Source of the DNA: Rhizodiscina lignyota
Lineage: Eukaryota > Ascomycota > Dothideomycetes > Aulographales > Rhizodiscinaceae
NCBI GenBank assembly: GCA_010015805.1
Contig: ML978123.1
Coordinates: forward strand, 1,240,001-1,304,000
Direction of reading: 5' to 3'
Length of the DNA stretch: 64,000 nt
A model generated the notes under the pieces. It was not told the origin of the DNA, did no database searches, and was given only the letters and a program-made list of their open reading frames with translations. The translations under genes were made by a program, and so were the position numbers. How positions within the stretch are numbered: position 1 is the stretch's first letter; every line of letters starts with the position of its first letter. Positions 1 to 64,000 of this stretch are shown piece after piece.

Positions 1-165
1 CAAAAGTTGTGTTGTCTAATCAAGCTTCGTCTAGATCTTGTGTTCCGATCAAGCTTCCTCTTCCTCTTTCTTGTCCTATATTAATGGGCTCTTGGCACCT
101 CCGGGGGGTGAAGATCGAGTCGGCCTTCTCCTCCCTCTGCTGTTGCTCCTTGCATTTGCAATGCA

Positions 166-1832
166 TTACCAATCGTGCTCCAAGACCTCGCCAGCAACGC
201 TCTCCTTCAAGCCCGTGTTATCCGGCTCCACGAACGCTCGGACAACCTTACCATCTCTTACGCACAGGGCATATCGCTTGCCTCTCGGCCCGCCGAAGAT
301 CTTGCTCCCGTCGAAGGACAGTTCTAGCGCGTCGGTAAAGCCCAGCGACGGGTCAGCGAGGAAGCGGATCCCAGACTGACCACGGGGATCGAGTTGCGCC
401 GCCCAGGCTTTCATTCTGTGTTGGGAAGGCGGTCAGTATGTGTTTGCGACATGCGATAGCACTTTTTTTGCTGGAGTTCGGTAAGGGTTTCTCTGCTTCT
501 CTGTTTTCCAGGGAACCGGTTCGGGAGATTTCCCGAACATGGCAGACATGGGGTCAACATGGCGGGCTGGGGGTGCGGAGAGGGCCCTGAGGGCCAAGAA
601 AGCAGGGTCATGGGAATATAGAAAGACGAAGTTTTGGAAGGATTTGGGGAAGTTGGTTTGCGGAGGCATGGAGGAGGGTGCATGGGTGGAAACAGGCCAT
701 AGCGAAGCGAAGGGAGGAGGATAGGGAGGGAATAGTGCCTTGGCAGGACGGTAATTGAGATGGTTGTGGTGATATTAGTGCTAGGAGGATGGAGAGGGCT
801 TGGCAAGACGGGGCTGGAAGTGGTAATTCTGATGGATGCTCCCGATGCGGACATATTAGCTACAGTGGAATGACCTGGACGGACATGGGAGGACGGTGGT
901 GGAGGTTGGAGCGAGGCTTGGCGCGACGGGGTCGCAAAGGTTAGTCCCGGGTTGGAAAGAATTAGTGGGGACGGTGATGCAAGTAAGTCAGTAATTGAGA
1001 TGGATGCGGAGAGATTAGCGGCCGTAGCTGGCGCGCCAAGAAATAGGGGATGGTGTGATAATTGGCGGGCGCGTGTCCGCGAGGTGCGAGAGCGAGTGGA
1101 GTTGAGCGGAGAGATTGAGTGCAGCAGCACGTGGACATTCAAGGTACCAAAGTGTGTTATGACAGGGGCGTCGTATACAGCCGTCCAGAAGGCTTGGAAG
1201 AACAGGGACAGACAGAAATAGAGCGCCTCGGTGGGCGTCGTGATCACGGGTCTGACAGATTGGGAAAGGGGCCATGGAATGGTTTGAGAGAAGGAATGAG
1301 GTGCGACATGAGATGGGCCATGGAGGCACGGTACGCAGCAGAGAGAACGGAAGTTCGGAATCTGAATGGCAGGGGCATCGTATACGAGGCAGAGAGAAAC
1401 TTACACGAAAGGGTCGTTGACTGCAACGACAAACACGTCGCCTGCATCTCTGAGCTTGGACGCCTTGAGGTAGGAGGGTATGTGACTTTCAGAGCATGAA
1501 GGGCCTGCAGGAAAAAGTATCTCAGTAAATGGTCTAGATTAGGACTCGGAATAGACAACTGCCGTCACAGCCAGCCACAGCAGGCAATTGTCTCCAAGAG
1601 CAGGTCAATTGGACTTACTGAATGCTGCAGGAACGCCGATGATGAGGCCTTTGCCCTTCAGGATCTTCGACAGATTGGCCTTGTTGCCCGGCGAGCCCTC
1701 CATCAGCTCGACATCTGGAATTGCGTCGCCCACCTTGACAAAGGCGCGGGCAGAGGAGTGGAAGAGAGAGGCGCATTGCGCGCGAGGGACGAGGCGCTGG
1801 CCGGTGGCGATTGCGCGCCTGAATGCAAACAT
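166..1832 (-). CDS. Mitochondrial peroxiredoxin-5 (Prx5/AhpE-like, 1-Cys or atypical 2-Cys thiol peroxidase)
   Basis: Exons on the minus strand are 1832-1619, 1504-1405 and 415-166, giving 187 residues. The first residues (MFAFRRAIATGQRLVP) are Arg-rich and amphipathic, like a mitochondrial presequence, and end near the motif SSARAF. The active-site segment PAAFSPSCSESH spans the first splice junction. It fits the Prx5 pattern, with the peroxidatic Cys near residue 75 and a supporting Thr/Ser and His. A second Cys near residue 156 (YALCVRDGK) could be a resolving cysteine. Known role of the family: reduction of hydrogen peroxide and alkyl hydroperoxides with thioredoxin or glutaredoxin. The last intron (416-1404, 989 nt) is about ten times longer than others here. 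I chose the ATG at 1832 because the longer in-frame extension upstream has no targeting character. Confidence 0.9.
416..1404 (-). other. Long intron of the peroxiredoxin gene with degenerate internal repeats
   Basis: This 989-nt intron carries clean donor and acceptor sites on the minus strand. On the plus strand the string gtaatt-nn-gatgg occurs at about 751, 823 and 991, each time followed by an attag string. A second shared block (gaggcttggc-nn-gacgggg) lies near 794 and 913, so part of the intron arose by local duplication. A third block (1003-1048) resembles the 5' leader of the same gene at 1954-1990. A 278-codon open frame crosses the intron but is low-complexity Ser/Pro/Thr text and is not credible as a gene. 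Confidence 0.6.
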
Positions 1833-3757
1833 GGCTGCTGGAATATGTGCGGTCACCAGTGCAGAGCAGTGTGAGCAGGTCGCGGTTGAATTAGGCTCAC
1901 GCTGCGTTGGGTGCTGGAGGCGTTGTGGAGGCGTGCTGCCAGATGCTCCAATCGATGCGGAGAGGGCTCGAGCGGCGCCGAGAAATAGGGCTCGTCTATG
2001 AACGCATCTCCCTCCCACCTACGCAGAACTAGGTAGGTGACGAGACCGGATACACTACTGTAACGCCTGTCTCGGCGCTGCGGTTATCGAAGATCTGACG
2101 AAGCTTCCACGCTTTTTGTCATTCTGCCATTTTGTCATTGCCGTGGAAACTGAGTGATTGTTCGCAGTGCGGCAGTTCAATGGCCCTTTCGTGCAGGAAG
2201 CTCCCTTCCCATCCATCGGTACACCTGTCGTGCCTGTACTTTCTTACCGTGAGCAGCGCCAAAGATAGCAGCGATCGCCGCCGGGGATATTGAGCGGCAA
2301 ACGGCAGCGCGCTCGAGAGGGTCAGCAGCGATGGCCCTCGGCCTCACAGTAGTGAAGGTCGATATGAGACTCATTCCAAATGATTTGGCGAACAACCACG
2401 CCTTGCTGCACAATACGAGCAACAACGCGACCTGCTGTCTCCAGGGAGCACCTAATCTTCGCAGGATTGCCTGCTGCATCAGGCTGTCGATTCGGGTGCA
2501 AGCTCCGGGCGCGGCCAGTGGTGCTGCTGGCGATCGAGAAACGCAAGAACGCTCGCTTGCCCAGCTTCTCCTCGCGGCGTGCATGGCTCTGCAGCTCTGT
2601 GCTACAGCTGCACAGGAATAGGCGTGGGGAGCGAGGGCGTCAGGACGAGGGCGGGCAGGCAGCGAGTGCTGAGGATGCTCGATTAAGGCAAGCCGGCTCT
2701 AGCAGTATAGCTCTGGCAGCTGGCTCCATCCCAATCCCGTCGCGCTGGTAGAGGCCAGGGAGTGCTTCGCTGCAGCGACAGGCATGCGCTGCCTCGCGCC
2801 ATTACTGGCCTGCCTGGGACCTTATGGCGATGGATAGCGCCGGCTTGACATCACAGGCACTTGTCGTCGCTGATTTGAGATGCGACAGATGCTGCACTCC
2901 TCCACACGGCGCCCGGTGGCGCTCGCTGCGCGCTTCAAATGGATCGATTCCTATTGCTCCCCTACCGCCTTCAGCTAGTCTCATCTTCCGAACGAGGCGC
3001 TTCTCCCGCTGCTCTCGCTGCGCTTCCTGTCCTGTCCACTCCTGGCCCTGCCCGTCCCGAATTCGCCATTGATTGCCCACGCTGCTGCTCTCCCTATGCA
3101 CGAGGAGCAGCGTGAGGAGACACACGCACATTCCCCCGTCTCGGAAAAGCCAGAGGCAGCTTCTTACATATTCCATCCACCCAATATCTTCTCCTTGCGC
3201 CGACGTTCCGCCACAACTGTCTTCATCTCGCCGTTGCGAACGTTGCTGTTCCTGTGTTGCCCAGCGCGCGCGCCCGTTGCCAATTCAATCTCCCTCATAC
3301 GTGCTTTTTGGTACGCTCACCACGCTATCGCCCGCCGCGCACCCTCGGCCACGCACCAATCGCGTTGGCGGCCGCGCTTTGTTCATTCGCCGCTCCTCGC
3401 TTGAGCCTCTCCCGGTGCTCGCGCGCTCCTCACCATCTCGTGCCGGATCCTGATCAAATCCTGCTGCGCTCACCACTGCTTCCCTGATCGCCGCGCACAA
3501 TCCCACAGAGCCGCACTTCGACAACCCGTCTCTCACCACCATCCATCGCCCGGAGCATCTTCGCAGCTGTACATACTTCACCACGCACACAGCGGCTCGA
3601 TCCGGGGATAGCCTTGCTTCGACCGTGGTTCCGGGCGCGCTGCTCCTCCTGCTGGCTCCCGCGTCCTCTCTCGACCAACTCCCGACCGCACTTCTAGACT
3701 CCGCCAGGAACAGGAAAAGCAACGCATTGCAGTTCCGTCATCCGTCCGCTCGCCATC
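1833..3757. other. Divergent intergenic region, peroxiredoxin / SKN7
   Basis: This 1.9-kb region separates the two divergent start codons. The half next to SKN7 (about 3070-3757) is rich in C and T on the plus strand, as long 5' leaders of fungal regulatory genes often are. Several open frames of 70-145 codons overlap on both strands, but none shows recognisable protein character, so I call no gene here. Both flanking genes act in oxidative-stress defence, and Skn7 regulates thiol peroxidase genes in yeast. Shared regulation is therefore possible, but it is inference. Confidence 0.5.
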
Positions 3758-6110
3758 ATGGAGCAAGGAGGCGGCTCAGCAAACAACTCGAGCGATTTTG
3801 TAAGTTTGCGCATGTGAACGATTGCGGTGCGGAGAACGTGCGCTGACGTCTTTCCACAGGTTCGCAAGCTGTACAAGTACGCACATCGCCACAGTTTCAC
3901 CAGCCCTGTCAATTGTCGCATGTCCTAATAATTATTGCAGAATGCTCGAGAGCCCACAAGATGAGAATGTCGTACGGTGGGGCAACGAAGGCGACTCATT
4001 CGTCGTTCTCGAGGTGCGCAGCGCATTATCAGCGATACGAGTCCAATCCAACTAACGCTTCGAGCAGAATGAGAAATTCACCAAGCACATCCTTCCAAAA
4101 CATTTCAAGCACAGCAATTTCGCAAGTTTTGTACGGCAGCTGAATAAATATGACTTTCATAAAGTCCGGCACAACAACGAAGAGAGTGGGCAGTCACCAT
4201 ATGGGCAAGGCGTAAGCACGGTTGTATTGCGCGTAGAGATCGCTACTCACGAGTCGTAGGCATGGGAGTTTAAGCACCCCGACTTCAAGATGAACAACAA
4301 GGAAGCACTCGACAATATCCGACGGAAAGCGCCTGCGCCGAGAAAACCGGGCCCCGCTGGAGAAGAATTTGTACCATCGCAACAGATGGACATGTTCAGC
4401 AGCCAATTGGTTGCCACGCAACAGCAATTACAACAGCTCCAGGCGCGATACGAAGAGCTCAGCATACACCATTCTATGCTCCTGCAAGAACTGATTGGTC
4501 TGCAGAAGACGGTGGTGAACCACGAGCACGTCATGCAAAATGTCATGAGCTTCTTACATTCCGTAGATGCTCAGAGGAGAAGAGACAGCAGGGTGGTGAA
4601 TCCTTTCCAGCAACCGCCAGCTACGAACGGCGCAACAGTGGACGGCGCATCGCAAGCGCAACATGCACAACAAGCGATAGAGGAAGATGTGCCGGCCTCG
4701 CCACTTCAGCATGCCACGAAACTGCTCAGCGAGACTAATGTCGATAACATGCTCAATCCGAAGACACTGGAGCACATGAACGAGCTCACGATGCGCATGA
4801 ATGGAACTTTGACAACCCCTCCCCCTGACTTTGTTCGCCAAAGACCAGCTAGCAGAGGGCCGCCACACTCCGCCAGCTCGTCAGGATCAATGCGAATGAA
4901 CGAGTTTGACAACTTGGTCTATCCAGTAGGACATACTCAAGGCATTGACCCAGCTTACAGCGAGCACATTCACAACATCCCTTACACAGCTCCTCCACGA
5001 CCGGACGTGCAGGCGCAAGCAGCGCCAGCAGGCCCCATCGATACGCGAAAGAAAAGCACTCAGATGGATCCAGGCTGGGTAAGGCAGCCTCAGATTCTCC
5101 TGGTTGAAGACGATCAGACCTGCAGGCGGATAGGAGGGAAGTTCTTGTATGCTTTCAACTGCTCGATCGACAGCGCTGTACGTCTGCCCGAACATCAAGT
5201 TGTATTATCGCTAATGCCCGCCTAGCTCGATGGTCTTGAGGCAGTAAACAAGATGAATGCGGGGTCGAAATACGACTTGGTGTTGATGGATATCATCATG
5301 CCGAATCTTGATGGTGTCTCTGCTTGCCATCTTATCCGCCAGTTTGACTCCACGCCAATCATTGCAATGACGTCGAACATCCGCAGCGACGACATTCAGA
5401 TGTACTTCCAACACGGTACGCGCCAAGCACACACCTGCTCCGTATAAGGCTGACGCTAACGCTAATCAGGCATGAACGATGTCCTCCCCAAGCCGTTCAC
5501 CAAGGAAGGTCTCCTCATGATGCTCGAAAAACACCTCGCACATCTCAAAAAGCCCGGCGCCCTACCCACCGCAATAGCACCGCACGCCGATATGGGTGCA
5601 GTAGGTGCTTCACACATGCCCGCTCCTCCTGTACAACCGTTAAACCATCCTCACGCGCCAGCCAATCAAAGTATGAAGGATGACAACTCACCTTCCAAAA
5701 GCCCGGCAACTGGTACTACTGGGAGTAACTGGAACTCACCGAACCAAGTACCTGGTGTAAGTCCCGCTGGCTCCGCCATGACGGATGAGTACATGGGTGC
5801 CCCACCAAGTATGCAGGCACAGCATCCCGGCCCAGGGATGGGTAACGCGAGTCATTCATACGGCATGCCAGGAGGTATGAACGCAGGTATGCCTACGACA
5901 CCTGGCGTGCCTCCACCTGGCGCAATGGGCTACACAGCTGTACCTCAAGGGAGACCACCGCAGCCCATGCAGGGTCAAATCCCCCCGGGAGCGCATCGAA
6001 GGCAGATCAGTGAGATTAGTGGTGGCCCAGAGGAGAACGGAGGCGCAAAAAGACAGCAAATATACGCACCACAGCCGTTGCAGCAGATTGGCCAGATGGG
6101 GAGGAGATAA
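3758..6110 (+). CDS. SKN7: Skn7/Prr1 response-regulator transcription factor (HSF domain plus receiver)
   Basis: Seven exons (3758-3799, 3860-3876, 3941-4013, 4068-4211, 4260-5177, 5226-5415, 5470-6110) give 674 residues. Residues about 14-105 form an HSF-type DNA-binding domain (FVRKLYKMLE, then [16 protein letters not shown]). A Gln-rich coiled coil follows around residues 130-190. The receiver domain lies at about 375-485, with an acidic pair (LLVEDDQ), the phospho-acceptor Asp near 420 in [11 protein letters not shown], and the conserved Lys near 469 in LPKPF. The C-terminal tail is Pro/Met/Gln-rich. In the known family this is the nuclear endpoint of the Sln1-Ypd1 phosphorelay and controls oxidative, osmotic and cell-wall stress genes. 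The second exon is only 17 nt, but it is needed to complete the conserved VRKLYK motif. The start lies just upstream of the first conserved helix. Confidence 0.97.
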
Positions 6111-7074
6111 TCTTCTATGTTTCGAAATAGGGTTGGGAAGAGGAGGAACGATCGCTCACGACACTGATATCCACAAGATAAGAAGGCGCATTTGGGAGTT
6201 GAATATGAGCTTTTGCAAATCTCGGGGGTTTGTAAATCTAATGAGCCGCGACTCGATCGCGAGGCGATGCCAGCTCTTACTGCCACTGTCGCATAGGACA
6301 TGTTGGCTGCTCATGGTCTTGGAGGACAAGGCCTCTGTGAGTGCGAAGGAGTAATACTTCGAATCAGCTTTGTTAGGGTAACTGCTCGTCTGTAGCTTGC
6401 CTGTTTTAGCTGCAATGAATTCGGTAGAGTTCACTCTCCGTGAATTCCAAAATGCATTGTCCAGTTGTACTGCCTTCAAGTCCCAGAGTACCTCCCCGCT
6501 AATGACTCAACTTCCATCGGCGCAAAAAAAATTCCCACGCTCATGGTTCTCCGCAATGCTCCATCTTCACAATTCCAAATCGACGTGAAATGCCTCAGTC
6601 TGAACCTGCATGCCGAGTCGGATCGCCCCATCGCGCATTCAGGAGGTCCATCCACCCAACACCTTGAAGTGACGTCCACTCAAGGTTTTCGCCTTCCCCA
6701 TCCCTCCGGTCCGCCGCTCGCAACATCCGGGATTCTAGAACCACAAACCAGCAACCCCCGTCGACCGCACAGCACCAAAAGCGACCCATCTCCGTGGCAA
6801 GCTACCCTCCTGCAAGTAATTTGCGGCATTTGGGGCAGTCGGCCGCTGCCGAAGCCGCTGCTAAACTTATTTTTTCGCTTTCGGATCCAGCGAGGCTGTA
6901 GAGTCATCGGATACGCTATCGACCTTCCACCGTGACGGTTCCGAGCACGCACACGTGCGTTGGCGAGAGTCTGGGAATAGGGCGCGCGAACGCGTCTGGT
7001 TACTGCACACCGGCTTTGTTGGGAAGGACGTACACGCGAGGCAGCACGAGTGACATACTGAAAGACCAGCGGAG
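6111..7074. other. Intergenic region, SKN7 3' end to eIF2B epsilon promoter
   Basis: These 964 bases hold the 3' flank of SKN7 and the promoter of the next co-directional gene. Short open frames are present on both strands but have no domain or composition that would support a gene. I see no RNA gene or repeat. Confidence 0.5.
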
Positions 7075-9543
7075 ATGCCGCCGAAGGGGAAGAAGGGCGC
7101 TGAGAAGGGCAAGGCCGGTGGGGGAGAGGAGGAGAGGGAGGATCCGCTGCAGGCTGTGGTGAGTCTGCCCGATATTTGGATTTGAGTTTTGATGGGGATG
7201 GGCAGAGCGAGGATGGTGCAATTGAGTGTGACAGTGGGCTAACTGCTATCGCGAGACACAGATTTTGACGGATTCGTTTGAGACGAGGTTCCGGCCGTTC
7301 ACGATTGAGAAGCCTAGGGTGAGTACGCCGCTCTCTATAGCCATTGACGAAGAGCGTGGATACATGATGTTTGCTTTGGGCAATTGGACAACTGAGGCTG
7401 ATAAATCCTAGTGTCTCCTTCCGCTAGCAAATATACCACTCATCGAATACACCTTCGAGTTCCTAGCAAATGCGGGCGTCGATGAGGTATACGTTTACTG
7501 CGGCGCGCATACAGACCAAGTGGTGGAATATGTCGAGTATGTTCTCATGCTCCTTGAAGGAAGCACGGACGGGCACGCTGACATGCGAGAACAGACACTC
7601 ACGATACTACTCCTCTCCCTCTTCTCCGTTCTCCAAGGTTGAGCTGCTTCGCTCCACCTCGCGCTCCGTCGGCGATGCCATGCGCGACCTCGACAAGCGC
7701 AACATCCTCTCTAACGACTTCATTGTCGTCTATGGCGACATCATCTCCAACCTCCCTCTCGATGGCGCACTCTCCGCCCACCGCGCCCGCCGTGCGACAG
7801 ACAAAGGCGCGATTATGACTATGATCCTACGTGAAGCAGGCGTTCAACATCGCACCAGAACTGCTTCGTCACAACCCGTCTTCGTCATCGATCCAAAGAG
7901 AAATAGGTGTCTCCATTACGAGGAGATGGCGCCGCATTCAAAGGGCCGCAACAAGGTCGTGACTGTCGATCCAGACGTCCTGTTCACATTCAATGTTGGT
8001 GAAATCGACGTCCGTAACGACATCATCGACTGCGGCGTCGACATTTGCACGCCGGATGCACTTGCACTGTGGACCGACAACTTCGACTTCGAAGAGCCGC
8101 GGCGGGGATTTGTGTATGGCGTCCTGAAGGACTGGGAGCTGAACGACAAGCGGATATACACGCATATCATTGACGACCACTATGCCGCGCGCGTGCGGGA
8201 TCTCAAGAGCTATGATGCAGTGAGCAAGGACGTCGTGGGGCGGTGGGCGTATCCGCTCTGTCCAGACAGCAATTTTGGCCGTGGCCAGAGCTACAGGCTC
8301 AAGAAAGGCAACATTTACATGGAAGAAGGCGTCATCCTTGCGCGATCATGCGAGATCAGGAGGCGCACCGTGATAGGGCAAAATAGCAGTATCGGAGATG
8401 GGACTACTGTGGCGAACAGCGTGATTGGCAGGAGGTGCATGATCGGGAAGAACGTCGTCCTTGACGGCGCGTATGTATGGGATGACACGGTCATCGGCGA
8501 CGGCACAGTAGTGAGGCAGGCGATTGTCGCAAATGAGGCGCACGTGGGGAGGAACTGCAATGTCGAGCCTGGTGCGCTCGTAAGTTACGGCGTGAGGATT
8601 GCGGATGGATTGACGGTGAGAGGATCAAGCAGAGTGACGAGGATGAGGAGAGACAAGATCTATCCTTCTCCGGTCAGGGGAGACGCTGATCCGAAGATTG
8701 TGGGAGCGAAGGGGGATGGATTTGAGTTCGTCGATTCAGAAGAGGACGATGAGGACGATAGTTTTGTGCCGAACAGCCTCGGTGAGCTCCGTTGTCTGCC
8801 TGACTATGCAAGGGCAACGCTAACAATTAGAAGTCTACAACATGGCGAATCTCTCGCTCTCATCAGAATCAATTTCGACTCTGGACTCCGAAGACGACTT
8901 CTCCGACGAACCCACACCTCGAACAGACACCTCCGCCCGAGGCTCCTTCCTCTCCATTGCCTCAGACGACAGCTCTGGCGTACCCCATGGCGCAGGGGAC
9001 TTCCATCACGACGCAGCACAAAGCATATTTGACTCCCTCATCAAGGGAGACGAGTCAACCAACATGCAGCTCGAGCTCACGGCGCTGAGGATGAGCGCCA
9101 ACGCCACAGAACATCAAGTGCGACGCGCAGTCGTGGCAGCTTTCATGAAACGGGTGTCTCAACTTATCGAGTCCGGCACATCGCCCAAGCAAGCGGCCTC
9201 TCAGACGCTAGAACCGCACAAGACATTAATCAGCAGGACGATGTTCGACAAAGACAAGGGCAAGAAAGACGATCAGGTCGACTTCTTGCTCCTTGTCCAA
9301 GCTGACCTGGCACATAGGAGGGATGGAGAGAATGTGTTGGCGTTTGTCTGCAACGAACTCTATGATATGGAGGTGCTGGAGCAGGAGGGATTTGAGCAGT
9401 GGTGGGAAGATGGGAGGAGTAAAGAGGGCGAGGGGATGGAGAGGGTAAGGGCCAAGATGGGCCAGATGCTCGAGGCGTGGTTTGGGGATAGCGATGATGA
9501 GGACGATGACGACGACGATGAGGAGGAGGAGGATGATGAATGA
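7075..9543 (+). CDS. GCD6: Translation initiation factor eIF2B, epsilon (catalytic) subunit
   Basis: Exons 7075-7158, 7262-7318, 7412-7536, 7595-8781 and 8831-9543 give 721 residues, close to yeast Gcd6 (712). The N-terminus is Lys-rich. A nucleotidyltransferase-like domain follows (ILTDSFETRFRPF, CLLPLANIPLIEY, then DFIVVYGDIISNLPL). Hexapeptide left-handed beta-helix repeats lie at about 333-424 (for example VIGQNSSIGDGTTV). The C-terminal W2/HEAT domain at about 548-714 ends in an acidic, aromatic tail (WWEDG, then Asp/Glu run), which in the family carries GEF activity and contacts eIF2 beta. The enzyme exchanges GDP for GTP on eIF2 and is the target of Gcn2 control. The final acidic stretch is encoded by a gat/gac/gag microsatellite-like run at about 9490-9543. 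Confidence 0.96.
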
Positions 9544-10581
9544 GTGGCCGGTCGTTGGAAAGCTCTTGGCGGTAGTTGAAGATATCCCATGATACCCAAA
9601 GAGGATTGGGCACCTGTAAAGTAGGTGGTGTGCACTGTACTACTAGCGACAAACCTTGCACCGGCTCAGAGCAGAGCAGCATCCATTTGACGCGTAAACT
9701 TTCAAAAGGGGGCCGTGAGGGGGCATTAAGCCTTTGAAGCTTTAGATAGCTCAAGTGCTTTTATCAGTTCAAGGCAGCAGAATACAATATTCCAGTTGGT
9801 TCAACGCTGCCTAGTGGCCCGGACACAGGTGTGGGGGAAGGGATGCAGCGTCACAACAGTCAGGTGTGACTGGACAACACGTTGCCACCAGACGCTCTGC
9901 TCTTATAAATTCAAATTTGCAAAAACTCGTGCTCATTTACAACAGCGTGCCTGCGCGTGTCCTGCTTCACAATCACACCCTTGGAAGTTCACGCGCGCCT
10001 ACACTCATCACTCGTCACACCGTCTGCGTTCAGCCACTACCGTAGTGTAGACGGAAGGAGTGCACATCCCTGTCAAGCTCACGGCTGCCATGCGCCGAGC
10101 CTAAACCTGAACCTCTAGCATCCACCACCACTTCCATCCTCACCACCTCAACTACAACACACCTCTCCCTCTCTTCAAATCTGATCTAACCACTGGCCTT
10201 TGACTCTGCTCAAAATCTGCGCAAATTCAAAGTCCTCGTGCCAACACTCGGCTGACCAATCTCGCCACTCCGAAATCCACCCAGTCCCTTGAAGCTCCGC
10301 AGTTTAAGTGCCCCGTCTCGTCATCACACGAGACCCGGCACGCCTTCAAACCAACCACCACGTCTCCCGTGCTGCGGAAGCGTAAGGCACCGGCCGCTGG
10401 CAAGGGCGACTCAACAGACGCGTCAGTTCAAGAGCCTCCCGCGAAGAAGGCCGATAAGCGGATACCCACGTCGACCACGTCGTCATACCTCGCACCCCGC
10501 GTAAACACAGACGCCAAAGGCAAGGGCAAGGCAAAGTCGATCCTGGAGCCGGCGACACCAACGACGCTGGCAGATACATCG
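9544..10581. other. Intergenic region upstream of the RBR ligase gene
   Basis: This 1.04-kb region contains the 3' flank of eIF2B epsilon and the leader of the RBR gene. From 10204 to 10581 the frame of the RBR protein stays open without any ATG. The part from about 10369 onward encodes Lys/Arg/Pro-rich text resembling a nuclear localisation signal. I see no separate gene. Confidence 0.5.
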
Positions 10582-12238
10582 ATGGATTCCGACGATGAGT
10601 TCCACAGTGGCCAGAGCAGTGACGACTTCATGATAGACGATGATAGCGATACGGGTCTCCCAGAAGGTAGGGCTATACCGTCTCCCGAACGTGTTCCAAA
10701 CGCTTCAGCTAACAGGGATTTCACTAGATGATTCGGACATAGACGAGGTGGATATCGGTTTCGAGTCACAGGAGAAGATCACAAAGCCAGGCCGCAAGTC
10801 GTACGAAGTCGAGTTCAAAGTCTACTCCCCACAAGACATCCAGTCATACCAAGACAAGCAGATCGACGAAGTCTCGACCATCCTAGGCCAGCCTCCCGAG
10901 ATCACTGCAATTCTGCTACGTCACATGAGATGGAACAAGGAGCGGTTGATAGAGCAATACATGGATGCGCAGGAGCAGATGCTGGAGAACGTTGGCCTTG
11001 ACCAAGATATCGCTGGGCCTCCGAGGATCGAGACGAAGAAGAATTTCATGTGCGACATCTGCTGCGACGATCAGCCTGGCCTGGAGACTTTCGCGATGAA
11101 GTGTGGACATAGGTTCTGCGTCCCCTGCTACAAACACTACCTGTCACGGAAGATCAAGGAAGAGGGTGAGGCTGCTCGAATTAGATGCCCTGGTGAGGAT
11201 TGCAACCGCATCGTTGATTCCAAGTCCTTGGACTTACTGGTGGCGACGGATTTGAAGGAACGGTGAGCTTCTTCGAGTGTGCCAATATATGTTATGGTCC
11301 ACTAACAACATCCTAGATACCAAGAACTACTCACTCGGACATATGTTGATGACAAGGAGAACCTCAAGTGGTGCCCCGCGCCCAACTGCGTATACGCCGT
11401 TGACTGTGGTGTCAAGCAGCGCGACCTTCTCAAAATCGTCCCCACTGTGCACTGCGATTGCGGACACAATTTCTGCTTTGGCTGCACACTCACAGATCAT
11501 CAGCCCGCACCCTGCGCGCTCGTCAGAAAGTGGCTCAAGAAGTGCGAAGATGACTCTGAGACTGCGAACTGGATCTCTGCGAACACAAAGGAATGCCCGA
11601 AATGTCGTTCTACGATAGAGAAGAACGGTGGTTGCAACCACATGACGTGCCGCAAGTGCCGACACGAGTTCTGCTGGATGTGCATGGGCGTCTGGTCAGA
11701 GCATGGCACAAGCTGGTACAGCTGCAACCGATACGAGGAGAAGAGCGGATCCGACGCTAGGGATGCGCAGGCAAAGTCCAGGCAATCTCTGGAGAGATAC
11801 CTTCACTATTACAACCGCTATGCCAACCATGAGCAGTCCGCAAAATTGGACAAGGATATCTACATCAAGACCGAGAAGAAGATGTCACAGCTTCAGAACT
11901 CTTCTGGCATGTCCTGGATCGAGGTTCAATTCCTAGAAGAGGCATCGAGGGCCCTTCAGCAATGCAGGCAGACGCTAAAGTGGACGTACGCGTTCGCCTT
12001 CTACCTAGCGCGCAACAACCAAACGGAAATCTTCGAGGACAACCAGAAGGACCTTGAGATGGCCGTTGAGAACTTGTCCGAGATGTTCGAGAAACCTGTG
12101 GACCAGCTGGCCAAACTCAAGGTCGACATGCTGGACAAGACGACATACTGCAACAAGAGGAGGGTCATCCTCCTCAGCGACACTGCGGACAATCTGAAGG
12201 CTGGCAAGTGGGAGTTCAATGTGGAGCTTACGGGCTGA
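10582..12238 (+). CDS. Ariadne-family RBR (RING-IBR-RING) E3 ubiquitin ligase
   Basis: Exons 10582-10666, 10728-11262 and 11317-12238 give 513 residues, the usual size for fungal Ariadne proteins. The N-terminus is acidic (MDSDDEFHSG). RING1 starts near residue 137 (CDICCDDQPG, CGHRFCVPCYKHYL). The IBR follows at about 225-285 (CDCGHNFCFGC), and RING2 at about 300-330 (CPKCRSTIEKNGGCNHM). The Cys in GGCNHM, near residue 313, matches the RBR catalytic cysteine that takes ubiquitin as a thioester. The C-terminal helical Ariadne domain is present and ends in ELTG. The family works with UbcH7-type E2 enzymes and Nedd8-activated cullins. I chose the start at 10582 because many relatives begin with MDSDDEF. 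However, the frame is open for 126 codons upstream without an ATG, so a spliced or non-AUG start is possible. Confidence 0.9.
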
Positions 12239-13583
12239 GATACTCACAACATACACAGATTGGGATTGGGATTGACGTCGCTGATACATCGGAAAGTGGA
12301 GCAACGTGGTTTTTCGTTTATGGGTTGCGGCGAGTGTTGACCGGGCTCCCGGTGTTGCTCGAAGCGCAGTTATTGCTCGAACTGTTCATCGTCTGGCTCT
12401 GCTGAGACCCCGCTGTATATCTCTCGGCTTTCGGCGACGTTCTCAGTCGCTTCAAGGAGTTTCCTCAACTACATTCAACTTACATGCTCGACCAGTGTGC
12501 TGCGGATGCTTGCTTTGCTCGGAACTCTGGTCTACTTGCTATTCACTTGCTTTTCGGTTTCCTTCTGCTATTCCCCTCGATGTCACTGAGGACATATCCA
12601 ACAGCCCTCACGGATTTCAGTCGGGAGATGTGGCAGTTGATTTGACATGCTTCCATTGCTGGCGGAGAGTGGGATACATGTGGTCTGCGCGGATTCCCCT
12701 CATATGTGTGGACGCTGGGCTTAGTGGATGGTCTCACCTCGTTCGTGCGCACCGGATGGGTCGGGCCCTTAGCATACAATGGCGTTCCTTTCACTCTGTG
12801 TAATGGGCATGAGGTCTCTTACAGTTCGAACAAATGAAATACTATGATTATGATATCTGTGCCTGTGACGTGCGGCTCCGTGCCTTTTTGGACGTGTCTA
12901 TTGACTGCAGTGTGATACTTGTGACCTATTTTTGGTACCGTGTAAGGCCTGGTTGAAGTCTGATCTGATCGTCGTCGTAAACAGCTTCTAGCCATGGTGT
13001 ACGTCTCGGGGAATCGATCATCTAGTTAGGGTAGTGAGTTCTTGCTTGTTTTATGATAATATTCACTTGACATATGTGATTTTTGGTCATTATCTCTGTG
13101 CTATTCTTAGTTTGTGGTCTCTTGGTGTGTATGTGGAGGTAAATATGTAGTATCTTGATAGTTACTTCGTTGGGAAAACGACCAAATACACCAACTTTGA
13201 TATCTCGCAACGCCACGGCATATCTACACCCAATAAACTTGTACATACCCTACTAATATAACCAGGAAAGCATTCAAATCTTAAATTCCCAATATAATTC
13301 AAAGTCTGGACCAGTATTCGGGTTGCTACCACGGAATCAACAGGTGCTGTTTACCCCAACCCTAACCCCGCCTAAGAATAGCAGCAGCCCGGCTCCCAAA
13401 ACTCCGCAAGCAACGCCCGCGGGCGAACTGCCGCTGTCGGGCGCGTTCGCAACACCATTCCCGAGGTCGGCTTCAGAATTTACAGATGACCCAAGAATTG
13501 ACACGTCAAACGCCAGCAGCCTCCCGGGCATATCGACAGCAGCGAAAGTCGAAAGTCCAAATGTCCGGCATCTATATCCCACC
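12239..13583. other. Intergenic region between the RBR ligase and Mpv17 genes
   Basis: This 1.35-kb region is AT-richer toward its centre (about 12830-13290). An open frame of 165 codons near 12306 begins with GTG and has no protein-like features. The frame of the downstream Mpv17 protein is open back to 13323 with Ser/Pro/Thr-rich text, but it contains no ATG before 13584. I see nothing else. Confidence 0.45.
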
Positions 13584-14626
13584 ATGATAAGCCTTGCGAC
13601 CGCTGGTCGGTCGACGCTCTTGCGCCGCACCGCCCAGCGCCAGAGTCCACATCAGCACCTCAATGTGTCGCGGAGAGCGCAGTCGACGAGACAGAGCCCC
13701 GACGGCACTACTTCTACGAACGCCGCAAATGTCGCGAGGCCGTCGAACTCGGCGCAGACACCGCCAGCGTCAAATGTCGCTGATGCGAGCGCGGGCGCGA
13801 CTGCGCAGACAATACCGATACCCGGCAACAACTGGCTCACTCCTTTTCAAGTCCCCATCCGCCACTATGTCAATATGAACCGTCGACGGCCGTACGTGAC
13901 ACAGTTGACGTCTACACTGATAATATGGCTGCTGGGTGACCTGTCTGCGCAATATGTGGCCTACGAGCCCCCGGCGCCAGGTGATGCGGCGGCGGTGAAT
14001 TCGGAAGATGGAGAAGACGAGACGAACACATCAAGTGGCTTCTGGGCTGCATACGACCCTAAGCGCACTGCGAGGAACCTGTTGATAGGTGGATTGGCGA
14101 GCATACCTGGCTATCGATATCTTTTGTGGCTCGGAGAGAACTTCAACTGGCGGTCGAAGGTCTTGTCGATTGGATTCAAGGTAGGCCGGACATATGCGCG
14201 ATACCGCTAGAGGAAGGGTATTCTGATGTTGTGCCATAGGTCGTGTTCAACCAGTGCACCTTCACACCGGTTTTCAATACATACTTCTTCTCCATGCAGA
14301 CCATTCTCACCGGTCTGACGAATGGCACCACCGTCACGATGGACGACATTGTCGAGAGAGTCATGCATACAGTACCCGCGTCCTGGCGCAACAGTTGGAA
14401 AGTGTGGCCTGCGGTTACCGCATTCAGCTTTTGGGCGGTGCCAGTTGAGCTGAGGAACGTCTTTGCCGGCGTTGTAGCGATCGGATGGCAGACGTACCTT
14501 GGACTTCTGAACTCGACGGCGGCGAAAGAAGAGATCGCGGAGCACGCTGCAGAGAGGGTTAAAGTTGCAGCCCCAGAGGGGGCAGTGCAGAGGAGTGGAT
14601 GCTCGAAAGAGCAGGCGACCGCGTGA
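13584..14626 (+). CDS. Mpv17/PMP22/Sym1-family mitochondrial inner-membrane protein
   Basis: Exons 13584-14180 and 14240-14626 encode 327 residues. The ATG at 13584 has a good context (ACCATG) and starts a mitochondrial presequence (MISLATAGRSTLLRRTAQRQ). A disordered Ser/Thr/Ala segment follows to about residue 90. The Mpv17 core then begins at NWLTPFQVPIRHYV and shows four hydrophobic segments (for example LTSTLIIWLLGDLSAQY). The family signature near the C-terminus is present as SWKVWPAVTAFSFWAVPVEL followed by WQTYL. Members form channels or support metabolite and nucleotide balance in mitochondria; yeast Sym1 is needed under heat and ethanol stress. An acidic insert (about residues 133-153) splits the first two membrane segments. 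The tail after YLGLLN is charged and unusually long. Confidence 0.92.
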
Positions 14627-15203
14627 GGCATGGGAGAGGACTATCTATGATTTTAAATATTCTTCCATTTGTTTGGGCATGAGAGACATAGACATAGAGG
14701 GTACTACACAGCGACTGAAAGCATGGAGATGGGAGTGGCGTTTACAGCGTTGTTTCCTTGGGTTGACTCTTAAGCAGCGGCGAGGCCGTAGCTAACTGCC
14801 GCAATTTCATACCAACTAGAAGAGAGAACAAAGCGCACCGACCTTCGCGCTGCTGCCTAATTGAGCAGACGCGTTTTGATCAAAACAATGACATCACAGA
14901 TCACGAGTGCAGAAGAGCGAAGAGAAGTTTGAAGTATGACTGTCGTCGATTCATTTCCGTTGGAGAATTATGGTACAGTGGCCATGTATGCAGGGCACCA
15001 GAAGTTGCACCTATGTGAGCACCATGCCTGAAATTCCCTTCCCGTTGCCTTAAGCACCTTCATCATCCCCACTAGTGAAAATCCAGACCATCCCAAACGC
15101 CGTCAATAGAGAACCATGCCTTAACCCGTGCCTGCCATGTTGATCGAAAAGGTTGTCGACAAGCCAGAGGGGTATCTCAGAGAGAAGTCACAAGAAGGTA
15201 AGC
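14627..15203. other. Convergent 3' region between Mpv17 and histone H3
   Basis: The 577-nt gap separates the two stop codons and should hold both 3' UTRs and their polyadenylation signals. I see no gene, RNA or repeat. Confidence 0.5.
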
Positions 15204-16877
<1,674 letters not shown>

Positions 16878-18214
16878 GCGCGTCAATTTCTCTCATCATG
16901 GTTTCACGATTTTCCGGCAGCAACCGTCAGGGTTCTCAATCAAGCTGCTCTGGTTACACATGGGATGCGGTCTGGGTGTTTCTGTATTGATTCTGGGGAC
17001 ACATTTTTCAGTTGTATCATAGGCCTGGGAGTCACCGCTGGGAGTGACTCTGGAATGATACCATCATAATCAACTGCCTTTCGTGCCTAGCTGTTCTCGC
17101 GACCTCGTGACTGTCTTCCGTTCGACGCGTGACCTTCGCGTTTTCCAAAGTGGCGATCGGCCAAAACAATGGAGCTTTGACTCATACGCGTGATCTTGGC
17201 TTTGCGGTCTGAGTGGAATCTACCTGTGAGACAGCGAGTTCGGACGGGACTGGGTACATTGGTACCTTCGCGTGGCGACTAAACCCGCTTTCTTTCATCT
17301 CATCTAGCTGCTTCCGTCTCATCTCGGCCTGCCCATATCTTTCGGCGACATTCATTATTCTCGTTTCTTTTAAGCTATGTAAGTGAGCTTTCATTTGAAG
17401 GGGATAATCATGATATGGCAGGGGAACCAATCAGCGCATTCATGTTTTGGTCTTTCTGAATGTTACTCGTTGAGGTCATGCACCACTATTCGTCTGATCT
17501 TCTGCAAGCAAACACCTCATGTCAATGGGCCATCTATTTGTCATTCCCACGCTCTGGGCTATTTTCGGGCAGAATGGCTCTGGCGGCCTTTAATAACAAC
17601 CAAGTGTCAGAGCTGATTCAGTTGTTTCTGGATGGATGGTGGGGGTTCGGGGACGCGCTGGGACAGGGAGTGGCCCCGAAAGAGCGGAGCAGGGATATAG
17701 TGTTGTATAAGCAGGGTGTCGTCAACCGCTGCACGAAATTTTGAAAGAAAGTGAAGGCAAGGCAGACAGCTGAGACGGCGTATCTAAGTATCTCGCACAC
17801 GCCGCATTCCGTGCAGCCCTGATTCGGTTACATTGCATCGGTGGTGGTGTCCCGCGATCTGGCTGGGTGGAGCAAGCTTAGGCAGCGGAACAAGCCGCCC
17901 GCAAAAGCTGGATTGGCCACCCGCTCGGCCCTGCGCAGCACCAAGCTCACGGCTCGTTCATCATCAACGTCCTTCTCCACCATATCCCGCCTTTGCACCG
18001 CCTGCCAGAGCCTGACCAAACGTCCATCCCAAACTCTCCTCTTCGCATCGTCACCGTCGCCGGCGCTTCTCTCCGCATGCGTCGTCGGACCTCGCGATGA
18101 ATCTCGCTTAGCCAGTCCGGCGCAACCTCCCAGATCGGCCGACTCGAACCTCCGCTGGAGACGTGGGTCTCGGATGGCAGCATCGCTCACTGACACGCCC
18201 AATTCCGCGCAAAA
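16878..18214. other. Intergenic region, H4 3' end to adenylate cyclase promoter
   Basis: This is 1.34 kb without a firm gene. One minus-strand frame (17394-17182, ATG start, 70 codons) has a charged, Met/Glu/Arg-rich character and is treated under findings. The rest shows no coding signal, and the last part should be the CYR1 promoter and leader. Confidence 0.45.
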
Positions 18215-21200
18215 ATGACAAAGAACGAGAACAGCGCTGCTCGCCATGGCTCGACGGCGAGCTCGGATAGCTGGCGGTCCAATGATACAATCAGACCTAG
18301 CTCGTTCGGCCTTCAAAGACGCGGTACGCCAGTCAAGGTCAAGACTGAGAAGGACTCGCAGTACGTAGCGGCCGATATTTCCTATTGTGAAGACTGTTCC
18401 GGATAGCATGAGGGCCGGAGCTCTTGGTACTATTGGCACAGATTCCAGTGTGGCGGCTTCTGTCTCAGTCTCTCAATTCCAGCTATCCTCCCTTGCGGAA
18501 TTCCATATCCTTTCTTCACGGCTCTATGAAGAGCTCTAAGCGTAGTAGCTTACGTGTGGCAATAGACAGCAGCAGGATTTGGAGGTTTCTCCAAGCTCCA
18601 CTGCTCCTACGACCAAATCTCGAGATGCTATTCCCGCCAGCATAGCACCATGGGAGCATGTAGGAAAGCCGGACTTTATCAACTATCGGAAAGACCTTCG
18701 TGCCCTCGAGACTTCTGGCAGGAGTATCCCTTCGATATCGAAGCAGCCGCCAACTGCCATTTCCCCGAATAATCCGCCTTGGGCGCAGAACCCACCAGTC
18801 GTGATGCCGACAAGCGTTTTTGGCAGCTTCTTCAATGATTCCTCTGAAGACGTGTCTCTCTCCCCAGGCTTCAGGCCAGGGAGCTCGCAGTATGGCGATG
18901 GACAATATGTAGGCGAAGATAGGCGACCTTCGGTCGCGAGTGCGACGACGGTCAGCAGCACGGGATCAAAGTCGAGTGTTGGACGAAACTTTCACAAGAA
19001 ACTCCAAGGGTTCTTCGGTGAAGACTTTCCTGGAACGGACTCGAGGCAGAATTCGGACGTTAGCCTACCACCAGATGCGCGATTGGACGCACATCGTGAT
19101 CAGGCAAGGAAGCGCAACAACTCGGTGAATGATGCCAGAAGCCGTCCTGGCTCTCCGGCAAGCTTTTCGCGACCCCGCACACCAATGGCATCCAGTGAAG
19201 TAACGCCATGGGAGTTTCAAGATTCAAAGGTATGTAATTACGCAATTGGCGTGGAGGAATGAGCTTGTGCCCTTTGCGGTTGCACGTGACAGCCGACACT
19301 TCAATAAGCGCTCTCCGTGGCACGATAATGATTTCCTTAATTGCTGTTAGCTGTGTCACTAACATTTGTCAAGGACCTGCCAGCACCTCCTGCCATACCA
19401 GAGAACCTTCGCGACCGCGCCAGCACGAAGGCACACAGGTTACACCTTCCTGGACACAGACACACCAAAAGCAAAGATGAACCGAAGACTTCTGATTACG
19501 GTTCAACAATCCCATTACGGCCCTCCATGAGTCGAGAAGATTCAGCCAGCTCGCGCCGAACTGAGCAGACCTTGAATGCAATGAGCTCCGCCACGAGTTC
19601 TCGAACAGGCTTGAACGCTCCTCGACCATCCAGTCCGACGCCTAGCTCAAACAGCGCTATGAGCAGAATGGCCGCGGCAGCACAACGGTCGCCAGACGCA
19701 GCAAATAGTGGGGGTAAACGGTCGCTTCTCGATAAAATAACACGTCGAGGTAAAGGGGACAAGCCAGAGACACTCAAAGATCTCCCATCGTCCTCTGTGT
19801 CCTTGCAGTCTCGACCTAATAAAATACCGAGTGCTGAACTGTCCCCAGGCCCTACCAAAAAGAGGAGCATCCCTCCAACCGAAGGTTTACCTCGTGGTAA
19901 TGGTCATATCTCCTCACGAGATGGAACGTCGAAGAAAGAACATGGACGATTACCTTTCAAGGGCCAGAAGAAAGGCCATGGAGGGGAGTTGGTACAGCCC
20001 AAGGACCCGAACGAGTTTGGACGACAATCTGAAAAGACTGGCGGCTTGTGGAACCTTGATACCGATCTGTCACACATGGAAGGCATCGTCAATGCACAAC
20101 AGCCGCCGATGACGCCGCCACCCGGTGAAATATACACCGGATGGCCAAACAACGAGAAGCCACAAGAGCCGAAGGAACAGCCTGAAGGCCCTGCTGGATC
20201 ATGGGATGCCCCTGACTCTTGGGGTGTGAGACGGGTTGGGGATGATGTCATGGGCAAGCTCAAGTTGTTGGACGACCGAGGCATGCTGGAAGAAAATAGC
20301 GGTCCTCCGTACTGCATTCGCATATTCAGATCTGATTCAACTTTTGCAACGCTTTCTGTCGGCCTATACACCACCGTTGCCGAGATCATCCAGACCCTGG
20401 GAAAGAAAACTGCTCTTTCAGATGATATCGACAGTTATCACATTCTGATGCGCAAGCATGACACTTCGAGGCAGCTGGAACCCCAAGAGAGGCCGCTGCT
20501 CATCCAAAAGCAGCTGTTGATGCAAGCGGGCTATACCGACTCTGACCGGATCGAAGACATTGGTCGAGAAGACAACAGTTACTTGTGTCGTTTCACCTTT
20601 TTGCCTGCGAAGATGACAGGATATGCGAGCTTCGAGAAGGACCCCGGCTTTAACAAGCAACAAAAGCTCTCGCACGTTGACCTCCAAGGGCGCAACCTAA
20701 TCACCATTCCTATCACACTCTACCAGAAAGCAACCGACATCATATTCCTGAACCTTTCTCGTAACCTCAACCTGGACGTCCCGACCGACTTCATCCAAGC
20801 TTGCACAAATCTTCGCGAGATTAAATACACTGGCAACGAGGCCTGGCGCCTCCCTCGTAGTTTGAGCCTAGCAAGCAGGTTGTCAATCCTGGACATCAGC
20901 AACAACCGCCTCGAGCAGCTCGACCATGCAGACTTGAATAAGCTGCAAAGTCTACAAGCTATCCGCATGTCGAACAACAAACTGAGTCGCTTGCCGAGCC
21001 ATTTCGGCCAATTCAAGTTCATGCGCAGTCTCAATGTCTCATCAAATTCTCTCACAGAGTTCCCGGAATTCCTGTCCGATCTCAAGACGCTTGTAGATCT
21101 CGACATCAGTTTCAATTCCATTTCTAGTTTGCCCAGCATTGGTAACCTGACCAATCTCGAGAGATTGTGGGCAACCAACAACAAGCTTAGTGGCTCTTTA

Positions 21201-24200
21201 CCGGATTCCATGAAGAACCTCGTTAACTTGAATAATATCGATATTCGCTTCAACGCCATAACGAATATTGATATCCTTGCCCAGCTGCCGAAACTGGATC
21301 ATGTTGATGTCGGACACAATTCGATTTCAGCATTCGAGGGAGCATTCCCCAAGATACGCAAGTTCCAGATCAATCACAACCCGGTCACAAGGTTTGGATT
21401 TACGGAGGCGATACCCACCTTGTTGATCTTGGACTTGAAAGGGGCGAAGCTTGCACAGCTGCCGGACGACTTGTACGGTAAAATGCCAAATCTCACCAAA
21501 CTGCATCTGGACAAGAATCATTTTGGCGCTGTCTCTCCGCAAATAGGAAGACTCGCGAAACTGGAACATCTGAGCATCGCAAGGAATGACCTCAGCAGCT
21601 TGCCTGGTGAGATCGGGAGATTGGGAGAGTTGAGATATCTTGACGTTCGAGAGAACAATCTGAACTCGTTGCCTGCTGAGATCTGGTGGGCGAGAAAGTT
21701 GGAGACGCTGAATGTGTCGTCTAACGTCCTAGTGTCGTTCCCTAAGCCAGGCGCTCCAATGCCGAATTTGCCAAGCACTACGGAGTCGACGCCTGTCAGT
21801 ACGCCTGGAACCAACACTCATCACAACTTTGAGGAGTTGGGAAGACTAGAGGATTTTGCCGCGAGGAGACCCAGCCAGGCTTCAGGGTACTTGAGCGTCG
21901 GTAGCTCTCCTGGGGCAAGCACTAGGAAGGGATCTATGAGCTCAGGTCATACTGCGAGTGGTCGCAAGCCATCTGTCATTTCGAGGACAACTGAAGGAAC
22001 AATCACGCCCATTTCGAGGAAGGATTCGAGTATATCTAGTCGACTTGCGACAACGTTTGCTGGTTCCTTGCGCCATCTGCTGCTTGCAGACAATCGTTTG
22101 TCGGATGATGTGTTCGATGAACTGGCGCTGCTTCCCGAGTTGCGTATCCTCAACCTTTCTTACAACTACCTCATCGACGTTCCTCCTCGCACCTTGAGAA
22201 GATGGCAACACCTGACCGAACTTTACTTGTCAGGCAATGATCTGAGCTCCCTCCCAGCTGAGGAACTCGAAGAAATCAGCTCTCTCAAAGTCCTTCTTAT
22301 CAACAGCAATAAGTTCCAAGTGCTTCCGGCAGAGCTCGCCAAGGTCCAAAAACTAGCTATTATGGATGTTGCAAGCAACCTACTGAAGTACAATGTCTCG
22401 AATTGGCCATATGACTGGAATTGGAACTGGAACCACAATCTCAAATACCTGAACATGTCCGGAAACAAGAGACTGGAAATCAAGCCCAGCGGTCAGGCTG
22501 TGGGCCGTGGAGGCAAGGACCTTACGGACTTCACATCCTTGACCAAGCTGAGAGTCCTGGGTCTCATGGATGTCACGCTTATGGTCCCTTCGGTGCCCGA
22601 TCAAACGGAAGATCGCAGAGTTCGCACTGCAGGGTCGACGGTCGGAAGCATGGCGTACGGTATGGCGGATAGCTTGGGGCGCAATGAGCACTTGTCAACT
22701 ATGGACATGGTGGTCCCAAGATTCAGATCGCACGATGATGAGACCATCGTCGGTATGTTCGATGGCCAATCTCTCACTAGCGGCGGAAGTAAGATTGCCA
22801 GATTCCTCTACGAGAACTTTAAGCACAGGTTTGCCGAGGAGCTGGAACGCTTGAGGCCGCAGGACAATCCACAAGATGCGTTGAGAAGATCCTATCTAGG
22901 CTTGAACAAAGACCTTGCAACAGCAGCAAGTCACGGCCAAGAGAAAGGCATGAATGGAACCACCAGCATGGGTCATCGACCTAGTATTGCGATGCCTGAG
23001 CTCACCGAAGACGATTTGCAAAGTGGTAGTGTTGCGACAGTACTGTTCTTGAAGGATATGGAACTATTTGTGAGCAATATCGGAGACGCACAAGCGCTAC
23101 TGATCCATTCAGAAGGAGGACATAGGATTATTACCAGAAAGCACGATCCTGCCGAGGCCAGTGAAAGGGCGCGGATCAGAGATGCAGGAGGTTATGTCTC
23201 CAGGCTGGGAAAACTGAATGACTCGCTTGAGGTTTCCAGAGCGTTTGGTTACTTCAGGATGGCACCCGCGGTTATTGCGGCACCTCATGTCTCCCAGATC
23301 ACCATCCGCGAATCGGATGAGATGGTTCTGCTCGCGTCTCGCGAATTGTGGGACTATCTGACCCCAGATTTTGCTGTCGATGTCGCGAGAAGCGAGAGAG
23401 GCGATCTCATGCGCGCGGCCCAGAAACTGAGGGACCTTGCTATCGCATTTGGCGCAACAGGCAAGATCATGGTCATGATGATCGGTGTGAGCGACCTACG
23501 CAGGAGAGAAAGGGCCAGGTTTAGGACCCATAGCATGAGCATGGGTCCGACTGGTGAGAAGGACGAAATCTTTGCAAGTGCGACAAGGAGAGGGAAGAGG
23601 GGACGAGATGCGGTTGCGGACTCGAAGCTCGCGAGGTTGGATCAGGAGGTCGACGCACCAACTGGGGACGTAAGTCTTGTGTTCACCGACATCAAAAACT
23701 CAACAATCTTGTGGGAGACATATCCGATTGCCATGAGATCTGCAATCCGTATGCATAACGAGGTCATGAGACGGCATTTGAGGATCATTGGCGGCTATGA
23801 GGTCAAGACTGAAGGTGATGCTTTTATGGTGGCTTTCCCGACAGTGACCTCTGCGCTGCTGTGGTGCTTCACCATCCAGTCGCAGCTTCTTGATGTCGCT
23901 TGGCCACAGGAGATCTTGAGCAGCATCCACGGACAAGAAGTCATGGATTCTGACAACAATGTCATCTTCCGCGGCCTCTCGGTCCGCATGGGCATCCACT
24001 GGGGCCAGCCAGTGTGTGAAGTCGACCCTGTCACCAAACGCATGGACTACTTCGGTCCCATGGTCAACAGAGCCTCGCGTATCTCATCGGTTGCAGACGG
24101 TGGTCAAATTACAGTGTCTTCCGATTTCATCGCGGAAATCCAACGCCTCCTCGAGACGCACATCGAGTCGGACAGATCTGGGTCGACCGGCTCGGAAGAC

Positions 24201-24878
24201 ACGCTTCACGACGACATGATAAATCAAGCCATCCGCCGCGAACTTCGCTCACTCAGTAGCCAAGGTTTCGAGGTTAAAGACCTTGGGGAACGCCGTCTCA
24301 AGGGCCTTGAGAACCCTGAATATATATACCTAATGTATCCTCACTCTCTCGCAAGTCGTCTTGTCATCCAGCAACAGCGCGCTGAAGCGGAGGCGCAGGC
24401 GCAGGAGAGCGGTGCGGCGGCGGCGAAGATGACGAACAGTCAGCTCAGCATCGACACGCAGAATGTATGGGATCTTTGGAATGTCAGCTTAAGGCTGGAA
24501 ATGCTATGCAGCACACTTGAGAGCACAGGGGTCGCAGAGCTCAAGCCACCGGAGACGCAATTGCTGGAGCGCATGAAGAACAACGGTGGAGAGATCACGG
24601 ATCGTTTCTTGCTTAATTTCGTGGAGCATCAGATCTCCCGCATCGAGGTAAGCTACAGACATCTCATGTTCCCTGGGACCGGCTTGTGAGCTAACAATGG
24701 GCAGACGTGCACCACAACCCTAGCGCTCCGCAACCTCGTGCGACCCTTCAACGCAGGCATGCTTTCACAAGCTTGCCCGATGCAGGATATTTTCGGCGAG
24801 CTGCATGCGAATATGCAGGAGCTCTCCGCGCTGAGGGATGCCGCTGCGGACGCAGACTTCGAACTGGCGCCTGCGTGA
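18215..24878 (+). CDS. CYR1: Adenylate cyclase (Cyr1/CyaA/Mac1 type)
   Basis: Proposed exons 18215-18360, 18407-18449, 18573-19229, 19374-24647 and 24705-24878 encode about 2097 residues, the usual fungal size. The N-terminal 590 residues are Ser/Pro-rich and disordered. A Ras-associating/G-alpha-binding segment follows (about 595-693, IRIFRSDSTFATLSV). Next come roughly twenty leucine-rich repeats (about 712-1320, for example LDISNNRLEQL) and a PP2C-like domain (about 1375-1660). The class III cyclase domain lies at about 1712-1931 (LVFTDIKNSTILWE, VKTEGDAFMVAF, YFGPMVNRASRI), with both metal-binding Asp motifs intact. A short C-terminal CAP-binding-like region is the last exon. The enzyme makes cAMP from ATP for PKA signalling. 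The two big exons are certain. The small second exon uses a weak donor (AGT/GTGGCG), so the first 70 residues are uncertain. Confidence 0.93.
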
Positions 24879-25659
24879 TCCGACTTTAGCGTCCACCTAT
24901 CCCGATTACAAACCACTGCACCGCCTTATATCCTCCCGTACATAATCTGATGCCCGTTATCGCGGACACTCTGACTGGGTCAGAGCTCTCTAGTTTTCTT
25001 GTAATTGGCACTGGCGTCTGGGGCCAGTGAGGCATATGGGTGGGATTGGTAAGGTTCGAGAACCGCGAGGAACGGGTTGGGCTATTTTATGGGGCTCGGG
25101 TTTGATATGTCTCTTCCTCATATGCGACTGACACGGGCGGTTTTTGCGTCTCTTGAACGATTGACGTGTTAATGAATTGCATCTGGTGGACAGCACGGCT
25201 TGAGCAACTTGTTTTGGACAGCACACGCGCAAGAGACAATATCCATGGCAACTAACTGGCGCCCTTTATTTTGAGCATTTGGGCTTGTTATTATGAGTCG
25301 AGCCTTTTATTCTTATGATAGTCGTAGCTGCGAATACGAATTTTGAATTCAATTTCAAGAGTGTCCCTCCCACCTTGAGCATGTGCAGACACCTGAATGT
25401 GCCTCCCGATTCTTTCGTAGGTTCCTCCTCTCGTTGTAGCAGCCGTGAAAAGCGCTCCACCCCATACAACGAGCATTTCTACTATCTGTATCCTCTAGTT
25501 TGTTCAGCTACTTCTCCAGATATCTTTCTGCACGTATTAGACCGTTTGTCTCGTAGAATGCATCCGTTCGCGCACTGCATATTGAGTTATTACCTGGGGC
25601 TGCTTGTTGCGCTGTCGTTGACTGCGTAGATTTCGTATATTTTACAATTGCGGCCTTGT
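24879..25659. other. Intergenic region after CYR1, AT-richer
   Basis: This holds the 3' flank of adenylate cyclase, then lower-GC DNA. A 104-codon ATG-started frame at 25315-25629 (+) has no recognisable feature and runs against the candidate gene at 25660-26114. I do not call it a gene. Confidence 0.4.
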
Positions 25660-26114
25660 TTACATGCCGTATAGGCCCATTAAAACTTCTCTAACTCCAT
25701 CGAAGAACTTACAGAGCTTCCCCAATTGCTCGAGTGCGTATTCGATTGGACTTGGGATCTGCTGGTGTATGTAACTCACCACGGGCTTTGCAATATCCAT
25801 CCAACTATTGCTCGAATTTCGCAGTTGCGCGCTGCACCGCAGATAATCGAGATTCTTAAGCTTCTGCTCGACGGCTCTGCTCATATCAAAATACAAAATT
25901 CGGGCCGCAATCACATAGTTCTTGAACTCTATCATAATATAAATCCAAGGGCCTCTGAACTTCAATATGCTTTCCCAATAAATATAATACGTGGTTTGTT
26001 GCAAAAACTTGCCTTGCAAAAGGCAGATACTTGACGTTCTGACCCAACGATTTTGTCACCAGCTTCCTCGCTTTCAAGTAAGATACTTATGTCTCGCAAG
26101 CCAGAGATAAACAT
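25660..26114 (-). CDS. Candidate small orphan gene of unknown function
   Basis: An ATG at 26114 opens a 34-codon exon (26114-26013). It ends AAG followed by GCAAGT, the standard donor of the minor GC-AG intron class. The proposed 53-nt intron ends ttgaag at 25960. The second exon (25959-25660) continues in phase for 99 residues to a stop, giving a 133-residue protein. It is rich in aromatic and hydrophobic residues with helical character (for example KNYVIAARILYFDMSRAVEQ) and has no signal peptide or motif that I know. Local GC is lower than in the flanking core genes, so a young or transferred gene, or a decaying relic, is possible. Only the phase-consistent splice and the non-repetitive protein text support it. 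Confidence 0.35.
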
Positions 26115-26553
26115 GAACGCTGTTGCTCAGGGCGAGGGAAAACGGCTTGGTCAGTCAAACTGACATGTCAAACTCGTTGTACAAGTTGGTGAAGAAGACT
26201 CCTGTTCAAGTCGAAGTGAAGTTGCAACAACGTGAGTTCAACCAGGAAAGGTCGCCCCGGTTGGGTGGAACGACGGGTGCGAGCCGCCCCCGAAACGGGT
26301 TCCCAGCCACCGAAAATAATTCCAGCTTCCGGGTGGATCACGGACGTCCCCCTACCCCTGGATCGAGACTGGAAAGAATGAAAGGGCTTTTTAACATTTC
26401 AACTATTTCGCCTGAGGAAGTTTTTCCCATAACTCTGGCAATGACCCTAGCAATCCGCTAAAACAACACAGAATGGTGCCGCCCACTTACGATGCCCTAC
26501 TTCTATCATCCCGTTTTCACTAACCATTACCTCAAGTATGTCCTTCATGAAGT
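26115..26553. other. Short intergenic region between the orphan candidate and the sirtuin
   Basis: These 439 bases contain a plus-strand frame (ATG at 26165, 98 codons) with Arg/Pro/Gln-rich text. It could be a small gene, but nothing beyond its length supports it. The region also holds the 3' flank of the sirtuin gene. Confidence 0.35.
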
Positions 26554-27804
26554 TCACAACGCAGACTTCTTGCCCACAAATACATGGTCCAGTCCTCCTT
26601 CACTATCTTTCCCGGCCCCGCCTCCTTCTGGTGATGCCTCGTCATCTTTTGAATTGGTCTCTGTTTGCGGTGTCCCTCGCAGGGCTTCCTGGCCATTAGA
26701 CTTTTGCTCCGACTCCGCTTCCGTTGTCTTCGCGCTTGATCCTTCTGTTGCCTTCTCTGCGATCTTTTCCTCCTTCTGACCCAGATGCTGGTTCAGAGCT
26801 TCTTCGTGCCCTTTGGTGATCTTCAGGGTCTCATCGACATCCTTCGTCAACTTGTCGATCTCATCTTGTAATTTCTCGTCCTTAGTTCGCGACTCCTCGC
26901 CTTCCTGTTTGCCGAGTTGTTCAGCTGCTACCTTCGGCACCGTCTTTGCCCACATCTCCTCCAGTTCCTCCAGCCACCCACAGGCCTCTGCCAGCTTCCG
27001 GACTCCATCGTCACAGTTTCCGAGAATCACCACGTCATCGCTCCGACTGCCTATGCCGCCCACTCTCTCCAAGTTGATCAGGACTCTTGGAGTACCCTCG
27101 CCTACGAATTGTGGCAGACTCGCAAATGGTTGCACTGTCAGGCTAGTGCCCATGATAATCGCCAGATCGGCTTCGGCAGGCTTCGTACGGTTTTTGAAGA
27201 AGCTCTCAGGGAGCTGTTCCCCGAAGAAGACTATGTCTGGCTTTACCAGTCCCAGGCAGCTTTCGTCTTGACAGTGCGGCACATCCTTGGTCTTGATCAT
27301 CTCCTTCATGTCCTCGTCTGGATATGGTCGCTTGCACTCGATGCACCGCTGGGCCGCGAAGCTTCCATGCGCCTCCACAATCTTGTGTCCAGGGACGCCG
27401 GCCTCTCGTTCGAGGCAGTCGATGTTCTGCGTGAAGAGCATGTGCAGAAGTTCTTTCTTTTCCAGCAAACTGATGAAGCTATGCGTAATAGTAGGCCTGT
27501 ATTTGCCTGGGTAGAGTTCGTGCGCAAGAGTGTAAAAGGGATATGGATTGCCCCTGAAGTAGCTGATATCGAAGACCGCTTCAGCATATGGTAAGTTGAG
27601 CCGCGCCAGGTTCGCATATAATCCAGTGTCCGGAGAGCGAAAGTCTGGTATACCGGCTGAGGTTGATATGCCCGCCCCTGTCATGACTACAATGCGCTTT
27701 GCTTTTCCATCCTTGATATACCTGGCGACCCCGTCGATTGTCCTAGTTTCCAAGGTCTCCGGTGGGACTGTCTCGTCTACGGGCGAAGAAGCGTCTTGGC
27801 CCAT
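26554..27804 (-). CDS. HST2: NAD-dependent protein deacetylase, class I sirtuin (Hst2/SIRT2 type)
   Basis: A single exon encodes 416 residues. The Rossmann-fold motif GAGISTSAGIPDFRSP lies at about residues 43-58, FTQNIDCLER at about 124-133, and the catalytic His near 146 in VEAHGSF. A zinc site is formed by CIEC (154 and 157) and the pair near 178 and 183 (CQDESC). The core ends near residue 290 (CGWLEELEEMW). A Glu/Lys-rich coiled tail of about 120 residues follows. The family removes acetyl groups from histones (H4 Lys16) and other proteins, shuttling between cytoplasm and nucleus. The MGQ start agrees with relatives. However, the frame stays open for 53 codons upstream, back to a good splice acceptor at 27966, so a longer N-terminus is conceivable. 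Confidence 0.95.
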   Translation of the reverse strand: MGQDASSPVDETVPPETLETRTIDGVARYIKDGKAKRIVVMTGAGISTSAGIPDFRSPDTGLYANLARLNLPYAEAVFDISYFRGNPYPFYTLAHELYPGKYRPTITHSFISLLEKKELLHMLFTQNIDCLEREAGVPGHKIVEAHGSFAAQRCIECKRPYPDEDMKEMIKTKDVPHCQDESCLGLVKPDIVFFGEQLPESFFKNRTKPAEADLAIIMGTSLTVQPFASLPQFVGEGTPRVLINLERVGGIGSRSDDVVILGNCDDGVRKLAEACGWLEELEEMWAKTVPKVAAEQLGKQEGEESRTKDEKLQDEIDKLTKDVDETLKITKGHEEALNQHLGQKEEKIAEKATEGSSAKTTEAESEQKSNGQEALRGTPQTETNSKDDEASPEGGGAGKDSEGGLDHVFVGKKSAL

Positions 27805-28580
27805 CTTTCCGAACTTGCCTCGCCCTCTCCTGTTCTTGCCTTTTGGTTTGGTTCCGCGCTGGCCTTGAAAATTGCCGTTGACGCTGAAGTCGAAGTCGTA
27901 TTCGTAATCCTCTACGTCGGCAGGCTGCCGATGTGCTTTATTTTTGCGTCCAATCTTGAATGTGTCTGTAGGAAAGGAAGATTATTGTTAGACTAGTAGC
28001 CGGCCTTGTCCGCAAAGTTAGCGTGTTGGTGAAAGTCAGCCTCTTCGCCCAGTGGAATCCACTCAAAATCGACGAATCCCAGCAGAGCAACGATATGTCG
28101 CGTGTTTCTATGCGTGTTTCTAGGTCTCCGCAAATATGGTGAAGCTGACGATGAAGAGGGTTCGAATGTGTTACAAATTGTAACGGGGCAAAATAATTGT
28201 GAGTCGTGGACTTGGCGGGGTATCAGGGAGTGTTAGTAAAGAATACGATGGAACACTGAGGGTGTTGACCACGGAAATGCTGGAAAGTAGTGTAGGCCTA
28301 AGGGCCGGCCGGAGTCGAAGGTGTATGCTAAACAGAGATTAGAGCCAACTAGGGAAAGGGTAATTCATATGGTGCCACGCGTGAGCCTCGTGAAGACGAA
28401 ACAGCGGGGTGCGTCGCCGTGAAGGGCATATGACATCAGTTGCGTCCGGATGGGGCTTCGCGACCAACCTTTGCGCCGGCAGCCCAACCTCTCTAGATTC
28501 CTATCGTACGCTCGTCAAGACCTGTTACACGCCTTAAACTTGCTTCTGAGCACCCTTCCTTCGAGTTTCAGCTCACCGCA
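27805..28580. promoter_or_regulatory. Divergent promoter region, sirtuin / DLH-SnoaL gene
   Basis: The 776-bp region lies between two divergent start codons. On the sirtuin side (27805-27965) the minus strand encodes an unbroken Lys/Arg/Asp-rich frame joined to the sirtuin ATG and bounded by a splice-acceptor-like site. The remainder shows no gene. Confidence 0.5.
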
Positions 28581-30038
28581 ATGTCCGTAACCGGCCTCAA
28601 TCCCACGCAAAGCGGCACCGGCTTCCTCAGGTACTTCCTGCTCCCCTCCGGAGGCGACTCCGCGCATAAGACGAGACGAAACGAAAAAGCTAATTGAGCT
28701 CAAACAGCTTCAATTCACTTCCGCCGCGACTTCACATTACCGCCGAACCCGACACGGAAGAAGAATTCGACGAGGTAACCATACAGCACTGGCGGGATGA
28801 GGGTATGGCTTCTACCCGAATTTGCGCATTTCACAAGCACAATCGCAAACCCCGACGCAAAAAGGATACCTGCTAACATAACTTCTAAGGTTACGATGTG
28901 ACATATCTCCCCCTTGGAGAAGGTGGGAAGGCGTACGCTGAGAAACTGAAGGGACTCGTCGATGACCTAGGTATCCAAGCTCACCCTCCCTTTACATATG
29001 TTGGACGACTATTGCTCATACTATTGACTCCTAGAGCTTGGTGAATCATATGCGATAATTGCTTATGGCGATGCTGCTACAATCTGCCTCGATGTTGCTA
29101 CAAAACCTATGCCGCATCTCTGCGCGCTCATCTGCTACTATCCAACCGTCATTCCCCATCCGAAAGCCAAATATCCCACGCAGCTCAACCTCACAACGCA
29201 TCTCACGGCCTCACAAGATTTCGCGCCGACGTTCAAATACTACACTTATGATGGAGTGGAACCTGGGTTTGCGGAGCACGACTGCGACGAATTCGACCCA
29301 GTCTCTGCCGACCTGGCGTGGTCAAGGAGTCTAGCTGCGGTGAGGAGGGGATTCAAGAGAGAGGCGGACCTGGAGGGCACTTGGGAGACACATCTCGGAT
29401 TGCTATATCATCAGAGAGATGCAGCTGGAGCGGCCGGCGCGATGACGACAGATTCGTCAGTCGCTTATGTTCCAACCCTCACTGGCGCCAGTGGACAGCG
29501 CGCGTTGTACCGTTTCTACAAGAACTTCTTCGTGCCATCGAATCCGCCGAGTTTCCGCATGAGGCTGCTGAGCAGGACGCTTGGAACCGATAGAGTAGTG
29601 GATGAAATGATTGTCTCCTTCAAACACGACAGAGAGATGGCTTGGATTTTACCAAATACTCCTCCGACACATAAAAATGTCGAGATTGCGATGGTCAGCA
29701 TTGTTGCAGTAAGAGGAGGAAGGCTGGTACATGAACATATGTATTGGGACCAGGCCAGCGTACTGGTGCAGATTGGGCTCCTGGATCCGAACGCTGTTCC
29801 GGGACATATGAAGAAGCAAGGCATGAAGAAGCTACCAGTCGTTGGTGCAGAAGGTGCAAGGAAACTCGTTAGTCCAGAATCTGTGGAGAGTAATGCTCTG
29901 CTGCCAAAGTGGAAGGAGATCGAGGCAAAAGCAAGTCGAAGTGTCTCGATAATTGGCGGCCGGAAAAGTAGCACGCAGATCAATGGTGGTGCGAATGGAG
30001 TAAACGGTGCGAGTGCGAAATTAAGCGCAACAGCCTAA
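28581..30038 (+). CDS. DLH-like / SnoaL-like (NTF2-fold) fusion protein without an apparent hydrolase nucleophile
   Basis: Exons 28581-28630, 28708-28802, 28890-28970 and 29035-30038 give 409 residues. Residues about 20-190 read like a dienelactone-hydrolase alpha/beta fold (WRDEGYDVTYLPLGEGG, IIAYGDAATICLDVA, PHLCALICYYPT). Where active enzymes have G-x-C-x-G, this one has AYGDAAT, so the usual Cys nucleophile is absent. Residues about 205-340 resemble an NTF2/SnoaL-like domain (LYRFYKNFFVPSNPPSFRM, VHEHMYWDQASVLVQIGLL). The tail is Ser/Gly/Asn-rich. Similar two-part proteins occur in other fungi. No substrate is known to me, and a binding or cyclase-like role is only a guess. It ends 128 bp from the RMT2-type stop codon in convergent orientation. 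Confidence 0.75.
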
Positions 30039-30166
30039 TCGCAGTCGGCCTCATCTCGGAATGGAGTTTGGAAGTTCGAGGCGTATTTTTGATTTCGTAA
30101 CATAGTGTGTTGGGTATTTAAATTCCGTATACCAGAAGGCAATTACTTGATGTCTCAGCATCTCAT

Positions 30167-31426
30167 TCAATCCACAAGTCTGCATATTGGGAGTCGATAT
30201 GTCTCCACCCTCCAGCGAGGTTCGTTTCCTGTCCCATGCCCTCCATCAGGTATGTCAGGCACAGGGATATGCTCCCACTCAGTGTCGAAGCTTGCTTCAA
30301 ATAGATCCATCTCCAGGATTTTCGTGTAGACATCGTACATCACTTGCCTCTCAGCTCCCACGCCGTGGAAGAAGGTCAACAGTCCTCCTTGGCCATCCTC
30401 CCCACCCTCGGTGGCAAGCAGCTGCTCTGCCCACTCTGAGAAGAAAGTCCGCAATTCTCCGTATCGCAGAGCATGTCCGGAGGTGCTGAAATATATCGCA
30501 TCGAAGCTCGCGTCGGGCCATCCTTCACTCATGAATTGAGGAAGCAGACCCGTCCACGCATCTCGATGGATAATGACACCCTGGTCCTCCTTATTAAGCC
30601 AGCCAGCGTTTTGTATAGCTTGAAATATAGTAGGATCAGATGCAATGACATGATGTTTTGCTGGCTGTCGGAGTTGCAATGCAGAAAGCAGGTCTAAAGA
30701 CGGCTCCACTGACAGAAGCCGCAGATCTGATTTTGGAAGCACAAGTTCGGCCGTGCGGGTCCATATTGATTTGAGAAGTGCCTCATTCGACAGCAACGCA
30801 TTCGAGGGCACCGTGAATGTCTCCGCAGCGGCTACAACAGCGTCATTCATGTCGTCTGCAGCACTAGTGTCGAACTGCACTGGGTCATCACCTCCTGCAG
30901 TGCCTGGCCCTTCCGCAGCTTCATCCTTTTCTTCTTCTGCTTCATCGTCAAGCAAGACCTCGTACTGATCCAACCTAGTGAGCAACAATTCAGCTCTTAC
31001 GCCTTGATCCACAATCATCTCATATATCTCTTTCAGGCCGAGTCGGCGCGCCATACAGCCAGGCGTCTCGCCATTAGTGTCAACTTCATTCCATGTTGCA
31101 CCATGCTGGAAGAGGAAGCGGACAGTCTCAGCTGCATCTGCGAGTGCTTTGTCACGTTCACTCCCGCTGTCGTTGGTGACTTCAGCGCCGTTGGTTCCAT
31201 TTACGGTACCATTCGCTTCTCCGTTAGTATCCACTAACTCCGGTTCGTCGAGCTCGCAAGAAGCAATCGCAGCATGTAAAGGTGTAAACCCTGTCTCTGA
31301 GTCTCGAACGTTCGCGTTGGTATTGCGAAGAAGAGCACGGAGCTTCGGGATGTCGTGCTGGGATGATGCGAGGAGGATTTCTTGCGTTTGGATATCGACG
31401 TCCGGCATGAAAGCTGGATCGGTCAT
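30167..31426 (-). CDS. RMT2: RMT2-type protein arginine N5-methyltransferase homologue with a degenerate SAM-binding motif
   Basis: A single exon encodes 419 residues, the normal RMT2 length. Ankyrin repeats occupy residues about 14-150 (TGFTPLHAAIASCEL, FLFQHGATWNEVDTNGETPG). The C-terminal half follows the RMT2 plan: ELVLPKSDLRLL, AGWLNKEDQGVII, FDAIYF, TFFHGVGAERQVMYDVY and TEWEHIPVPD. However, the glycine-rich SAM motif I (normally like NVGFGMGI) is replaced by SVEPSLDL. The EAHP-type acidic motif is ASDP, and the DTFSE-type segment is STSGHA. Yeast Rmt2 methylates the delta nitrogen of an arginine in ribosomal protein uL11. This copy may have lost or changed catalysis while keeping its ankyrin part. 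The frame itself is intact. Confidence 0.85.
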   Translation of the reverse strand: MTDPAFMPDVDIQTQEILLASSQHDIPKLRALLRNTNANVRDSETGFTPLHAAIASCELDEPELVDTNGEANGTVNGTNGAEVTNDSGSERDKALADAAETVRFLFQHGATWNEVDTNGETPGCMARRLGLKEIYEMIVDQGVRAELLLTRLDQYEVLLDDEAEEEKDEAAEGPGTAGGDDPVQFDTSAADDMNDAVVAAAETFTVPSNALLSNEALLKSIWTRTAELVLPKSDLRLLSVEPSLDLLSALQLRQPAKHHVIASDPTIFQAIQNAGWLNKEDQGVIIHRDAWTGLLPQFMSEGWPDASFDAIYFSTSGHALRYGELRTFFSEWAEQLLATEGGEDGQGGLLTFFHGVGAERQVMYDVYTKILEMDLFEASFDTEWEHIPVPDIPDGGHGTGNEPRWRVETYRLPICRLVD

Positions 31427-32013
31427 CGTCCCCTATGAAGCTCGATTTTTCGAGCCCCTCTTTGCTATGCCATTGTGATTTGCGGTGTAGCTCCAGCCGC
31501 GTCAGGGCGTCTGACGTCGATATTCAAGGTTCTAAGGGGGTTTCTTATCTCCACGTGCTGATAAAGCGCACGTCCTGCTAAAAGCACCACGTCTCGTCAC
31601 GACAAAGTGGTCGTGGAGAGATTAGCTACATTATTCGTGTCAATTGCATCGAATATGCATGTAGCTGAGCAAGATCACTGCTTTGCTATCAATTCCCTAG
31701 CAAAGACACGGGAAGAGGTTCAAATTGAGGCGCGCCAGTAATGAGATCTAGAAACTTCGGAGTTAATGCGGAAACATCCAGCGAAGCGACAGGGAGCAGC
31801 GAGGAGGTTAATAATTTGAAATCCACATTTACTCCGTAGTGGGGCACTGGACTTTGACGTGCTTCGATATAGCTTACCCCTCCACGCCCTCCCAGGAGAT
31901 CCTAATTCGGCATCGCCGACGGCACTTCTGAGATTCTCAACTCTCAATCTTCCGTCTTCCTTCCACAACTCTGAGAGAGTGTTCTAGCATCGATTTCACT
32001 TCTTCTGGTCAAT
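31427..32013. promoter_or_regulatory. Divergent promoter region, RMT2-type gene / dienelactone hydrolase
   Basis: The 587-bp region lies between divergent start codons. I see a short inverted motif (gcgtctgacgtc, about 31507-31518) of CRE-like appearance and a CT-rich tract before the hydrolase ATG. There is no gene here. Confidence 0.45.
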
Positions 32014-32949
32014 ATGGCATCCAACCCTCCAGGAAGATGTTGCACGATCGGTGTCAAGCATGAAGGCGAGGCCGTAGGGGAGATGGGCAAGATTGGCGAT
32101 TGTGAGCGTGTTTCTTTCCTTTCCCACGTCAAAGCTGATGCCCGCGCTGATGATTGGCGATTGCGTAGTCGAGACCTATTTCTCGTATCCTGAGGACAAG
32201 TCGACGACCAATGCCATCCTCCTCGTCACCGACGTGCTTGGCCACGGGTTCATCAACGCTCAACTCATTGCGGACCAATTTGCCGCCAATGGGTACTTCG
32301 TCGTGATGCCGGATCTCTTCTATGGCGATGCTATCCCGCTCAATCGCCCCGAGGGCTTCGATATCATGAAGTGGATGAAGCCGCACGGCCCTGACAGCGT
32401 CGACCCAATCATCGCGAAGTCTCTCGAGGAGATGCGCGGCAAGTACGGCTGCAAGAACATCGGTGGCGTTGGTTACTGCTTCGGCGCGAAATACGTCGTG
32501 CGGTTCCTCAAGAAGGGAAAGATTGACGTGGGATATTCTGCGCATCCCAGTTTCGTCACTGCCGACGAGCTCAAGGCCATTGAAGGCCCTTTTGCCATTA
32601 CTGCTGCCGGTTAGATATGCCCGTCGAATATGCTTATTATTTTGGCCGGAGCAAACAGCTGATTTGACTGCTCACCAGAAACCGATCACATCTTCCCAGC
32701 CGAGAAGCGTCACGAGTCCGAGGTGATCCTCAAGGACACCAAGCTCCCATATCAGATCTTCCTCTTCAGCGGCGTCGAGCATGGCTTTGCGGTGCGTTCC
32801 GATATTACCCAGCGACATATCAAGCTGGCCAAGGAGCAGGCCTTCTTGCAAGCCGTGCATTGGTAAGTATCCCTCCAGTATGATCTTGCCTATCAAACAG
32901 AAATTGTCTGACGTATTCTCTTAGGTTCGATGAATTCGTGAAGTCGTGA
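32014..32949 (+). CDS. Dienelactone hydrolase family protein (active-site Cys present)
   Basis: Exons 32014-32101, 32169-32609, 32679-32862 and 32925-32949 give 245 residues, a typical DLH length. The nucleophile motif GGVGYCFGAKY contains the Cys. The catalytic Asp lies in ETDHIFP and the His in GVEHGFAV. The N-terminus CCTIGVKHEGE and the middle DVLGHGFINAQLIADQFAANG are typical of fungal cytosolic DLH proteins. Such enzymes open lactone rings in aromatic catabolism or hydrolyse small esters, and the substrate here is unknown. The last exon is only 25 nt and completes the WFDEFV motif. It stands next to, and diverges from, the RMT2-type gene. A second, nucleophile-less DLH-like gene lies on the other side of that gene. 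Confidence 0.93.
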
Positions 32950-33908
32950 GTGAACCGTGTTCTTTGGTCGTTGCTGTGAAAAGCGTTGCTATATGGAATG
33001 AAGAGAAAATGTTGATGGCATGTGTTTCATTAGTGCCGTCAAGCCCAATCTGTAGACGATGAGGGAGATTGTACAGGTCAAGCAGTGGTACAGTTATGAT
33101 AGAAATCCAGCTAGGTCCATCAATTTTGATGATTTTGCTGAAACATGAGATGAAAATGTAATTGCCATCTGAAAGCGACGGCACTTGCCATATGTGAAGA
33201 AAGCTCCCCAGAATTAACTAAACTCTGACACGGAGATGACAGAGCGACTGTAAGACAATTCCATAACATTGTCACTCTAAAATCGATCTTTGATGATTAC
33301 TATGGTCGTCGGATTCGATTTGACGATTGAGAGACGGAGTCCTGATTTATGTATTGTCGTACGAGAGGCGTGCTCCAGATGTGACCAGTCATACGATAGT
33401 TGCGGAATCGGATTCATAAGAAAGTCAGCACACCAAAGTGCTCTATTTCATTGGTCAGATCGACTCTCGAAACCAGGATGCAAGCCGACTAATGGCCATA
33501 ACAGGAAATCTAACGAGTACTCCGCGACTCCGGACCGAAATGCGCTGTATGCGATACGTGCTTCTTTGAGAATAGGCGGCAGATTTAAGAGTTTCCATAT
33601 CATTGATCGGCCTGCCAGCCGAGAACCGACGGTTGAAGAAGCTGGGTTTCAAACACGCTGGAAGCGGGAGAAATATCCCTAGCACCTGGAGGAATGATAC
33701 TCCCATGGATTGTTAGAGGTCTTAATGCTCTGCATCACTATTCGGGTGCTATATATACACTATATACTAGGATTATCCTAAGAACTGCTCACGTTCCAAA
33801 CTCTCAATCCCAAAAATGCCATGCCACTGAGGGCAAAATAACGCCTTCTCCCATGCGAACAGGCTCAAAGGTAGCCTACGTAAATGCTCAAAATGCCAAC
33901 AAAAAGGA
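32950..33908. other. Convergent intergenic region, DLH / GPI-anchored protein
   Basis: The 959-bp region lies between two stop codons. A plus-strand frame with its first ATG at 33293 runs 129 codons but has no recognisable domain and a scattered composition. I leave it uncalled. There are no repeats. Confidence 0.4.
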
Positions 33909-35770
33909 TTAGACCATCATTCCAACAACAGCAGCCACGACAAGCCCAAACAGACTCGCCCTCCCATCTACAGCCACAGGAGCGGCACCTGTAAACTGCG
34001 CTGGTGATGCGGTGCTGCTGCTAGTGCTGCTACCCGTAGGGCTTTGTCCTCCAGGGCCTCCCAATCCACTCATTATCGCCCCGCCGAGTCCACTGCTAGT
34101 TTCGGCAGCTCCAACTGGGAAGGATATAGGAACGCTGCTTTGTACAGCGCCACCGAAGGCGCCACCGCCATAGCCGATGACCGCCTCCGTCACCGAAGAG
34201 GAGCCAGATGATACGACAGTGAGGCGAACAGGTGTACCTTGTACGTTGACGCGAGCACCGTCCAAAGCAATGGTGTGGCCGTCCGCGATGATTGCCGGGA
34301 TTGAAGTTGCGTGGCCATTTACAGTTGTAGCGACAGCGGTAGGAGTGACAGGCACATTCGAGTGGCCGACGACGATGGCAGGGCCTGAACCTTCGGACGA
34401 TGATGATCCCCCATTTCCACCTCCATTGCTGTTGCTACCACTTCCACTTTGGCTGTCGCTTCCAGAGCTTCCACTTGAAGAGCTTCCGCTTGAAGAGTCG
34501 CCATTCGAACCCCACGCACCTCCATTATTTGATTGACCACTCCCACTTCCTTCTCCTGAGCTTCCACTGGACGAGCCTCCACTGGACGAGCTTCCACTGG
34601 ACGCGCTTTCACTGGACGAGCTTCCACTCTGGGAGCTCCCACCCCATTGTCCACTCTGGGAGCTTCCGCTTCCTTCACCATTGTGACCGCTAGATGATCC
34701 ACTATTCCCAGAACCATGGTTTCCAATGATTGAAGGAATGAGGCCACCTAGAGCTCCACCAAGTCCTTTTGATGTTGTTTTTGCGGGTGGTGACCCTCCT
34801 CCTCCATACCCATTGCTTTCTGGCAGTCGCGTTGGCGAACCCGTTGGGATGTTGACGTGACTCGTGGTCGTCGATGTTAGGTATTGAACGCTTGTATGTG
34901 TTAACGGGCTCTGACTTGATTCCGGACCAGGTACAGAGAAAGATGGAGCGGAGGCCTCTGGCGCGGTTATAGCAAATGTGCAGCTTGCGACTGGTGCTTG
35001 AGCAGAGAACTGCGTTTGGTACCAGGATATGAAGGAAGAGGTGTCAATATCGTCGGCACCAAATTCGGCGGGAACGAGAACGTGGTAGCTTCCGAGCCGA
35101 TCGCCTGTAGAATTCTGGATGAGTGAAGTCGGGATGGGAAACGAAGGATGCGAAGGCGGGACGATCGTGTCAAAGTCGAAAGTTTTGCAGACTTTGCCGG
35201 TGGAGAGATGGCCATCTTGAATCGTATAGTTCGCGCCATAGTCGATGAAAGGAGTTGGCCAGGTTATCACTGTTGTAACAGTACTTCCTGGCCCTCGGTC
35301 TATGGTCAGTGTCGTTCTTGCTGGCTTTCCGGGCGTTGGATAGTTCGCTGTGACACTGGGGTGGGCGTATTCGGTGCTTGTTGAGGTCTGATTCGTTGCA
35401 TTGTTGACAATATAAATCAACGTTGCAACAGTCACATCGGTCGTGGTCGAAGCATTGTAGAACACCGAGGACCATGTATATTCAACGATATCTGGGAATT
35501 GGATATCACATTCTGCGGCGCACGACGAGTTGCTGTAGCCTCCTGGACGACCACTGGGGCTGATGGTTGTGATCGGCGGCGCCGTTGCTGTTGATGCTAT
35601 TATAGTAGTGGCTAGAGACCGAGCATAATTAGTGACTCGACAACTCTATCGCGCCTGGGGGTTCCAAGATATTCGAAAGGGAACATACAGCGAGCGGTAA
35701 CATTCGAAGCGAGTAGTATGAGATTCAGCACCCTCCAAACAAGTGTCCGGGAAACCGATATTGATCCCAT
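33909..35770 (-). CDS. Ser/Gly-rich GPI-anchored cell-surface protein, unknown function
   Basis: Minus-strand exons 35770-35689 and 35611-33909 encode 594 residues. The first exon gives a hydrophobic signal peptide (VLNLILLASNVTAR) after MGSISVSRT. The N-terminal 200 residues are Thr/Ser-rich with a few cysteines (SSCAAECDIQFPD, GKVCKTF, ASCTFAI) and several N-glycosylation sequons, suggesting a small extracellular domain. A 130-residue low-complexity Ser/Gly tract follows, then a conserved-looking block (HTIALDGARVNVQGTPV). The C-terminus is hydrophobic (ASLFGLVVAAVVGMMV) after a small-residue site, which fits a GPI-attachment signal. It is probably a wall or plasma-membrane glycoprotein. 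The Ser/Gly tract is encoded by imperfect 9-15-bp repeats, so its length may vary between strains. Confidence 0.85.
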
Positions 35771-37078
35771 CGTTCTGGGTATCACGTCACGCGACGCTTC
35801 GTCTCTTTACTCCCGTCCAGCAGCAGTTGATGAATACTCCGACATGAAGCAAGCGAGTGACAGTCAAGTGTTTTCAAGATCGGAAGATCAAGAAGGAGAT
35901 TGACGGCTAAGTCTCAGCCTCCATCGCCGGTCGCCATCTCTACCTTGGTTTGCCCCAGCAGCAAATCCCTTTCACGGGCCATAGGAAGCCCACTGTTCCT
36001 GTTTGAGCGAGTTTTGGGGTTTGGTGGCTTATTATTAGAGCGGAGGCGGTGCTGTTGGCCGCAATGTCGTCCAATCATACCACCTTGTGCCCTTTCACCC
36101 TGCAGTAGAACCTTGGCACTTCCATTATGTAAGGAGAAGTGCGGCTGTCCTGCAGCAAAATCCTTTGCGGGTGGTCTCCCGCTAGAGAACGACCGACGGA
36201 TTCGACTTGCTGGGATGGATACGAGACTTCTGAACTGCACTTGCAAACCGGATGGATGACGTAGATTGGTTCAAAAGAAAGCCTCAAAGGGAACTGAAAC
36301 AGGAGATATGAAGAATTTATACTGTAGAAGACTCTATGAAGCGACACGGAGTGAAATCTGACCTTGCTGATGGAGAATGCCCCTGTCCTTGCCGGATCTC
36401 GATTTACGCCACACGGTGCCTTGCTTAACCGATGTAGCCGTAGCCGTATGTACCGCCATGTTTGTTTTGCCTAAAGAAAACTGGGAGAGGCCAACAATCG
36501 CAATGCAAACTATCACATTGGACCGAGCTTTCGACTAAAATTATCTGCTGGATAGTGGATGAAGAGGCTTGGTATTTATCAAGAAGGTGGCTAGTAAAAA
36601 CTGGAAAACAGAGAACACAGCTCTCTCGAAGTCCACGAGGGCACTAAGACATATAGTCGGGAACCTGGTAAAGATACTCTACCACTCGTCAACAATATAC
36701 TGACAATACAGTCAATAATATACTCATAATACAGCCAACAATATACTCATACTACAGCCAACAATATACTCATAACATAGCCAGCCTCCTAAGTAAAGCC
36801 AGTCGAGAGCTATTCTCCTCTCAAGGTGCGGTCGTTGCTCTCTGTCCTTGTATCCGCCTCTAGTCAAATTTCAAGATCAAATCGTTGTCGAACAGTGGTG
36901 ATGGACAACGCATCAGCTCAGTTCAAAGACGCGTTCATATTCCAAATATGCCCTCCCTGGAAGAGCTCTACACCAGGATCTTGAGAACCCCATTTATGAA
37001 GCTTGCAAATGCAATTTGGCGCATTCCAAGCGGTAGCGAAAAGCATGGATATATCCGAAAAGGTTGCAAAAAGTCGCC
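35771..37078. other. Intergenic region with AT-rich tandem repeat
   Basis: This is 1.3 kb between the start of the GPI-anchored protein and the stop of COG4. It contains the 23-bp tandem array at 36690-36781 and otherwise only short open frames. There is no sign of transposase or reverse transcriptase text. Confidence 0.5.
36690..36781 (+). repeat. Tandem array of four 23-bp AT-rich units
   Basis: The units start at 36690, 36713, 36736 and 36759. Their consensus is caacaatatactcataatac plus agc. The third and fourth copies differ at a few positions only, and the first has a tgac variant. The array is flanked by unique sequence. Confidence 0.9.
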
Positions 37079-39545
37079 TTAAACGACTGCCACCCGGTCT
37101 TTCACAATCGCCCTTGCCCTCCGCCTCTCACCAGCATCCAGCACCCAGTTCATGTCCGCTGCTGCTTGGCTCTCATCCTCAGCGGCAACGAGCTCTTCCC
37201 ATTCGTCGTCCTCCATATTCATGATCAAACAAAGTTGAATACACTTTTGGAATGCATCTCTCAGCTCGTACTTCCCACCTCCAACTGCCACCGCAACAAT
37301 GCCAGCAATATCTCGCTCGAGCCTGACAGCGCCGAGTTCGCTGACCCTGCCATGGTACGACCAGATACGCTTCTCCAAGGATCGGGAGAGATATTCCGTT
37401 GAGACAGATTGCAATTTTGAGAAATTGCGCTCTGTCAGGATGCGCTTCATTGGCCGCATCAGAGCATTCCAAATCCTATCAAAGCGGTTCTTGACGAGGT
37501 CGTCATCTCGCTCCGCCTCATCATCTGCTTTGGCGTCTCCAACCTCTTCAGATTCTGTCGCGTAATCGATATCTCTGAATGTGTCTACTAAAATAGGTCG
37601 CATCCTGGGCTTAATAATCTGGTGGAAGAGCACGCTCACACCATCGTTCATGAGGTCGGTCGTTTTGGCCGTAAAGCTGTGTTCCATATTCTTCAAATGA
37701 CCTTCCACAATGCTAGCGTCGTTGCCGAAGGGGAACATGTCAGCTATGTTGTTGCTGGAATGCCCGTTCGTGGTGTCGCTGCCTTCGGTGGAACGTGGAG
37801 TGAGGTGTGACGAAATGATTCGCTTGAAATAGTCGGTTGCAATGTCCAGATTGTTGAGCAGCACCAGAAACTGTATCGTCTTATCTTCTGGTGGCAGGGC
37901 ACCTGCAATTGCAGCTTTGGGATAACTCTCATCGCGCATCTTGCGCTGGATCATCCCGACGAAATCTGAACCCAGGACTCTCGAGATGGTTGGGAGGACA
38001 CTGCTGACGACAGCTCGCTGTGCCGTAGCAATCGAACGCTGCAGCACTTGATTGACAATGTACATGACATCGTCTACAGCTGAAGTCATGAAAGGTGGAT
38101 TAGCGCCTAATGGCTTGTTGACGTTGAGAGTCAAATCCGAGGGAAATTCGTCGAGCTGGAATGCCTTCTCGACCGACCTGCGAAAGAAAAAGGTCGTCAT
38201 AACATTAAAGGACTCGATAAGAGTTTTCGAGACCTTGTTCTGGAGATTGCTGTTGGAGACATATTCCGGCACCACGAGGATCATCTTCCCAGATCTGTCT
38301 TCTTCCATTCCCTAAAGAAAAGTTAGTTGATACTCTGGAGCAATGAGTGAGATACGTTACCCCATGCTTCGAGGCCAAGAATCTCGTATACAAAGCCCAT
38401 CTCCCCAACATGACCGCCATCTCGCCCAGCAAGCCGTCAATCTCTTTCATATCCACGCCCTCGTCTTCACTTGCTCTGCCACCAGCTTCCCCTCTCACAG
38501 CGGGTGAAGCAGATCGGGGAGTCCCGGAAGTTCCTTTTTGCGTTGGAAGGAAGCTCTGAACGAGGAAGGAGAACGCGTATGATTTGACATCGGTCAACTT
38601 GCGATCGATCATCCTCTCATCGCTGTAGGTGTCGAGTAAAATCCCGCCTTGGACGTCAGCCTCTACTTGTAGTCTTTCGATAACGCGCCCCATCTTCCCT
38701 TCACCATAGTGCCGCTCAACGAGTGGGGTATGGCCTTCCACTATTTGCGCTATGTGCTCGAAGAGCTTGGTCAGCGTCCCGGCGTAGAAATAGCCGTCTC
38801 GTTTCCCAGAGTGACCTCCTGCGTCGAGATTCTGCCTTGCTCTTGCAGCGACACCAGTGCACACGTATCTTGAATATGCATCCAAGCCAACTTCACTCCG
38901 GCCTATGAGAGGAAATAGTTTGAAGAATCTAGTGACTTTTGCACCATCGCCCACTTCCGTTGCTTTCTCAAACTCCCGTAGAAATAGTCTACAAAGGCTT
39001 TCGCTTGCTGCTTCGAGCGTCACGCTTGGGGAGTCTGGCACTTCTGCTGTTGGTACAATCTCCTCAGCGAAGCTACTATTGACGATAGAGTGCGGAATTT
39101 CTGACGCCCGTGACAAGTAGCTGGCAGCTGTTTCCCAATCCTGGGGAGCTCCCATGGAGCCATGGACGCCAAGCACGCAAGCTTTCAATTCGGCCACTTG
39201 TTCGACAACAGAGAGGGTTGCTTTGACATTCGACTGCTCCTGATCTAATCGTTTTACGGCACCAGAGATTCGATGTGCTGTCGAAGCCGCAGATGAGAGC
39301 ATACCATTGCTGATCGCTCTTGTGTTCACAACCTGAGAGCCTAGCTGCGCCCGTAGGAGATCCAATCGGCCAAGTTCGCGGGAGAGGTCCTTCTGGGAAG
39401 CAACAAGCGCATCGAGCCGAGCAGTAACAGAAGCTTCCCGATGGTTGAGTTGTGCGAGTGTAGCCTGTATCTCGGCTATCGAAGTGGCTTTGTACACATC
39501 TTTACTGTCGCCATTGACATGCTCGACGACGTTGTGCCCATTCAT
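37079..39545 (-). CDS. COG4: Conserved oligomeric Golgi complex subunit 4
   Basis: Minus-strand exons 39545-38361 and 38311-37079 give 805 residues, matching fungal Cog4. The N-terminal 130 residues are a coiled coil (IQATLAQLNHREASVTARLD, KRLDQEQSNVKATL). The COG4 core includes FFKLFPLIGRSEVGLDAYSRY and EADVQGGILLDTYSDER. The C-terminal helical bundle includes NNLDIATDYFKRI and FDRIWNALMRPMKRILTERN. The COG tether acts at the Golgi in retrograde vesicle docking, and Cog4 binds Sly1 and the SNARE Sed5. The 49-nt intron joins the halves in phase. The ATG at 39545 is the first in the frame. Confidence 0.95.
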
Positions 39546-40704
39546 CTTCTATGATTTCGAGGTGTACAAAGGTGCCGCCCAGATTCATTGGCGACTTCAA
39601 TACAATCACAATGTATGACGACTAGCATTCCTTTCCACAATGGATCCTGGCAGCTCAGAAAGGCGTTAGTGCCATATAACTCTAAGCCGTACGCAGGGCT
39701 GCGGAACTGGAGTGTGCTGCAGCTGAAATTCTGGATGGCCTCGCCGATTTTGCGATGAATGCGTAGAACCGTGGTTTCTGTGAGATCAGACCCTCCCTGT
39801 GTCGTCGGTTTCGGTTTCGCTGCTCTGTGATTCAGTTTGTCGTGGCCGCCGATTGGCCTCAGTCGCAACCCACAATGTTTCCGTTCAGGTTTGGTCGACG
39901 TGGTTGATAATGAGACCTAGTGCGGCAGCCACAGCTTCCGGGGTCCGCGCGCCACACTGTGGCTAAGGAGACGCGTGCCATCGACATCGAGCGGCCGGGA
40001 AGGCACGCGGCGGCCCCATAGGCGAGTGGCTTCTGGCCGGCAGGGTTCGAGGCCGGTTTCTTGCTTTGCGATGCACAGCCATTCAATCACCACTAGCTTG
40101 TACTTCCCCGTACACAATCAGGTACACATTTTATCTTGAGCCCATCGCTCCTCCTTGATCGTGTACTGCGCGCGCTCTTTCTGTCACCAAGCTTTCACTG
40201 TCTCAACGAATTGGGCGCTTGTTCGTCTGGTTTGTTTGGTCGCACAAAGCGACAACATCTGTTGCTAGCTGAGCGCCCCCGGCTGACAACCGGAGCAACC
40301 ACTCGTCAACTACCTTCAAAATCCTGAATCCTGCCTACATACTCCATCCCATTCTCTCCGAGATCACAGGAAACCCCCCGAGAAAGAAGACTGCTCCTTA
40401 CTCTGTATTTGGACTGCAGCAAATTCATCGGCGCCAAACCACAAACTGCGGCTCGCCGAACCTCTCGACCTCAGGATAAGGCTGACGAATTTGGATCACT
40501 TATCGGCCCATTAGACACTGCCTCATGTCGCCTCCACGGTTGAAAGCCTTATAGCATCCTCTTTCGCCTTCCCTCGCTTCCTTATTCGCGAGTATCGCTA
40601 CTCCGATACCCTTCGCTACCGCTGTCACTCGCTTGGACGACAGTATTCGCGTCTGTCTCCGCATTCGCCTCAAATAATCTCTTTCCATACGCACATTTCC
40701 AGAT
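39546..40704. promoter_or_regulatory. Divergent promoter region, COG4 / NIPA transporter
   Basis: The 1.16-kb region lies between divergent start codons. The part from about 40130 to 40700 is CT-rich and is probably a long leader of the transporter gene. A B-box-like string near 40046 is not part of a tRNA fold. I see no gene. Confidence 0.45.
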
Positions 40705-42878
40705 ATGGACCATGTTGGGCGTAACATAGTACTGGCTCATGAGCTGTACACTCGTGCAAATTCAACTACCAACACCGACGACCCTCACAACAACAGACCT
40801 CCTATATACAAGGTTATCGGGATCATATTAGCCGTATCCTCGGGGCTCTTCATCGGTGTATCCTTCGTACTGAAGAAGATTGGCCTTCTTAAAGCAAATG
40901 AGAAGTACAATGAAGAGGCGGGCGAAGGCTATGGCTACCTCAAGAACGCCTTTTGGTGGACCGGGATGACACTCATGATAATCGGGGAGATCTGCAACTT
41001 TGTCGCATATGCGTTTGTGGATGCAATCTTGGTAACGCCACTGGGCGCGCTGAGTGTTGTAGTAACGACAATCCTCTCTGCGATCTTCCTCAAGGAACGA
41101 CTCAGTTTTGTGGGCAAAGTCGGATGTTTCAACTGTATCATCGGCTCTGTCGTGATTGTTATCAATGCGCCTGAGCAGTCTGCGGTTGCGACAATTCAAG
41201 ACATGAAGAAGTTGGTCATAACGCCTGGATTTCTCACCTATGCCGGAGTCATCATCGTTGGTTGCGTTTTCGTTGCTCTGTGGGTGGCCCCGAGGTATGG
41301 CAAGAAGAGCATGCTGGTTTACCTCAGCATCTGCAGTCTCATTGGCGGGTTGAGTGTAGTCTGTACGCAAGGCCTGGGTGCTGCGATTGTTGCACAAGTC
41401 AGCGGGACGCCTCAATTCAACCAGTGGTTCCTCTACATAGTACTCGTCTTCGTCATTACGACGCTAGTCACGGAGATCATCTACCTCAACGTAAGTTTCG
41501 GGAACATGACCATGTAAACAACCGTTAATCCAAGTCACAGAAAGCCCTTAACCTCTTCAACGCTGCTCTGGTCACGCCGACTTACTATGTGTTCTTCACA
41601 TCTGCCACGATTGTCACATCAGCCGTCTTGTTCCAAGGTTTCAAAGGCACAGCAGCAACCATCACAACCGTCGTCATGGGCTTCTTGCAAATCTGCGCTG
41701 GAGTTATTTTACTGCAACTATCAAAGTCCGCCAAAGATGTGCCAGATGCGGCCGTCTTCACGGGTGATCTTGACCAGGTCCGAACAGTCGCTGAACAGGA
41801 AGAGCCGGAATACGAACCTCGCGCGGATACTATTCGCGGTGGTGGTGCGCTACTTCGCTCGATTTCGAGGATGCGCACAAAGAGACAGCAAGAAGAAGCC
41901 AAGAGACTACATGATGAGCGTATGACTCCAATTGGTGAAAACGAACATGTCGAGTGGGATGGATTGCGACGTCGTAAAACTGTAGTGGAATCCGGCCACG
42001 GTCCAGTTCCACAGAGATCGAAGACGATCCACCCTCCGTTAGGCATGTCGCATTTCCCCGATGATGATGATGATCGTGAGAGCCAGGTCTCCGATATGCA
42101 TCCAGGAATCTTCCCGTGGAGAAGACGGAGCCGCAACGCAAGCAACGCAGCCCGCGATCCCTCTGTGCCCCTTTCTCCTATGAAAGCAGGAGGGAATACA
42201 GCTGAAGCAAGCCAGCCCCATACCTTTGGTCTTCCTGTAGGCTTACAGCCTGGAAATGTGGATGGAGGAGCAGATACGTCTTATCATGGTGTTTCTCAAC
42301 ACATCCAGTTCGAAGACGGTGCAGAGGAGGCCCGAGCAAAGTCTGCCGCGAGCTCAAATACTCTCGTTCCACCGCGACCACCTCCCCACAGCGCGAAGAG
42401 ACAATTCAGCTTCCAAAATGTGTTTAGTCGGCGGCGAGCCTCGAGTGGTGATGATGATTCGTTGAGGCCGGACAGCAGTGGTAGCAGGGGAGTATCACGA
42501 CTGAGCTTCAACCGGAAGAACAGCCAAAATCAAACTCGGACAGCCACAGAAGAAGAGAGCTTGGGATTGGTGAAGGGAGATTCTAGAAATCTACTCGTAA
42601 GAGAAGAATACGAGAGTCCGAGCCCGCCGAATTACTCTGACGTCGAGGACGACTGGCAAGGTTACGAGGGCGGCAGACAAAGCAGTTTGCCAGGCCCACT
42701 GGCTCCCGGAGGCTTAGGATATGTTCGGGAGGAGAGCCCGGAACAAGGGTCATCATCTCAAAAGGGATCTCATAAGCTTCCTCCTCTACCTTTTGAGAAC
42801 GATGGTCCGAGTGACCCCTCGCGAGGCGGACGACGAAACGATCACGACGACACTGATAACGATGCTACGCCGAAATGA
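40705..42878 (+). CDS. NIPA (DUF803) family magnesium transporter
   Basis: Exons 40705-41490 and 41541-42878 encode 707 residues. The first 350 residues contain about nine membrane helices in the NIPA order (VIGIILAVSSGLFIGVSFVL, FWWTGMTLMIIGEICNFVAY, TPLGALSVVVTTILSAIFL and others). They include the family motifs LKKIGLLKA, FLKERLSFVGKVGC and NLFNAALVTPTYYVFFT. The last 350 residues are a cytosolic, disordered, Ser/Arg/Asp-rich tail with many potential phosphorylation sites. Members move magnesium ions across plasma or endosomal membranes. The long tail is typical of filamentous fungal members but far exceeds animal NIPA proteins. Confidence 0.94.
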
Positions 42879-43318
42879 AGGCATGCAAAGGAAGCGGGCG
42901 GAAAAGGCTATATGAGCGGCGCTGCTTTCATGTAGATTTGTGGGCGTTCAATGTCCGTTTTGTAAAGACACGACCTCTGTATAGTAATTGGGATCCCATT
43001 GGAGCATGCATGGGACCGGTATACCTAGATTCCAGCATGGCCAGGCGTCAAGCGACAAGCTCAATCAATGAATTCGATGTTTGTTGATTGAATTATGCCA
43101 AAATTTGACCATATCCATCTTTTGCAAGACCCTTTTCTACCCCAAGCTTTGCACGCGGCCGGAAGTCTGGTCGGAAAACGAAGATGCCCGTCTCCGACGA
43201 AAACGTCACACATTTGAAGCTCTCGCTCCCAACCACTCTAGCTCCTACTCCTCTCTCCCGCCCACGAAAGCGCAGCAGCACATTCGCTGCATGCAATTGA
43301 TGCCTGCTCAAGGTTGCA
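42879..43318. other. Intergenic region, NIPA 3' end to HEM14 promoter
   Basis: These 440 bases hold the transporter 3' flank and the HEM14 promoter. I see nothing else. Confidence 0.5.
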
Positions 43319-45232
43319 ATGCCCCTCAGCTGCCATGAGTTCCTCCTCCGACGGTCGCTGAAGCTGCCATCACCGTGTCGGCAAGCCCTGCAATGCGCCA
43401 TTAAGACCGCTTTCTCTTCATCCACCCAGTCTCGGACCTTCTCATCTTCGCTATCTGCGCAGCAGGATGCTAGAGAGGTAGCGATTCTCGGAGGCGGCGT
43501 TACTGGCCTTGCAAGCGCGTACTACCTGTCGCGTGCGGATCCCAAGGCGCGCATCACGCTGTACGAAGCGTCAGACCAACTGGGCGGATGGGTTCAGACC
43601 AAGCATGTCCCAGTGGAAGGGGGGAGCATAGTGTTTGAGAGTGGGCCGCGGACTCTGAGACCGAGTGGAAATGGCCTTGTCACAGCCAGACTGGTATACA
43701 ACCTAAGAACCACAAAATTTGTTGAAGATGGAATCTAATTTGAGATGTAGCTCCAAGACCTCAACCTCGTCAAGGACATGCTATGCATCCCCAAATTCGC
43801 ACCAGCGGCCCGCAATCGTTACATCTATTACCCAGACAGGCTCAATCGCCTCCCTGCGCAGGGCGAGGGCCTCATCTCTTTCTTCTCCAACATCCTCTCC
43901 AACCGCGCCCTCTACTCCGGCCTTATATCAGGATTCTTCCACGACTTCAGGAATCCTACTCAGAATGCCTCTACCGCTGATGAATCCATCGGACATTACA
44001 TATCACGACGGTTCAACTCGGCAGTCGCAGACAAGCTCGTGAGCGCCTTGTTCCACGGCATTTACGCAGGGGACATCTATAAGCTGAGCGTGCGGAGTTT
44101 GCTGCCGATCCTGCCGTATCTCGAAGACAGGTTCGGCAGCGTGACGATGGGCGCGGGTGTCTTAGTAGGGGCGAAGACAAGGATTATGGAGAAGAGCCTT
44201 TGGGATATCACCTCGGACGCAGAAATGAAGAGCATTTCTCGTGACGTTATAAATGTCTTGAGCCAATCGAGTGTCTTCACACTTAGATCTGGACTTGGCT
44301 CACTAGTAACGCGGCTGGAGGAAGTCCTACGATCTGAAGGCCATGCTACGATTAACATGTCGAGCGCAGTTACCAAGCTAGAAGTACCGAGAGAGGAAGG
44401 AGAGCAAAGCAGTAGATCTGGCACCTCATCGCGTAAGATTCAGATCTCTTCGAACGCGGACGACTCTCCAAAAAGCTACGACACTGTCATCTCAACGCTT
44501 CCTCACAACTCATTCGCCTCCCTCCTTCCATGGGCAGCATCGGATTCTAGTCAGGTACCTCCGATGCCAAATGTTTCCGTCATGGTCGTAAATCTCTGGT
44601 TTAGAAACTCCAGCCTCCTAGACTCTGTCCCAGGATTTGGCTACCTCATCCCTCGTGCCGTACCGTATCACCAAAACCCAGAGTGCGCACTCGGAGTCAT
44701 CTTCGATACCTTTGCTACCGCAGGCCAAGATCAATCGCTAGACGAACAGACGCCTGTTCAAGAGGTAAAGCCGAATGGCACAAAGCTGACCGTCATCCTA
44801 GGCGGACACTGGTGGAGCGGATGGGAGGCTCTCCCGTCCACGTCTGAAGGGATCAATATGGCTCGAACGGTGCTTGCACGCCACATGGGTATTACGGAGG
44901 CGCCGGATGAAGTCCAAGCCACGCTGCAAAGAGATTGTATTCCGCAGTATACAGTGGGGCATGCCGACCGCATGCGAGACTTTCACTACAAGCTTTTGCG
45001 GGAATATGGCGGCAATCTTCGGGTCGCGGGGGCTAGCTATGGTGGCGTTGGGGTGAACGACTGCGTGAGAAGCGCGTGGAATGTGGGGAAGGAGGTTAGG
45101 GACAATGGTTGGAAGGGGAGTGTGACTGGGCTGGAAAGATATACGGTCAGTGGGGGTAGGACGGAGTTTGTGGAAGTACAGGTTGGCAAGCGAGCGGCCG
45201 GTCAGCAGCAGGCGGAGGAGAGGAGTTCATAA
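43319..45232 (+). CDS. HEM14: Protoporphyrinogen oxidase (heme biosynthesis)
   Basis: Exons 43319-43693 and 43751-45232 encode 618 residues. The N-terminal 50 residues are Arg/Ser-rich with no acidic residues until QQDARE, fitting a mitochondrial presequence. The FAD dinucleotide motif is VAILGGGVTGLASAYYLS, and the substrate-side motif is FESGPRTLRP. Further family blocks are RNRYIYYPDRLN, LVSALFHGIYAGD and GGVGVNDCVRSAW near the C-terminus, where the flavin again contacts the protein. The enzyme oxidises protoporphyrinogen IX to protoporphyrin IX at the inner mitochondrial membrane using oxygen, the penultimate heme step. The intron falls between TARL and LQDLNLV and is in phase 0. Confidence 0.95.
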
Positions 45233-45599
45233 CATAACTAGAGTCCTGCATGATTGGCGTTGACTCCAGAGCTCCTTTGAGCAGGCCTTGTAAATCTCGC
45301 ATAGATGAGGATATCCAGTACACTTTTGCATACTGAATTTCCAGGCGGGTGTTGTTTGAAAGCAGGACTGTGCATTGATTGATCTACGATTTCGAAGACC
45401 AAGGCCCCGCAGCATTCGGATCCATTTGGACGATTTTGAGTTGTAAGGTGGAAGAACCCAGTGCGCTGGGCAATTTTGCTTTATTTGCACAAAACGCCAG
45501 CTAATCCACAACGCAGGCCAAATATGAGCCCACGTCAATCGCAATGCAGTATGATCATCCTAAAGCCACTCCCCGATAGGATTGTGCCAGTCCACTTCT
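45233..45599. other. Convergent 3' region, HEM14 / eL27
   Basis: The 367-nt region lies between two stop codons. It is expected to hold the 3' UTRs, and I see no other feature. Confidence 0.5.
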
Positions 45600-46181
45600 T
45601 CAGAACCTCAATGGCGTGAAGAACCACTTGTTCTTGCCCGTCAGATACCTCTCCTCCAGTGTCTTCTTGACCGTCTTCTTCGCCTCCTCGCGCTGGCTGA
45701 CCTCCTTGAACGTGTCTCCACTGACTGTGCCCTTCAGGCCCTCGAGTTCCAGAGTGTAGCGAGTGGGCATGAGGTGGTTGTAGTTGACCATCTTGATGAA
45801 CGGCTTGACCTTTGAGCGCTTCGTCTGCGTCTTCTTGGACATGCGGCGGGTGACCTTGTCAGGATAGCGTTCGATGCCGGCGACGATGGCGTGGGGGAAG
45901 GGGTGCGATTTCGAGCCGTTGTCTTGGGGCTGGATTATGACGACCTGGATTGTTATGGCGTTAGTGGTGATCACACCGAATTTGCAAATCTCCGTGTGCG
46001 CCATAGACTACATAGCCTCAACTCGTAGAGATAGTTCATATTAGGAGAGCCGTGCTGTCTTACCTTCTTGCCCGCAAATCGACCTCGTGTGATGATGGCC
46101 ACACGGCCAACCTTCATGACTACCCCTAATTTAGCATAACAACTTGACCTTCTTGAGGACCTAGGGCAACTCACACTTCAT
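45600..46181 (-). CDS. RPL27: 60S ribosomal protein eL27
   Basis: Minus-strand exons 46181-46175, 46119-46064 and 45944-45600 encode 135 residues, as in other fungi. The protein begins [20 protein letters not shown], continues with [19 protein letters not shown], and ends [11 protein letters not shown]. The first exon is just 7 nt (ATGAAGT). I placed the following acceptor at gtag/TC (46119) because it alone restores the family N-terminus MKF; the earlier AG would give a non-family insertion. The protein is a structural part of the large ribosomal subunit. It shares a 351-bp divergent promoter with RPN6. Confidence 0.97.
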
Positions 46182-46532
46182 GCTGGCTGGATTGGTGTGG
46201 AATGTTTGGTGATTGATTGCTTGTCGGTGTCGCGAAATCTCGAAGTTTGATGTGGTGCTGCCCAGTCACGTTTGTGTGGTCGCGGAAAAACCATTCGCCG
46301 GTAGCCGAAGAGCGCTACGCTGATTTGGTCAGAAAATTACGATCTGAGCCTCTAGCGCCGTATCTTCGGACTTTCATCTCGAGCTTGAGGTACGCGTGAG
46401 AGTTTGTCGCCTTAACACACGACCACCTTCTTCCCAAAGTACTATCCGCTTTTCCCTTCTCAGCCACGCTCCCGACATCCCCTTTACCTTTTGAAGCTGT
46501 ATCACACATCCAGCTGCGTCACTCTCGCCCAA
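46182..46532. promoter_or_regulatory. Bidirectional promoter, eL27 / RPN6
   Basis: The 351-bp region lies between divergent start codons of a ribosomal and a proteasomal gene. I looked for the yeast proteasome element GGTGGCAAA and found no exact match; only a weak two-mismatch variant occurs on the minus strand near 46398-46406. Confidence 0.6.
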
Positions 46533-47867
46533 ATGGCAGGCACAACAACAGCAGAAGATGGCAAGCGGATAGAAGAGGCGCAAAAGGTGGCCAGCAATGA
46601 TCCCAACAAAGCGGAGGCAGTATACAAGGACATTCTCTCAAAGAACCCAGGGACAAGTGAAGGTGCTATCAAGAACTTCGAGACCTCTCTGGTGTCATTA
46701 GGGGAGCTGTATCGGGATCACAAGAAGGTGCAAGAGCTTGCGGATTTGGTCCAGCAGACTAGGTCGGCGCTTTCAGCTTTCGCAAAGGCGAAGACAGCAA
46801 AATTAGGTACGTCATACTCGATGTGAAGCTGTGGAGTGGTGTCCTGATTTGCTTGTGCAGTGCGACAGCTCCTAGACCTCTTCGCGACCATCCCAAATAC
46901 CAATGATATCCAAATATCCGTCACAAGGTCATGCATCGAATGGGCAATATCAGAGAAGCGAGGCTTCCTCCGTCAGAATCTCGAGACGAGGCTGGTCACG
47001 CTCTACATGGCTAAGCAATCATACTATGAGGCTCTTAAGCTCATCAACAACCTGCTTAAGGAGCTGAAGCGGCTTGATGACAAGCTCGTTCTGGTCGAAG
47101 TCCAACTCCTCGAATCTCGAGTCTACCATGCTCTGGGAAACATTCCCAAAGGTCGTGCTGCACTTACATCTGCTCGTACTTCCGCCGCCTCCGTCTACAC
47201 GCCTCCTCTCCTACAAGCAGGTCTCGACATGCAGAGTGGCATGCTCCACGCCGAGGATCAAGACTTCAACACCGCCTTCTCCTACTTCATTGAAGCAATG
47301 GAAGGCTACCACTCACAGGACGAGGCGCAAAAGGCAACTTCGGCGCTGCAGTACATGCTCCTGTGCAAGATCATGCTGAACCTCGGCGACGACGTCAACA
47401 ACATCATGACATCGAAGCAAGCGCTGAAGTACGCAGGCAAGAACCTCGACGCCATGAAGGCCGTCGCACGCGCGCATACGAATCGATCGTTGGAGGAGTA
47501 TGAGCGCGCCTTGTCCGACTACCCATACGAGCTTGGCACCGACCGCTTCATTGCTAGCCACCTGCGGAAACTCTACGACGCCATGTTGGAGCAGAACCTC
47601 GTCAAAGTCATCGAGCCATTTAGCCGTGTCGAAATCGAGCATATCGCGAAGATGGTGGGCTTGGACACACAGCCCGTAGAGCGCAAGCTGAGCCAGATGA
47701 TCCTCGATAAGGTGATCATAGGAGTCTTGGATCAAGGCGCGGGATGCCTTATCGTGTACGATGAAGCAGAAAGAGACCAAGGATATGATGCCGCACTGGA
47801 GACAATTGAGAAGCTGAGCAACGTCGTGGACGTGCTGTACACCAATCAAGCGTCGTTGCTGGAGTGA
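46533..47867 (+). CDS. RPN6: 26S proteasome regulatory subunit Rpn6 (PSMD11)
   Basis: Exons 46533-46806 and 46861-47867 encode 426 residues (yeast Rpn6 has 434). The N-terminal solenoid of TPR-like helices includes NPNKA-like turns and FETSLVSLGELYRDHKK. The central part has YYEALKLINNLLKELKRLDDK. The C-terminal PCI domain has LYDAMLEQNLVKVIEPFSRV and KLSQMILDKVIIGVLDQGAG, ending with a helix that joins the lid bundle. Rpn6 clamps the 20S core to the regulatory particle and stabilises the 26S proteasome. The start codon at 46533 directly precedes the Thr/Glu-rich stretch typical of relatives. Confidence 0.96.
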
Positions 47868-48414
47868 AGGGGGCGCAAGAGTCGTTGTGCGGCAGTGCTG
47901 TACAAAATTGGGCATCATCGGCGTTCGGGCGTAGCCTATGCGTCTCGGGGGGAACGGCACTTGGGTATAGACTTCGGTAGTATCTATATGCTGACCGACA
48001 TGTTTGTGGCTGAGGCGGATACGTAGCTTCGCAAGCGGCCAGGAACCACCTTACATATCGAAGACAGAAAGAATGAAGCCCGTTCTATTTAATCAACATC
48101 CAAGTGTGGGCAATACGTGTCTTATTTCTTTCCAAGTTGTGCTCGTTTTATGTCTTTACTAACTACCGAAAAGGCATATCAGAGGGTTGTCGCAATACGC
48201 ATCTTGGAGCAGAGGTTGTGAGGAAAAGACTAACAAAATGAATCAAGTAACCATCCAGGGAATCTATGCTGAATACAAAAGAGGAGCAGATTTATCCAAA
48301 TGGCCAATCGTTTACGACTCAACTCCACATCATCCGACTCACGTCTCGTTTCCCGTTCTACGTCGCATGACGAAGCTGGACTTCTCAAAAGCAAATTCGT
48401 TCAGCGCACCAGCC
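47868..48414. other. Convergent 3' region, RPN6 / CAP20
   Basis: The 547-nt region lies between two stop codons. It contains AT-rich 3' UTR-like DNA and no gene. Confidence 0.5.
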
Positions 48415-49058
48415 CTAATTCTTCATCGCTTCAATCTTCTCCTCAACAGTCTTCTGCGCCTTTTCCTTCTTCGGCCCCAACCACTCAGCGAGGGCATGCA
48501 GCACGTCGCTCGCGATCCTGAGCTCGGTGCTCACCACCGTCTTGGCCAGGTGGAAGATGCCCTTGCCGTCGATCTTGCTGCCCTCGTCCTCGTACGTCTT
48601 GAACACATACTCCTTGCCGTCCTGCGCGACCTGGACCGGGTAGTACATCGTCTCAAAGACCGAGCCCTTGATCTTCTCCGTGTCCTCCTTCACGATGGGG
48701 AACTTGTCGTCGATGGTGCTGAGGCCCGAGTCGCCGAGCTCGTCGGCCTTTGCGACGTATGGTGCGACCCAGGAGTAGGGGCCTTGCAGGTATGGGATGA
48801 AGGGAGATGCGAAACGGGAGTAGGCGTCGTTGAAGAGTGCGATTGATTTTTCGCCATAAGGATTTGACTTGTAGGTCGTGATTCCGTCAGAGACGACAGG
48901 GTAGGATGTCAAGTGCTGGCGCAAGCCGTTAGCATTGATTTCATGGATGTTCGATAAAGCACTGGTGCCAGAGAGCTAATCGCGCGAGTAACAACAAGGA
49001 CACTTACCGCAATGAAATGCGACTGTTGCGAATCGCCGTTGACCATTGTCTCAGACAT
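48415..49058 (-). CDS. CAP20: CAP20/perilipin-family lipid-droplet protein
   Basis: Minus-strand exons 49058-49008 and 48915-48415 encode 183 residues. The exon junction joins SQQSHFIA to HLTSYPVVSDGI, a block typical of the CAP20/MPL1 family. Further family text is YKSNPYGEKSIALFNDAYSR, FASPFIPYLQGPYSWVAPYV and ADELGDSGLSTIDDKFP. Fungal members coat lipid droplets. In plant and insect pathogens they affect appressorium turgor, but no lifestyle can be inferred from this gene alone. An in-frame ATG at 49091 would add 11 residues; I preferred 49058 because its A at -3 gives a better start context. Confidence 0.93.
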
Positions 49059-51557
49059 TGTGCTAGTGTTGTCTTGTTCTGCGTGCGGCATAGAGTGGAA
49101 TGTGCTCTGGGTAGATGTTAGGCGCTATTTTGATTTTTTTATGCTCCATCTAGCTCATGAGGTCATGGTGACGGCCGAAGAGCCTTTTCATGAATGAAAG
49201 GCAGTCTATGCAATCCTATTTCATGGAAAGGAACGTGGCACGAAACGTGGGCGACGACGGTCGCACAGGAGATATGCACTTACCAGTAACAGCCGTTGGA
49301 TCCCGCCAGAGCTTCTGAAGCGTCGTAGATGAGAGCAGAGATGGATTTGGAGGCAGAATTAGAAGTGGAAGCAGGAGCAAAACACGAGAAGTGGAAGTCA
49401 ATTCAGGAGAGGCAGGGAATTCTGTTGAGCGATGGAGGTGTTGGAAGGCGATTTGATAACTGCTGTTTGCGTGCTGGGAGCCCGATCACATGTGAATTGC
49501 AAGCTCGCTCAACGCGTCCAAGCTTCACCAACCCACGTCGGACGTCACTGCTGCTCGCACGGCCTCTTCCGCTCGATAAGCGCGTATCCAGTCCCAATCC
49601 TGCTCCAACGCCCATGTCTCCTTAGTCCACGCATTCCCATCCCTCCATTAGCTCATCCGAAGCCGCCGTCAACTACTGCATCCCCTCGCGTAACAGGCAC
49701 TATAAACGAGAAGAACGACTTAGCCCGTACCAAAGCAACCGGAACGCTCCTATCAGAGTCCCCCTGACGCTCTTTGCGAACAGTGCAAGATAGCTGTCCA
49801 CTTTATTGACCACGAACATTCCAATCTGTAGCGCGCTTTTGGCTTTCTGCTAACAGCCCCGCGTCGCAGCTACCCCAAGGCATTCCTTCACGTTCGCCAA
49901 TCATGTTCTCAGACGATTACAGCTTATTTCACGAATCACGAAACCTTTTGCTGTGGATAAGCCCATCCGCAGGGAAGGCAGCAGTTGCAATGCATATGCG
50001 AGCACGCCATGAATGCGGAGAGATATCGCAGGACCCCGGGACTTCGAGAACCTTGGAAACAGGCTTGAAGCTGTCGCCAACCGCTGACCAGGGTTTGTGC
50101 GGAGTCTCCTCCTCCAATGCATACCTGCATTCCTGAAATACCCATCGGCACGATTGTGAGATATTTCCGGTGGGCAGAGAAACGTCACCTCCTGTCGCTC
50201 AACCACACTTCCTCTGGATGCGCATTCACGAATCCTACCTGACCTTAGAGTTTATGAGAACAGCTTTTAACACTTATGCATTCTCATCACATCCGCATAT
50301 AGAAACATTCACATTGCACACCCTCCTTGCATCTGTTCCTCGTCAGCGCTTTCCCCCATCTACATCGTCGCCAATTGCAATCTCGATCTGTTGATCCTCT
50401 CATATCATTCAATGCCATGCGCCTTCCCCGGCGGCTTACGTATTTCTTTGCCTTTGGTATCCGCATCGTCCGATATTGTTCCTTAGCAAGTAGTCCGCCC
50501 TATGTATACTCTACCTTTCCACGTGCGACGCGATACTTTCACATGCGCATCCGTATCCGCCAAGGCAACTTTTAAGTGGACCCTTTTCTCGTTCTCCAGC
50601 CTCATCCATGTCTCTTTTTTCCCCCAAAACCATGCACCTTCCAATCTTTAGGAGATCCACCAGAGCATGCAGGCGCTCCCGTAATCTAGCGATGGTGTTC
50701 CCGACAAACTTTGACAGGTTGAGGAGCGGCAAATCACCGCCGCCACCCCTGCTTGCAGCATTCGACTCCACACATACATCAACATCTGAGCCTCAACGCT
50801 TTGTTGTACGCCATATCACAGCGCCGTTATAGCGATTCTGCATACAGAGGCTAATAACGGCAGACGGACTTGCGGCTCGGCACGTGGAAATGGTGTCACT
50901 GTAATGCCGCGGATCTCGATTGATGGCGTAAAAGCTTTCTGAAACGGTCGAAACCCACAAATGCTTCGGTAATTGAATTTTCTGGATCGACAATTTCCCA
51001 AACTAGCTCATGGAAATAAACGACACTCGGCACCATTGAGCGGAAAGCGCCCGCGAGTTCCACCTTGAGCGAGATACATCAACTACTCGTGTAGCCGTCG
51101 GCGGAGTGAGTCTCATCAAGATAAACCACATGTGCTCCCTGTGGTCGATGTCCTCTCCATATCCCCACAGCATTCACATGCCAACAACATCATGTCAATG
51201 TCCCACAACATTAGAGCCGCAGCGGGAGAATGCAGGACGCCTAATCAGGAGAATTCCATACCAGAAGGGCCGATAAGGACGGAACCCACATGATATCAGG
51301 TGCTTCTAATCCTCCAGTCAACTCACCTCAGGGCAGCATTACGGTCGATACCCCAAGGTCTGGAGCCACTGTAATGCTTACCCCGGAGCGGCCGCTCCAT
51401 GCTTCTCCGCACTAAGCCTTGAGCTCTAACCTGCGGTCCCCGCAACGAAACATTGCCAGCGGCGAAACTACTTGCTCTAATCATCGCACATTTTACTAAA
51501 CTCCTATATAGAAATATACTCAATGTCATTGCATTCCTACACTTCCACTCAATCCTC
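49059..51557. other. Gene-poor region
   Basis: This 2.5-kb region lacks any recognisable gene. Small ATG-started frames of 74-77 codons (49903, 50608 on the plus strand) have no supporting feature. The first part serves as the CAP20 promoter. Together with the transposon relic that follows, it forms the largest gap of the window. Confidence 0.45.
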
Positions 51558-52081
51558 TCTATACTCGCAAGAGCCAAAATAGACTTTTATTCGAGCAGAA
51601 CAACGAAAGCAACTTCCGCAAGTCGACCAGGTCAACGGTGGTTAGAAAGGCGAAGGTAATGAGCTGGGAAGAACTTGAAAAAGTAAAAGCAGCACGTACT
51701 GCGAAAGTGCAAGCCGCTGCAGGTAAGAAAAAGCGCGGAAGGAAGCCAAAGAATCCTACACCAGAGGCAGAGGAAGCCACAGCGGGCAAGAAAGCCCGCG
51801 GTCGTAAACGTAAGTCTCCTACGACAGAGGTAGACACAACAACGTCAGGGAGGGCTAAAGTGGCGCGCGTAAGCGAAGTATCAGAGCCCAAGGCTCCAGT
51901 AGCGTGGATGAGCGAAGTGCAAGACCCAGCGAGCGCCTCAACGGCGCGGTCGACTGAAGCGCAAGAGCTAGCAGTGCAGTCCCTAATGGTGAGGATGACG
52001 GAAGCGCAAGTTGCGGAAGATGAGATCGCCACACGAGGGATGGAGAACTATTGCTTTGTTCTTCCGCTTGGTTCGGGTTGA
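51558..52081 (+). pseudogene. Relic of a Pogo/Fot1-type DNA transposon: C-terminal tail of the transposase
   Basis: The frame reads without a convincing start of its own (NNESNFRKSTRSTVVRKAKV, then MSWEELEKVKAAR). It goes on with two AT-hook-like Lys/Arg/Gly/Pro blocks (KKRGRKPKNP, ARGRKRKSP) and repeated Val-Ala-x-Met-Ser-Glu motifs, ending EIATRGMENYCFVLPL before a stop at 52079-52081. This layout is characteristic of the C-terminal tails of fungal DDE transposases of the Pogo/Fot1 group. The helix-turn-helix domain and the DDE catalytic region are missing upstream, so this is a 5'-truncated fragment. I see no terminal inverted repeats. Assignment rests on recalled family features, not on a search. 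Confidence 0.6.
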
Positions 52082-52978
52082 GGCAGGTTTGCGCGGGCTT
52101 CGCAACCTGTTATTGTATAGTAGAAAGGTGTCTTCTCGCATATTCGGCATAATGGTCGTACGGACAGGGAAATTGAGACTGGCACTTGATGTCTCTACAA
52201 GGCTTGTCATCCCTTATGTATTGCTATCGCCGCACTTGCGGTTATGGCGTTTGTTATGTCTTTCAGTCGTCACCGTCGCTATGCTTATTCCTCCCGCCAT
52301 GCTGCGTTGTGTCTCTTGTGATGACCACTGTCGCCATCACTGGACCCGCCGCTGCAACCACCGTATGGATCCTGAGGTACTTGTGCAGTCAATCGAGACC
52401 TGTTACTGGAGAGCAGACAACTGAATCAATGGTGGCAGGTACGACGAAGGCAATGAATGACAAGAACGTTGCGAAGGCACAAGCGGATAGGGATGCGGAG
52501 ACTAGGTAGTCACAGATAGGGTTGTCGTGAAGTTTCTTAAGGTCCTTCTCACTCCTAAAAATCCGCTGATCATGAGTCACCTGATTTACCTGGCGCACAT
52601 TCCTAGTTGCGCAAATGCGCATGACGTATGCCTTTCTATCCAACATGAATTGCAGCAGTGTCCTCGTTCTACTCTATGCCAGCCTCATACAAAAATCCTA
52701 AGGTTACCTACCAGTTGATTCGCAGGCCAAGGCCGTATGGGTTATTGTAAGGCGCTGGATTTGGAATATGTGGAGTATTTCGTTATGCAAGTGGATGACC
52801 AGACTGCGCCACGACGTTCGTCTGCAGCCCCCGCGACATCCAGGCAGTCTTTTCATAATCAACGTCTTCTCTCCATCGATCCTTGAGTTTTAGAGTTTGT
52901 GTTGACATGCTTAAGAAGCTACTCGAGTAGCGTCTGTCCCTTAACGCCCAGCCTTGTCCCCATGCCTCATGCCTCACA
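52082..52978. other. Region between transposon relic and NLR-like gene
   Basis: The 897-nt region is without a supported gene. It probably holds the rest of the transposon 3' flank and the promoter of the NLR-like gene. A 107-codon frame (52186-52509) starts with TTG and shows no family features. Confidence 0.4.
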
Positions 52979-55900
52979 ATGCGCCTCTTGGAGCGCAAAC
53001 CCGACGGCGATCTCGTCCTTCGCGAATTCACAAGTAAAGACGTGCCCCCTTATGCCATACTTTCTCATAACTGGGGGAGGGATGAGGTTAGCTTTCAAGA
53101 GGTAGAAGCCGGTACCGGCAGGAACAAGGCTGGCTGGAAAAAAATTAACTTCTGCGCCAAACAAGCCAACGCGGATGGCCTTCGATATATCTGGGTGGAT
53201 ACCTGCTGCATAGATAAGAAGAATGCGGTAGAGCTTTCAGAGGCTATCAACTCTATGTTTCGTTGGTACCAGAAGGCTGCGCGGTGCTACGTCTATCTCT
53301 CGGATGTCTCGATAGATGGAGAGCTCGGGCAATCCAAGTGTGAATGGGAAGTAGACTTTAGGGAAAGCCGATGGTTCACTCGGGGCTGGACGCTTCAGGA
53401 ACTGATCGCACCTGCGTCAGTGGAGTTCTTTAGCTTAGAAGGCAGGCGACTCGGGAACAAAATAACATTGGAGCCAACGATTCATGAGATCACCGGCATC
53501 TCCGCAAGTGTTCTCAGAGGAGATGCACTGTCGAATTTCACTATTGACGAGCGCATGTCATGGGCAGAACATCGAAACACCACCGTCGAAGAGGATAAAG
53601 CCTACTGTTTACTTGGTATTTTCGACGTGTCTATGCCATTGATTTACGGAGAGGGAACCAACAAGGCCTCAAGGCGGCTTAAAGAAGAGATTCACAAGTC
53701 TTACAAGGGTACGCAGCTCTTGTTGATACGGTGGCAGAATCAAAACTAATCAGCGTAGGCACTGACTTCGACCGATTTGCTGTTGGACTCAATCTCTTGG
53801 CTATTCCTGAAGCTGTACAGTTCGTTGCAAGAGAAACGGAACTCTCGGAGATGTACCAGCTACTTCACAGGCCTAGCGCTCGATCAGCAGTTGTCCTTCA
53901 CGGGCTTGGAGGAATTGGGAAGACTCAGTTGGCGATTGAGTACGCCAGACGACACAAGGAGAAATACACGGCAATCTTCTGGTTGAACGCAAATGACAAG
54001 AACTCACTTAAGCTGAGCTTTCGAGACATTGCTCAGCAGGTCCTAATGCATCAACCTTCAACCACTGTTCTGGCCAGCGTAAATCTAGACGAGGACCTTG
54101 ACCAAGTCATGAGCGCAGTCAAGGCCTGGCTCGACCTCCAAAAGAACACGAGGTGGCTGATGATCTATGATAATTACGACAATCCTAGAACACCTGGCAA
54201 TCCCGACGACTCTACAGTCGATATACGTCAATTCCTCCCGCGCTCTGACCACGGTTCGATTATCATTACGACACGATCGTCACAAGTCAGCCAAGGTCGT
54301 CGTATCCATGTCCAGAAGTTGGGAAGTATTCAGGAAGGTCTTGAGATTCTGTCGAATACGTCTAAACGGGAGAGTATTAATAACGGTGGGCAATTCGAGA
54401 CATTGAATGTAGTTCACGAGACTGACGCGAACAGATCCTGACGCAATAGTGCTGGTCAAGGAGCTTGACGGCCTGCCTCTGGCTCTGGCCACGGCTGGTG
54501 CTTACCTAGAACACGTGACGACGAGCTTCTCAGATTATCTTCGGCTCTACAAGGCGTCATGGCTAAAGCTTCTGACGACGAGTCCGCAATTGAGTTCCTA
54601 TGAAGACCGCAAACTATACACAACATGGCAAATTACCTTCGATCGGATCGAACAGCAAAATGCGGCATCAGCAAAATTACTCAAACTGTGGGCATATTTT
54701 GATAGGCAGGACGTGTGGTTCGAGCTTCTTCGACATGCAAACTCCGCCGACGATGAATGGATACAGAAGCTCACTGAGGACGAACTGAACTTTAACGAGG
54801 CTGTGACTCTGCTTTGTTCTTTTGGGCTAGTCGATTCAGATCGGCCACTTATGCAGCAATTCGGGCCTGACACGTATAGCGTGCACAGTTGTGTGCACTC
54901 ATGGTCGGTTTTTATACTTAACAAGGAGTGGGACGATAGCTTAGCAAGGCTGGCCTTGACTTGCGTGGCCTCAGAAGTTCCCGGCATAAATGAGAGAGAC
55001 TGGTTGCTCTTACAACGGCGACTCCTTCAGCACGCAACACAACTGGACCTCTTTATAGGGGATGGCAAGATGGATATAGCCGGACTTAGTTGGGCTCTTA
55101 ATAATCTGGGCACTCTTTTCTCCATCCAAGGCAAGCTGGCCGAGGCAGAGGAGATGTACATCCGAGCGATACAAGACTGTGAGGACGCACTCGGACCGAA
55201 GCACAAATGTACACTCGATACGGTCAACAACCTAGCTATCCTCTATGAGAAGCAAGGCAAGCTGGCCGAAGTAGAGGAGATGTATATCCGAGTACTACAA
55301 GGCTGTGAGGAGGCACTCGGACCGAAGCACATATCCACACTCCAGACAGCCAACAACCTAGCTAACTTCTACTCTGACCAAGGCAAGCTGGCCGAAGCAG
55401 ATGAGATGTACATGCAAGCGCTACAAGGCAAGGAGGAGGCACTCGGACCGAAGCACATATCGACACTCAAAACAGTCAGCAACCTAGCTGTCCTCTACTC
55501 TGACCAAGGCAAGCTGGCCGAAGCAGATGAGATGTACATGCAAGCGCTACAAGGCAAGGAAGAGGCACTCGGACCGAAGCACATATCGACACTCAAAACA
55601 GTCAGCAACCTAGCTGTCCTCTACTCTGACCAAGGCAAGCTGGCCGAAGCAGATGAGATGTACATGCAAGCGCTACAAGGCAAGGAAGAGGCACTCGGAC
55701 CGAAGCACACATCGACACTCCAGACAGTCAATAACCTAGCTATCCACTACTTTGACCAAGGCAAGCTGGCTGAAGCAGAGGAGATCTTTATCCGAGCGCT
55801 ACAAGGCAAGGAGGAGGCACTCGGACCGAAGCACATATCGACACTCAAAACAGTCAGCAACCTAGCTGTCCTCTACGAGAGCCAAGGCAAACTGGATGAG

Positions 55901-56242
55901 GCGGAGAAGATGCACGTTCGAGCGCTGCAAGGCTACGAGGATACTCTTGGCCCTGGACTTGTGTCGTCTTATCTACCGGCGGTGCACACTATGTGCGCCC
56001 TTGGTGACTTCTTCTCGCAAACCGGCCGAAAAGATATGGCAAAGACAATGTACAATCGAGCATTGTCTGGATATACCGCGGTCCTAGGACCTTCCTCAGA
56101 ACGGGTTGGTGAGATCGAACGTCGGCTTCAAGCATTACAACTTACGCCGGCTGAGACCGAGACTCAACATACGCCTACTGAGATTAGAACGTCCGAGACC
56201 AAATCTCCTCTACAGAGACTTTTCCGCAAGCTGAGAATATGA
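52979..56242 (+). CDS. NLR-like STAND protein: HET - NB-ARC - TPR
   Basis: Exons 52979-53708, 53759-54385 and 54435-56242 encode 1054 residues. The HET domain (residues 1 to about 150) shows MRLLERKPDGDLVL, PPYAILSHNWG, IWVDTCCIDK and RGWTLQELIAP. NB-ARC begins near residue 270, with P-loop GLGGIGKTQ (292-300), Walker-B-like WLMIYDN (376-382), IIITTRSS and GLPLALATAGAYL. From residue 662 run about eight 42-residue TPRs of the kinesin-light-chain type (LGPKHISTLKTVSNLAVLY). Both introns are about 50 nt with ctaat/ctgac branch sites, and removing them restores NB-ARC motifs across the junctions. In fungi such proteins control heterokaryon incompatibility and perhaps immunity: repeats sense a ligand, the NTPase oligomerises, and the HET effector triggers cell death. 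Two TPR units are identical in DNA. The frame is complete. Confidence 0.93.
55187..55942 (+). repeat. 126-bp tandem repeats encoding the TPR array
   Basis: Unit starts (gcactcggaccgaagcac) fall at 55187, 55313, 55439, 55565, 55691 and 55817, exactly 126 bp apart, with degenerate units before and after. Units 55439-55564 and 55565-55690 match at all 126 positions, silent sites included. The neighbours differ at roughly ten to thirty positions. The reading frame is preserved in every unit. Confidence 0.95.
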
Positions 56243-56953
56243 CTGATGGTTAGACCTCCGAGTCTAAGTAGTGCTGGCGTCGACTCACAACATAGAATCA
56301 GTTTAGGTCACAATTCCAGCGTAATGGTAGATGCAATTGCGATGTCCATCTGCTTGTGATGTACTCCGCCACGGAGGGAGTTTACATCGGTTTCGACAAA
56401 TAGAACCGGTTTGCTCAAGCTGGGATACTCATCTTATCTTATCAATCCCGGATGTGGTTAAAATGTATCACAAGGCGTGACGACGCGAGATACTAGCGAA
56501 GGGGGTTTACCGCCTACGAACATCATTGATGACGATTTTAGATCATCAGATGCATTGAGAACCTTGGTCTCTTACTTTATCTGGATTTAATAGGCACATT
56601 TTCACAGTCATGGTAAGAAGACCGTGGATATTAAGGCTGACTACTGCAATCAAAAGTAGACATTCTTATTGTACAACCAAGTACACACACCCAAGCGAGC
56701 GGCGTTTACCAGCTACCACAGTGGCATCATGGGTATCATGAAAACTAGAAAAGCAAACCCTACTTGGAATGAACAAGTGAAAAGGTCGGAAGAGTGGCGA
56801 CTGCATGTGACAATAGCCTTTCCTCCTCGTCCAGAAAGACATCCGCATCCCTGCTTTGTTCATCTGCCATTATCATTCCCAACGCTCATCATGACCGTGT
56901 TCTCTCACATTAAGCGAAGCGGCATTTTTTTCTTCTGTTCTTTCGCGTTCAGT
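56243..56953. other. Convergent 3' region, NLR-like gene / stomatin
   Basis: The 711-nt region lies between two stop codons. There is no gene or repeat that I can support. Confidence 0.5.
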
Positions 56954-58116
56954 TTAGATGTGCTCGACCACATTCGCGTTGATCGCGCTCTGGAGGCTGG
57001 GGTTGCCCACGCCGTACTCCTGATCCGCGCCTTGGGGGATGTATCTTGACGGGCCCTCGCCGTGCTCATCGGCCCTGGCCAGCTGCGCCTGGACAGTCTG
57101 GTTGGTAGCGGGCAGGAAGATGACCTTGCTGTTTGCGGACTTGGCCATCTGTTGCATCGCCTCAAGGTATCTGTGTCATACATTAGTATGCGGCTCTCAA
57201 ATTCACACGAGTCAAGAAAAACAAACCTTATCTGCATAGCGGGCGCACTGCTCAAGATATCGGCGGCCTGCCTCATCAACTTGGCGCTCTCGACCTCCGC
57301 CCTCGCCGCAATGACCTTGGCCTCACCAGTCCGCTTGCTCTGGGCGGCCATGCTCAAGCTATCCTGCAGCTCCTGGCTGAAGATGATGTCCTTGATGAGC
57401 ATGCTCTCGACCTCGCAGCCCCAGCCAGCAGCAATGTCTTCGACGATGCTGCGGATGTCCGTCGCAATCTCCTCGCGGCGCTCGATGACGTCCTGGAGGA
57501 GGCGTGCACCGACGACATGTCGGAGGGTGGTCTGCGTGCGCTCGACGAGCGCTTGGCGGATGTTGGTGATGCCGAATGCAGCCTTGTGCGGCGAGGTGAT
57601 GCGGTAGTAGATGACGGAGGTGAGGTAGAGCGACACGTTGTCCTTGGTCATGCACACTTGCTTTGGCACCTCTGTTGCGACTTGTCAGTTTCATTTGTCG
57701 CTGGGGAATTGCGCGCGCGCAGTCGCTAACTACTTACCGACAATCTGAATCTTGACATCCACCTGGATCAAGTTCTCGCTCAGCGGGTTGACCTTCACCA
57801 ATCCGGGGTCGACGGCGCGCGCGAATCGGCCAAAACGGGTCACGAGACCAACGTTGCCCTGGCTCACTGGCTTGTACGGGTTCGGGCAGACGATGCAGCA
57901 CGGGATGGCACCGCAGGTGCCGATGCAGCGACCGAGAGTTTCAATCATCGAACCGTACCAGCCATGCTGCGCCTCGTCCTCGGTGTCGGGCTTGATGACT
58001 TGCGCATACGAGGGCTGGAGGTCCTCGCGGCGAGGCGGCTGGACCTTGACAAGAGGAGGAGGGTCGCCGTGGGAAGCCTGGCCATTGACGGGCGCCTTGC
58101 CGTTGATGTCGCTCAT
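56954..58116 (-). CDS. Stomatin/SPFH (band 7) family membrane-scaffold protein
   Basis: Minus-strand exons 58116-57738, 57671-57227 and 57170-56954 encode 346 residues. A cytosolic N-terminus is followed by a Cys-rich hairpin segment (CIGTCGAIPCCIVCP, about 65-80), where stomatins are palmitoylated and inserted into the membrane. The PHB/SPFH domain runs from about 90 to 280 (NVGLVTRFGRF, RQALVERTQTTLRHVVG, EVESMLIKDIIF, AQSKRTGEAKVIAARAEVES). The C-terminus has the oligomerisation helix ILSSAPAMQIRYLEAMQQMA and a Gln/Asn-rich end. Stomatins form rings in cholesterol- or ergosterol-rich membrane and modulate channels. The gene is intact, and its splice junctions restore the family motif VPKQVCMTKDNVS. 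Confidence 0.94.
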
Positions 58117-60280
58117 TTTGAGATGCGAATTGATGTCTAGGGATGCTCGGATGTGGTGTTGTTGCGCTAAGGGCACTGTTTTCGCTCGAGGAATGATTGA
58201 GTTATGTAGAGAGGAAACAATCGAGGCTTAGTACTGCAATTATAGCTCCAGTTACGATAGTGAGATGCGAGTGAGATGCGCTGAAGCTCGAGTCGTCTGG
58301 GCGATGGAAACGTGAGAGTCGGCAGGCGAAACGGTACGTGCATCGTGATGTGATGTCCTTCTCTTATATTGCGAGCTAGTGCGGGGGCGGCCCCCTGCTA
58401 GCGCAAGGCGCTCATTGGGAAGGCTCAGAAAGCTTGTCACGACACCAAGCCCTGGCCCTCTCACGCCCTGTTCACGCCAGAGCGGGGCGGTGCTCCAGAG
58501 AGCCAGATCCTCGCCCGCGCAGGGATCACCTGGACGCGAGCGAATGGCGCCGAACGTCTGCGGCGTCGCTCCTCCTGCGAGCTGCGATTTGAGATATTTT
58601 CTGTCACCAGTCATATGAATGCGAGCATCCCGACCCTCGTCTCAGCAGCAGCCAGCAGTCCATGACGAGTCCAGTTTACGCGATAGTCAAATGCCTCTTT
58701 GCGCCATTTACCGTGATAGCGCAACGAGATGCGAGCGGGCAGCGAGGCCTCCGTACGTGCAATGCGACGATAATGCCTCACCATCGAGCCTATCCGAGCA
58801 GGCATCGCCGCCATCCCTGACATCGCCAGAAGGACTCGAGGAGGTGCACATCTGACCGAGGTCACGCCACGCGACAGGCTGATTCGAGTCGTGTCGCCCT
58901 CCAGACACTGCTGTCTTACCAATTCTTCGCTCTGCCAGGAGGTACTATTTGGCTTGGCCAGCTGCAAGGCGCAATCGTGTGGTAAGAGGTACTGCCGCGG
59001 ACATCGTAGCAACAACCACATCCACGCTTGTCGGGCCCTCTCCTCCTCTCGGATCTGTCCGGCAGGCGATCCGAGCAACTTGGCAAGGGAAGTGCACGCC
59101 GTTTTGCGAGGCTCAATCTGGCGCGTTCCCTGCCCTCGGTGCCTTAGGGCTGCTGTCCTGTTGGTGTTGGCCACTGAGCGCGGCCTCTTACTGCTTTCAA
59201 TGGCCCGCCGTTGCGCTCTGCGCTTGAGCGCTGCATTTACGCGCCTCGCTACACAGCGATTGCTATGTCACAGCCGCACTTATAGGCATGGAGCAGCTCG
59301 AGTAAGGCCGCGATATGTTGACCTTGGGGTCAGAGCAGCGGTAAAGTTGGTGAGGTCGGGGGCGTGATTTGCCTCCGGGCTGGTGGATAAAGGCGCAGTC
59401 ACTGCGCTGGTGCTGGATAACAGACAGCTAAGGCCCTCAAACGACGGCACCAACCGATGGACGAGACTTGCAACATTTCCCATGCGTAGCAACATACACA
59501 ACTGGAAGGTATCTGCGTCTCGTAGAGCGACTGGTTGAGCATTGACTGGGAATCGACAAGAGCACGGAAGTTACTGGGCCTCATATCAATGCTGGCGGCA
59601 TTGACAGTTGTCGACACTCAACATCAGGCTGCAGAATTCCCCCGTGTCAAATGAGTGAGGTTGATTCTATTACAGGCGATTCGCCAGCAATCATCCACCT
59701 GCATTCAATCAGTCAGTTGTCTTGAGATAGGCAATATCGTGAAGACTAAATTCCACAACTGGCAGGGACATTGAGTGCCAACAACATTTCAAACCAGATG
59801 CAAGATCAAGCACAATCATTAACCAATGATAGACTTCGCGAGTACCAGCAATGTATCAAAAGCGGACGCCAGAGCGAATCTAGTTACGCAGACAGACATG
59901 CCCGACTCGCCCGACAAAGGTTGAGAATGTTAACTTTCCCCCGGTTCTGGAGAGTATCTATCTGATTTATGATATACATCGGGGTGCTTGAGTTCCAATG
60001 ATCAAGCTGAGAAGGCCGAAATATTAGTTTACATACAGAGCATCAGCTCCAATCTCGGTCGAATCCAGTCATCCTTTCGTTTCGCCATACCGTCAACAGA
60101 ACTCCTCTAACGTACCGATGCACTTCCGCAGTGCCCTGATACCGCAACCAAATCGCAAATGATTCCCAGCCTACTCTATACAATCACTACCCAACCAATG
60201 GCTGAAACCAGTTTCGCGATCCTCCAAATCCGCGTGGGAATCCAGTTACCGCTTCCGTATGAAAACCCATTCATACCAGA
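58117..60280. other. Large intergenic region upstream of stomatin
   Basis: This is 2.16 kb. The section 58370-59260 is GC-rich and throws up long chance frames on both strands; the longest (58611-59174, -) starts with GTG and has no protein-like pattern. The section 59640-60280 is AT-richer and holds the 3' flank of the next gene. I see no RNA gene or mobile element. Confidence 0.45.
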
Positions 60281-63200
60281 TCAAAGCTCTTCATCATTCC
60301 CACTTTCATCATCGACGTCGTCATCGTGTTCAAAGAATTCACTCTCCTCGGTATCGTCCATGTCTTCCTCGTGATCATCATCACCGCCCTCACTCCCCTC
60401 GACCCCCTCCCAAACCTCCTCCTCCTCAACCTCAATCTCCATTGCGCTCGGCCCTTCAGCACTCGCAGCAGCATCAGGTTCGCGCTCGGCCAGACTCACA
60501 CTGTCCGCCTGCGTGTCCCCTCCGAAGTATCCGTATCCTCCCAGCGGACCTCCAGCGCTATACGGCGTAGCGTAAGGGATGGCCGGCCCCTCATTCTCTC
60601 CCTTTCGCCATGCTGCATACGCCGCGTCGACGTTGCTGAGGCCTCCAGCGCTCGAAGGCCCGGCGCGGCTGTCGTATCCGCGGGAGGCAGGCGCGTCGAC
60701 GAGCGTGACGAAGGGGGAGGGTGGGTCGCGGCTGCGGCGCGGGGTGGGCTGGTGCACTTTACGGGGACTGTCCTTTATTTGGATCTGCGAAGTCCCATGT
60801 GTATATAAACTCATGTTGTACTCCGAGTCTGAGGGCCAGTCCGACTCTGCGTTGTGCGTGAGCCGGATTGTGCGGTCGAATATGGCCGAGCGCGTTGACT
60901 CCTGGCCATTGGAAGGCCCAGCTCTCGCAGATCTAAGAGATGAAGCGGCTGATGTAGTTCCTGAGGCCTGTGTGATGCGTCTCCGTTTCGACTCCCGCAT
61001 CTTCGGCGGCGACTGTGATACCCTGTGTACGCTTGGGCGGGGAGAAAGGCGTTCTGGCTCTCCGCTGCGCGCACCGATGGTATTACGGCGGCGAGGGACT
61101 TGACTGTCAGCGGCTCTTGCTTGTTCGAAAGACGCAACGCGTCGCTTTGCGGCCTCTTTATGTCGAGACAAGCTTTGCCCGGACGCCGGAGCAGGAGCAG
61201 ATGCCGAGAACGAATTCACCAAAGGACTTGAAGCCGTTCGTTGATGGTGGTGTTGGGGAGGTTGCTCGGATAGCGGAGTTATTAGAGCTCGTGGCTCCAA
61301 AACGAGATTCATCCTCGCCGGAAGCGTTGGGATGTCATGCGGGTGTCGAACGTTTGTATTCGGGGAGAGCTGCACGGGCTGCTGTCTCTCCGAGGTCCCA
61401 CTGAAGCTGGATGCAAATGAAGAATGTACCGATTGCGGTGGATCGAAGGCCGGGTTCCATGCCCAACAGAGCTCTCTTGCGTCCGCTTCACCGACTCCTG
61501 GGGCTTGTCCACCGTCTGTAGTAGCATCTGTGCCGGCATCAACGACTCTAGGCAGCTCTCTAAGACTCTGCCAGGTCAGTTCAAGCTGCTCATCCTCGCC
61601 AACCCGTTGAAAATAGGCAGCCTTTGTAGTTACAAAGAGTCGCTTGCTACCTCCAGGCACCCGCATGAGCGTGTCGGATGCCAGGAACTGGGCGTCCCAT
61701 AGCGCTGGACTGACGAGCTCAGATGGGCTGAGAAAGCGCAGCCGGTGAGATTTGCGGACTTTACGCAACGGTATGATCGATTCCTGAAGACCAAGAAGTG
61801 ATTTTGCAGGATGATAATCAGCGTCATCCCCGAAGGATGCTTCGTGTCGATCCGCCCCATGGGCCTCCAAGACACCTCTGAACGCATGATGAAGGGCCTT
61901 GTGCAGTTCACGAGCACCGCCGCTAGATAGTGTTATCTTGCGAACGAAACCACGGCTGCGCAACCGCTTGTACGCAGTCGTAGAAAGTCCACAAGCGCGT
62001 GGGACAAGCCACGCTTTACTAGAGGCATCAGCCCAATCATAGATCGCTTCGTTGGTCCATCCACTGTGCGCGCTGTTAAAGGAATGAGAGGCAGAACGGA
62101 TGGCGGACGACTTCAAGCTGTGTGAGGTCCATTCGCTCGAAACTTGGGTGTACTCTTCATCACCTTCGTCAGAGGACATCCAGATACCTCGCAATTGGCG
62201 GCCCCAGGGGAATAGAACGACCTCGATTTCCCAAGGTCGTGCTGCAGATGGTAGTTCGGTAGCTTCCAGGACTTCTAAGCGCTCTTGGATATCCATCAGC
62301 TTGGCTTCGGTTTCTTGGCGATCGATTGCAGCTTGAATAAGCGCCGACGATGTGACTGAGTGTGCTGATATATTTGATCCAAACGAAGCACCAATATCGG
62401 GTTGAGCGGTATGATAACGACGTGATCTGGAAAGGCTAGTTTGGTCATCCTCCATTGCAGTGTGGAAATCGTCGTGCTCCTTTACGCGACCCTCAAGCTC
62501 AAGAACACGGCCCTCAAAGAAATCAAACCGGTTCTGAAGTTCTTCAGGAGTGACATGTTCGAAAGAGACATTTTGCAGGGCGTCTACACGCTGAGAAAGT
62601 CCCTGTAGCAATGTTGAGAAATTCGGGTACACCTTGAGGTGGTCGAGGAGTCTGTTCAAAGGCTGCAGTAACTGCTGTAGGGTCGTAGGCAGCCGCTGAA
62701 GGGCATTGCTAGCGTTGTCGGGTCCTTGCTGAGCATTGGGTGCATCCATCGCCGGAGCATCAATGTGACTCGCGCTATTACGCGGCAAATCATTACGCTG
62801 ACCTGCCTGATTGATTGCAGCTGCTTGAATCGATACATCCTCTGCCAAACTCGTCGCTTCTTGGACGTAGCGCTGAATTTCTGTGAGATCAGGCGTAGCC
62901 TTAATACTTGGAGTGTTCAACTCTGTCGCACTTAGAAGGCCGTTGGGTATCCCTGCCTCGGTGGGAAGGTCAAGGGGAATTTCCAAAGGCGGGCCCATAT
63001 TTCTCATGTTGAGTGCGTGTTGAATGAAATCACGATTCGGAGTGTTTCTGTGTAGAGGTACATCTACTGAAGGATTTACAGTAGAAGGAAGCGATTCACT
63101 CGGAAACATGCTGAGCAGATTGGCCATCTCCAGTGGGTCATCTGGTACAGTCGGCGTGGGACTTTGGTCGAATGGTGCGCCTCCCATTGACCTTCCTTGT

Positions 63201-64000
63201 AAAGAGAGACCAAGTCCAGCTGCAATGGACGGTGGCCTTGATGATGGACCATGTGGAAAGCCGCTGATGGCATTGTTTTGCCTCTCAACATAGGAGTTGC
63301 CATTCTGAGTATGGTTCGCTTGAGGACGATAACGGTGCTCGTTCCCAGGAGGATGTGAAGTGTTAGCCTGAACACCCTGGAATGCGTCAGCGATGTCTTG
63401 GTACATGTACGGACATGTGAGTTCGATTGCACAGAAGGCTCCAAGTTGTGTCGAACGTGTCACTCCGGGACGGTTCAAGCTCACACAACCCTTCCACAAC
63501 CTTAGCGAAAACAGCAAGGCAGCATCTTGGAAATGTGCCCGCGAATGAATAATTGATACTGGAATGACTTACGTTGGGAGCTTCACGCTGTCTCTCGGGT
63601 GAGTCTGGTTGAGAGGAGAGCTGCTCTACGATGCGATGAGATCCCGCCGCCGCCTGCTGTTCGAAGCGTGCCACCACACTGCTAGGTCGATCCCCATGAG
63701 CAGCTTGGGCACCATTTGCACCATTCCTCGGTGTTGTAATGACTACGCCAAGCCGCTTGCCGTGTTCAACTCCTCGGAGGCTCACAGGATGCGAACCGGC
63801 CATCAACTGAAATCGCGTGTCCCCGCCATTCGACGACGCAAGCTGCAAGAAGACCGGTGATTTGTCTGTCAAGGCAGCCTGTAACGGCGAAGAGTCTACG
63901 ACAGCTTTATCTTGCTGTGGCCGCTCATCATGGAAGCATGCGTGATGAGAACAGAAGCAGATGTACGACGCATCATCGCTTGTAGCTCTATGCAGGGCAT
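60281..64000 (-). CDS. Large unrecognised fungal protein, 5' end outside the window
   Basis: Two exons are visible: the window edge to 63573, and 63376-60281, joined in phase 0 (intron 63377-63572). At least about 1170 residues are present. Near the edge is a Cys/His cluster, ICFCSHHACFHDE, that could bind zinc. The middle has a Pro/Asn-rich region, a coiled coil (about 62100-62660: FDFFEGRVLELEGRVKEHDD) and a folded block (WLVPRACGLSTTAYKRLRSR, ELHKALHHAFRGVLEAHG, LRKVRKSHRLRFLSPSELV). The C-terminal 400 residues are disordered, with basic clusters (ESKRRRITQ) like a nuclear signal, and end in a strongly acidic tail. I do not recognise the family. A nuclear or chromatin role is inference from composition only. 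The alternative acceptor six codons downstream (63358) is also in frame. Confidence 0.75.

Follow-up and report, generated by a model that had tools for sequence, protein, structure and literature searches.

A twinned TPR unit with the make-up of a two-parent chimera in a predicted HET/NB-ARC/TPR receptor gene of Rhizodiscina lignyota

The window analyzed here, i.e. the whole stretch of 64,000 nucleotides from contig ML978123.1 of the ascomycete Rhizodiscina lignyota (GCA_010015805.1), carries on its plus strand three open frames, of which one encodes a HET domain, one an NB-ARC domain and one a series of TPR_10 repeats (ORF and Pfam searches). The effector-NOD-repeat order is present and the three domains all score above their Pfam cut-offs, but they form a single frame only with two predicted introns (Table 1). 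The HET match spans approximately the first 100 of the 146 profile positions, predicted exon 2 contains an intact GLGGIGKTQ sequence that we take, from its motif pattern, to be the P-loop, and TPR_10 matches seven stretches of exon 3. NB-ARC reaches 34.1 bits, over its own cut-off; NACHT, with 19.4 bits, stays below its cut-off (26.7). Based on this domain content, the gene is predicted to encode a HET/NB-ARC/42-residue-TPR STAND receptor (NLR) of fungal type, and its earlier assignment to the NLR/STAND genes by a reading of the letters alone (hereafter the sequence-only reading) is upheld by the domain scores.

Table 1. Predicted exons, predicted introns and TPR units of the receptor gene (positions in the window)
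Feature	Position	Strand	Basis or remark
Exon 1 (predicted), HET domain	52979..53708	+	Pfam HET PF06985 3e-14, 54 bits, cut-off 22.5
Intron 1 (predicted), 50 nt, GTACGC...CTAAT...CGTAG	53709..53758	+	would lead from HET frame to NB-ARC frame without stop
Exon 2 (predicted), NB-ARC first part, P-loop GLGGIGKT	53759..54385	+	Pfam NB-ARC
Intron 2 (predicted), 49 nt, GTGGGC...CTGAC...AACAG	54386..54434	+	frame-restoring pair
Exon 3 (predicted), NB-ARC end, linker, TPR array, C-terminal tail	54435..56242	+	open frame, stop at 56242
First, diverged TPR unit	55061..55186	+	71/126 to next unit
TPR unit 1	55187..55312	+	101/126 to unit 2
TPR unit 2, second half common to units 3 and 4	55313..55438	+	117/126 to unit 3
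Perfect self-repeat, offset 126, 274 bp	55436..55709	+	148-base exact run
TPR unit 3, chimera, twin of unit 4	55439..55564	+	126/126 to unit 4
TPR unit 4, twin of unit 3	55565..55690	+	126/126 to unit 3
TPR unit 5, not homogenized	55691..55816	+	110/126 to units 3 and 4; 99/126 to unit 6
TPR unit 6, first half equal to first half of units 3/4	55817..55942	+	offset 378 run

Each predicted intron is one of 15 frame-restoring GT-AG pairs (40-120 nt) and the choice among them is a judgement, which for intron 1 was made on its length and its branch-like motif. Both show a GT, a CTRAY branch-like motif and an AG. The predicted spliced protein has 1054 residues. Its NB-ARC score increases to 43.1 bits and the end of the match moves from profile position 175 to 209; the scores of HET (54.0 to 48.7 bits) and AAA_16 (37.6 to 35.6 bits) decrease. 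At the intron 2 joint, the alignment of the spliced protein with a paralogue that is encoded in one frame (L043) is gapless. Given these two assumed short introns, the gene is apparently intact. The location of the three domains in three separate open frames could also be that of a decaying pseudogene, whose repeats would reflect a neutral turnover of tandem DNA devoid of any sensing role, and both the somewhat lower HET score of the spliced model and the dN/dS of 0.88-1.01 found in four of the five pairs involving TPR unit 1 point in this direction. However, GT-AG introns of 49-50 nt with branch-like motifs can bridge both frame breaks, the NB-ARC match gains from splicing, exon 2 has kept an intact P-loop and exon 3 remains open over 1,808 bases, up to its stop. 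We consider such a decay very unlikely.

The array contains six similar units (55187-55942) preceded by a weaker one, and TRF reports a 126-bp period with 6.5 copies and 88% matches, a period that confirms the 42-residue TPR unit. Units 3 and 4 do not differ at any base, including the approximately 28.7 silent sites per unit, exactly as the sequence-only reading had described, and their match even runs past their borders (an exact run of 148 bases at offset 126, with 55436-55583 equal to 55562-55709). The same reading considered the flanking units as clearly diverged, which is right for unit 5 (87% identity) but overstated for unit 2 (93%, with a 67-base exact run with unit 3, 55368-55434). 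The identity of units 3 and 4 is beyond chance. Since TPR units have structural residues in common and 22 of the 42 positions are invariant in the six units, one could imagine that protein-level selection keeps units 3 and 4 alike without any exchange. However, none of their silent sites differs whereas dS is 0.12-0.57 in the other unit pairs, and the adjoining unit 5 differs by 13%. Selection without exchange is thus extremely improbable, and pure selection as a sufficient cause is refuted by the silent sites.

This identity had also been interpreted as the trace of a very recent event, a dating that the counts do not carry. With no difference in 148 sites, the divergence is bounded at approximately 0.02-0.03 substitutions per site (95% upper bound), and the silent sites alone give an upper bound of 0.10. 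For clock rates assumed to lie between 1e-9 and 1e-8 per site per year, this corresponds to up to approximately 15 or 1.5 million years. The divergence of units 3 and 4 is lower than that of every other adjacent pair of similar units, and zero differences do not by themselves prove recency within the species.

This work revealed a feature of the twinned unit that is reported here for the first time: it is a mosaic of the sequences of two parents, unit 6 and unit 2. Compared to unit 6, unit 3 shows no difference in nt 1-60 (0/60) and then 21 differences in nt 61-126 (21/66; Fisher 2e-7), while compared to unit 2 it shows 8 differences in nt 1-55 (8/55) and then a single one in nt 56-126 (1/71; p 0.01), the split points of these half-units being picked from the data themselves. 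At offset 378, an exact run of 82 bases connects 55417-55498 with 55795-55876. Runs of variable sites such as those of pairs 2-3 and 3-6 were reached in one of 20,000 column shuffles (p 5e-5 each). This shuffle test was done on the five distinct units, i.e. 10 pairs, for a corrected p of 0.0005 each, and with all six units it gave p 5e-5 and 1e-4. In the control, made on three other arrays of the genome, one of the 26 pairs passes the corrected threshold of 0.05 (0.017, array L042). The homogenization of the repeats by exchange, already proposed from the letters, is therefore supported by a mosaic of two parents.

A search of the whole genome (33.4 Mb) for the 126-bp unit, in which the best candidates were scored, gave matches only in the array itself (seven places). 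As no match to the unit was found elsewhere in this genome, its donor seems to be located within the array. Conversion from another gene was considered and set aside because the search matched the array only; this search scores the best candidates and is not a proof of absence. The most economical reading calls for two or more exchange events, and not the single duplication or conversion of the sequence-only reading. With a single unequal crossover that involved units 6 and 2, unit 5 would have been duplicated as well; as unit 5 is seen once, a further event would be needed.

We estimate at about 0.8 the probability that the array is the sensor of a fungal HET/NB-ARC/TPR STAND receptor and that it evolves by exchange within the gene, a chimera having been formed first and then duplicated or spread by conversion. 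According to this scenario, the 42-residue TPR units would evolve through exchanges inside the gene: (i) a half-unit would have moved between unit 6 and a unit 3 that resembled unit 2 (or the reverse), generating the chimera by a crossover at nt 55-61, and (ii) the chimera would then have been duplicated by 126 bp, through unequal exchange or slippage, or would have converted its neighbour. Since 126 is a multiple of three, the gain or loss of units would keep the frame, and would lengthen, shorten or recombine the concave binding surface. The order and direction of these events, like the introns, are those that we infer, and the data are compatible with either direction of the half-unit transfer and with either a duplication or a full conversion, which cannot be told apart. 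In such a receptor, a ligand would bind the TPR array, its binding would switch the NB-ARC domain and the HET domain would then drive cell death.

RIP can be read from the TpA/ApT and CpA/TpG indices, which give a mixed picture here. The former is 1.12 in the array vs 0.61 in the window, which leans to RIP, and the latter is 1.32 vs 1.30, without such a lean; both ignore codon use.

It should also be emphasized that repeats of this kind are difficult to assemble. NLR repeats of 126 bp are misbuilt in short-read assemblies, in which repeats are omitted, created or chimeric (PMC12222747), and the perfect stretch of 274 bp is longer than a usual short read. Furthermore, the TPR array of another NB-ARC/TPR gene of the genome is interrupted by 518 Ns (L055:2567-3084, i.e. 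C1:581566-582083 of the genome). This N run could reflect a gap in the scaffold where repeats were left unresolved, in which case it is a warning that TPR arrays are hard to assemble here. The twins or the chimera could thus be an artefact, the assembler having duplicated, omitted or stitched 126-bp units. Against this, the window is devoid of Ns, the array is one open frame with an exact 126-bp period, and position 55435 is a G but positions 55561 and 55687 are As, so that a mere triple reading of one unit would not yield units 2, 3 and 4. The same pattern was moreover found by PCR to be real in Podospora strains (PMC4986451). An assembly artefact is, overall, unlikely.

The same genome was searched for other loci by protein, TPR_10 or NB-ARC match, which gave 19 loci, one of them spoiled by Ns. 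No identical adjacent pair was seen in the other 18 among the three best of the 11 offsets tried for each locus. The best of these controls, L044, reaches 104/126 at offset 126 (longest run 19) and 108/126 at offset 252. This locus (C23:81122-81625, minus strand), located on a small contig, contains four similar TPR units (91-103/126 in pairwise comparisons), two of which have an in-frame stop, and looks like a decayed TPR array. Among prokaryotes, the search concerned the best 80 of at least 151 relatives with 42-residue TPRs (found with a two-unit profile), most of them from metagenome-assembled genomes, in which perfect repeats may be collapsed. None of these 80 loci shows 126/126 at offset 126, the best one reaching 121/126, and the longest exact run among the 25 prokaryotic loci listed is 73. 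Close prokaryotic relatives of the whole 597-aa frame were not found.

Among the six units, 20 of the 42 residues are variable. Seven TPR positions (2, 5, 9, 12, 13, 33 and 34) are the most variable ones and are ligand-facing, on the concave side (PMC1261162). In the motif-based register that we derived from the TPR_1 match (unit position = n + 9), six of these seven positions vary in the array compared to 14 of the 35 others (p 0.034), in line with the ligand-sensing variation expected by the sequence-only reading. For positions 2, 5, 9, 12 and 13, which belong to the first helix of the motif and form a subset chosen after the data were seen, all five vary compared to 15 of the 37 others (p 0.018; p 0.0018 for the distinct residues). 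Pairwise dN/dS between units ranges from 0.34 to 1.01 and exceeds 1 in one of the 14 pairs that have differences; no indication of positive selection is seen among the six units.

The crossover at nt 55-61 would join the ligand-facing positions 2, 5 and 9 in the state of unit 6 to positions 12 and 13 in the state of unit 2. Exchange may in this way build new binding units, which duplication would then spread. That the array diversifies through such a shuffling of half-units and that the locus is an active, strain-variable receptor for allorecognition or pathogen sensing is a tentative proposal, which we hold to be possible rather than probable.

Exchange within a receptor array, the reading that we prefer, has parallels in known fungal systems. 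The passages of PMC4986451 on repeat conservation indicate that 21.2% of the TPR repeats of fungal NLRs have a high internal conservation, that the TPR motifs of this class mostly have 42 residues and that such repeats are preferentially paired with certain N-terminal domains, HET being one of them; a HET/NB-ARC/TPR protein is also listed there in Botrytis (B. fuckeliana T4). In Podospora strains, the number of units differs at all eight ANK and TPR loci tested (8/8), and the TPR locus examined has its variable sites on the concave side (PMC4986451). The class of "highly conserved repeats" requires an identity of more than 85% across 100 aa or more, by a procedure of its own. By the mean pairwise amino-acid identity used here, only units 2-4 exceed 85% (92% over 126 aa, compared to 83% for units 2-5 and 75% for all six).

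The closest of these systems are the NB-ARC/TPR NLRs of Podospora anserina (Pa_2_10340), which share with our gene an NB-ARC followed by TPRs, mostly of 42 residues, with near-identical units (PMC4986451). Their variable residues are concave, a likeness that the motif register may suggest for our gene, and the N-terminus of Pa_2_10340 is sesB-like instead of HET. Polymorphism of unit number has been shown in this class (PMC4986451), whereas a single genome was read here. The sequence-only reading had chosen het-D/het-E as its comparison. These genes are HET-NACHT-WD40, and the proper match is the NB-ARC/TPR class (PMC4986451). The HNWD genes (het-d, het-e and het-r) do share with our gene a HET domain, a STAND ATPase, near-identical C-terminal repeats of 126 bp and repeat exchange, but they combine NACHT and WD40 (PMC12222747), whereas Pfam finds not this combination but NB-ARC and TPR repeats at our locus. 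Furthermore, they are genetically proven incompatibility genes, and their exchanges also extend to other members of the family (PMC12222747), whereas the search of this genome gave no second copy of the unit. PLP-1 of Neurospora crassa is also an NB-ARC/TPR receptor, which triggers cell death; this role is proven and its partner SEC-9 is known, and its effector is a patatin instead of HET (PMC12881547).

Solved TPR arrays (4y6c and 4y6w) and kinesin light chains match the TPR array in sequence, with 1.9e-15 for 4y6c ("anserina putative kinesin light chain") and 1e-35 for kinesin light chain 1. Kinesin light chains are cargo adaptors and, unlike the gene described here, are not known to carry NB-ARC or HET.

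Judging from its sequence features, the locus fits the known NB-ARC/TPR class of fungal NLRs, to which it would add a visible two-parent chimera; what is known about this class is unchanged by it. As the chimeric unit and its twin can both be seen in the sequence of one genome, steps of sensor diversification become readable. If strains differ in the number or order of units, the locus would be a candidate allorecognition gene.

Elsewhere in the window, a 1078-aa open frame of the minus strand (60281-63517) has no Pfam match at 1e-5, and neither has a 518-aa open frame of the same strand (33909-35465), which contains 15-bp tandem repeats (34464-34628, two TRF rows). A 23-bp tandem repeat with 4.1 copies is located at 36690-36783 (TRF).
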